From positions 1 to 38,235 of the forward strand of contig JAJZJQ010000013.1 of assembly GCA_021851065.1 (NCBI GenBank): 38,235 nucleotides of DNA. The letters are read 5' to 3'. Origin of the DNA: Microcaldota archaeon. Its GTDB lineage: Archaea > Micrarchaeota > Micrarchaeia > Micrarchaeales > CABMGC01. The notes under the pieces were generated by a model that saw only the letters and a list, made by a program, of their open reading frames with translations, was not told where the DNA came from and did not search any database. This document shows, one piece after another, positions 1-38,235 of this stretch; within the stretch, counting starts at the first letter, position 1, and every line of letters starts with the position of its first letter. Position numbers and translations under genes: made by a program.

Positions 1-2
1 AC

Positions 3-1472
3 CAGAACCTAGGCACACAGGCAACAGGGCTTGGCTACACAATAGACAACATAAGCAACCAGCCTGCGCAGCTGCTTACCGTGACCTCGCAGATACCTAA
101 CGCGTTCAGCTACGCCGGCCAGCAGAGCAGCAGCGTCCAGTACGACCTGACGCCTTATGCGGTCAGCACAGTTGCTAACGCAGTGACGCCTGGAGGTCTA
201 GGGGCAACTTCTACGCCGATAAACGTGATAATTTATTCGACGATAGGAGAGGGCAACATAATAAACCCTAACAACCCTCTGACTGTAACCATCAAGGGCT
301 ACAGGACAAGCACATCTGCGTCTGCGACAACAACTCCGGTGCAGGTTGCAACACTTGGCGGCGCAAGCGGATCGTCAAACACGCTGTCACTGCCAAACCA
401 GTACTACAACATAACTAACATCTATCTAAGCCGCGCCCTGCCGTACATAACGGTAAACGTGGTGGGCGGAGATGTTGCTAGCAGTACTGCGAACACACTG
501 GCCCAGCTGACGACGTTGTCAACGCCTGCGTTCCTCTACAGCGTGCCTAACCAGAACTATCTGGACGTTGAGGTTGCTACGGGTGCAAACGCGCTCACAT
601 ACAACCAGCAGAACGGGCAGGCAGCATACCAGGGAGGATTCCAGGTGCACACCGTGGCCCCGGGCGTAGGAACAAACTCAAACCACGAGTACTTCACGTA
701 CAATGTGATTGAGTACGACGTTCCAGGCTCGACAACATGGACTGACGCCCTCGCATTCGGGATCTACAATAGCACCACAGCAGGCGCGCAGAACTTCCAG
801 TTCCAGCTAAACGAGTCATCGACTGGAACCAAGAACAATGTGACATACACGTCGTCACAGGGAGGCAGCGTGCAGGTGCCTAAGGGATTCGTTACGGAGC
901 GCGGCAGCAGTGTTGCCTCGATAAACCCAGGAAGCCTGACCTTCAACCTTGCAAAGGCTGTTGACACACTACAGTTCGTAGTGACGCCATACACGACCTC
1001 GCTTGGAAATGCGACAACGCAGAAGACCGTAGGCCCAGTGGGTGTAGGACAGGCAGTGCCGGGATACGCTAACCTGACTGTGTACAACGTATCCGCAACG
1101 TGCGGCGGAGTCAGCGCAAGCAGCTCTGAGTGCAACATCACAGGACTTGCAAACGTGACTGCAACGCCTTCAGTGAGCCAGGCAGTAGTGCCTGTAGCGC
1201 TGAACACAGCGACAACGCCTCTTGCGGTGCTTGACACCAACGCAAACAGCGCTGCGACGCTGATAGTTGTAGGCAGCAAGTACGTGAACTCTGTTGCAGG
1301 ACAGATCTTCGCGCAGAACCCAGCGCTGAACTCAAGCTTCGGCCAGGGATCCGTGATAGTGCAGGCATACGGCACCAACAGGATCCTCGTAGCTGGATAC
1401 AGCGCTAACGAGACAGTCCAGGCAGGCAACCAGTTCATAAACGACCTGCTGACTGCTGCAAGCACAGCGTAA
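3..1472 (+). CDS. S-layer protein, C-terminal part (5' end outside window)
   Basis: The reading frame is open from the window edge, so this is the C-terminal ~490 residues of a larger gene. A GTG at 81 is in frame but is not needed as a start. The product is rich in Thr, Asn, Ser and Ala with beta-strand-like hydrophobic alternation, several N-x-S/T sequons, no membrane segment and few Lys/Arg, as expected for an extracellular lattice protein. The last ~75 residues (LIVVGSKYVNSVAG, then ILVAGYSANETVQAG) resemble the C-terminal domain of methanogen-type archaeal S-layer proteins, which carry a similar 'VGGP.vN' and 'vaG.s...T..A' pattern. It probably forms the paracrystalline cell envelope and would be the main acceptor of any N-glycan made by the sulfosugar genes further on. 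A hairpin and T-run follow the stop codon. Family is assigned by motif memory, not by search. Confidence 0.8.
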   Translation, partial: QNLGTQATGLGYTIDNISNQPAQLLTVTSQIPNAFSYAGQQSSSVQYDLTPYAVSTVANAVTPGGLGATSTPINVIIYSTIGEGNIINPNNPLTVTIKGYRTSTSASATTTPVQVATLGGASGSSNTLSLPNQYYNITNIYLSRALPYITVNVVGGDVASSTANTLAQLTTLSTPAFLYSVPNQNYLDVEVATGANALTYNQQNGQAAYQGGFQVHTVAPGVGTNSNHEYFTYNVIEYDVPGSTTWTDALAFGIYNSTTAGAQNFQFQLNESSTGTKNNVTYTSSQGGSVQVPKGFVTERGSSVASINPGSLTFNLAKAVDTLQFVVTPYTTSLGNATTQKTVGPVGVGQAVPGYANLTVYNVSATCGGVSASSSECNITGLANVTATPSVSQAVVPVALNTATTPLAVLDTNANSAATLIVVGSKYVNSVAGQIFAQNPALNSSFGQGSVIVQAYGTNRILVAGYSANETVQAGNQFINDLLTAASTA

Positions 1473-1493
1473 AGCGGCGCCTGAGTTTGGATC

Positions 1494-1531
1494 GTGAAGC
1501 CATGCGGCTTCACCTTCCTTTTTTATTTTTA
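1494..1531 (+). terminator. Hairpin plus T-tract terminator after the S-layer gene
   Basis: GTGAAGCC (1494-1501) pairs perfectly with GGCTTCAC (1506-1513) around the 4-nt loop ATGC. A run with about 14 T in 18 bases follows directly (1514-1531). The site lies 22 bp after the S-layer stop and is well placed to end a very highly expressed transcript. Confidence 0.75.
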
Positions 1532-1679
1532 TCTCTTCCTTTCTTTCCATTTTTAATCTAATCAACCCTTCAGCTTTAGCAAGGTTCCCTATGCCTATGC
1601 CGTATTTCAGCTGCCAGTATCCCGGATATTATCGTTTCCATCATAAATCTCCATGCAAAATGCAAAATACAGGGAAATG

Positions 1680-1687
1680 TTTATAAG
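1680..1687 (+). promoter_or_regulatory. TATA box for the 1717 membrane protein gene
   Basis: TTTATAAG sits 33 bp (box centre) before the ATG at 1717 and only 15 bp before the ATG at 1699. With archaeal initiation ~25 bp after the box centre, the transcript would start near 1708. This excludes 1699 and supports 1717 as a leaderless-type start. Confidence 0.6.
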
Positions 1688-1716
1688 CTCTAGCGGCGAT
1701 GGATAACACGATAGGA

Positions 1717-3795
1717 ATGCGACCGATCCTATACCTAACCATGCTTCTGTTTTCAGCTGCCATCGGAATCTCCTTTGCATCGCAGCCAAGCCAATTCCTA
1801 GCAGGGCAGTTCCTGGAAAACTACAATATATCGCAGTCAATGATAAACGCCCTCACATACACCAACATAACCTACTCAGGACACACCTACATGCTGGCAT
1901 ATTACAAGTCGCAGCCGACATTCCTGATAAACACTAGCGCATCAACATACGAGCTTGTGACCGACCCAAATGCCATATCTGGCGTAATAAGCTCCACGAT
2001 CATAAATAACAGCCTTGCAAGCATAAACACGACGTTCCTCTCAAGCGCAATAAAGGCATACAACTCCACGGCATCAAGCAACCTTACTGACTGCTACCGC
2101 GAGACCGGGCTAAACAACGGCAACACATGCACCATTGCCAATTACTGCCAGTCATGCCTTACATCTCCCGTGTGCAGCGCTGCGCTTATAGGGAGCACAA
2201 GGCTGCACTCAGCAGGGCTTGGCTACGGCAGCGCCTTTGAGTACGGCATAATAAACTTCGAGAACAACTACACTGCGCTGAATAGCGACCTTTCTGCGTA
2301 TCTTTCAAACGTCTCGTCCCTAAGCCCTTCCAATCTGCACTCGAACCTAAACAACATAGCAGATGCCTTTGGCAGGTATTCTCTTGTGACGCAGACTATA
2401 GGAAACAATCCCATCTTCCCGCCTCCACAGGGCGCCGACTTCGCGCAGTGCACGGGCTACGGCGCCGCTGCTGGCAATGTGTCCTCCTCCGGCGGCCCAT
2501 GGTACTGCAATTCCGTAGGGCTGTGCAGCTCCCTTAACTACAACTATACGCTTCTTAGCAGGCTGCAGGGCTACATCAACGTGCTGGGCTCGCTGCCTGT
2601 CACCCAGCAGCAGGTAGCAAAGGCGGCTCAGAACATCAGCGCAAGTTCGCTTGAATATGCAGGCCCTGTGCTAAACAGCCAGAAGAAGGCCCAGTATGAA
2701 GGGGTGTTAAGCACAACTCTGCACGACTACAATGCCACCATATCCGGAGTCACTCTTCTGCTGTCAAGGCTAAGCAACGCCTCCTTCTCCGGCAATGTCA
2801 ACGCGCTTACGGCAAATTACACGCAGCTTTCAACCAATTATCTATCAGCAAACATAAGCTCGCTTAACAAGACGCTTGCCAGGGAATACTCCGCAGTGAA
2901 GTCACAGTACATTGAGCTAAATGCGACTTATTCGTCCCTGCTGAACCTGTCGCAGGCAAACACCCGCATGCTCCTTGAGATACAGTCGCAGTCGCCTTCG
3001 GGCGCAGCGCAGCTTAGTTTTGAGCAGGCGCAGTACAACGCCCAGCTCTCCTACCGCATAACCAACGCCAATGCCCTGAAGTCGAATCTGGCTGCTCTCA
3101 ACAGCCGCATAAGCTCATCGCAGCCGCTTCCAGACGTACCTGCATCCCTCTCAAGGGCCATAGACGCTCCGCTTGCCAGCATGCTTCTCTCCTCAGCCGG
3201 ATACTCGCAAGCAATACGCATGATTCCGCTATATGCCATAATTCCATCCGTGCTAATAGGCGCGGCATTCATCGTCCTTGTCTTCCTCTTCCACAGAAGC
3301 CTGAGCAAGCACAGGCGCATCGTGACGAGCAGAAGGACCAAGCGCAACTGGAGGATAGTATTCGGCATAGCCATAGGCATAGTCCTGGTATTTGTACTAG
3401 CCACCTATCTAGTGGCTTCATCTGCCAATTCAAGCGCTCCGTTGTCTGTTGCTGCAGGCGCGATAAAGTCCTCAGGCACAGTAGCCGTAGCCGTCAGCGG
3501 GCCATCCAATCCATATATAGCCTCCTGCGCCTCAAAGATACGCGCAGCGCTTGCACATGAGGGCAAGTCCATACTAAACGTCTCGATAAGCGGCAACACA
3601 TGCACAGTAGGCTCAAGCGTACAGACAACAGACTCATGCATGTCTTCCTATGCGTCGAAGAACATACCTGTAATAATCATATCAAACAGCACGCACAATG
3701 CAGTAACAGCATATTCGTACTACGGCACAGTGCTCTCCCAGAGCGGCACGCCGCAGTTCACGAGCGAGTGCCTAGCATACCTGCTTGTGAAGTGA
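1717..3795 (+). CDS. Large secreted/membrane surface protein, two-pass anchor
   Basis: No known family is recognised. The start at 1717 (second in-frame ATG) is preferred because it fits the TATA box and opens directly with a signal peptide (MRPILYLTMLLFSAAIG). The product is ~692 aa. It has a long Ser/Asn/Thr-rich ectodomain of ~490 residues with many N-x-S/T sequons, a Cys-rich patch near residues 135-155 and alpha-helical, probably coiled, stretches. A first membrane helix (AIIPSVLIGAAFIVLVFLF) is followed by a short basic cytosolic loop, a second helix (IVFGIAIGIVLVFVLATYLV), and an outward C-terminal domain of ~115 residues with paired Cys. That last domain resembles the ectodomain of the next gene product, which starts 4 bp downstream in the same operon. 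It is likely a cell-envelope component near the S-layer; function unknown. Confidence 0.7.
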   Translation: MRPILYLTMLLFSAAIGISFASQPSQFLAGQFLENYNISQSMINALTYTNITYSGHTYMLAYYKSQPTFLINTSASTYELVTDPNAISGVISSTIINNSLASINTTFLSSAIKAYNSTASSNLTDCYRETGLNNGNTCTIANYCQSCLTSPVCSAALIGSTRLHSAGLGYGSAFEYGIINFENNYTALNSDLSAYLSNVSSLSPSNLHSNLNNIADAFGRYSLVTQTIGNNPIFPPPQGADFAQCTGYGAAAGNVSSSGGPWYCNSVGLCSSLNYNYTLLSRLQGYINVLGSLPVTQQQVAKAAQNISASSLEYAGPVLNSQKKAQYEGVLSTTLHDYNATISGVTLLLSRLSNASFSGNVNALTANYTQLSTNYLSANISSLNKTLAREYSAVKSQYIELNATYSSLLNLSQANTRMLLEIQSQSPSGAAQLSFEQAQYNAQLSYRITNANALKSNLAALNSRISSSQPLPDVPASLSRAIDAPLASMLLSSAGYSQAIRMIPLYAIIPSVLIGAAFIVLVFLFHRSLSKHRRIVTSRRTKRNWRIVFGIAIGIVLVFVLATYLVASSANSSAPLSVAAGAIKSSGTVAVAVSGPSNPYIASCASKIRAALAHEGKSILNVSISGNTCTVGSSVQTTDSCMSSYASKNIPVIIISNSTHNAVTAYSYYGTVLSQSGTPQFTSECLAYLLVK

Positions 3796-3799
3796 TATC

Positions 3800-4414
3800 A
3801 TGCCAGAAGCAAATAGAAAGCGAAGCGCAGCAAAATCCTCAAAGCCCCAAGATGCGCAAGTACGCAGCGCTGCGACCAGCAAAAAGCAATCTGCCAGCGC
3901 TGCGGGCGCCAAGGCAGCCCAAAAAAGCGGCAAAGGCCCGAATATCCTTATAATAATAGCCATAATAGCTGCAGCTGCCATAATAGGCGTAATAATCATG
4001 GTGCCGCAGCTGCTTGGCTCCGTGCCTTTCTCCACTTTCAAATCAACGTTCCAGTCAGCGTCAAGGGTCAGCGTTGTCGCGACCTACGCGAACACCTCCC
4101 AGTACACCGCAGAGAGCCAGTGCTTCTCATCAATCATACAGGTGGTTGCCCACTCAAGGAAGGCATCAACTATAGACTTCTTCATAATAAACCAGGCAAA
4201 TGACACATGCACCTACTCATCCACGGGTCTTGGAGGATCCGTAACTCCGGTCACCGCAAACTCATCGCACTGCATATCAATAGCCGCGAGCGAGCCTGGC
4301 ATATTCCTGAACTACAGCGATTCAAACTACACCCGCGTTACTACTTCGCACCTATATGTCTACGCCAACGGCGCGTACATGGACCAGTGCCCAATAGCGG
4401 TAGAACTAAGCTGA
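3800..4414 (+). CDS. Single-pass membrane protein with Cys-containing ectodomain
   Basis: Unknown function, 204 aa. The first ~47 residues are Lys/Ala/Ser-rich and basic, so cytosolic. One strongly hydrophobic helix follows (ILIIIAIIAAAAIIGVIIMV, ~49-68) and then a ~130-residue external domain with four Cys and several N-x-S/T sites. Its spacing of strand, helix, then a Cys in an 'NDTCTYSS' context parallels the 'GNTCTVGSS' region at the C-terminus of the upstream protein, so the two may share a fold and interact. The gene begins 4 bp after the upstream stop, indicating co-translation. Its 3' end overlaps the convergent hjc gene by 9 bp. Confidence 0.7.
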   Translation: MPEANRKRSAAKSSKPQDAQVRSAATSKKQSASAAGAKAAQKSGKGPNILIIIAIIAAAAIIGVIIMVPQLLGSVPFSTFKSTFQSASRVSVVATYANTSQYTAESQCFSSIIQVVAHSRKASTIDFFIINQANDTCTYSSTGLGGSVTPVTANSSHCISIAASEPGIFLNYSDSNYTRVTTSHLYVYANGAYMDQCPIAVELS

Positions 4415-4873
4415 AGAGCCAAGGAGACTGGCCTTGTCAACGCCCTGAGGTGCAGCCTGCTGCGCTGCAGCAGTTTCCTTGATGCCTATGGCAAGTACCT
4501 GCTCTATGTCCCGGTTTATCTCCATTGCCCTCTTCATTGTCACGTTGTAATTGCGTTCTGCCATTGTAAATTCATCAGTCCTTATGAACAGCCATCCCCT
4601 CTTGCTGACCCTCCATGCAACAAACGTGGGCGATGCTGTGTTTCTCTCCCATACGAGCAGCTTATTGAATGATTCGGGGTCCAGGGAGAGGCTTGTGCGG
4701 TCCCAGGCCTTGCACTCGAAGGATATGCATATGCCGTCTTTAATGCAGATTATATCGGGCCCAAGCGAGCTCACCCCGCTGCCTGCAGAGCGCAGCACAG
4801 AGTAGCCCCTCTTATAGAAGATGCCAAGCAGCTCTCGCTCGCTTCTGGCTCCCTTCACATACCTTCTCACCAT
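4406..4873 (-). CDS. hjc: Holliday junction resolvase Hjc
   Basis: Archaeal Hjc is a dimeric structure-selective endonuclease that cuts four-way DNA junctions during recombination and fork repair. The product (155 aa) has the family layout. A basic N-terminus leads into 'KGARSERELLGIFYKRGY' with the first metal-binding Glu. It is followed by 'SAGSGVSSLGPDIICIKDG' with the metal-binding Asp, and 'ISFECKAWD' with the E-x-K catalytic pair. A longer frame upstream of 4873 exists, but its translation looks nothing like Hjc. The TATA box centred ~36 bp upstream of 4873 also fits this shorter start. The last ~45 residues extend past the nuclease core and are Ala/Gln-rich. Family length is usually 120-140 aa, so this is slightly long. 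Confidence 0.9.
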   Translation of the reverse strand: MVRRYVKGARSERELLGIFYKRGYSVLRSAGSGVSSLGPDIICIKDGICISFECKAWDRTSLSLDPESFNKLLVWERNTASPTFVAWRVSKRGWLFIRTDEFTMAERNYNVTMKRAMEINRDIEQVLAIGIKETAAAQQAAPQGVDKASLLGSSA

Positions 4874-4904
4874 CCGATCGCCTAGAAGATTAATGCATAA
4901 AACT

Positions 4905-4912
4905 ATTATAAA
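4905..4912 (-). promoter_or_regulatory. TATA box of hjc, possibly bidirectional
   Basis: On the minus strand GTTTATAAT-like bases lie ~36 bp before the hjc ATG at 4873. The same A/T block read on the plus strand (ATTATAAA) lies 24 bp before an ATG at 4933 that opens a 34-codon frame. Confidence 0.5.
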
Positions 4913-4932
4913 CGGGTAGTTCGGCGCAAATA

Positions 4933-5037
4933 ATGGCCATCGGAAGCCCACAGACTTCAGTAGTGGGGGATGTCACGCCAACCATGCTGCATCCGGGCCT
5001 AATCCAATGTGCCAATGTGCTAACCCAATATGCATAA
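4933..5037 (+). CDS. Possible leaderless 34-aa peptide (weak)
   Basis: A 34-codon frame starts at an ATG placed ~24 bp downstream of the plus-strand reading of the hjc TATA box. That is where a leaderless transcript would begin. The peptide begins MAIGSPQTSVVGDVTP and has no recognisable domain. Codon content alone cannot prove that a frame this short is translated. It may equally be the chance product of a noncoding transcript. Confidence 0.2.
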   Translation: MAIGSPQTSVVGDVTPTMLHPGLIQCANVLTQYA

Positions 5038-5174
5038 ATCCTGCCTAAGATGCATCTTCGCGCATTGTAAGACAATAGGATTATTAACCTTTTTGTCTAA
5101 TACTTTATTAGTAGAAATTGCTAAGTGTGGCTATGACAAATTATACTAATCCAGGCGCAAATTGCGTCGATAGA

Positions 5175-5247
5175 CGCCTGCTGCCTCTTGACACACCCAA
5201 AAGCTCGTTCTACTGAAGTGTAGACGTGTCAATAGAGCCGGCAGGCG
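5175..5247. other. Long imperfect hairpin upstream of dnaG (candidate structured RNA)
   Basis: The intergenic stretch 4874-5311 holds no convincing gene but contains a strong fold. CGCCTGC (5175-5181) pairs with GCAGGCG (5241-5247). Two more pairs, a C-C mismatch, CTC with GAG, a 2-nt bulge and TTGACAC (5188-5194) with GTGTCAA (5226-5232) follow. An apical TCTAC/GTAGA stem (5209-5224) caps it. The outer 7-bp stem and 73-nt span recall a tRNA acceptor, but there is no D arm, anticodon arm or T loop. A second hairpin GCGTC-GATA-GACGC (5164-5177) overlaps the left arm and could compete with it. It may be a small RNA, a dnaG leader element or a recombination relic. Confidence 0.45.
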
Positions 5248-5311
5248 AGAGTTATCTGGAATCATATCCTAGCTGCAGCTGTTTCTCACAAAATACGAAA
5301 TTGGTGGAATA

Positions 5312-6700
5312 ATGGCAAAGACATACCTTGAAATTGTAAAGTACATGGTAGAGGCGAAATTCACTATAGAGGGTGTAGTAGACAAGCCTGACATAATAGG
5401 CGCAGTTTTCGGCCAGACCGAAGGTCTTTTGGGAAGCGATCTCGATCTAAGGGAGCTGCAGAAGAACGGCAAGATAGGCCGAATAGAGATAGATGTGCAG
5501 CAATCCTCAAACAAGACGTTCGGCAAGCTGCACCTGCCTGCCTCTCTTGACCGCATAGAGACTTGCATACTTGCTGCGGCAGTGGAATCTGTGGACAGGG
5601 TTGGCCCTTATGAAGCAAACTTTGGGGTGGAGAAGGTTGAGGATACAAGGTCAGAGAAGAGGAGAAAGATACTTACAAGAGCCAAGGAACTGGTAAAGAA
5701 ACTCCTTGACACTGAGATACCTGACAGCAAGGAGATATCTGAGATGGTGCAGTCGGATGTGCGGGCCAGCGAGATAACCTCTTTTGGGCCGGAGCAGCTC
5801 GCAGCAGGGCCAGAGATAGCGTCCAGCGACGAGATCGTGATTGTTGAGGGAAGGGCCGATGTGCTAAATCTGCTGCGCAACGACATAGCAACTGCAATTG
5901 CCGTTGGCGGAGCAGCAAGCAACATACCCAAGACAATCATAGAACTTGCCGGGCAGAAGGACACCACCCTGTTCGTCGACGGAGACCGCGGCGGGGACAT
6001 GATTGCAAGATCCATACTAAACGTGGCCGAGGTAGACTACATAGCCAAGGCTCCTGATGGCAAGGAGGTCGAAGACCTGACCAGGAAGGAGATTATCAAG
6101 GCTCTCAGAACCAGGATACCTGTAGACCAGTACAAGGGGATAGGATCAGGGCCGCAAGGGGGCGGAAGATTCAGGAGGGAGTCGCAGCAAAGGCAGCAGC
6201 CCATCCAGCGCCAGGAGCATGTACAGAGGCCAGAGCCAAGGGCTCAGGCTACTGAGCCTGAAGTGCAGCGTGAGATGGCATCTGCACAGGAAAGGGAAAG
6301 CTCCACAACCGATCTGCCAAAGATAGACCAGAGGGCATACGAGTCGGCATCGGATCTCGGCAAGCCCGACGCAGAGGGATCGGCAAATCCTGTTCTTGAG
6401 GCCCAAGTGCTTGGCCAGGTATCCAGCGGCCTTGACGAGCTCTCAGGGACCTTAAGGAGCAGGCTATATGACAACTCAGGCAATGTGCAAAAGGAGGTGC
6501 CCATAAGGGAGCTACTATCTGAGATAGACTATGCAAAGGGCACTTATGCCATAGTGCTGGACGGAGTAATAACCCAAAGGCTCGTAGAACTTGCACTGCA
6601 AAAGAACATCAAGGCCATATACGGGGTAAGGGCCAATCCACTGACCCGCAAGTTCCACGACATAGTGCTATATACCAAGGAGCAGGGCAAACTGTCATAA
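5312..6700 (+). CDS. dnaG: DNA primase DnaG, archaeal type
   Basis: Archaeal DnaG is a Toprim-domain protein with primase activity that also associates with the exosome as an RNA-binding and poly(A)-biased subunit. The 462-aa product opens with the archaeal DnaG N-terminal region (KTYLEIVKYMVEAKFTIEG). The Toprim core follows: VIVEGRADV with catalytic Glu179, and FVDGDRGGDM with Asp223/Asp225/Asp229. Residues ~290-365 form a Gln/Arg/Glu-rich low-complexity linker, variable in this family. The C-terminal ~80 residues form a conserved-looking domain (ELLSEIDYAKGTYAIVLDG) typical of archaeal DnaG. The ATG lies after GGTGGAATA, a usable Shine-Dalgarno. A coiled-coil protein gene follows 47 bp downstream on the same strand. 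Confidence 0.95.
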   Translation: MAKTYLEIVKYMVEAKFTIEGVVDKPDIIGAVFGQTEGLLGSDLDLRELQKNGKIGRIEIDVQQSSNKTFGKLHLPASLDRIETCILAAAVESVDRVGPYEANFGVEKVEDTRSEKRRKILTRAKELVKKLLDTEIPDSKEISEMVQSDVRASEITSFGPEQLAAGPEIASSDEIVIVEGRADVLNLLRNDIATAIAVGGAASNIPKTIIELAGQKDTTLFVDGDRGGDMIARSILNVAEVDYIAKAPDGKEVEDLTRKEIIKALRTRIPVDQYKGIGSGPQGGGRFRRESQQRQQPIQRQEHVQRPEPRAQATEPEVQREMASAQERESSTTDLPKIDQRAYESASDLGKPDAEGSANPVLEAQVLGQVSSGLDELSGTLRSRLYDNSGNVQKEVPIRELLSEIDYAKGTYAIVLDGVITQRLVELALQKNIKAIYGVRANPLTRKFHDIVLYTKEQGKLS

Positions 6701-6747
6701 CTGCAGGACAGACTGCCCTGCACCCTGCTGCAGCTTAGGTGGCTGGC

Positions 6748-7962
6748 ATGTTTTTCGCAAAGAAGGAGGTTGAACAGGTAGATGCAGGTTCCCTGATGCA
6801 GCTCCTCGATTCTCTGTTCAGCAAGAGGATCGCGCATCTCGAGCCCAAGGCACGCGGGATAACCGAGCAGCTCATGGCCGCGAAGGAGGACTTCGTAAGA
6901 TCATGCGAGGAATTCGGCAGGATAGATCCAGAGCCGTATACTGAAGATCTATGGAACCCAAACATAAACTCAATAAAAAGCCAGAAATCTGCATATTCCC
7001 ACAATCTTAGGACTCTGGCACTGGACAGTGCAATAGATGTGTATGATTCAAAGAACGCGTATGAAAGGTACTCTGCAGTGCTCCACGCTGCTGATGCATT
7101 GACTGAGAGCGTGCTAAGGGCAAACGCCAACTTCAAGATAGTTCTGTATTGCTACTCTAACCATCTTGGCAGCTTCAAAAAATCCTTCTCATCCATAGAG
7201 CGGCTAAGGGGCACGCTACGTGCTGAACTTGACCGGAAGTCTTCAGACTACGAGGTCTATTCCAGGATCGGCACGAATATATCCAAGCTTGCCGCGCACG
7301 GCGAAGAGCTGGATGCGCTGCATAACAGCATCAAGGCTCTTGAGGAAAGCCGCAGCAGCGCTGGCAATGGGGATGCAGTAAGGTATGAGCGCGAGATTGC
7401 CGGCAAGGTAGCACAGAGAAGATCCGAGCTCTCAGAAACGGACGAGGAGATTACTAGGTCTATCCACGGCATAATAGCGCTAGTAACCCCTCTTGAGAAG
7501 GTAGCCCGCAGGTTCGATCACTACTCGCCCAGAAAAGAGCATATCTATGATTTCGTTTCAGATCCAATGCATGCCATTCACAGCAAGGGCGACTACGACA
7601 AGTTCGCAGAACTGCTTGCTGAGATGCGCAAGGCAGTAGAATCCGGGGCCATAGAAGCAAAGAACAAAGCGGAGACCCTGGAATACATCTTCGCAATAGA
7701 GCGCTCTGGCATATACTCCATGATGGAGAACATAGATTCCCTCAAGGCCAGCAAGTCTGTCAAGGAAGGCGAGATAAGGGAACTGGAGCGTACGCTGTAT
7801 GAGCTTAGCGAGGGCAGGAAAAGCGCAGAGCAGTCTGCGCGCGACATTCAGGACATGGGTTCAAGATCTAAGGATATCGAAAGATCCAGGCAGTCGCTCA
7901 AGGCCAGCATAGAAAAGGAGTTCAGCGAACAGTACGGCCGGCTCATATCGATAGCGCTGTAA
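6748..7962 (+). CDS. Coiled-coil protein of unknown function downstream of dnaG
   Basis: No family is recognised. The ATG at 6748 is chosen because AGGTGG lies 5-6 bp before it; an in-frame GTG at 6739 has no such site. The 404-aa product is highly charged and almost entirely alpha-helical, with long heptad-like stretches (ELDALHNSIKALEESRSS; EGEIRELERTLYELSEG). It has no signal peptide or membrane helix. The central region (ITRSIHGIIALVTPLEKVA) is more hydrophobic and could be a dimer or partner interface. It is probably co-transcribed with dnaG, which hints at a role near DNA or RNA processing, but that is inference. It ends 5 bp before the convergent thrS stop. Confidence 0.65.
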   Translation: MFFAKKEVEQVDAGSLMQLLDSLFSKRIAHLEPKARGITEQLMAAKEDFVRSCEEFGRIDPEPYTEDLWNPNINSIKSQKSAYSHNLRTLALDSAIDVYDSKNAYERYSAVLHAADALTESVLRANANFKIVLYCYSNHLGSFKKSFSSIERLRGTLRAELDRKSSDYEVYSRIGTNISKLAAHGEELDALHNSIKALEESRSSAGNGDAVRYEREIAGKVAQRRSELSETDEEITRSIHGIIALVTPLEKVARRFDHYSPRKEHIYDFVSDPMHAIHSKGDYDKFAELLAEMRKAVESGAIEAKNKAETLEYIFAIERSGIYSMMENIDSLKASKSVKEGEIRELERTLYELSEGRKSAEQSARDIQDMGSRSKDIERSRQSLKASIEKEFSEQYGRLISIAL

Positions 7963-7967
7963 TTCCA

Positions 7968-9653
7968 TCAAGCCTTCCTCTCAGCAACCTCTCTTTTAAG
8001 GCTCTCAATGAAATCCGAAAGCTTTATCTGGTTCTTCTGTGTGCCATCCCTCATCCTTATTGATATTGTGCCTGCTTCCTCCTCCTTCTTCCCCAGTATT
8101 ATTGTATAAGGTATCTCCTTGACCTTGGCATCGCGTATCTTGTACTGCAATGTCCTGTCTGAGATATCAAGCGCGGTGCGTATCCTGCTCCCCCTAAGCT
8201 CTCCATACACCTTCTGCGCATAGCCGCTTACCTGTTCCGAGAGCGATGCCACCACCACCTGCACCGGAGCAAGCCATAGCGGGAACTTGCCCCTGTAGTG
8301 CTCAACGAGTATGGCTGTGAATCTCTCCACCGACCCAAGCGCAGCCCTGTGTATTATCACTGGCACATGCTGCTTCCCATCCTCTCCTGCATACTCAAGG
8401 CCGAACTTGAGCGGCTGCTGGTAATCCACCTGCATGGTGGCGCACTGCCATGCCCTATTCATGGAATCATACACGTCGAAGTCCACCTTAGGCCCATAGA
8501 AGGCGCCTTCGCCCTCCTTGATCGTGTATTTCATGCCAGCTCTATCAAGCGCCTTCTTAAGATTGTTAGTGGCTCGTTCCCACAGATCTGCGCTGCCCAT
8601 GTGCTTCTCGGGCATTGTCGAGAGCTTTGCCTCGAACCTCATGCCAAACGTATCATACGCTTTTTTTACGAACTTAAGGAACCGCTCGGCTTCCTCTTCT
8701 ATCTGCTCCTCGGCAAGGAATATGTGTCCATCATCCTGCGTAAGTTCCATGACCCTAAACAGCCCAGTAAGGGCGCCGCTTACCTCCTTCCTATAGAGTT
8801 TGTCAAAGGTAGCGGTCCTAAAAGGCAGCTCCCTGTAGCTCCACCTCCTAGACTTGTATATCAATATTGTGGATGGGCAGTTCATGGGCTTGAGTCCGAG
8901 CTCCCCCATGTCATTTTGGAACATGAACATGTTCTCCTTGTAGTGGTCATAGTGGCCGCTGACATGCCATAGCGCAGTGTTCGATACCACCGGCGTACTT
9001 GTCTCCTCGTATCCATCCAGCTCCTCAAGCTCCCTTATGAACCTTACAAGCTCCCTGTATACTATGTGGCCGTTAGGATGCCAGTACACCATGCTCGGTG
9101 ACACCTCCTGGAAACTATAGAGGTCCAGCTGCTCCCCAATGGTTCTATGGTCAGCTTCAGGCAGACCTGACCAATCGCTCTTCCTCACAATCGCAGTATT
9201 CACCTCAACGGGCTTCACCTTCTTGTATATCCTTGCTGCAGCGGCATCTGGCCCATAGCTCCTGGCCTGCTCTGCAAGAGGGTGTCCCTTTACTGAGAAT
9301 GTAGGCTTCTTTGTCCATCCAAACGGGGCCTTGTGCACCTCAAATTCCCTGGACATGCCGTTGTACATGCTACTAAGTATCTGCATGGCCTGCCTGGGTC
9401 TTGCAAGGTTGCTGCTAAGGTGCGCATACGGATAAAGCATAACGCTCTTCCTGCCAAGCTGCTTCATGAATCTCTCTATATCCTGCACTGCAGCCTTTCC
9501 TGTATCCTCGCTATCCCCCTCTTCGACGCTTATCAGCACAAGAAGCACATTATCTACCGAAACGCGCTTCTCCTTCGCCTCCTCATACACCTCGGCCTCA
9601 GGACTTATAGCCTCGTATTTCACATTGTCCGAGTCAAGCTCGAGTATCCTCAC
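7968..9653 (-). CDS. thrS: Threonyl-tRNA synthetase, archaeal type with editing domain
   Basis: Class II synthetase charging tRNA-Thr. The first ~140 residues match the archaeal D-aminoacyl-tRNA-deacylase-like editing domain (MRILELDSDNVKYEA; LYPYAHLSSNLARP). The catalytic core carries motif 2 (FRTATFDKLYRKE), the zinc ligands Cys in 'MNCPSTILIY', His in 'TQDDGHIF' and His in 'VIIHRAALGS', and motif 3 (ALGSVERFTAILVEHY). The C-terminal anticodon-binding domain starts at 'PLWLAPVQVVVASLSE'. The 561-aa length is a little below the archaeal norm (~610-640). The start is GTG at 9653, with a TATA-like box at 9688-9696 and a large palindromic hairpin just beyond it. The gene converges on the coiled-coil gene with a 5-bp gap. 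Confidence 0.95.
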   Translation of the reverse strand: MRILELDSDNVKYEAISPEAEVYEEAKEKRVSVDNVLLVLISVEEGDSEDTGKAAVQDIERFMKQLGRKSVMLYPYAHLSSNLARPRQAMQILSSMYNGMSREFEVHKAPFGWTKKPTFSVKGHPLAEQARSYGPDAAAARIYKKVKPVEVNTAIVRKSDWSGLPEADHRTIGEQLDLYSFQEVSPSMVYWHPNGHIVYRELVRFIRELEELDGYEETSTPVVSNTALWHVSGHYDHYKENMFMFQNDMGELGLKPMNCPSTILIYKSRRWSYRELPFRTATFDKLYRKEVSGALTGLFRVMELTQDDGHIFLAEEQIEEEAERFLKFVKKAYDTFGMRFEAKLSTMPEKHMGSADLWERATNNLKKALDRAGMKYTIKEGEGAFYGPKVDFDVYDSMNRAWQCATMQVDYQQPLKFGLEYAGEDGKQHVPVIIHRAALGSVERFTAILVEHYRGKFPLWLAPVQVVVASLSEQVSGYAQKVYGELRGSRIRTALDISDRTLQYKIRDAKVKEIPYTIILGKKEEEAGTISIRMRDGTQKNQIKLSDFIESLKREVAERKA

Positions 9654-9687
9654 AAAACCACTGCACGAATAACTTATTATCGAATGA

Positions 9688-9696
9688 ATTTAAAAT
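9688..9696 (-). promoter_or_regulatory. TATA-like box of thrS
   Basis: On the minus strand ATTTTAAAT precedes the thrS GTG by ~39 bp (centre to start), predicting a leader of roughly 14 nt. The palindrome at 9703-9752 abuts its upstream side. Confidence 0.45.
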
Positions 9697-9702
9697 AGGA
9701 TA

Positions 9703-9752
9703 GTGCGCCAAGAAATCCGACCGCCTTTCAAGGCTTGGATGAATTGGCGCAC
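9703..9752. repeat. 50-bp nested inverted repeat between thrS and tnpB
   Basis: GTGCGCCAA (9703-9711) and TTGGCGCAC (9744-9752) are perfect 9-bp arms. Inside is a symmetric GAA/GAA internal loop, then ATCCGA with TTGGAT pairing, a CC bulge, and GCCT/AGGC closing the loop TTCA. It lies 7 bp upstream of the thrS TATA-like box and ~36 bp upstream of the tnpB TATA box. It could be a transposon left-end hairpin, a regulator site for thrS, or part of a small RNA. Confidence 0.6.
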
Positions 9753-9787
9753 ATTGCAGGAAACCATAACTCCACTCTGGTAGAAAT

Positions 9788-9796
9788 GTATAAAAG
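9788..9796 (+). promoter_or_regulatory. TATA box of tnpB
   Basis: GTATAAAAG is centred ~35 bp before the tnpB ATG at 9827, giving a near-leaderless transcript. Confidence 0.55.
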
Positions 9797-9826
9797 CTTA
9801 TACTGCAATATAAGTGCTGTGCCTTT

Positions 9827-10972
9827 ATGCTCTCCTATGTTTTTCCGTTATATCCAAACAGAGAACAGAGGGAAGAGCTGGAGTTGACTCTCGAGACATG
9901 CAGGATTGCGTATAACTCCCTGCTTGAAGAACTTCACAAACAACAGATACCAGATAGAAGCGCAATGCAGCATAAACTTGTCGAGATGAAGAAGTCAAAC
10001 CCTGGCTTTGGCAAGGTATACTCGAAGACGCTGCAATACGAGTGCTATCGCCTCTTTTCCAACCTCTCCGCATTGCGCAGCCTCAAAAAGAAAGGGAGAA
10101 AGACAGGAAGGCTCAGGTTCAAGGGAAAGGAATGGTTCAAGACCATAGTATACAACCAGTCAGGCTTCAGGCTCGAGAAGGTCACCGAGAAACGCTCGAT
10201 AATCCATCTCTCCAGGATCGGGTCGATAAGTATAAAGACGCACAGGGCTGTGGAAGGCAGCGTAAAGGGCCTCATAATAAAGAGGTCATGCGGCAGATGG
10301 TACCTCATACTGCAGACTGACGCAAGAAGGAAGGACATCGTTCACGGAAGCAAGGAAATAGGCATCGATGTCGGGATAGAGAGCTACCTTACGGACAGCA
10401 ACGGGATTAAAGTGCAGAACCCGAAGACGCTGGAGAAATACCGCATGGATCTTGCATCAGCGCAGAAAGAACTGTCAAGGAAGAGGAAGGGCAGCGCAAA
10501 CAGGGCAAAGGCCAAAAGAAGGATGGAGAGACTCCACCGGAGGGTAACCAATGCGCGCAACGACTTCCTGCATAAGACATCTGCCCGACTTGTGAGGGGC
10601 TGCAGGTTCATCGCCGTAGAGAGACTTGACATAAAAGGCATGATGGAGCGGCCAAATTATAACGCCAGGAATATTGCAGACGCATCTTGGAACAGATTTC
10701 TGCAGATGCTGCGCTACAAGGCTGAGAGTGCCGGTTGCGGAGTTGTGGAAGTCGATCCAGCAAATACGACAAGAATGTGCAGTTCATGCGCCAGCCTGCA
10801 GGAGATGCCGCTATATAAGCGAGTTTATGATTGCGGCGCATGTAGCATGTCTATGGACAGGGACTGTAATTCTGCAATAAACATACTGAAGAAGGCTTAT
10901 GCGGGCCCGGAACGGGCCTATGCCGAGAATATGGATACGTATTCGATGAAACAAGAAGCCTCGGGCTTTTAG
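9827..10972 (+). CDS. tnpB: TnpB, IS200/IS605-family RNA-guided nuclease
   Basis: TnpB is the transposon-encoded ancestor of Cas12: a RuvC nuclease guided by an RNA from the transposon right end, promoting element retention. The 381-aa product is full length and looks intact. It has the N-terminal 'YPNREQREELELTLETCRIAYN' helix typical of OrfB. RuvC-I is in 'IGIDVGIESY' (Asp181), RuvC-II in 'FIAVERLDIKGM' (Glu265) and RuvC-III in 'MDRDCNSAINIL' (Asp344). A four-Cys zinc ribbon uses Cys318/321 and Cys336/339. No tnpA is present nearby, so this is a TnpB-only (IS1341-like) element that would need a transposase in trans. The stop codon lies inside the right-end hairpin, the usual arrangement when the guide RNA overlaps the 3' end of the gene. 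Confidence 0.95.
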   Translation: MLSYVFPLYPNREQREELELTLETCRIAYNSLLEELHKQQIPDRSAMQHKLVEMKKSNPGFGKVYSKTLQYECYRLFSNLSALRSLKKKGRKTGRLRFKGKEWFKTIVYNQSGFRLEKVTEKRSIIHLSRIGSISIKTHRAVEGSVKGLIIKRSCGRWYLILQTDARRKDIVHGSKEIGIDVGIESYLTDSNGIKVQNPKTLEKYRMDLASAQKELSRKRKGSANRAKAKRRMERLHRRVTNARNDFLHKTSARLVRGCRFIAVERLDIKGMMERPNYNARNIADASWNRFLQMLRYKAESAGCGVVEVDPANTTRMCSSCASLQEMPLYKRVYDCGACSMSMDRDCNSAINILKKAYAGPERAYAENMDTYSMKQEASGF

Positions 10973-10986
10973 CCCGAGGTAGTTCA
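10959..10986 (+). ncRNA. Right-end hairpin / 3' end of the TnpB guide RNA scaffold
   Basis: CCTCGGGCT (10959-10967) and AGCCCGAGG (10971-10979) form a perfect 9-bp stem with a TTT loop, followed by TAGTTCAC. By analogy with characterised TnpB systems, the transcribed scaffold would end here and the guide would start in the flanking DNA at about 10987. The exact scaffold extent is not visible from one copy. Confidence 0.55.
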
Positions 10987-11013
10987 CACGTTATCTATGG
11001 GGCCATGCAGGCC

Positions 11014-11604
11014 TTAGATATACATTGCCTTCATATGCCTGTTGGCTATTGGCGCATACCTCATGTCTATGCCTGGGTTGTCCCTGAAGAAGAACAGGTC
11101 CTCCAGGTCATGTCCCTCCATCCTGAACCTGTAGTCAAGAGGGGTCTTTATGTAGCACAGGCCAAGCCCAGAGTATTCGCACTTTAGCTCAAAGGGCCTG
11201 GCCCTTGAAAGTTCCTCGTCGGTATAATGGTAAGGGTACTTCTTTCCCACCACGCTCCACGTCTGCTTTGATGCGTTGTCCACTACGTGGTAGCTTGCCG
11301 TGAAAGACACTCCGAGCCTCTCGGCCTCCCTGATCAGGTCTGCTATCGCCTGCGGGCTCTCGTCTATCGTTATATCAGAGTCAAGCCAGAAAAGATACGC
11401 TTCCTTGTCCTGCGGGAATTGCTTTCTAAGGGCCTCAAGGCCCATGGTCCTGGCATTAGTTATTCCAGTTCCTGACTGCACATTTAGCATGAATGGCCTG
11501 TTTAGCAGCTGTGATACTGTCACGAGCGTGGCCACGCTCCTTGCTACTGCCCTGTTGTCCGGGCTTGCTATAGCAACTATGAAAAGATCAGACGCTCTGG
11601 GCAT
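11014..11604 (-). CDS. GT-A-fold glycosyltransferase-like protein
   Basis: A family 2-like glycosyltransferase is the best reading. The product opens with a beta strand (SDLFIVAIASPDNRAVARSV), has 'GTGITNARTMGLEALRK', and carries the metal-binding DxD as 'LFWLDSDITI'. It ends with a region rich in aromatic and acidic residues (EGHDLEDLFFFRDNPGIDMRY) that would bind the acceptor. A frame open to 11649 adds 15 residues, but a TATA-like TTTTTTAAG centred ~26 bp before the ATG at 11604 favours the short 196-aa form. It lies 50 bp beyond a GT-C transferase gene on the same strand, suggesting a joint role in glycan assembly. The specific sugar cannot be told. Immediately downstream is the TnpB element. 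Confidence 0.65.
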   Translation of the reverse strand: MPRASDLFIVAIASPDNRAVARSVATLVTVSQLLNRPFMLNVQSGTGITNARTMGLEALRKQFPQDKEAYLFWLDSDITIDESPQAIADLIREAERLGVSFTASYHVVDNASKQTWSVVGKKYPYHYTDEELSRARPFELKCEYSGLGLCYIKTPLDYRFRMEGHDLEDLFFFRDNPGIDMRYAPIANRHMKAMYI

Positions 11605-11654
11605 AAATTGGTTCTCTCGCCAAAGCTTAAAAAACATGCCAGCATGCATCTGCC

Positions 11655-13100
11655 TTAGTGCAGGCAGGAGTAGTTCCTTGGAAGTACAAGGGTAAAGTAA
11701 TCGTAGCTATAGCTGGCTACCGCCCTGGATGTATTCACCACTCCTGCTCCAGCTGCAGTATATACAAGCATCGGCATCCTGCCTATCTGGCTCTGCGGCG
11801 CGGCGGGTTGGTATGCGGAAACATTATTGTAGTTAAGATACACCCAGTCGTTTGAGACCACATCGCAGCCCATAAGCCCATGCTGCGCAAGGCCGTTCTC
11901 AACAAACGCATGGTCAAATCCAGGCCAGCTTGTGCCTAATGATGCTATGGCATGCTGCTGCTGTGCCAGCACGAAGTAGGCCGCGAGCGATCCTATCGAC
12001 ATGCAGAAGAGCAGCGCAAGGGAGGCATCCCTCACATTAATAAAATGCCTGGCACTCGCCATCTTCTCGCCAGCCGTATGCAAAAGGATCGCAATTTCAA
12101 TGGCTACTGGTGTGTATATCAGATATCCTAGCCTTGGGAGACTGTCTATGGAAGGGTTCCTTGCCACGTATAGCCATCCTACAAGGCCAAGGGCAATCCC
12201 AGAATAAATCACAGACTGCATGTGAACAATCCTCTTATCTCCCGAACCTACAGGCACTGGCGTTGTCCTGGTCCTGTACAGCATATACGCCATGACCAGG
12301 AAGGGCAGCACTAAGAAGGAAAACATCATGATCAGGGACTGCAGCATGACTGCCTGCGATGACGATGCAGCAGATACAAAAAGTCCCATCTCAGTGATAT
12401 ACGCTTCCAATGGATTGCCATATACCGCAAAGTTGATCGCCAGAAAAGGCAATGTCACCACGATAAAAGATGCCAGCCCCATAAGTTTCTTATTATTCGG
12501 CAGTAACAGCAGCAACGGTATGAATACAAGGGAAGGATACTTGGCAAGCCCTGCAAGGGCCAGCAGTGCACCTGCCTGCCATTTCTGCTTCAAAATCAAT
12601 GCGAATGCTACAACAAGCAGCCCCATGGATATCCCCTCCTGTCCATTAAGAAGCAGAAGATTGAACATCACATATGGGTTGAAGAACACTACCACAAGCA
12701 GGGCAAGGTCAACCCCAGAGGCTCTTGAGAAGTAGGCTAGGGAAAGCAGCACGAACAGCACTGCACCTATCATGTATGCCGGCACTGCCCACGCACCCAG
12801 CAGCGCAATAAATACGGCCAGAATTACCGATGGCACAGGACTCCTGAACGTCTCAGCGTAGAAATTCGTTGTAGTTATGGCTCCTGAGGCTGCATGGCCG
12901 CTTAACATGTACGAATAGAAATAAGGGTTCAACAGGTCCCTGCCATTTATCACGTGCACGGCAAAGTCCCAGTATACTCCTGCAGTGCTGTAATTCTCCA
13001 GAGTATCTGCAATGACCAGCAGGACCACAATGGCTATAAGCAATACTACTATCGGTCTCATATCATTGCCACCATGCCACTTCAGCAATTCTTTATCCAT
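11655..13100 (-). CDS. Multi-pass GT-C superfamily glycosyltransferase
   Basis: A 481-aa polytopic membrane protein with about 10-12 predicted helices and an outward soluble C-terminal domain of ~100 residues. The first helix (PIVVLLIAIVVLLVIADTL) is followed by an external loop with 'YWDFAVHVINGRDLLNPY', containing the acidic residue and spacing common to GT-C mannosyltransferase-like enzymes (GT87/DUF2029 type). These use a lipid-phosphate sugar donor and act on the outer face of the membrane. An in-frame ATG at 13061 (residue 14) is an alternative start just before helix 1. The gene is divergent from the RHH/cysD operon, with 155 bp between starts, and it precedes the GT-A-like gene on the same strand. 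Confidence 0.65.
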   Translation of the reverse strand: MDKELLKWHGGNDMRPIVVLLIAIVVLLVIADTLENYSTAGVYWDFAVHVINGRDLLNPYFYSYMLSGHAASGAITTTNFYAETFRSPVPSVILAVFIALLGAWAVPAYMIGAVLFVLLSLAYFSRASGVDLALLVVVFFNPYVMFNLLLLNGQEGISMGLLVVAFALILKQKWQAGALLALAGLAKYPSLVFIPLLLLLPNNKKLMGLASFIVVTLPFLAINFAVYGNPLEAYITEMGLFVSAASSSQAVMLQSLIMMFSFLVLPFLVMAYMLYRTRTTPVPVGSGDKRIVHMQSVIYSGIALGLVGWLYVARNPSIDSLPRLGYLIYTPVAIEIAILLHTAGEKMASARHFINVRDASLALLFCMSIGSLAAYFVLAQQQHAIASLGTSWPGFDHAFVENGLAQHGLMGCDVVSNDWVYLNYNNVSAYQPAAPQSQIGRMPMLVYTAAGAGVVNTSRAVASYSYDYFTLVLPRNYSCLH

Positions 13101-13202
13101 TATCCTGTCCCGGATGTAATATTACCTTATTGAGCGGCTATTTAACGATTTTCAAAAACTGCGGCAGTCCTTTTCATATGCTGCAGGACTATTATGCGCA
13201 TC

Positions 13203-13211
13203 TTTTATATA
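13203..13211 (+). promoter_or_regulatory. TATA box of the sulfur-activation operon
   Basis: TTTTATATA is centred near 13207, predicting initiation near 13232, inside the palindrome at 13213-13240. The leader to the ATG at 13256 is ~24 nt with an AGGTG ribosome site. Confidence 0.6.
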
Positions 13212-13212
13212 C

Positions 13213-13240
13213 TTAATGTAATATCATGTTATCACATTAA
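13213..13240. promoter_or_regulatory. 28-bp palindromic operator overlapping the transcription start
   Basis: TTAATGT (13213-13219) and ACATTAA (13234-13240) flank a near-palindromic core centred on CATG (13225-13228). In total 24 of 28 positions are symmetric. It starts 2 bp after the TATA box and covers the expected start site. That position is ideal for repression, most simply by the ribbon-helix-helix protein encoded 16 bp downstream. Confidence 0.65.
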
Positions 13241-13255
13241 TATACAGGTGTGCCG

Positions 13256-13474
13256 ATGAAGCCGCAAAAGAGAAAATATACCACAATAACAATACCAACA
13301 GCCCTATTCGATAACGTCAGCAGGGTTATAGCCGGCACGGGGTTTTCATCCGTGTCCGATTACGCCACCTACATACTGCGCGAAACCACAAGCGAACTGC
13401 AGCTGAGCAAGAAGGACAAGGCTGGAAAAAGCGCAGTGATAGAAAAACTCAGGGCATTGGGATACGTGCAGTGA
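13256..13474 (+). CDS. Ribbon-helix-helix DNA-binding protein (CopG/Arc-like)
   Basis: The 72-aa product has the RHH fold signature: a basic beta strand (KRKYTTITIP) followed by 'TALFDNVSRVIAGTGFSSVSDYATYILRE', in which the G-F-x-S-x-S-D-Y turn joins the two helices. RHH proteins bind palindromic DNA as dimers, with the beta strand in the major groove. The ATG at 13256 is chosen over a GTG at 13250 because AGGTG lies 5-6 bp upstream of it. It is the first gene of the cysD-cysN-sqdB operon and sits behind a 28-bp palindrome, so autoregulation and operon control are likely. Its C-terminal tail (KLRALGYVQ) closely resembles the tail of CysD in the same operon (RLRALGYM). Confidence 0.8.
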   Translation: MKPQKRKYTTITIPTALFDNVSRVIAGTGFSSVSDYATYILRETTSELQLSKKDKAGKSAVIEKLRALGYVQ

Positions 13475-13478
13475 TGCC

Positions 13479-13763
13479 ATGCCTGGAATCGAGACTGCAG
13501 TAGTGGCGCTAAAATCAAAACCTACCAGGGCGAACTGGGAGAGATTCAGCAAGGCCTTGAAAACATCAGATATCAGGTACTACTCAATAAAGTTCGACAG
13601 GTCTAGGGTCAACAGCCGTGAGGATCTCAGGAAGGCTCACGCCGAGCTTTATGGAGCTTCTGAGAGACTTGCATACGACATACCTATAGTCATCGAAGAA
13701 GGGAGGAAGATACGTGGAGCAACGATATACCTCAAGGGGCTGCTAAACCTGAACAAGCAGTGA
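13479..13763 (+). CDS. Small protein of unknown function in the cysD operon
   Basis: 94 aa, soluble, mixed alpha/beta, with no recognised domain. It begins 4 bp after the RHH stop and ends 4 bp before cysD, so it is tightly embedded in the operon. Visible features are a basic N-terminal half (KSKPTRANWERFSKALK) and 'YYSIKFDRSRVNSREDLRKAH'. There are no Cys and no nucleotide-binding motif. It could be an adaptor of the RHH protein or of CysD. That is a guess from position only. Confidence 0.6.
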   Translation: MPGIETAVVALKSKPTRANWERFSKALKTSDIRYYSIKFDRSRVNSREDLRKAHAELYGASERLAYDIPIVIEEGRKIRGATIYLKGLLNLNKQ

Positions 13764-13767
13764 TAGC

Positions 13768-14556
13768 ATGATCAAGCAGGATATGGATGAACTGGAGGAA
13801 AAGAGCACATTCGTCATAAGGGAGGCAGTTTCGAAGTTCAGGGATGTCGCAGCTCTCTGGTCAATGGGCAAGGATTCGACTACGATGCTTGCGCTTGCAA
13901 GGAAGGCGTTCCTAGGCAAGGTGCCGTTCCCGGTAATCCATATCGACAACGGCATCGATTTCCCTGAAACGTACCAGTTCAGGGAGGAGCTTGCAAAGAG
14001 ATGGAAGCTGGATCTCATAGTTGCGGAGAGCGAGATAAAGCCCGAGATGTCCGGGTTCAGCTGCTGCGGCGAGAACAAAACTGTGGCGCTTAAGAAGGTC
14101 ATGGCAGAGTACGGCTTCGACGCCCTTATAGTATCCATCCGCAGAGACGAGCATGGAGTGCGCGCAAAAGAAAGGACCATATCACCCAGAGACAAGGACT
14201 TCAAATGGAACTACAAGGATCAGCCAGCGGAGTTGTGGGGCGACTATTCATCAAAGCTGGATGAAAAGGGCCATGTGAGGGTGCATCCGCTTCTAGATTT
14301 CAATGAGATTGATGTCTGGAATTATATAAAACAGGAAAAAATACCAATAAATCCACTTTATTATTCCCGGGCTGGCAGAAGGTACAGAAGCCTTGGCTGC
14401 ACCCATTGCACTTCCAGTATAAAATCCGAAGCTAAGAATGTTGACGACATAATCAGAGAACTAGAAGTCACAAAAACCGAAGAAAGGAGCGGACGAGATA
14501 TGGACAAGGAAAAGTTATACGTTATGGAGAGGCTTCGCGCCCTTGGATATATGTAG
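13768..14556 (+). CDS. cysD: Sulfate adenylyltransferase subunit 2 (CysD-like)
   Basis: CysD is the ATP-pyrophosphatase subunit that, with the GTPase CysN, makes adenosine 5'-phosphosulfate (APS) from ATP and sulfate. The 262-aa product has the PP-loop 'SMGKDS' (residues 32-37) and 'PFPVIHIDNGIDFPETYQFRE'. The family motif 'RRDEHGVRAKER' is followed by 'DKDFKWNYKDQPAELW' and 'RVHPLLDFNEIDVWNYI'. It also has the CysD-style C-terminus 'VTKTEERSGRD...MERLRALGYM'. The 'GCTHCT' pair of Cys near residue 210 is seen in some CysD and PAPS-reductase-like proteins. PAPS/APS reductase itself is less likely because of the full CysD C-terminus and the nearby cysN. It lies 4 bp after the upstream gene. Between it and cysN sits a foreign-looking 117-codon insert. 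Confidence 0.85.
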   Translation: MIKQDMDELEEKSTFVIREAVSKFRDVAALWSMGKDSTTMLALARKAFLGKVPFPVIHIDNGIDFPETYQFREELAKRWKLDLIVAESEIKPEMSGFSCCGENKTVALKKVMAEYGFDALIVSIRRDEHGVRAKERTISPRDKDFKWNYKDQPAELWGDYSSKLDEKGHVRVHPLLDFNEIDVWNYIKQEKIPINPLYYSRAGRRYRSLGCTHCTSSIKSEAKNVDDIIRELEVTKTEERSGRDMDKEKLYVMERLRALGYM

Positions 14557-14572
14557 ACGAGCATGATCATGT

Positions 14573-14926
14573 ATGGGCTACTATATGCACATAGATACGG
14601 ATACTATGCCAGATAAAAAGTGCAGTGACACAGCCAGACTCTTACGGCAAAATTCCGAATATAAAATAAAACGGCACAATGCCCGTTTAGACCGTATCCG
14701 GTCAGAAGTAAGTAGGGCTAAAATTGGCAACTCAAAAAAGGAGAGATGGCAAAATCCCAAACTCAGAGATAAAATGATGGCGATCAGGACTTCTAAAGAA
14801 GTCAGAGAAAAGATTAGTAAGGCAGCAAAAGGCAGGAAACTCTCTGCTGAAACAAAAAGGAAAATGAGTCTAGCCAAAACAAATTTCAATATCGCTGAAG
14901 TAGCATGCGGAGAAGAGATAGTATGA
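14573..14926 (+). CDS. NUMOD3-motif protein inserted between cysD and cysN
   Basis: A 117-aa basic protein. Its C-terminal half (KEVREKISKAAKGRKLSAET, then KRKMSLAKTN) matches the NUMOD3 helix repeat, a DNA-contacting module of GIY-YIG and HNH homing endonucleases. No nuclease motif is visible, so this may be the DNA-binding remnant of a homing endonuclease or a domesticated DNA-binding protein. The region is clearly more A/T-rich than its neighbours. It uses Arg codons CGG/CGT and Leu codon TTA where flanking genes prefer AGG/AGA and CTT/CTC, which points to horizontal acquisition. Its stop overlaps the cysN start (ATGA at 14923-14926), so cysN translation is coupled to it. M5 (14585) is an alternative start. 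Confidence 0.65.
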   Translation: MGYYMHIDTDTMPDKKCSDTARLLRQNSEYKIKRHNARLDRIRSEVSRAKIGNSKKERWQNPKLRDKMMAIRTSKEVREKISKAAKGRKLSAETKRKMSLAKTNFNIAEVACGEEIV

Positions 14927-16128
14927 ATATGAATAAAGTCACATTACTGGGCTACAAAGACCATGGCAAATCCACACTGATAGGGAATCTCCTTATAATT
15001 ACAGGGTCTATATCTGAGCAAAGAATAGAAGAAGCCAGAGCCATGAGCCGGAAACTAGGCAGGCAATTCGAGCCCGGCTTCATACTGGACAGCTTCGAGG
15101 AGGAGCGCGAAGGCGGCCTTACAATAGATACAACAAGGGCACAGATTCTGTACAAGGGCCATGCATTCGAGTTCATCGATGTGCCTGGTCACGAGGAGCT
15201 CATTAAGAATATGATAAGCGGTGCGTCCAACGCAGACTTAGCAATACTCGTAGTATCAGCCAAGGGGGATGAAGGGATAAAGGATCAGACCCTCAGGCAC
15301 CTGTTCCTTGCAAAGATGCTTGGGATCAGAAGAATAATCGTAGCGGTAAACAAGATGGACAAAGTGGCCTACAAGAAGGAGAGCTTTGAGGCATTCAGTA
15401 ACCGCATATGCAAATTCCTTCTGGCAATAGGTTTCGATAGAGGCAGCATGTTCTTTGTGCCCATATCTGCATACAAGTCCGACAATCTTTCTTCGATATC
15501 GAAGAGGATGCCATGGTACAAGGGCAAGAGCCTTCTCGACCTGATGGCTAGCGTGGCAAAGGTTGGGAGGGGAAGCACTAACCCGAACCTCAGGATGTCA
15601 GTCCAAGGCACACTGCCTGACGGGATGTTAATCGGCAGGGTGCTTTGCGGCGAACTTAAGGAAGGCCAGAAGGTGCTGGTGATGCCGCAGAAGTCCAGCT
15701 ATAAGGTATCAAAGATATTCGTAAGGGGCGGGGCTGCAAAGGCGGCCAGGCAGGGCCAGAACGTAGCCGTTGAGCTTGACAATAAACTGGGCTTTAATCC
15801 AAGGGGTGCTGTCATATGCTCAGCGCACAATCCGATAATGCCGCAAAGCAGGCTAAGTGCCGTTATCTTCGCGGTACAGAAACCCGAAAATGACACCACA
15901 CTCAACTTCAACGGCATCCCGTTCGCCTGCAGGATACGCACAAACAAGGTCATCGACACCACGACTGGGAAGAGGACTGCAGGCACCCTCAGGCCGCTCG
16001 GCGCAGCAGAAGTCACAATAGAGCTAAAGGACGGAATAATAGCAGAGCCGTTCTTTGAGCTGCCTGAGCTTGGCAGGTTCGTCCTTTACAACAAGAACGA
16101 GTTCGCAGGAATAGGGATAATTACATGA
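14923..16128 (+). CDS. cysN: Sulfate adenylyltransferase subunit 1-like GTPase (CysN-like)
   Basis: CysN is the EF-1alpha-type GTPase that drives APS synthesis by CysD. The ATG at 14923 is chosen because it overlaps the previous stop as ATGA and has GGAG upstream; an in-frame ATG at 14905 is less likely. The 401-aa product carries G1 'GYKDHGKST', G2 Thr within 'EGGLTIDTT', G3 'DVPGHEELIKNM' and G4 'NKMD', followed by two beta-barrel domains (MLIGRVLCGELKEGQKVLVM). CysN is usually ~470 aa, so this is short. An elongation-factor-like GTPase of another function is the alternative, but the position next to cysD decides. The stop overlaps the next ATG (ATGA at 16125-16128), indicating translational coupling. 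Confidence 0.8.
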   Translation: MNMNKVTLLGYKDHGKSTLIGNLLIITGSISEQRIEEARAMSRKLGRQFEPGFILDSFEEEREGGLTIDTTRAQILYKGHAFEFIDVPGHEELIKNMISGASNADLAILVVSAKGDEGIKDQTLRHLFLAKMLGIRRIIVAVNKMDKVAYKKESFEAFSNRICKFLLAIGFDRGSMFFVPISAYKSDNLSSISKRMPWYKGKSLLDLMASVAKVGRGSTNPNLRMSVQGTLPDGMLIGRVLCGELKEGQKVLVMPQKSSYKVSKIFVRGGAAKAARQGQNVAVELDNKLGFNPRGAVICSAHNPIMPQSRLSAVIFAVQKPENDTTLNFNGIPFACRIRTNKVIDTTTGKRTAGTLRPLGAAEVTIELKDGIIAEPFFELPELGRFVLYNKNEFAGIGIIT

Positions 16129-17639
16129 AAAAGACCCGGAAGCTCTATATAATCGGTGTAGACTCGGCTCCAGTCTGGGTAATAAAAGAGCTAAACTCAA
16201 GGTTCAGGCTTGGCGGTTTTGCCAGGTTCATGGAGGACGGAGTGCTAATGGATCTTGAATCCACTCTTCCTCCAATAACCGCGGCGGCATGGCCTAGCAT
16301 ATACACCGGACTTGCTCCGGCCGAGCACGGGGTCATGAATTTCTTCACAGTCGACAGGAACTATACAAAGCAGCTTATGTTCTATGACCCCTACAAGCAC
16401 CCTCCGTTCTGGGAAGCTGTAGCTGATAGCGGCCTCAAATGCCTGATAGTGACTCCTGCAATGGTCACCGAGCCATCATCTAACCCAAATGTCGACATGG
16501 CCACCGGATTCCCGCTCAAGCCACAGTTCAGCTCAGAACACCTGAAAAGCATCGCAGGCAAGCTCGGCTTCTCAGGGGAACCGGAGATAGAGCAGGACCT
16601 GAAGAATAGCAAGATAACGCTCAAGGGCGCAATGAAGGCATACAAGCAGAGCATACGCGCGAGGGCAGAATTTAGCAAGAAAATGATGGGCCGCAACGAC
16701 TACGACCTGGTTTTTGTATGCTTCACAGAAATAGACCGCATGCAGCATTACACCCTTAGCCTGCCTGACTGGCAGCAGTACGTAGGCCCTCTGTACGCAG
16801 AGATCTCCAAATTTATCGAGTGGCTTGTATCAAAACGAGGCGATGCAAACACATCCTTCATGCTGGTGTCCGACCACGGCGCCCAGCCGATAAAAAAGAA
16901 ACTCCTGCTAAACAGCTGGCTTATAAGCAAGGGTTACGCAACGCTGGGAAGCAATTCAAATCTTGGCGGATCGATGATAGATGTGACTACCCAAGCAAGA
17001 TCCCAATCAGACTCGGAAGGGCTAAGGGACCAGAAATACAATGAGCAGCTGCAGCTTTCCTCAAAGCAGCCGTCAATACGCTTCATATGCGCAAGCGTCG
17101 TTGAGAATGATGAGGATTTCACAAGCAAGCGCTCCTTCGACATGAAGAATACCGGAGCGTTTGCATCACTCTCTAACAATCCAGTCAGCAATATATGGAT
17201 AAATGACAGGCGGTTCAGCGTGCCCAAAGTAAAGGGCACTAAGGCCAGGCTGGTAAGGGAGCTGACCGAAGAGCTTCTCGAGTTAAAGCAGGGCGAAGAG
17301 AAGGCAATATACAAAGTCCATTCAGGAAAATCCTATTATAATGGCACAAAACTGTTTATAGCCCCAGACCTGATTGTGGAAGCAAGAAAAGGCTACACTG
17401 TTGACGTGTTCAATCACTCCGAAGAGATATTCGGCGAACCTGAAGCCGCAAGGAGAGGGGACCACACAAGGCAGGGGGTATTCGGCTTCTATCCAGGGTC
17501 ATCGGCAGTCAAGCCAATCAATATCAGCGTGCTTGACATAGCGCATATGGTCCTTGATTATTACGGCTTAGGGGAAAAGAAAGGGAGCAAACCAAGAACC
17601 AAGGCATATAAAAAGAGAGGACAAAGCAATATTACTTAG
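16125..17639 (+). CDS. Alkaline-phosphatase-superfamily phosphodiesterase/pyrophosphatase-like enzyme
   Basis: A 504-aa member of the type I phosphodiesterase/nucleotide pyrophosphatase group. Metal ligand Asp13 is in 'YIIGVDSAP'. The predicted nucleophile Thr52 is in 'LPPITAAAWPSIYTG', followed by 'PAEHGVMNF'. Further ligands lie in 'FTEIDRMQHY', 'LVSDHGAQP' and the late His in 'RRGDHTRQGVFGF'. Known members cleave phosphodiester or pyrophosphate bonds of nucleotides or nucleotide sugars, and relatives cleave sulfate esters. Threonine rather than a formylglycine Cys/Ser motif argues against a classical sulfatase. In this operon it could act on APS, UDP-sulfoquinovose or a lipid-linked intermediate. 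No signal peptide is seen, so it is cytosolic. Its start overlaps cysN, so the two are coupled. Confidence 0.8.
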   Translation: MKKTRKLYIIGVDSAPVWVIKELNSRFRLGGFARFMEDGVLMDLESTLPPITAAAWPSIYTGLAPAEHGVMNFFTVDRNYTKQLMFYDPYKHPPFWEAVADSGLKCLIVTPAMVTEPSSNPNVDMATGFPLKPQFSSEHLKSIAGKLGFSGEPEIEQDLKNSKITLKGAMKAYKQSIRARAEFSKKMMGRNDYDLVFVCFTEIDRMQHYTLSLPDWQQYVGPLYAEISKFIEWLVSKRGDANTSFMLVSDHGAQPIKKKLLLNSWLISKGYATLGSNSNLGGSMIDVTTQARSQSDSEGLRDQKYNEQLQLSSKQPSIRFICASVVENDEDFTSKRSFDMKNTGAFASLSNNPVSNIWINDRRFSVPKVKGTKARLVRELTEELLELKQGEEKAIYKVHSGKSYYNGTKLFIAPDLIVEARKGYTVDVFNHSEEIFGEPEAARRGDHTRQGVFGFYPGSSAVKPINISVLDIAHMVLDYYGLGEKKGSKPRTKAYKKRGQSNIT

Positions 17640-17670
17640 CACGCTAATGATACTATAATAAGTGATTCGA

Positions 17671-18843
17671 ATGAAAGTAATGATACTTGGCGCAGACGGA
17701 TATCTAGGGTGGGCTCTCTCGCTCAGGCTAATGGCCAGAGGGCACGATGTAGTCGGTGTAGACAATTTTGCAACAAGAAAGTCGGTAGCTGAAGTAGGCT
17801 CTGACTCAGCAATACCCATACTCGGGATGGAAGACAGGATAAAAGCTGCAAAGGACATACACGGATTCAAGATGCGTTTCCACGAAGGCGATGTGACCCG
17901 CTACGAATTTATCCACAAGGCTCTCAAGGAAGAGAAGCCTGACACTGTGGTTCATTTCGCAGAGCAAAGGTCAGCTCCGTATTCTATGATAAACGCGCAG
18001 CATGCAGCATACACTATGCAGAACAACATAGTTGGCACGATAAATCTCATATATGCAATGATGGATGTCAATCCCTCCATGCATGTGGTGAAGATGGCTA
18101 CCATGGGCGAATACGGCACACCAAATTTCGACATACCTGAGTCGGCGTTCGTCGAAGTGGAGATAAACGGAAAGAAGGACAGGATCACAACGCCCAAGTT
18201 TGCAGGGTCATGGTACCACTGGACAAAGGTCCACGACACCAACAACCTGCTTCTTGCAAACAAGATATGGAAAACAACAGTAACCAATATTTTCCAGGGT
18301 CCGGTATACGGCACCCGCACAAAGGAAATAACTGATGAAAAACTGCATACAAGGTGCGACTTTGATGAAGTCTGGGGCACTGTTGTTAACCGGTTCGCAG
18401 TGGAAGCCGTACTGGGCATACCTCTCACAGCATACGGCGCTGGCGGTCAGATAAGGGGATATCTCTCGCTTGAGGACAGCGTCGATGCGTTAAGCCTGCT
18501 TATCGAGAATCCCGCGCAGAAGGGGGAACACAGGACTGTAAACCAGTTCGTAGAGCTTCTTAGCATAAACGAGATCGCAGAGATAGTCAAGAAGGCAGCA
18601 AAAAAAGAAGGCATTGACGCAAAGATAGATCACATTGAAAATCCCAGGGTGGAAGCAGACAAGCACTACTACAATCCTGAGGTAAAGGTGCTTCCAGGAC
18701 TGGGATTCAGGCCCAAACTCAAGATGTCCGATCTCGCTGCTCAGCTGATAGCGGATCTATTGCCTTACAAGGCAAGGATAGAGAAGTTCAGGGACAGGAT
18801 AATGCCCCACACACGATGGACAAGGACGGAAAATGCAAGATAA
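17671..18843 (+). CDS. sqdB: UDP-sulfoquinovose synthase (SqdB/SQD1/Agl3 family)
   Basis: SqdB converts UDP-glucose and sulfite to UDP-sulfoquinovose. The 390-aa product is a close match to the family. The NAD-binding 'MILGADGYLGWALSLRLM' comes first, then the diagnostic 'VVHFAEQRSAPYSMI' and 'ATMGEYGTPNFDIPE' (catalytic Thr134). Next are the Y-x3-K pair in 'WYHWTKVHD' (Tyr172, Lys176), 'NIFQGPVYGTRTKE', and 'GAGGQIRGYLSLEDSVDAL'. The C-terminal 'NPRVEADKHYYNP' is also typical. The ATG at 17671 is preferred over a GTG at 17662 because it begins the nucleotide-binding fold. In bacteria and plants the product feeds sulfolipid. In Sulfolobus the homologue Agl3 supplies sulfoquinovose for S-layer N-glycans, the likelier role here given the surface proteins in this window. 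It is the last gene of the operon. Confidence 0.95.
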   Translation: MKVMILGADGYLGWALSLRLMARGHDVVGVDNFATRKSVAEVGSDSAIPILGMEDRIKAAKDIHGFKMRFHEGDVTRYEFIHKALKEEKPDTVVHFAEQRSAPYSMINAQHAAYTMQNNIVGTINLIYAMMDVNPSMHVVKMATMGEYGTPNFDIPESAFVEVEINGKKDRITTPKFAGSWYHWTKVHDTNNLLLANKIWKTTVTNIFQGPVYGTRTKEITDEKLHTRCDFDEVWGTVVNRFAVEAVLGIPLTAYGAGGQIRGYLSLEDSVDALSLLIENPAQKGEHRTVNQFVELLSINEIAEIVKKAAKKEGIDAKIDHIENPRVEADKHYYNPEVKVLPGLGFRPKLKMSDLAAQLIADLLPYKARIEKFRDRIMPHTRWTRTENAR

Positions 18844-18853
18844 GCGGCTGGTT

Positions 18854-18943
18854 AGAATCCCGCGCAGTCCGATTCTACTGCTCTGTAGATGGATGTGTAG
18901 TTCCTAGGGCTTGCATCCATGAACTGGGGTTAGCTGTTCATGG
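18854..18943. other. Chain of overlapping hairpins after sqdB
   Basis: The 219-bp gap between sqdB and the orphan gene has no coding potential that I can see but holds consecutive perfect stems. They are AGAATC/GATTCT (18854-18876), TCTAC/GTAGA (18874-18889), ATGGATG/CATCCAT (18889-18920) and CCATGAAC/GTTCATGG (18917-18943). Neighbouring stems share bases, so they are mutually exclusive. A T-rich stretch (18989-19012) follows on the plus strand and could end sqdB transcription. Confidence 0.45.
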
Positions 18944-19062
18944 TCTTTGGTGGCAGTGGTTATCCGCCTTAACCTAGGCAGAATAAGATAACGTCTTACT
19001 CTTTTATTCTTAACGCTTCTACCAGCAATCCTTGTCTGCGGAAGGCTCCCAGTTCCAAGGGC

Positions 19063-19641
19063 TTAAGCAACCTTTGATAGTTCCTGGGCGGATCCCCTCA
19101 GAAGTGCTGTAAGTTGTTCCGTTGTAACTCCAGTAAGTTTAATGCCTTCCTCTGCTGGAGCAACCTCAATTTTCGGCGTGCCCACTTCGTGGGCGTCCTT
19201 AACCCCAACCACCACCCGAGCAGCATTGTCAGGCGAGTTGCCCGCATAGAGGTAGAAACGCCTCATGTCGATACGGGCGCCGTTGTCCGTATGCACGAAG
19301 AGCGACAACGGCTGGTTTCCTTTGTAAACACGAACTGTCTTCTCTATGTCACCTTTTCCTTGGGTAAGTTCTCCTTTCCCATTGAATGTGTAGTGTCCTG
19401 ATAGTGCAGATCCTTTTCCGTCCAGATAAAACCGCTTGCCCTTTAGCTGCTCCTTAAGTTCGGGGTTCTGGTCTATCTTTACAAGTGCCTCTTGATAAGT
19501 AAGTGCCCTAAAACCATTCTGTTTAAGCAATGCCACTGAAGTCTTCTGGTTCGCCTCAGTGTGAGCCAGGAATACGCCTGTTGTATTAACCTCCCTAAAC
19601 TCGACTTGCATTGCTTGTCTCGCCGTTGTCCTAACTGTCAT
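19063..19641 (-). CDS. Orphan 192-aa protein, unknown family
   Basis: Function not recognised. The product starts MTVRTTARQAMQVEFREVN and contains 'LLKQNGFRALTYQEALVKID' and 'KRFYLDGKGSALSGHYTFNG', a likely all-beta middle. It ends with a helical 'TTEQLTALLRGSAQELSKVA'. There is no signal peptide, membrane helix or Cys. A TATA box (CCATTTATATATGG on the minus strand, centre ~32 bp before the ATG) gives it a clear leaderless-type promoter, so it is likely expressed. It stands alone between two noncoding regions (219 and 457 bp) that are unusual in this compact genome. It also uses codons such as CGG, GGT and CAA more than its neighbours. It may be a recently acquired gene. Confidence 0.65.
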   Translation of the reverse strand: MTVRTTARQAMQVEFREVNTTGVFLAHTEANQKTSVALLKQNGFRALTYQEALVKIDQNPELKEQLKGKRFYLDGKGSALSGHYTFNGKGELTQGKGDIEKTVRVYKGNQPLSLFVHTDNGARIDMRRFYLYAGNSPDNAARVVVGVKDAHEVGTPKIEVAPAEEGIKLTGVTTEQLTALLRGSAQELSKVA

Positions 19642-19666
19642 AATAACACAATATAATTTCCTTTTT

Positions 19667-19680
19667 CCATATATAAATGG
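19667..19680 (-). promoter_or_regulatory. TATA box of the orphan 192-aa gene
   Basis: The minus-strand CCATTTATATATGG is centred ~32 bp before the ATG at 19641. The block is itself nearly palindromic. Confidence 0.6.
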
Positions 19681-20098
19681 TTTGTCTTTGGTCTTGCGAA
19701 AGGTCTATAAATAGTTATGGTCATCGTTCAGTTTACCTTCTTCCGTATTCGCTTAACACTTCGTAGCATATTGTTAAGGAAGGCAAGAAAGGAAGTATGG
19801 GTGGCTCATGCAACAATAAAGATCGGGATATGCTGGGCGGTAAAACCAACTCCGTGCAACTGCGCTAGGTACGAAGAAGGGTTATTCTAAGAGTCCTGCG
19901 CACATTTAACGCACACGCTACGAATTACAGGCAACTCGGCAAGTAGTAATACGCATGGCAAGAAGAAGCGTTTATAACGCAACGTGGGCGCACTCCTTTA
20001 CAGCTATAAAGCTGCATAAAGCTACAATATATTAAATAAAGCGGATGGGACTGCACAAAAAGCTGCAGGGACGCCGAGTCCACTACCAAGCGCATGGG
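19681..20098. other. Long noncoding stretch with an unassigned plus-strand promoter
   Basis: No gene is supported here. A good TATA element (TCTATAAATAG, 19704-19714) with a purine-rich upstream element points rightward and would start a transcript near 19735. Soon after comes a perfect hairpin CTTAACA/TGTTAAG (19752-19778). A 21-codon frame at 19797 is too short to trust. Further right, A/T-rich runs (20021-20041) and a CTGCA/TGCAG hairpin (20050-20067) lie just past the end of the minus-strand galU-like gene. A small noncoding RNA is possible. Confidence 0.4.
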
Positions 20099-20872
20099 TT
20101 ACAGCTTCTCGTAAGAATACTCCAGAGCCTTATGGTAGCTCTCAGTGTCACCTACATTAAGCCATCTCTCCTTTTCTAGGAGTATGCCATACACTCTTCC
20201 GCCATTCTTAATTATCCTATCTATTCCCGGGGTCAGCTCGAATTCACCTGACTGCTCCGACTCCCTTAGCGACCCGAAGATCCGGTGAGAGAACAGGTAT
20301 ACTGCAGAAAGCATCATGTCAGACTTAGGGTTTTTGGGCTTCTCCTCGGCCCCAGTTATCTTAAACACCTTGTGGCCCATGTAGTCCGAATCCTGCTCTG
20401 CCGTAACTATTCCGTATCTCTTCGGATTGTCGGTCTTCCTTAGCAGCAGAACAGCATCAGCATCCTTCTCAGCGAACAATCCTGCAGCCTCGTTGTAACC
20501 GCCGGTAAGAACGCCGTCGTCAGCATGCACGAACACAGGTCCCTGCGAGGCGAAATCCTCTCCTCTTAGCACTGCATCGCCAAATCCCTTCGGTTCGTTC
20601 TGGAACACAAAAGTAACTCCCATGTCAAATAAGTAATCCATAAGCAGTGACTTATGTTTGCCTACAACAAAGCAGAATTTAGAGACTCCGGCCATAGAGA
20701 GGGATTCTATTATGAACTCCGCTACGGGCACCATTATCCTCAAATCCCCTTCCTTCTTGAATAAAGGCAGCAGCGCCTTGGGGAGCACCCTGGTCACTCT
20801 CTTCATCCTGCTTCCCTGCCCTGCTGATGTTATTATTGCTTTTGTTATCTTACCAGAGATGGAATCACTCAC
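20099..20872 (-). CDS. galU: Sugar-1-phosphate nucleotidyltransferase, GalU-like
   Basis: Probably UTP-glucose-1-phosphate uridylyltransferase, which makes UDP-glucose, the substrate of SqdB. The 257-aa product has the nucleotide-binding signature 'AGQGSRMKRVTRVLPKALLP', the uridine-pocket-like 'EPKGFGDAVLRG' and the metal Asp in 'FVHADDGVLTGG'. It also has the sugar-binding 'EKPKNPKSDMMLSAVYLF' and 'ERWLNVGDTESYHKA'. The layout resembles GalU more than RmlA, but donor nucleotide and sugar cannot be fixed by eye. The start is GTG at 20872, 27 bp after a TATA-like block shared with the divergent GT4 gene. It is ~260 residues against ~290 for bacterial GalU. Confidence 0.75.
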   Translation of the reverse strand: MSDSISGKITKAIITSAGQGSRMKRVTRVLPKALLPLFKKEGDLRIMVPVAEFIIESLSMAGVSKFCFVVGKHKSLLMDYLFDMGVTFVFQNEPKGFGDAVLRGEDFASQGPVFVHADDGVLTGGYNEAAGLFAEKDADAVLLLRKTDNPKRYGIVTAEQDSDYMGHKVFKITGAEEKPKNPKSDMMLSAVYLFSHRIFGSLRESEQSGEFELTPGIDRIIKNGGRVYGILLEKERWLNVGDTESYHKALEYSYEKL

Positions 20873-20892
20873 GATAAGTAGGGTAATTAAGC

Positions 20893-20905
20893 TTTAATAT
20901 ATAAT
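20893..20905. promoter_or_regulatory. Shared A/T block, divergent promoter of galU-like and GT4 genes
   Basis: TTTAATATATAAT lies 27 bp before the GTG of the minus-strand gene at 20872. On the plus strand it overlaps the first ATG (20904) of the GT4 frame, arguing that the true GT4 start is downstream at 20919. Confidence 0.5.
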
Positions 20906-20918
20906 GTTACTCGGTCAG

Positions 20919-21998
20919 ATGACAAGAATCCTTCTGATGGAGACAGGCTCATTCAAGGTCATAGGAGGGGCTGCCAAGGAGACATACGCGCTCTACAAGC
21001 GCCTTACTAGGGACAGCTACCATATCGACCTTCTGGGCGCATACAAGAAAATTGACAGCAATGCAGTCACTGTGGATGTGGGCAGTGCAATGGAAAGGGA
21101 CTATGACATAGTATGGATGAATTCCATAAGAGACGTGCCAATAGCAGACAGATACAGAAGGTCCCACAGCAAATCAAAGTTCATCTTCGTTGACAGGGGG
21201 AATATAATATCCAACTTCATCGGCGAGGGCATAAAGGCCCTGCATCCAAAGTCCGTGGCCAGGAGGCTTCTTGCAAACAGCCTTAGAGGGTGGCTAGACT
21301 GCTACGTAGCCATATCGATCGAGCAACTGCCTGCTGCAAGGAGTTTCTTCTCGAGCAGAACGGCAATAAAGTACATACCAATAGCGCCCCACGAGGAATA
21401 CAGGGTGCTAAGGATGCACAAGGCTTTTTCCGGAGGCATATCCGTATCAAGACTGGACGAGAGGCAGAAGAGGATAAGTTTTATGATAAAAGGCATTGTC
21501 CGGCTCAGGCATCTCTACCCTGAGATAGGTAATAAGAGGGTTCTCAAGATAGTTGGTACCGGGGTGGATGATGGAAGGTATAAATCCCTGGCACAGTCAC
21601 TTGGCGTATCAAAGAACATATCTTTCGAGGGATTCAAAACAGGCGATGAGCTCATACGCCAGTATAATGACGCAGGATTCTTCGTTTCCACATCGATCTG
21701 GGAGAGCTTTGGCAGATCTCTGCTAGAGGCCATGGCCTGCGGGCTGCCTGCACTGATAAACAATGATATAAACACTGTGGTGTCAGAGAAGCCGAAAAGG
21801 TCTCTTGTGAGAAATGGACTCAATGGCATGATCTACGACTCCTGCGATATAGATGATTTCGCAAAGAAGTTCCACATGCTCTATTCGAATGAGAGGCTAA
21901 GGAGGAAGATGTCCTCAAACGCGCTCTCGTTCATAAGCGGATTTAGCTTCAGCAAGGTGGTCCGCGACTATGAAAAACTGCTGGACAGCATGGCGTGA
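20919..21998 (+). CDS. GT4-family (GT-B fold) glycosyltransferase
   Basis: A retaining glycosyltransferase using a nucleotide sugar, ~359 aa, soluble or peripheral. The C-terminal donor-binding domain is clear: 'GGISVSRLDERQKRISFMIKG', 'VLKIVGTGVDDGRYKSLAQS', 'ISFEGFKTGDELIRQYNDAG', and the E-x7-E motif in 'SIWESFGRSLLEAMACGLP'. The N-terminal acceptor domain starts with 'ILLMETGSFKVIGGAAKETY', containing the glycine loop. The ATG at 20919 is preferred to 20904 because the latter lies inside the promoter A/T block. It is divergent from the GalU-like gene and a natural candidate to use UDP-glucose or UDP-sulfoquinovose. The endonuclease III gene follows with overlap or near-overlap. Confidence 0.8.
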   Translation: MTRILLMETGSFKVIGGAAKETYALYKRLTRDSYHIDLLGAYKKIDSNAVTVDVGSAMERDYDIVWMNSIRDVPIADRYRRSHSKSKFIFVDRGNIISNFIGEGIKALHPKSVARRLLANSLRGWLDCYVAISIEQLPAARSFFSSRTAIKYIPIAPHEEYRVLRMHKAFSGGISVSRLDERQKRISFMIKGIVRLRHLYPEIGNKRVLKIVGTGVDDGRYKSLAQSLGVSKNISFEGFKTGDELIRQYNDAGFFVSTSIWESFGRSLLEAMACGLPALINNDINTVVSEKPKRSLVRNGLNGMIYDSCDIDDFAKKFHMLYSNERLRRKMSSNALSFISGFSFSKVVRDYEKLLDSMA

Positions 21999-22003
21999 CC
22001 ATC

Positions 22004-22666
22004 ATGAATGAAGCCAGGTACATTGATGTCATAATGCGCAGGCTCTCCAAGCGATACGGCCAGCATCCGCGCACGCAGCTTGACTACAGGGGCCCCACAG
22101 AACTGTTTGTCGCAGTATTCCTGTCTCCACAGTGCACCGATATCCAGGTGAACAAGGTCACTAAAGCACTGTTTAGGAAATTCAAGACGTTCGATGATTA
22201 TTCGGATGCCGACATCACTGCATTGCAAAGATGCCTAAAAGGCCTGAACTACTATAAGACCAAGGCACGCAACCTCAAGCGCTCCTCAAGGATGGTGACC
22301 GAAAGATTCGGCGGAGAAATACCCCGCACCATAAGCGAGCTCACGGAGCTGCCAGGGGTTGGCAGGAAGGTTGCAAACGTAATACTCAACGAATGGTATG
22401 GCATAAACGAAGGGATAGCGGTTGATACGCATTGCGGCAGGGTCGCAGTTAGGCTGGGCCTGTCCCGGCACTCAAAGAAGCCAGAGCGCATAGAGCTAGA
22501 CCTGCTAAGCAAGATCCCAAAGAAGGAGTGGGGCAGAACGTCAAATCTCTTCATAGAGCTTGGCAGGGACGCCTGCAGGGCGCGCATGCCGCAGTGCTAC
22601 AGATGCACGCTCAGGAATATATGTCCAAGCAGCAATATTGCTTCAAAGGCAAGTAAGCCTGCGTAA
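22004..22666 (+). CDS. nth: Endonuclease III (DNA glycosylase/AP lyase)
   Basis: Removes oxidised pyrimidines and cleaves the abasic site in base excision repair. The 220-aa product has the helix-hairpin-helix 'LPGVGRKVANVIL' with the catalytic Lys, and the catalytic Asp in 'AVDTHCGRVAVRLGL'. The C-terminal 4Fe-4S cluster motif is C-x6-C-x2-C-x5-C in 'CRARMPQCYRCTLRNIC'. Length and order match the family. The ATG at 22004 gives the usual N-terminus (MNEARYIDVIMRRLSKRYG). A GTG at 21995 overlapping the preceding stop as GTGA is the alternative and would be translationally coupled. The 3' end overlaps the convergent HAD gene by 24 bp. Confidence 0.95.
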   Translation: MNEARYIDVIMRRLSKRYGQHPRTQLDYRGPTELFVAVFLSPQCTDIQVNKVTKALFRKFKTFDDYSDADITALQRCLKGLNYYKTKARNLKRSSRMVTERFGGEIPRTISELTELPGVGRKVANVILNEWYGINEGIAVDTHCGRVAVRLGLSRHSKKPERIELDLLSKIPKKEWGRTSNLFIELGRDACRARMPQCYRCTLRNICPSSNIASKASKPA

Positions 22667-23431
22667 TACCATAAGCGCGAAACTGATGTCTGGCAATTCA
22701 TGAACTTCAAGTCCACGCGCCTTCATGTATCTTACTACTTCTGGTTCCGCGTTTGCAGGGGCTCCAACTTTTCCTCCAAGGCGCTGGATCAGTCTAAACG
22801 GTCCAAGGTCTCCCCTCCCATCGCCTGTATAAAGCAGTTCAATCCCTGGATGAAGGATGCCAAGCCTATATAAGTCCTTTATGCCCTTTGATTTTTCTTC
22901 GCCCCTAAGTGCGACATCCACGCTGACCCGCCCTGCCTGGATATCTGTGATCTCGCGCACCTCCTTTGGCATAAGGCCAATGAAAAACTCCAGTGTTTTG
23001 CACAACTCACTAGTTGTTATCCCTTCGGGCGGCCTATAGCTTGCCATAGTGAGCTTCTCTTTTTTCAGATGCCCTGGCAACCTGAGTGCAAGAAATTCAT
23101 CAAGAGGGGCAATGATCTGCCAGAACAGGAGATTGAGCCTGTCCTTGTTAACAAGCACTTTCACGCTATCTGCGCGGGACGGGTCTACCAGGACACGGCC
23201 GCGTTCAGCAAGCAGCAAGGCACCAGCCTCCTTTGCAGGTCCAAGTGCGCTTTCAATGCTGCCATTTGTTACTATCACTACCTGCACCGATTTGGATCCT
23301 GCAGAAAGACTGAGGAATTCCCTTACTCTGGAATCCGCATGGTAATCCCTTATACCGTATGGAAATATGGTACCATTGCCGTCTGTGAGCAAGACCCTCC
23401 TCGCGCTCGGTTTTATTACAGGGATCTTCAT
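22643..23431 (-). CDS. HAD-superfamily hydrolase-like protein with Asn in motif I
   Basis: The fold is recognisable. Motif I is 'RVLLTDGNGTIF' (nucleophile Asp17), motif II is 'VVIVTNGS', a Lys lies in 'EEKSKGIKDL', and motif IV is 'LLYTGDGRGDLGPF' with the metal Asp pair. In standard HAD phosphatases motif I is D-x-D-x-T. Here the second acidic residue, the general acid, is Asn19, so phosphatase activity may be altered or lost. A frame open to 23509 adds 26 residues, but GGGTGG lies upstream of the ATG at 23431 and a TATA box lies ~48 bp upstream, so the 262-aa form is preferred. The substrate is unknown. It overlaps the nth 3' end by 24 bp. Confidence 0.7.
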   Translation of the reverse strand: MKIPVIKPSARRVLLTDGNGTIFPYGIRDYHADSRVREFLSLSAGSKSVQVVIVTNGSIESALGPAKEAGALLLAERGRVLVDPSRADSVKVLVNKDRLNLLFWQIIAPLDEFLALRLPGHLKKEKLTMASYRPPEGITTSELCKTLEFFIGLMPKEVREITDIQAGRVSVDVALRGEEKSKGIKDLYRLGILHPGIELLYTGDGRGDLGPFRLIQRLGGKVGAPANAEPEVVRYMKARGLEVHELPDISFALMVLRRLTCL

Positions 23432-23472
23432 ATGCTCTATCCACCCGGCTCTCAGTAACCCTAATAAAACCC

Positions 23473-23485
23473 TGATATATAAAGC
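23473..23485 (-). promoter_or_regulatory. TATA box of the HAD-like gene
   Basis: Minus-strand GCTTTATATATCA centred ~48 bp before the ATG at 23431 predicts a ~22-nt leader containing a GGGTGG ribosome site. Confidence 0.5.
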
Positions 23486-23512
23486 AGATGCAATAGCCTT
23501 ATAAAACAAGCA

Positions 23513-24619
23513 TCACGGCAGGAAGTCCCTGTTCTTTACCTTCTCCTTTATGTAATCGTCAACGAAGGTGAGCCTGGGTCCCTGAAGCGCATCCTGCTCA
23601 AGCTTCTTCTTGCTCTTTATCATTCGCTCGAGCTCTGTAACCCACTCCCTGTTCCTCTTTATCCATTCGTAGTTGAGCATCTCCTGCGCCCTCTTAAGGT
23701 CTACTTCGCTTGCGTTCATGGTGAGCTTGTTCAGGAAGTCGTACTTGTCAAGATCCGACATTGTGACGCCTATGAACCTTGCCTCTGGGGTTGCAACATC
23801 ATCGCCAATGTAGGCAAGGTTTATGCTGCCTGTCTTGATCGTCCAGTATATGTACCATCCCCATGCATCGGAATCTGTGAACACATAGACCGGCAGCCCC
23901 TGGTCGGCAAGCTTCCTTATAAGCCTCCTCGTGCCCCTTGCAGCCTGGCCTTGCGGAGTTATGAGTATGGCGTTCTCCTTCTTCCAGAAGCCGTCTTCGT
24001 TGAGCCTCTGCCACAATGCATCTTTCTCAACTACAATTGCGTACTTGGCCTTTACATCCACGAATTTGATATCATTGTCCACATCGCTTGGTATGGCCCA
24101 CCCGCTCCTTCCCTGCTTCGCGCAGTCAATCTCAATTCTCTCGTCCCCGAACTTGTCAAGCACCTTCATGTTCCCAGCAAGCACTCCTTTACGGTTTGCG
24201 TTTAGGTTAAGGTTTTCCCTGGTCAGATCCAGGGCTACCTCAAGATCCTCTATGAGCGGATTCGATTCGGACTGCTCACTGAATATGTTCTCATCAACAT
24301 CCTCCCCCAGCGAATACTTTAACTGGTAGAAAAGGCCCCTTATGGTGGTGTGGAGGTTCTCCTTCACGAACTTGTGGCATTTCGAAGCTATCGCAACCGT
24401 CTGCATAAATCTCTTTGACTGCGCTACGTTTACAAAGTCCCTCTCCTCCTTTGATTTGCCAAGGCGCAGGTAGCCTGCCTTGGCATCGTAGACTATGTTT
24501 GAGCGCTTCCTTGCCAGAGTCACGAATTTTGGGTTCTTGCCAGATCTTATGTCCGTCACGATGCTGTTGCCCATCTCCTCTAGCTTTGCCCTCGGATCTG
24601 CTTCCCTGTCGGCCATCAT
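23513..24619 (-). CDS. top6A: DNA topoisomerase VI subunit A
   Basis: Catalytic subunit of the archaeal type IIB topoisomerase, related to Spo11. The 368-aa product has the winged-helix catalytic Tyr98 in '[17 protein letters not shown]' and a Toprim domain with Glu198 in '[13 protein letters not shown]' and the Asp249/Asp251 pair in '[12 protein letters not shown]'. Length and spacing are typical. The first ATG overlaps the lonB stop (ATGA at 24616-24619) after GGTGGG, so the two are translated as an operon. The partner ATPase subunit Top6B, often adjacent in archaea, is not in this window. Confidence 0.95.
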
Positions 24620-26595
24620 GTCCCACCAACTGGAGTAACCTCAAGCGGCGCCCTCTCCGAGGAATCATTTGTCATGTACTTTCTAAGGGTGCGTATCATG
24701 CCGTCCCTTCGGGCGCTCTTCTTAAGCACAACATTAAGAACATCTGCGATGTTCTTTGCTGGGACCACCTTTATTTTCTTCAGCTCGCTCTTGTCTATGT
24801 AGATGTCCTTGGCATTGCTCTCCGGTATAACTACTGTCTTCATGTTGGCTTCTATTGCAGCCTTTACCTTGTTTGTTATCCCGCCAACAGGCAGCACATC
24901 GCCTCGCACGTCAAGCGAGCCTGTCATGGCCACTTCCTGATCAACAGGTATGCCTTCAAGTGCCGATATTACTGCGACTGCCACAGAGATGCTTGCACTG
25001 TCTCCCTCGACTCCTTCATAGGTCTGCAGGAACTGGACGTGTATGTCGTAGTTTGCCATGTCCCGCTCCATATGCCTCTTTATTATGGCGCTTATGTTCT
25101 TTACTGCCTCCTTTGCTATCATGCCCAGCTTGCCTGTGGGTATGAGCTTGCCCTCTGTCCTTGAACTCGACCTGGTAACTTCTGCGACTATCGGCAGCAC
25201 TATCCCTGCAGAGAGGTACGAAGATCCTACGATTGCAAGGCCGTTTACCCTGCCTATAGAGTATCCCTTTACCCTGAATATCTTGTAGTCCTTCCTGTAT
25301 TCAAGCGACTGTTCAACGAACTGGGCCTCTATTGGCGAGGACAGCTTTAATGCGGCTTTTACATCATCTGCAGTTACTGCCTTGTGGCGCTTGTCCACTG
25401 CTATGTCTCCGGCAGCCCTGACCACTCCGCCAAGCTCCCTTAGGATGAGCGTAAGTCTGTTTTTCCTCCCGCTTCTCCTTCTAGCCTCCTCTATGACTTG
25501 CTGGCATGCATCAAAGTCAAATGGCGGTATCTTCTTGTCCTTTCTGACTTCCTGTGCAACAAACCTGCACAGCTTGTCCCTGTTCTCCTCTGTGTCAGGC
25601 ATAGATGATTCCATGTAAACCTCATATCCATATCCACGTATTCTCGACCTGAGAGCGGGATGCATCTTCTGTATGTCCTGCAGGTTGCCTGCAGCTACAA
25701 GCAAAAAGTCGCATGGCACTGCCTCAGTGCGCACCATGGCCCCGGAGCTCATCTCGCTTTGGCCTGTTATTGCATATCTCTTCTCCTGCATTGCGGTAAG
25801 CAGCTCCTGCTGCGACCTTGGCTCTATGTCTGCAATCTCGTCTATGAACAGCACGCCTTTGTTGGCCTTGTGTATCAGCCCGCTCTCAACACGCAGGTGA
25901 GCAGGCGTGCCAAGGCCTCCTGACTGCAGCGGGTCGTGCTTGACATCACCGAAGAGGTGCCCTGCCCTGGCTCCAGTGCCATCGTAGAACGGCGCATGGA
26001 TCATGCCTGTGTTGTCTACGATGAGCTTTGGCTCAGCAGTATCGAACATGCCTGGCAGTATCCCTGCCCTCCTGAAGCTGCCAACGAAAAGTGCCGCAGA
26101 GCTGAATATAAGTATGCCAAGTATCAGCGCACCTATCAATATTATTGAATATCCTGTAACCAGACCGAAGAAAACCACACCAAGCAATATTATCACTGCC
26201 AGCATGGTGAGCATTGGTATGATGCTGCTCTTTCCGCGGGCGCCATCGAGCCTGCCCTTCATCCTCTCCCTCTGTACAAGCTGCCTTCCCTGCCCTTCCC
26301 CAAGCGGCTTTCCCTGCTCCACGGTTTGGTACGTCTTTACTGTCTTTATTGTAGGGTGGTTCTCATCGTTGACGTTCTTGTATACCAGAACGTCTTCAAG
26401 GTCCGTGATGGGAAGCTGCTCTGCTATGGCCTGCGCAAGCAGGGTCTTTCCGGTCCCAGGCTCTCCAATCAGCAAAACGTTCCTGTGCTGCTTTGCCGCC
26501 TTCTTTATTATGCCAACCGCAGTATCCTGGCCTATTACCTGGTCTACCAGTTTCTCGGGAATCTGTATATCGTTTGTCGTCTTAAATTTTTTCAT
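24616..26595 (-). CDS. lonB: Archaeal membrane-anchored Lon protease (LonB)
   Basis: ATP-dependent protease of archaea, a hexamer tethered to the cytoplasmic membrane. The 659-aa product has Walker A 'GEPGTGKT' (44-51). Two transmembrane helices (~126-170) are inserted in the AAA+ domain, the mark of LonB. Walker B is '[13 protein letters not shown]' (~247-259) and the sensor region is '[11 protein letters not shown]'. The C-terminal protease has the Ser-Lys dyad Ser533 ('[11 protein letters not shown]') and Lys576 ('[10 protein letters not shown]'). The product ends with ~30 residues past the protease fold. TATA box TTTATAAA lies ~36 bp upstream of the ATG. It is the first gene of a lonB-top6A operon. 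Confidence 0.97.
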
Positions 26596-26627
26596 GAGAA
26601 TCCAGCATTAAACTATCTCAAACAATC

Positions 26628-26635
26628 TTTATAAA
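26628..26635 (-). promoter_or_regulatory. TATA box of lonB-top6A
   Basis: TTTATAAA (same on both strands) is centred ~36 bp before the lonB ATG at 26595, predicting a leader of ~11 nt. Confidence 0.6.
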
Positions 26636-26697
26636 TACATATCGGCGGATCTGCTTTTTGGTTTTTTCACAGACCGCACGCTACGGGCATGCAATGA

Positions 26698-26750
26698 GCG
26701 TTTAGAGGGTGGGGAAGGACAAATAGAATATAAGATAAAACTCTAAACGC
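26698..26750. repeat. Perfect 10-bp inverted repeat upstream of lonB
   Basis: GCGTTTAGAG (26698-26707) and CTCTAAACGC (26741-26750) flank a 33-nt loop that is G/A-rich (GGTGGGGAAGGAC, then A/T-rich). It lies between the lonB promoter and an unassigned plus-strand TATA element at 26774-26783 (CTTTATAAAT). The gap 26636-26842 contains no gene that I can support. A small RNA, regulator site or element end are all possible. Confidence 0.5.
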
Positions 26751-26842
26751 CTGCTACTTGATGTTGCACCAAACTTTATAAATGGGTACGCAAGAAGCCA
26801 TAACCTTAGCGTCACGGACTGCGCATAATCCAACGGCAATGC

Positions 26843-27190
26843 TCAGCTAAGCCCTATTAGCGCAGTGCCAATGGCTATGACCACTACCCCAAGCCATCTG
26901 AATGCCGAGATGTTCTCGCCAAGCACGATAAGTGCCAGCACCGTCGTGAATATATAGCTGAATCCTACGAAGCCGTATGCCCAGCTAAGGTGCGACCTGC
27001 CAAGTATGTAAAGGTAAACGAGCGTTGCTATGCCGTATGCGGCCATTCCCAGCACAACGAACACTGCCATGGCGTAAACTGCTCCTGAGTCTACACCGAG
27101 CTTGAACAGAAGCTGCCCAACGCTGCCTAGAAATGTGCTGCCAAGCAGGAGCATAGCGAACAGCCTCTTGCCTTCTTTCATAAAAATCAC
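26843..27190 (-). CDS. SMR/EamA-type four-helix membrane protein, second of a pair
   Basis: 115 aa, four hydrophobic helices. The second half, 'LSWAYGFVGFSYIFTTVLAL' then 'IVLGENISAFRWLGVVVI', follows the pattern of EamA/small multidrug resistance proteins. It is especially close to the ArnE/ArnF pair that forms a heterodimeric flippase for undecaprenyl-phosphate-aminoarabinose. The GTG at 27190 overlaps the upstream stop (GTGA); the ATG at 27181 is an alternative. Encoded as a tight pair of unequal half-size subunits, it most likely works as a heterodimer. In this glycan-rich window a lipid-linked sugar is a plausible cargo, while drug or cation export is the alternative. Confidence 0.7.
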   Translation of the reverse strand: MIFMKEGKRLFAMLLLGSTFLGSVGQLLFKLGVDSGAVYAMAVFVVLGMAAYGIATLVYLYILGRSHLSWAYGFVGFSYIFTTVLALIVLGENISAFRWLGVVVIAIGTALIGLS

Positions 27191-27546
27191 AGATTGAGAG
27201 ATACCAGCAGTATGCCTACTATTATGAGCGCCACTCCTGCAAGCCTTGCAGTGGTTATGCGCTCATTTAGCTTGAAATGCGATATGAGTATGACAAAGAT
27301 GAATGTGCTGGAGAATGCCGGATAGACGAACGAAAGCTGTTCTGATCCCAGCGCAACCAGGTAGACGAGCAGACCTGCAACGTATACTACTATTCCTGCA
27401 ATAACCATCCTGTTGTGCGCAAGAGAGAGTATCCCTGCGATGCTTGCGGAGAATTTGGGCACCCCTTTCTTGAACAGGTACTGTGCGCCGGCTACTATGG
27501 CTGCTGAAACCACTGTCACAGCAATAACTTCCACAACGCTAAGCAT
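27187..27546 (-). CDS. SMR/EamA-type four-helix membrane protein, first of a pair
   Basis: 119 aa with four membrane helices (VEVIAVTVVSAAIVAGAQYL; MVIAGIVVYVAGLLVYLVAL; FVYPAFSSTFIFVILISHF; RLAGVALIIVGILLVSL). The segment 'GSEQLSFVYPAFSSTFIFVI' then 'HFKLNERITTARLAGVALI' matches the EamA half-repeat. It shares about the same plan as the downstream gene, with which it overlaps by 4 bp. Homodimer-forming SMR proteins need only one gene. A coupled pair of differing subunits points to a fixed-orientation heterodimer of the ArnE/ArnF or EbrAB type. GAGGT lies 8-9 bp before the ATG. Confidence 0.7.
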   Translation of the reverse strand: MLSVVEVIAVTVVSAAIVAGAQYLFKKGVPKFSASIAGILSLAHNRMVIAGIVVYVAGLLVYLVALGSEQLSFVYPAFSSTFIFVILISHFKLNERITTARLAGVALIIVGILLVSLNL

Positions 27547-27586
27547 ATCGGCTACCTCGGCAAATCAATAATAATACTCAATCTCT

Positions 27587-27601
27587 GCGCTGCTTCAGCG
27601 C
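27587..27601. terminator. Compact hairpin overlapping a stop codon
   Basis: GCGCTG/CAGCGC with a 3-nt loop includes the stop codon of the minus-strand mini membrane protein gene. No T-run follows, so its terminator role is uncertain. Confidence 0.35.
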
Positions 27602-27855
27602 TTACTGCTTCTACCTCTCTTTGCAATCAGCCTGTAGGCCACGTAAGCCAGGATGATGACTACGGCCACTGCGGCTATGGCATAGTATGCAGCCATGCTG
27701 CCTGCAGCTCCAGTAACGTGATGCACCGCAGCCGTGGCATTGTAGCCGCTTGCATTGTATCCTGTAGCATTGGTGCCTGTAGCGTTTGTGCCAGAGCTAT
27801 TATAGGCTGACCCGTTGAATATTGCGAGCAATAGGCGCGTTGCGGATCCTGCCAT
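27595..27855 (-). CDS. Sequon-rich mini membrane protein
   Basis: An 86-aa protein when started at 27855. That ATG is favoured over 27870 because a TATA-like TTTTTATGG lies ~28 bp upstream of it. The N-terminal ~35 residues hold a tandem run of N-x-S/T glycosylation sites (NGS, NSS, NAT, NAT, NAS, NAT), several in a repeated N-A-T-G / N-A-S-G pattern. Then comes one membrane helix (AIAAVAVVIILAYVAYRLIA) and a basic tail (KRGRSSKR), implying an N-out, C-in topology. It has no family that I recognise. It looks like a heavily glycosylated surface stub, interesting beside a sulfosugar synthase and S-layer gene. It is followed by the ArnEF-like pair on the same strand. Confidence 0.6.
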   Translation of the reverse strand: MAGSATRLLLAIFNGSAYNSSGTNATGTNATGYNASGYNATAAVHHVTGAAGSMAAYYAIAAVAVVIILAYVAYRLIAKRGRSSKR

Positions 27856-27904
27856 GACTATGCATTGCATGGAAATCCATAAAAATCATGCGCAGTGCCT
27901 GGTT

Positions 27905-28783
27905 TCAGCCATATGCCAGCCATTTGCATATGGTTGCAGCAAGCGCCTTGCCCATGCCATGGAAGTTATGGTCAGCGCCTTCGACCAGCATGGCATCGAA
28001 TCTCCTAGATCCCGACACCATTGAAAGCCTCTCAAGGCACTGCGCCACTGGCCTTGGGGCATTCTCCTCCTCGCTGCCAAATACGGCAAGCACAGGGATT
28101 TTTATGCAGGCAAACTCGCCCAGATCTCCATCATAGTTGAACATGCGCGCCTCCGCCCTGCCAGGGTCTAGTATGGAATCGAGCCTCTGTGCAGAGAAGC
28201 CTGAAGTGTCAGGTGCAACTGCATTGCCCTTCCCGGAACTCATCATCCTTGTGCACGCATTCCTTATTCTTCCAATGCCCGTCCCAAGCCTTTTCCTAGC
28301 TATGTTATAGTCGTCGGCAGGAGCCACAAGGACAAGTGCTCCCACCCGTCTATCGCGCATCCTGTACTGATAATAGGCAATCTTCTGGCAGCCTGTACTA
28401 TGCCCGCACAGGACTACCCTTCTGTATCCCATCCTGCGCGCTGCGTCAACAGCACCTCCAATATCATGCACGCAGTCCTCGAACCTCTCCATGCATGTGC
28501 CTATCGTGTATCTTCTGGTCCTGCCATTGCCAAGTTTCCTGGAAAAGCCCGAGACCATTCCTGCGCCGCGTGTATTTATCGAGAATACATCGAATCCTCT
28601 TCCAATGTGCCCATGAAGGGCAAGAGAGACGCTTGAGGTCATGCTGCCCATCATTCCGTGCACGAATATGATGCATGTTGGCGAGTGTCTATGCCCACGG
28701 GAAAGAAGTCCGGCAAGCGCCACGCCGTCCCTTGCGTCAAAGCGCACTATCATGCCCCTGCTTCCTAGCCCTACCTGCTCCAT
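27905..28783 (-). CDS. Alpha/beta-hydrolase
   Basis: A 292-aa cytosolic hydrolase of unknown substrate. The oxyanion loop is in 'CIIFVHGMMGSMTSS'. The nucleophile elbow is 'VVLCGHSTGCQKIAYY', an unusual G-H-S-T-G rather than G-x-S-x-G with Gly/Ala, which is seen in some alpha/beta-hydrolases of the DUF1749 type. The acid is probably in 'IPVLAVFGSEEENAP' and the catalytic His in 'VEGADHNFHGMGKAL'. The ATG at 28783 is 26 bp from a TATA box that it appears to share with the divergent tRNA-Lys gene. Carboxylesterase or acyl hydrolase are possible roles. Confidence 0.8.
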   Translation of the reverse strand: MEQVGLGSRGMIVRFDARDGVALAGLLSRGHRHSPTCIIFVHGMMGSMTSSVSLALHGHIGRGFDVFSINTRGAGMVSGFSRKLGNGRTRRYTIGTCMERFEDCVHDIGGAVDAARRMGYRRVVLCGHSTGCQKIAYYQYRMRDRRVGALVLVAPADDYNIARKRLGTGIGRIRNACTRMMSSGKGNAVAPDTSGFSAQRLDSILDPGRAEARMFNYDGDLGEFACIKIPVLAVFGSEEENAPRPVAQCLERLSMVSGSRRFDAMLVEGADHNFHGMGKALAATICKWLAYG

Positions 28784-28803
28784 GATGCTGATGGGCGGTG
28801 CAT

Positions 28804-28814
28804 GGTTATATACC
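28804..28814. promoter_or_regulatory. Near-symmetric TATA box shared by tRNA-Lys and the hydrolase
   Basis: GGTTATATACC is almost its own reverse complement. Its centre is 26 bp from the hydrolase ATG (28783, minus) and 27 bp from the first base of tRNA-Lys (28836, plus). One box therefore fits both start sites. Confidence 0.6.
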
Positions 28815-28835
28815 TGATTGTGCTTTATCTATGCA

Positions 28836-28910
28836 GGGCCCGTAACTCAGCTTGGCTAGAGTGGAAGGCTTTTAACCTTTAAGTCGAGGGTTCAAATCCC
28901 TCCGGGCCCG
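28836..28910 (+). tRNA. tRNA-Lys (anticodon TTT)
   Basis: A 75-nt cloverleaf without intron. The acceptor stem is GGGCCCG/CGGGCCC, followed by discriminator G at 28910. The D arm is ACTC/GAGT. The anticodon stem GAAGG/CCTTT has loop CTTTTAA, giving anticodon TTT. The variable loop is AAGTC. The T arm is GAGGG-TTCAAAT-CCCTC. The CCA end is not encoded. Confidence 0.97.
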
Positions 28911-28919
28911 CAAACATAA

Positions 28920-28928
28920 TTATTAATA
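28920..28928 (+). promoter_or_regulatory. TATA-like box of the transglutaminase-like gene
   Basis: TTATTAATA is centred 26 bp before the ATG at 28950, only ~10 bp after the tRNA 3' end. Confidence 0.5.
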
Positions 28929-28949
28929 ATCAGCCCGCACCATTCCATC

Positions 28950-30563
28950 ATGGCAAGTGGCGCCCAGCAGGGCATTTACAAGGTGCTAAGCATCTCCTGC
29001 AGCCTGCTCGAGGAGCTGAACTCGCAGACACCGCCTAAAGCCACGGACATAAAAGCCAGGGTACAGGAGATAGCAGACGTTACAACGGCGCTCCTTGGCC
29101 AGCAGAATCTTGATGCTGACAATCTATACGGCATTTGGCAGATACATCTGTCCATAAGCAAGAACCTTGCAAAAAGGTCAAGGAAATCAGGTTCGAATGC
29201 AATAAAGAAAGCGGAGATCAGAATGAAAGAGCTGCAAAGAGAAGTCCAGGGCAGGCGCCAGGCCATCCATGAACTGGTCAGGGGCGCCGACTTTTCCCAG
29301 AAACCAACCCGTCATCCGCTCAAGATGGCCTTCAATGGCCACTGGAAGCTAGTAAGGGACGAAATACGCGGGCTTAAAGGCAAGACTGCAGGCCAGGCAG
29401 CCGATATGATCATAGAAGCTGCACTTGAAAGTGAGAATTACGGCCTCCAAAGCAGGCAAGTATCCATCAGCATGTATGCAGCTGCATCGTTTGTCTACCA
29501 TGGCTTTGACAAGGTCTATGCAGCAAAAGCCATTGAACGAAGCGAGCGCATAATAGCTGAAAATGCCCGAAGTTTTATGGGCTTTGATAAAGAGCAGGAA
29601 AAACTTTACATGCCCATATTCAGGATTTTCAGGGCAGCGGAATGGACAAACCTTGACATACACAATCAAGCCAGCCACTATGCCAATTCTGCTGTTAAAG
29701 AAGGACTCTACCATGCAGATGATGCCGAGATAAATTCAAGAACCGGAGAATTAAGGAAAACTGCACTAAAAGAAGCAGGAAACGGGATCGGAGGACATAG
29801 ACTAAGGGAATTCGTGCCATGGGGCCATCCTATTCCAAGCCGCAACTTCTTCTATCGTGTCGGTGTCGGCTCAAACGTAGAAAAGTACATATCAGTGGAT
29901 ATAGAGAGCAGGCAGCTCAACGATCTTCTTGCAAGGGCAAAAAAAATAGGCGGCATATTCGAAAATCCCAGCGTTTTTGCTGTTCCCGGCATACTTATTG
30001 GGGCATATCTTGCAGTAAGGACAAAATTTGCCAGCAATGTGATTACTGCAGCAGAAATGGACGAGCAGCTCTTCGATATTATCGGCAGGAGGCTCGAACT
30101 TTCCAGCGAATCAAAATCATACCGGTTATCGGTTAGGGACGGACGTATCATTAGCAGCATAGAAAGAAGGGATGAAGAGGCGTTTATAATACCCCTTGAC
30201 CTGTTCCTTGAAAGAGGCATCGGGACGTGCAGGCACGAGGCAGGCGCGGTCGCAGGATTACTGGCAAAACTCAGTGCACAAGGGCAGTTGGATGGCGAAA
30301 TATACTTTGACGTGGCGCTTAAGTCTATGGGGAGTAATATAAGTGGGGATCAGGGCCACATCTGGACAATATACAAGGCCAAAAACAGCAATACCTATCT
30401 TATAGATGCGTCGCTAGGCTGGATTGGCAGATACGACGAACGCACAGGGAAATATGTTGGTGAGGGGATGATCTCCTCAGGCGCACCTGGCAATACTGAG
30501 CCCCCATATCCATACTGGGAAGGCGTAATGGCACGGGGAGCCACGTCTCCATACTCGGATTAG
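28950..30563 (+). CDS. Transglutaminase/papain-like fold protein, unknown role
   Basis: 537 aa with no overall family recognised. The C-terminal third carries a convincing Cys-His-Asp arrangement. Cys427 is in 'LERGIGTCRHEAGAVAGLL', where the 'G-x-C-R-H-x-A' helix start is a transglutaminase-core hallmark. His470 is in 'SGDQGHIWTIYKAK', and Asp486 is in 'NTYLIDASLGWIG'. The ~43- and 16-residue spacings are normal for the fold. The N-terminal ~200 residues are helical and Lys/Arg-rich. There is no signal peptide, though a short hydrophobic stretch occurs near 350-362 (VFAVPGILIGAYLAV). It begins 39 bp after tRNA-Lys. Roles could include protease, cross-linking enzyme or amidase. The catalytic reading is inference from motif spacing. 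Confidence 0.6.
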   Translation: MASGAQQGIYKVLSISCSLLEELNSQTPPKATDIKARVQEIADVTTALLGQQNLDADNLYGIWQIHLSISKNLAKRSRKSGSNAIKKAEIRMKELQREVQGRRQAIHELVRGADFSQKPTRHPLKMAFNGHWKLVRDEIRGLKGKTAGQAADMIIEAALESENYGLQSRQVSISMYAAASFVYHGFDKVYAAKAIERSERIIAENARSFMGFDKEQEKLYMPIFRIFRAAEWTNLDIHNQASHYANSAVKEGLYHADDAEINSRTGELRKTALKEAGNGIGGHRLREFVPWGHPIPSRNFFYRVGVGSNVEKYISVDIESRQLNDLLARAKKIGGIFENPSVFAVPGILIGAYLAVRTKFASNVITAAEMDEQLFDIIGRRLELSSESKSYRLSVRDGRIISSIERRDEEAFIIPLDLFLERGIGTCRHEAGAVAGLLAKLSAQGQLDGEIYFDVALKSMGSNISGDQGHIWTIYKAKNSNTYLIDASLGWIGRYDERTGKYVGEGMISSGAPGNTEPPYPYWEGVMARGATSPYSD

Positions 30564-30578
30564 CATGGGCTGCACACG

Positions 30579-31295
30579 CTAAATAAGGTTGACCAGAAAG
30601 CCTATAAAGAAGCCCAGGAATATGCCGAAATATACTAGCCTCTGCCTTATCGGATCCATGTCCTTTAGCTGATGCTTTGTCATTGGCAGTATGACATACA
30701 GGATTGCTCCGATAGCAAGGCCGTCAACTACCACGTTGAACGGCACCGAGCTGAAATAGAAGCCCACTGCGCCTCCTATCACTGTCGGCAGGCCACCTAC
30801 GAGCAAAAGGGCTGCCATAACCCCAAGTTTCCTGTCGCTGTGGTTAAGGAAAGGCGAAGCTATCGGGAATCCTTCGGTGATGTTCTGCAATAGGAATCCT
30901 ACAAGCACTACCAGCGCAACTCCCGACAAGAGTCCAAGGCTTACGGACAGCGCCCCAAAAACCAGCCCCTCAGTAAGGTTCTGCAGGCCCATACCTACCG
31001 CTATCATGAGCGCCATTCTCTGCGGCGTAAGGCCATTTTTGGATCTGTTCTCGAACAAATAGAGCATGAAGAAACCCACCACAAGGCCGATGGCGAACAG
31101 TGCGCTCAGCATAGGGTTAGCTCCATAGCCTGCGAGCGCACCCTGTGCGTAAAGGCTAGAGGCCGCGTCAGAGAAAACGTCAGCAAGAAGGAATACCAGT
31201 ATGCCTATCGCAACAGCATTGAGCAGTCTTATGGTCTTCTCGCTGGTCTTCTTCCTAAGCACTATTGGCAGTGAGAGATAGATCGAAAAGCCCAT
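30579..31295 (-). CDS. ZIP-family metal transporter, N-terminus disturbed
   Basis: A divalent-metal (Zn/Fe/Mn) transporter of the ZIP/GufA kind, 238 aa from the ATG at 31295. The metal-site helices read 'GMGLQNLTEGLVFG' and 'GFLLQNITEGFPIAS'. ZIP proteins usually have His-Asn in the first and His or Gln in the second, so Gln at both is unusual. The ATG gives only half of helix 1. In-frame codons upstream (FIGTVIFSFV, then MGFSIYLSLPIVL) complete a full helix but lack an ATG/GTG/TTG before a stop. A different-frame ATG at 31336, well placed after the TATA box, opens a 13-codon frame ending on the ZIP ATG (TAATG). See the separate entry. The upstream neighbour is an HxlR regulator. Confidence 0.75.
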   Translation of the reverse strand: MGFSIYLSLPIVLRKKTSEKTIRLLNAVAIGILVFLLADVFSDAASSLYAQGALAGYGANPMLSALFAIGLVVGFFMLYLFENRSKNGLTPQRMALMIAVGMGLQNLTEGLVFGALSVSLGLLSGVALVVLVGFLLQNITEGFPIASPFLNHSDRKLGVMAALLLVGGLPTVIGGAVGFYFSSVPFNVVVDGLAIGAILYVILPMTKHQLKDMDPIRQRLVYFGIFLGFFIGFLVNLI

Positions 31296-31336
31296 TACGA
31301 ATGAGAATATAACTGTTCCAATAAAGCTGGACGCAT
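31295..31336 (-). CDS. 13-codon upstream frame or frameshifted ZIP N-terminus
   Basis: ATG at 31336 lies 33 bp after the TATA box centre, exactly where a leaderless start belongs. It encodes MRPALLEQLYSHS and stops with TAA overlapping the ZIP ATG as TAATG. If one base is missing in the sequence, the same ATG would read MRPA then FIGTVIFSFVMGFSIYL, a normal ZIP first helix. It is either a regulatory leader peptide or a real or sequencing frameshift. Confidence 0.4.
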   Translation of the reverse strand: MRPALLEQLYSHS

Positions 31337-31365
31337 CAGCACCTGGAACTAGTGGGGAAGCCTGA

Positions 31366-31373
31366 TATTTATA
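31366..31373 (-). promoter_or_regulatory. TATA box of the ZIP transporter unit
   Basis: Minus-strand TATAAATA, immediately after the HxlR stop. It predicts initiation near 31343, so ZIP has its own promoter and the ATG at 31336 would be the first codon of the mRNA. Confidence 0.6.
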
Positions 31374-31787
31374 CTACCTAGTTTGAGAAACCATAGTGGG
31401 TTCTTTTTCTATGGACTGCGCGCGGCTGCGCATCCTTGCGGCATATCTGCACCGGTCACCCTGCGGGCAACAGGTCCAGCAGAATTCCTTGGACTTGTCT
31501 ATGAGGTCTGCCAGTAGCAGCCCTTTTCCGGTAAGCGAATAGTTTATATACAATGTCTTGCCAATGGCAACAGGCTTCTTCTCAAGGATGCCCTCATCGC
31601 GCAGCTCTCCAAGAGCCTTTGCAAGCATGCACACAGTCACGCCGTCTATCGATGCCAATAGGCCATTGAAATGCCTTCCGCCGCTGCCGCTGTAATATAG
31701 CTCTTCCACTACAGGTATTGTCCACTTCTTGCCAAGTATGTGGACTATGCTGACAACAGAGCAGCCATCATCCTGCGCAGTTTCCAT
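31374..31787 (-). CDS. HxlR-family winged-helix regulator with Cys-rich tail
   Basis: 137 aa. HxlR proteins are small dimeric winged-helix regulators, often responding to thiol-reactive compounds or metals. The signature is present: Cys9 in 'DDGCSVVSIVHILGKKWTI', then 'PVVEELYYSG', 'RHFNGLLASIDGVTVCMLAK', and the wing 'LGELRDEGILEKKPV'. The C-terminus adds 'EFCWTCCPQGDRCRY', with four Cys in ten residues, suggesting a metal site or redox switch. It lies directly upstream of the ZIP transporter on the same strand, so metal-responsive control of that gene is plausible. TATA box AATATATAAC is centred 28 bp upstream of the ATG. Confidence 0.85.
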   Translation of the reverse strand: METAQDDGCSVVSIVHILGKKWTIPVVEELYYSGSGGRHFNGLLASIDGVTVCMLAKALGELRDEGILEKKPVAIGKTLYINYSLTGKGLLLADLIDKSKEFCWTCCPQGDRCRYAARMRSRAQSIEKEPTMVSQTR

Positions 31788-31810
31788 GCCCTCACTCTTA
31801 TTATAACTGG

Positions 31811-31820
31811 GTTATATATT
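31811..31820 (-). promoter_or_regulatory. TATA box of the HxlR gene
   Basis: Minus-strand AATATATAAC centred 28 bp before the ATG at 31787. Confidence 0.6.
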
Positions 31821-31868
31821 GCCAAAGCTTAAAAGATTTGGCCAGGGTGCCAGCTAAGATATATTATG

Positions 31869-31907
31869 CTGCTGCATCATAACGTATGGGGATGTCACCT
31901 GCAGCAG
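31869..31907 (+). other. Hairpin in the mazG-like leader
   Basis: CTGCTGCA (31869-31876) and TGCAGCAG (31900-31907) pair perfectly around a 23-nt loop, ending 12 bp before the ATG at 31920 and just upstream of the GTGAT ribosome site. A TATA-like AGATATATTA at 31858-31866 would place most of the stem in the mRNA leader. Confidence 0.4.
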
Positions 31908-31919
31908 TCAAGTGATGCA

Positions 31920-32279
31920 ATGGATGGCAAGACAACAATAACAGAGCTTAAGGAGGAAATCCGCAAGTTTAACGCTGAGAGGGACTGGGACCAGTTCCAC
32001 AGCGCAAAGGACCTGGCAATAGCCATATCCCTCGAGGCTGCGGAAGTGCTCGAGCCTTTCGTCTACAAGTCGGATGCGCAGTCCAAAGACATCATGTCCG
32101 GCACAAAACGCCAGGACATAGAGGACGAACTGGCCGATGTCCTATGGGCAGTGCTCATGTTCGCCGAGAGGTACGATATAGACATTTCTGATGCCCTAAG
32201 GGCCAAGATGAAGAAATCAGCCCTCAAGTATCCTGCAGACAAGGTGCGCGGTTCCAACAAGAAATACAACGAATACTGA
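31920..32279 (+). CDS. MazG-like nucleotide pyrophosphohydrolase
   Basis: 119 aa. These all-alpha enzymes hydrolyse (d)NTPs, often non-canonical ones, to the monophosphate. The metal-binding pattern E-x2-E ... E-x2-D is present in 'AISLEAAEVLEPF' and 'EDELADVLWAVLMFAE', as in the RS21-C6/dCTPase subgroup. The C-terminus 'KKSALKYPADKVRGSNKKYNEY' is typical of the short MazG-like proteins. An in-frame ATG at 31866 overlaps the TATA-like element, so the start at 31920 after GTGAT is preferred. lysS begins 5 bp after its stop, forming a two-gene operon. Confidence 0.85.
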   Translation: MDGKTTITELKEEIRKFNAERDWDQFHSAKDLAIAISLEAAEVLEPFVYKSDAQSKDIMSGTKRQDIEDELADVLWAVLMFAERYDIDISDALRAKMKKSALKYPADKVRGSNKKYNEY

Positions 32280-32284
32280 TAACG

Positions 32285-33832
32285 ATGGAGAAACACTCGA
32301 AGGAGGAACTGCAGGACAAGCACTGGTCGCAGATACTCGCAGAGCGTGTAATAAGCGAGAGGAAGGCCCCATTTATCATAACCGGCGGAATGACTACCAG
32401 CGGCCCTGCGCACCTTGGCACGGTGTGCGAATTCCTCTATCCTGCGATGCTAAAACAGGTTCTCGAGTCGCATGGAAGGAATGCGCAGCTGTATTTCGTC
32501 GGAGACATACTCGATGCTTTCGACGCAATACCGTACGAGATGCAGAAATATGCGGATATTCTGGCTCCTGACCTTGGCAAGCCGCTTGTGTATACAAAGG
32601 ACCCTCTCGGATGCCACAGCTCCTTCGGAGTGCATTATCTGGACCAGGCCATAGCACTTATGAAGAAACTTTCGCTGCAGGTGGATGTGACTTCCGCCAA
32701 TGATCTATACAAAAGCGGCAGGATGGATGGATATGCCTCAGCCTTCCTGCACGACGAGGCAAAGGTGAAGGAAGTAGTCGCGCGTACGTCCATGAAGAAA
32801 ATAGAGGACCTGCTAGACTGGAGCCCCATAATGCCCATATGCGAGAAATGCGGCAAGATAGCCACAACAAGGGTGACCTCTCACACTGACGACGCGTATG
32901 AGTATGCATGCGACAAGGATGTGAAATATGCCAGGGGTTGCGGATACTCAGGAAAGGCAAGACTCGCAGACCACAATTACAAGCTGCAATGGAGGCTTCA
33001 TTGGCCTGCGTGGCAGGCACTGTTCAATTCAAGCGTGGAGGGCAGCGGGATGGACCACATGACCAAGGGCGGAAGCGCAACAACAGCCATTGCAATACAC
33101 GAAGAGATACTCAAAACCACTGCTCCTATACTGTTCAAGTACGGATTCGTGCTGATAGAAGGCAAGAAATACTCAAAGTCAAAGGGCATAGGAATGAATG
33201 CAACAGAACTCAGCAATCTCATCCCTCCAGAGCTGCTTAAGTATGCGCTGATAGTGCCAAACATAGAGCAGAACAAGGACATAAACCCTACAGGAGACAA
33301 GCTCATAATGCTATACGGTGAGGTGGAGCACATAAGCGCCATCAAGGAGCCAGAGAAGAGGGCAGATGCCAAGAAACTGATGGCATTTTCCATAGCCATA
33401 GGCAAACTATCATGGAAGGCATCTTTCCTGGACATGCTGCTGAACTACCAGATATACCGGGACTGGGGCAAGGTTGCGCAGATAGTCGGCGATGAAGACG
33501 GGGTAAGGTATCTCTCTCCGTACATAGAGAGCTGGCTGTCAAGAGGATATGCGCCTGAAAGGTACGACTTTACCGTAAGGCAAGGGAAGGTTACATCTAA
33601 TAAGGATGCTGTCAGTAGCCTGGTGGCAAGGCTTGGCGACGGCATGACTGAGATAGAAGTCCATAACCTTATATACGGGGTCGCAATTGACAGCGGCGTG
33701 AAGCCTGACGATTTGTTCGCATCCCTATACACTGCACTCATAGGCAAGGACAAGGGACCGAGGATGGGAAAGCTTATAGTTGCGATAGGCATAGGGAAAG
33801 TCAAAGGCATGCTCAGGGCTGCGCTTATGTGA
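32285..33832 (+). CDS. lysS: Lysyl-tRNA synthetase, class I
   Basis: Class I LysRS is found mainly in archaea and some bacteria and is unrelated to the class II enzyme. The 515-aa product has the HIGH-like motif 'TTSGPAHLGTVCEF' (~38-50). A zinc-binding insertion carries 'ICEKCGKIATT' and 'YACDKDVKYARGCGYS', followed by 'HWPAWQALFNSSVEGSGMDH' and the KMSKS-like 'GKKYSKSKGIGM'. The C-terminal alpha-helical anticodon-binding part follows. Length matches the family (~500-530). It sits 5 bp downstream of the MazG-like gene, and a tRNA-Lys gene is in the same window. Confidence 0.95.
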   Translation: MEKHSKEELQDKHWSQILAERVISERKAPFIITGGMTTSGPAHLGTVCEFLYPAMLKQVLESHGRNAQLYFVGDILDAFDAIPYEMQKYADILAPDLGKPLVYTKDPLGCHSSFGVHYLDQAIALMKKLSLQVDVTSANDLYKSGRMDGYASAFLHDEAKVKEVVARTSMKKIEDLLDWSPIMPICEKCGKIATTRVTSHTDDAYEYACDKDVKYARGCGYSGKARLADHNYKLQWRLHWPAWQALFNSSVEGSGMDHMTKGGSATTAIAIHEEILKTTAPILFKYGFVLIEGKKYSKSKGIGMNATELSNLIPPELLKYALIVPNIEQNKDINPTGDKLIMLYGEVEHISAIKEPEKRADAKKLMAFSIAIGKLSWKASFLDMLLNYQIYRDWGKVAQIVGDEDGVRYLSPYIESWLSRGYAPERYDFTVRQGKVTSNKDAVSSLVARLGDGMTEIEVHNLIYGVAIDSGVKPDDLFASLYTALIGKDKGPRMGKLIVAIGIGKVKGMLRAALM

Positions 33833-33833
33833 C

Positions 33834-34589
33834 CTATTTCCACATCTTCAGCTCCACGGCCTTCATGCATATGGTGCCGCCGTATCCTTTCTCCCCAAGG
33901 AATATGGGGTAAAAATCGCCCCCGCTCTTCATGACCTGTCCATCATCGAGTTTTATGGCAGTTCCTTTTTTCACAAGACTGTAATTGCGCATGTTGCGCG
34001 GCCTTCCATCTCCCTTGAGCAGGCCGTTCACCAGATAATACCTCTTCCTGGCAGCCTGGCGCCTTGAGCAAAGTATGTTGTCCACGGTCTCCCTGACTAC
34101 CTCTGACACATGCCCAACGCTCCTATTCCTGTTGAATTCAAGGCTTATGCAGCGCTTTGGGAAGTCGTTTATGGCCCTGCCGCCAGCTATCTTGCGGCTC
34201 ATAAGAACCACCCTCCCAACTGGCGCCATCCTTGCAAGCCCAAGGGACCTCCTCCTGGTTATGATTACTGTATCATCCATGTCTGCATATGTCGAATGTA
34301 TGTCTATGACATCATCGTATCCACCGAGCTCCCTCAATACTCCAAAAGCCATCCTCTCCTCTACGTTTCCATTCCTCTTCCCAGGGAAACACCTATTCCC
34401 ATCTGTGTCCACAAAGCGAGTTCCTGCACGTATGGCATCCTCGTTGGCCACAATGGCCTTTATGCTGGCTCCCATGCCTGGGTCATGCGCAAGCTTCTCT
34501 ATCACCCTCTTCCCTATGGTTTCATTTCCATGCAGCGAGCCGACTATCGCTATCTTCCTCATACCACTCCCAAATTTCATGACCTTCAT
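33834..34589 (-). CDS. AstE/AspA-family zinc hydrolase (aspartoacylase-like)
   Basis: A 251-aa M14-like metallohydrolase. The zinc ligands are visible in 'IAIVGSLHGNETIGKRV' (His20, Glu23) and 'VIDIHSTYAD' (His98). The substrate-carboxylate motif is 'DTDGNRCFPGKR', and the probable catalytic Glu is in 'CISLEFNRN'. Relatives remove succinyl or acetyl groups from amino acids (succinylglutamate desuccinylase, aspartoacylase) or deacylate other amides. The C-terminal ~75 residues form the usual beta-rich lid. The start overlaps the upstream GNAT stop (ATGA), indicating a pair. An acetyltransferase beside a deacylase could act on the same acyl-amino group. An alternative start is the ATG at 34562 after GGGAGTGG. 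Confidence 0.75.
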   Translation of the reverse strand: MKVMKFGSGMRKIAIVGSLHGNETIGKRVIEKLAHDPGMGASIKAIVANEDAIRAGTRFVDTDGNRCFPGKRNGNVEERMAFGVLRELGGYDDVIDIHSTYADMDDTVIITRRRSLGLARMAPVGRVVLMSRKIAGGRAINDFPKRCISLEFNRNRSVGHVSEVVRETVDNILCSRRQAARKRYYLVNGLLKGDGRPRNMRNYSLVKKGTAIKLDDGQVMKSGGDFYPIFLGEKGYGGTICMKAVELKMWK

Positions 34590-35344
34590 ACAATCTGCCT
34601 CTCAAGATCCCTGAGCATAGCGACTATTATCATCGAGTCTCCTGTCTCCCTGTTTATCCCAAGTTTTACAAATAGCCTCTCCACTTCTTCATTTACTCTG
34701 GGTACATGCCCATTTAGTGCCCTTCCATAGGTTCCCGCTTCAACGAAGCTTTCTGGGTTGAAATTGCGCTCGTTCAGCATACTTGCTATTTCCATTGCAA
34801 TAACTGCTGCATACCTGTTTGAGGATGCATCAAGCGATGGGAACATTCTGTGAGCAAAACCCATGCTCAAGCCAATCTTCCTCAGGGCAGAATACATGGC
34901 TGGATTCTGCGTCCTTAGCGCAAATGCGTGCGGATTGATGAGCGTCATTACCGCCTTTGCAGACAGGGCGAAGTTCCCCTTGCCCTGCAGGCCGCTGTCT
35001 AATACGATTCCATTAAGGTACAGCACAGTAGCATCAATTCCGAATTTTTCTCCAGCTCCATCGCCGCAATGGGGATTACTGACTCTTGCCTGCATGGTGC
35101 TATATGACGCGAATCCAGCCAGCTTTCCGCCTTGAGATTTAAAAACATGCAGTATTTCAGCTGCATGCAGGTGCTCTGCCACTTCCTCCCTGTCCATATT
35201 CGTGCCAAAACCTCTCCTTGCCACTTCGGTAAGGCTGTCAATCGCGCTTTTTCCCAGCGAGTCTGCACTAATCTGCACTACTCCAGTATCGGTCCTATGC
35301 ACTTGCTCAAATGCTCCGCCACGGCCTGCAGTTCCTGCAGGCAT
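34586..35344 (-). CDS. GNAT-like N-acetyltransferase
   Basis: A 252-aa protein in which the acetyl-CoA-binding core of GNAT enzymes can be seen. 'ATVLYLNGIVLDSGLQGKGN', with the Q/R-x-x-G-x-G/N-like turn, is followed by 'FALSAKAVMTLINPHAFALR' and 'NPAMYSALRKIGLSMGF', a typical motif B. The substrate is unknown. The ATG at 35344 lies just after GCTGG; a GTG directly before it is an equivalent start. It is transcribed divergently from the ACT-domain regulator gene across ~100 bp of A/T-rich DNA, and the AstE/AspA-like hydrolase gene is coupled downstream by ATGA overlap. Confidence 0.65.
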   Translation of the reverse strand: MPAGTAGRGGAFEQVHRTDTGVVQISADSLGKSAIDSLTEVARRGFGTNMDREEVAEHLHAAEILHVFKSQGGKLAGFASYSTMQARVSNPHCGDGAGEKFGIDATVLYLNGIVLDSGLQGKGNFALSAKAVMTLINPHAFALRTQNPAMYSALRKIGLSMGFAHRMFPSLDASSNRYAAVIAMEIASMLNERNFNPESFVEAGTYGRALNGHVPRVNEEVERLFVKLGINRETGDSMIIVAMLRDLERQIV

Positions 35345-35416
35345 CACCAGCTTCCCTATTGTCTTGCCACCGGCTATCCATTCCTACCACATCTGTGTAA
35401 GCTTAAGTATAATGTA

Positions 35417-35426
35417 TATATTTAAA
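35417..35426 (+). promoter_or_regulatory. TATA box of the ACT-domain regulator
   Basis: TATATTTAAA is centred ~27 bp before the ATG at 35448, which selects that start over an in-frame ATG at 35442 and longer frames. The flanking DNA (35398-35445) is very A/T-rich and also holds minus-strand TATA-like bases for the GNAT gene. Confidence 0.55.
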
Positions 35427-35447
35427 CCTTTATGTATATTTATGTAC

Positions 35448-35948
35448 ATGAATAAGCTGCTAAATGAGTTCTTTGGCAATGCCAGGGGCAGGAAGACAGT
35501 AGCCACTGAGCTGCTGAGGCTGGGGCTCAGGGTTGATGGCAAAGGGGGGATCTTTGCAGGCAGCATAGAGCTCACGCCTGCGAAGATTGCAAGGGCTCTT
35601 AAGGTAGATCGCAGAGTGGTTATAGAAACTGCGAAGGATATAGCAGAAGACGACAAGCTCCTGCAGATATTCTACAAGCTGGAACCCAGGGCATTTATTG
35701 GAAACTCGGCAAAGGAGCTGGGTTTCGATTCCATAGAAATAAGGGCGGATCCACGAAAAAAAGGCGTCGTGGCCGCTGTCACAAAGATACTCGCGCAGGA
35801 AGGCATTGTAATCAGGCAGACCATAAGCGATGACCCGGACCTTTTCCCAGACCCTGTGCTATCAATAATAATAGACGGCAAGCTCAATGCGCGGGTCATA
35901 AACAAGCTCAAGAGTCTGCCATTTGCAACCTCCATCACGATTAAATGA
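35448..35948 (+). CDS. Predicted amino-acid-metabolism regulator with ACT domain
   Basis: A 166-aa member of the archaeal family of predicted regulators of amino acid metabolism with an ACT domain (COG2150 type). The N-terminal ~85 residues are helical and contain a helix-turn-helix-like stretch (LTPAKIARALKVDRRVVIET). The C-terminal ACT domain runs from 'IEIRADPRKKGVVAAVTKIL' through 'GIVIRQTISDDPDLFPDPVLSIIIDG' to the end. ACT domains bind amino acids, so it may sense an amino acid and control transcription. Threonine deaminase (ilvA) with its own C-terminal regulatory region lies ~560 bp downstream, making it a candidate target. This is inferred from position only. Confidence 0.8.
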   Translation: MNKLLNEFFGNARGRKTVATELLRLGLRVDGKGGIFAGSIELTPAKIARALKVDRRVVIETAKDIAEDDKLLQIFYKLEPRAFIGNSAKELGFDSIEIRADPRKKGVVAAVTKILAQEGIVIRQTISDDPDLFPDPVLSIIIDGKLNARVINKLKSLPFATSITIK

Positions 35949-36079
35949 CCTCCAAAGGCAGCAAATATTCTATCCGGCTTACAGCGCCAGCATGAAGCCT
36001 TCTTGGTTGCCTGGATATATCGTGCCAAGCCCTCTGCGGCAGGTTTTCCATCCACAGATCATTGGGATTGACAGATAGC

Positions 36080-36089
36080 GTTAATAAGC
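36080..36089 (+). promoter_or_regulatory. TATA box of ridA-ilvA
   Basis: GTTAATAAGC is centred ~32 bp before the ATG at 36116, giving a leader of about 6 nt and excluding the longer frame that begins at 36062. Confidence 0.5.
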
Positions 36090-36115
36090 GTTCTGATGTC
36101 AAATCACATGTTGAT

Positions 36116-36499
36116 ATGGTGAACACCCCTATACGGTCTGACAATGCTCCAAGGCCAGTGGGTCCATATTCCCAGGCAATACGCTCAGGAGGTTTCGTAT
36201 TCTGTTCTGGCCAAATAGGCATAAATCCGGACACAGGTGAACTAGCAGAGGGCGGAATAGAAGGCGAGACTATGCAGGTCATGGAGAACATAAAGGCAGT
36301 GCTTGCCGCTGCAGGCACAAGCCTTGACAATGCAGTGCGCATGGAAGTGTTTCTTGCCGACATGGCTGACTACCAGAAATTCAATGAGGTGTACTCGAGA
36401 TACTTCACCTCGTCAAAGCCATCCCGGCATGCGCTTGGGGTGGCAAAGCTTCCAAAGGATGCCAGGGTCGAGATCTCCTGCACTGCATCTACTGGTTGA
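36116..36499 (+). CDS. ridA: RidA family enamine/imine deaminase
   Basis: RidA hydrolyses reactive 2-aminoacrylate and 2-iminobutyrate released by PLP enzymes such as threonine deaminase. The 127-aa product matches the family over its full length: 'APRPVGPYSQAIRSGGFVFCSGQIG', 'NIKAVLAAAGTSLDNAVRMEVFLADM', the substrate-binding Arg in 'SRHALGV', and the C-terminal 'LPKDARVEISCTAS' with the key Glu. The start at 36116 gives the standard RidA length. The ilvA ATG follows 6 bp after its stop, so enzyme and detoxifier are made together. Confidence 0.95.
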   Translation: MVNTPIRSDNAPRPVGPYSQAIRSGGFVFCSGQIGINPDTGELAEGGIEGETMQVMENIKAVLAAAGTSLDNAVRMEVFLADMADYQKFNEVYSRYFTSSKPSRHALGVAKLPKDARVEISCTASTG

Positions 36500-36505
36500 T
36501 GCGTG

Positions 36506-37753
36506 ATGGGCGACGAACTTAGCGTAATTACTATAGATGAAGCAAGCCGCAGGATAAATGGCGTGGCATCAAGGACACCCCTATGGTTCTCCAAGAGGCT
36601 GTCAGAGCAGTACGGGGCCAGCGTATACCTGAAGAGGGAAGATCTGCAGGAAGTGAGGTCATACAAAATACGCGGCGCATATAACCTGATTGCCTCACTC
36701 TCAGAGGAACAGAGGAAGAAGGGCGTAGTGTGCGCTAGCGCAGGCAACCACGCACAGGGTGTTGCGTTAAGCGCATCGCGCCTTGGGATAAAGGCAACTA
36801 TATTCATGCCTGTTACAACTCCGCTGCAGAAAGTGGCAAGGGTGCGCGCCTTCGGGGGAGAACATGCGGACATAAAGCTGGTGGGCCTTAGCTACGATGA
36901 GTCATCAAAGGCTGCTCAGGAATACTGCTCTGGCAAGGGTGCCACGTTCATCCATCCATTCGACGACTACACTGTGATGTCAGGGCAAGGCACTATTGGC
37001 AAGGAGATATACGATGAACTTGGCGATAAGATAGACCTGGTAGTGTGCCCAGTCGGCGGCGGAGGGTTAATCTCAGGCATTTCCACATACCTCAAATCCA
37101 AGTCGCAGCGAATACGCATAATAGGCGTTGAACCTGCCGGATCCCCGAGCATGTACGAATCCATAAAGCAGGGGAAACCCATCACTCTTGAGAAGATAGA
37201 TACGTTCGTCGATGGCGCAGCTGTCAAGGGCGCAGGCCATAAAACTTTCAAAATAGTGCAAAAGCTGGTGGATGAGATACTGCTCGCCAAGGAGGGCAAG
37301 GTGTGCACAAGCATGATAGATCTGTACCAAAATGATGGCATAGTGGTGGAGCCGGCAGGAGCGCTATCCATATCCGCGCTTGATGAAATAAGCGGCATGA
37401 ATGGGAAGACTGCGGTGTGCATACTTAGCGGAGGCAACAACGACATACTGCGCTATCCAGAGATAATGGAAAGGAGCCTTGTGTACAGGGGCCTCAAGCA
37501 CTACTTCATGATAGAATTCTCTCAAAAACCAGGGGAGCTTAGGAGATTTTTGGACAGCGCGCTAGGCCCTACTGACGATATCGTCAGGTTCGAGTACATG
37601 AAGAAAAATTCAAAGGAGACCGGGCCGGCTCTGGTGGGCATAGAGCTTGCAAAGCGCGACGACCTAAAGCTGCTCATGGAAAGAATGGATCAACTGGGCA
37701 TAAGCTACAGGCGCATAACTCACAGCGATGTGCTCTACAACTATCTGATATGA
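36506..37753 (+). CDS. ilvA: Threonine ammonia-lyase (threonine deaminase)
   Basis: PLP enzyme converting threonine to 2-oxobutyrate and ammonia, the first step of isoleucine synthesis or threonine catabolism. The 415-aa product has the PLP-Lys in 'QEVRSYKIRGAYN', then 'CASAGNHAQGVALSASRLGI' and the phosphate-binding 'VCPVGGGGLISGIS'. The C-terminal 'AVCILSGGNND' is also present. The last ~80 residues (YFMIEFSQKPGELRRFL) form an ACT-like regulatory domain of the short-form biosynthetic/catabolic type, so feedback by isoleucine/valine or another ligand is possible. A GTG directly before the ATG is an equivalent start. It is coupled to ridA. Confidence 0.93.
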   Translation: MGDELSVITIDEASRRINGVASRTPLWFSKRLSEQYGASVYLKREDLQEVRSYKIRGAYNLIASLSEEQRKKGVVCASAGNHAQGVALSASRLGIKATIFMPVTTPLQKVARVRAFGGEHADIKLVGLSYDESSKAAQEYCSGKGATFIHPFDDYTVMSGQGTIGKEIYDELGDKIDLVVCPVGGGGLISGISTYLKSKSQRIRIIGVEPAGSPSMYESIKQGKPITLEKIDTFVDGAAVKGAGHKTFKIVQKLVDEILLAKEGKVCTSMIDLYQNDGIVVEPAGALSISALDEISGMNGKTAVCILSGGNNDILRYPEIMERSLVYRGLKHYFMIEFSQKPGELRRFLDSALGPTDDIVRFEYMKKNSKETGPALVGIELAKRDDLKLLMERMDQLGISYRRITHSDVLYNYLI

Positions 37754-37760
37754 CTGCAGC

Positions 37761-38235
37761 TCATACGCTGGCGTTGCTTACTGTGACTACGCAATATCCC
37801 TCCTGGACTGCGCAGCCCAGCACTCCCGGCACAGTGAACTCAGGGCACATGTAAGCAGACGAGTTGTACAGCACGCTATACTGGGAGCGCACTCGCGCTG
37901 CATATACGGAATTGACGCATACGAACTGCGACGGCTCGTTGTTATTGCAGGCACTTATCTGCTGGAGCGAACAGCTCTGGGCTGAAGATGATTCAAACGC
38001 AGTGGAATTCAGTGTGAATCCAGCTTGCATGGAACTATTGAGCTCCTGCTGCAGGTTTAGCGCTATTGCTGCATTGCCTTGCGGCTGCATTCCAGCCTGT
38101 GATGCAGGCCCTATGCCTGACAGTACAATAACTCTCATGTCGACTGCAATAGTCATATAGATATACGCCACTCCGAATACTATGACTGATACAAGTGCGC
38201 CCACCACTATGCCTACTTCTGTGTGCAGATCGGAA
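37761..38235 (-). CDS. Membrane-anchored surface protein, 5' end at the window edge
   Basis: The frame is open to the right edge, so the N-terminus may be missing; a GTG at 38207 is an internal candidate start. The visible part has one membrane helix (GALVSVIVFGVAYIYMTIAV) followed by a ~120-residue external domain. The domain has seven Cys, several N-x-S/T sites and a Ser/Gln-rich stretch (LQQELNSSMQAGFTLNS). It resembles the other small Cys-containing ectodomain proteins at the left of the window in style, but no family is recognised. It converges on ilvA with a 7-bp gap. The last nine bases of the window may not be genomic, so the first codons are unreliable. Confidence 0.6.
   Translation of the reverse strand, partial: SDLHTEVGIVVGALVSVIVFGVAYIYMTIAVDMRVIVLSGIGPASQAGMQPQGNAAIALNLQQELNSSMQAGFTLNSTAFESSSAQSCSLQQISACNNNEPSQFVCVNSVYAARVRSQYSVLYNSSAYMCPEFTVPGVLGCAVQEGYCVVTVSNASV
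38227..38235. other. Possible sequencing-adapter remnant at the right edge
   Basis: The window ends AGATCGGAA, identical to the first nine bases of the common Illumina TruSeq adapter (AGATCGGAAGAGC). Ending exactly there suggests untrimmed adapter at a contig end. Confidence 0.45.

Follow-up and report, generated by a model that had tools for sequence, protein, structure and literature searches.

What does the large open reading frame that starts just downstream of a tRNA-Lys gene in a Micrarchaeota genome encode, and how did it come to lie there? The window, the whole 38,235-nucleotide stretch analyzed here (contig JAJZJQ010000013.1), is one of the 36 contigs (C8) of a 1.13 Mb genome that is 87.5% complete. 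A preliminary description of the sequence had pointed to a Cys427-His470-Asp486 arrangement in a 537-aa ORF, and all residues were found exactly at these positions. It had also placed a tRNA gene 39 bp upstream. The neighbor is a tRNA gene, tRNA-Lys(TTT), but the gap is 38 bp because the tRNA ends at 28911. The features of the locus are as follows.

28836..28911, + strand: tRNA-Lys, anticodon TTT, left edge of a variable slot (ARAGORN; synteny)
28950..30563, + strand, stop codon included: gene for the 537-aa transglutaminase-like protein (ORF with ATG start; family alignments)
28950..29285, + strand: N-terminal helical domain, aa 1-112 (sharing with other proteins; model helices)
29286..29846, + strand: middle region, aa 113-299, mainly helical, no recognized relative (Pfam; model)
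29847..30464, + strand: catalytic region, aa 300-505 (family alignments, profile)
30228..30230, + strand: codon of the putative nucleophile Cys427, at a helix N-terminus (invariant in alignments; model)
30357..30359, + strand: His470 codon, G-H-x-W/Y motif (alignments, profile)
30405..30407, + strand: Asp486 codon, V/I-D-A/P-S/T motif (alignments, profile)

Database searches

The 537-aa protein gave no accepted sequence match in Pfam, NCBIfam or the PDB, which bears out its earlier characterization as a protein of otherwise unknown architecture. Pfam matches up to E = 10 comprised only an unrelated DUF, and the curated cut-offs of Transglut_core and DUF553 were not reached. There was likewise no match in PADLOC or PHROGs. 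Inspection of the N-terminus by eye showed no apparent signal peptide. Hydropathy peaks at an average of 1.44 over 19 residues (from residue 342), so that no strong transmembrane segment is indicated. These observations point weakly to the cytosolic location proposed in the preliminary description. Promoter and terminator scans gave counts close to the shuffled expectation.

Conservation of the triad

Relatives of aa 300-505 were collected stepwise, within the genus and then within the family. Those with names all trace to Candidatus Micrarchaeota MAGs. In this catalytic region a G-x(n)-VDI(D/E) motif lies upstream, followed by an insertion of ~25 residues ahead of the Cys helix and then by a transglutaminase-like core, in which Cys427 is found in GTCRHE, His470 in GHIW and Asp486 in IDAS. 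The Cys, His and Asp, in that order, are invariant across 9-12 aligned sequences, depending on the alignment. The family alignment (n = 10) has 13 invariant columns, which include P415, G423, G425, C427, G445, G449, G469, H470, D486 and the upstream VDI. No member departs from the triad or its glycines, although overall identity in this alignment is just ~19-28%. Loss of the triad among relatives had been named beforehand as grounds for rejecting the enzyme assignment; every aligned member keeps it.

A profile of nine Micrarchaeota relatives, built with the 537-aa protein left out, detects this protein at E = 1e-11 and aligns its C, H and D to those of the family. As a control, 3000 shuffled versions of the protein were scored, and none did better than E = 0.61. 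When a relative from another family of the class (L029) was added to the profile, the match improved to E = 1.5e-14, and BLAST of the protein against L029 gave 31% identity over 97 aa (E = 8e-11, as a single comparison). The nine-relative profile also detects the class-level relatives L029, L030, L031, L038 and L014, and the family profile has matches in 18 of the 301 genomes of the class. Direct searches reach less far: a contig scan with the 537-aa protein as query returned no relatives, whereas the scan with relatives as queries succeeded. One alignment (A4) was too diverse to serve pattern scans. No full-length orthologue was found among 59 relatives, nor any relative in viral contigs or plasmids.

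Two further observations concern the wider set of relatives. In family f2 (genera g28 and g39), proteins of 430-490 aa (L030, L031, L033, L034, L043, L044 and L049) occur in up to four copies per genome, with an N-terminal region that looks beta-helix-like by eye and a C-terminal transglutaminase-like domain; these copies represent a paralogous expansion within a 1-Mb genome. Near the relative in genome G008 there is a run of small genes (L006 228-2593, G008:C1), two of them kinase-like by eye and one helical.

Link to the transglutaminase-like superfamily

Several relatives pass Pfam cut-offs. L038 matches Transglut_core with 40.0 bits (E = 5e-10), the best among the distant relatives, and L014 scores 24.3 against a cut-off of 23. 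The DUF553 cut-off is passed by L003, L031, L038 and L039, by L003 with a margin of 0.5 bit (21.0 vs 20.5 bits); L003 is 30% identical to the 537-aa protein over the aligned part. Because it is the relatives and not the 537-aa protein that pass these cut-offs, the link to Pfam is transitive, leading from the protein to its close family (E 1e-11), from there to L038, L014 and L031, and from these to Pfam. A profile of just four distant Transglut_core-like members did not reach the 537-aa protein directly.

Structure models

Structure prediction had been proposed in the preliminary description as a check of the fold. The AlphaFold model of the full-length protein is poor (pLDDT 49.8), with most of the catalytic region below 65. 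At this low confidence it places a helix at 426-443 and strands at 469-477 and 482-486, in the order expected for the core. The N-terminal helices (4-23, 31-49, 56-80 and 83-112) are modeled better, at a pLDDT of ~80. A fold search with the full-length model returned mostly helical or repeat proteins, none of them significant, and was unusable beyond the N-terminal helices.

A family member of 210 aa gave a considerably better model (pTM 0.73, core mostly at pLDDT 80-90). In this model Cys133 starts a helix (133-149), His171 lies on a strand (169-178) and Asp186 ends a strand (181-186). A fold search with it gave no PDB match at E<0.001. The highest-ranking entries nevertheless belong to the expected class: 3isr, a putative cysteine protease (prob 0.99, E = 0.006), followed by 3kd4 (prob 0.72). 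AvrPphB, vasohibins and the CPR-C4 protease appeared lower down, among unrelated entries, at E ~1. The family-member model therefore has the core arrangement that is expected, and the PDB entries closest to it, at E-values that are not significant, carry cysteine protease annotations.

The profile match, the invariant triad, the relatives that reach Pfam and the core of the family-member model support the reading of the 537-aa protein as a homologue in the transglutaminase-like (papain-fold) superfamily, with a sequence link that is transitive. The fold assigned in the preliminary description is supported by the same evidence.

A shared N-terminal helical module

Three other proteins begin with the module seen at aa 1-112. 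Two are encoded in the same genome: a 363-aa protein on contig C21 (E 2.6e-8), which adjoins an archaeal ATPase_2 gene, and a 1043-aa protein on contig C23 (E 1.7e-8), whose sequence looks helical-repeat-like by eye. The third, of 521 aa, is in G218, a genome from another family of the same order (E 2.4e-15). One module thus occurs in four proteins with four different continuations, which are mutually unlike by eye; those of the other three proteins have no accepted Pfam match. The closest catalytic relatives of the 537-aa protein are without the module. Since aa 1-112 are shared with unrelated proteins and missing from the closest catalytic relatives, they constitute a movable N-terminal part. 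A conserved N-terminal module combined with variable C-terminal domains is the pattern by which polymorphic toxins and effectors are recognized, and these four proteins display it.

Two candidate matches of the continuations were set aside. A likeness to HopA1 in the G218 protein (E = 0.19) was not accepted, and a Gyrovirus capsid match in the C21 protein (E = 0.006), below the cut-off, was taken as chance.

The interval between tRNA-Lys and lysS

The neighborhood of tRNA-Lys(TTT) was read in this genome and in ten more of the same genus. Three of these (G001, G009 and G010) have an empty interval between the tRNA and the lysyl-tRNA synthetase gene; the remaining ones carry different genes there. 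In the window, the 537-aa gene is followed by these features.

30579..31295, - strand: ZIP-type transporter-like gene, second in the slot (Zip E = 1e-4, below the Pfam cut-off)
31374..31787, - strand: HxlR-family regulator gene, in the slot (Pfam)
31866..32279, + strand: MazG-like nucleotide pyrophosphohydrolase gene, in the slot (Pfam)
32285..33832, + strand: class I lysyl-tRNA synthetase gene, right edge of the slot (synteny, Pfam)

Related genes also lie by other tRNA genes. In two genomes, tRNA-Lys(CTT) is followed after 46 bp by a diverged family member. Another family member lies 42 bp before an intron-bearing tRNA-Leu, and the module protein of G218 lies 319 bp after tRNA-Asp; this adjacency was noticed post hoc, without a proper control. 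The GC3 of the 537-aa gene is 0.51; most other genes in the window range from 0.55 to 0.65. The 12-mers of tRNA-Lys are not repeated anywhere in the contig or in L057/L058, and neither the contig nor the sister sites gave a tRNA repeat of at least 12 bp that bears on the insert. Among the slot genes compared with Pfam (ZIP-like, HxlR and MazG) there is no integrase or recombinase, and the 537-aa protein has no such match. Site-specific integration is therefore unproven, as neither an att repeat nor an integrase was found, and the interval is read as a variable slot rather than a proven integration site. The earlier view of this tRNA gene as an integration point is supported as far as the slot, its empty sister genomes and the related genes by other tRNAs are concerned, but not for the hallmarks of integration.

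Nine genomes of the genus have class I LysRS, and G001, G002 and G011 have class II instead, beside the same tRNA-Lys, so that the enzyme class is swapped in place (window 32285-33832; L089 3599-5104; L094 and L095). G010 also retains a class II LysRS fragment of ~100 aa elsewhere. A 402-aa tyrosine recombinase (L007 12348-13685, G000:C21; Phage_integrase E = 2.5e-21) starts 55 bp after a tRNA-Asp, in the same genome as the 537-aa gene and on the same contig as one of the shared-module proteins. Elsewhere in the window, an IS605-type OrfB/TnpB gene with a Cas12f1-like TNB domain was found at 9827-10972, and a small GC-poor ORF with a NUMOD3 motif (14573-14926; GC 0.40, GC3 0.39), whose composition is unlike the rest of the contig, lies between two larger ORFs.

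Proposed function and alternatives

We favor the explanation that the 537-aa protein is a papain-fold thiol enzyme, likely a protease or amidase, whose helical module chooses its partner and whose gene is cargo of the slot; as a whole this is probable. Cys427 would attack an amide, with His470 as general base and Asp486 orienting His470. The substrate would most likely be a protein in the enzyme's own cell and less likely one in a contacted cell. The module at aa 1-112 may pick the partner or location, the middle helical region may act as linker or scaffold, and the gene would be accessory cargo, one of several gene sets that fill the tRNA-Lys to lysS slot in members of this Micrarchaeota genus. 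Hydrolases are common among members of the transglutaminase-like superfamily. Because of this, and because the solved structures closest in fold carry protease annotations, we infer that a thiol protease or amidase is the most likely enzyme type, ahead of cross-linking. The superfamily spans proteases, amidases, deamidases, acyltransferases and cross-linkers (PMC10318531), and sequence does not separate a protease from a cross-linker, deamidase or acyltransferase.

A true protein cross-linker, joining Gln to Lys (or an amine) by an isopeptide bond, for example in stabilizing the cell surface or host contact, would have the same fold class. DUF553 proteins have been described as transferring peptidyl glutamine to amines (PMC10318531), and one relative passes DUF553 by the half bit given above; however, the source of that statement is a transglutaminase review of general scope and not work on an archaeal enzyme. 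With no apparent export signal and with many hydrolases in the superfamily, cross-linking is an unlikely activity for this protein. Inactive superfamily members exist as well (PMC10318531), so that a catalytically dead fold retained as a binding or structural domain has precedent. That catalytic residues and their glycines stay invariant at such low overall identity argues against it and makes it highly improbable here.

The four continuations of one N-terminal module, together with the accessory distribution of the protein, could also suggest a host-directed effector, with the module responsible for delivery into a partner archaeon, where a host protein would be modified by the transglutaminase-like domain. 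Some Micrarchaeota physically associate with Thermoplasmatales (PMC5864196), and to that extent the ectosymbiotic lineage assumed in the preliminary description is supported, as the relatives are Candidatus Micrarchaeota. Against such a role, no signal peptide is apparent by eye, no linked secretion gene or immunity gene was noted, PADLOC and PHROGs are without a match, and a shared helical module is equally compatible with an intracellular adaptor. Nothing observed here points to secretion of the protein or to its action as an effector, and we consider a host-directed effector quite unlikely. The broader proposal that the module marks Micrarchaeota-specific interchangeable effectors in slots by tRNA genes, the 537-aa protein being one that acts on the archaeal partner, is very unlikely. 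How the gene arrived is a separate matter, and cargo of an integrative element using tRNA-Lys genes as attachment sites would be compatible with any of the enzymatic readings. The empty or differently filled intervals, the related genes by tRNA-Lys(CTT), tRNA-Leu and tRNA-Asp and the lower GC3 fit such an element, while the missing repeats, integrase and viral or plasmid relatives, and a tRNA adjacency noticed after the fact, do not, making it rather unlikely.

The family of the 537-aa protein has been missed by Pfam and NCBIfam; it is a defined group of enzymes whose nucleophile can be checked. How Micrarchaeota act on partner cells is largely unknown, and the module at aa 1-112 can be used as bait to gather candidate interaction proteins. 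Should the module turn out to be just an intracellular adaptor, the family would still extend the transglutaminase-like superfamily cleanly within the archaea.

Comparison with known systems

Among the papers searched, none mentions both Micrarchaeota and transglutaminase. The C-R-H-x-A motif after the catalytic Cys presumably resembles the EDR1/CTR1 peptidase-like domain (PF14381), which serves as a lead only; neither the 537-aa protein nor the relatives compared with Pfam match PF14381. The best fold matches of the family-member model, 3isr (a Cytophaga hutchinsonii putative cysteine protease) and 3kd4, differ from it in being bacterial, with another domain set, and align at a TM-score of 0.38 on the query, 15% identity and E >0.001.

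Transglut_core (PF01841) shares with the 537-aa protein the Cys-His-Asp order, the placement of Cys at a helix start and of His and Asp on subsequent strands, and the G-x-C, H-x-W/Y and D-P/A-T/S motifs, and distant Micrarchaeota relatives pass its cut-off. However, the 537-aa protein itself is below detection and has in addition the N-terminal helical module, the long helical middle and the insertion of ~25 residues before the Cys helix. DUF553 (PF04473), a transglutaminase-like domain, is likewise reached by the four relatives listed above and not by the 537-aa protein; the upstream G-x-x-K-F...VDI motif, like the N-terminal module, is a feature of the branch of the 537-aa protein. The enzyme type is thus known, whereas this branch and its architecture appear undescribed.
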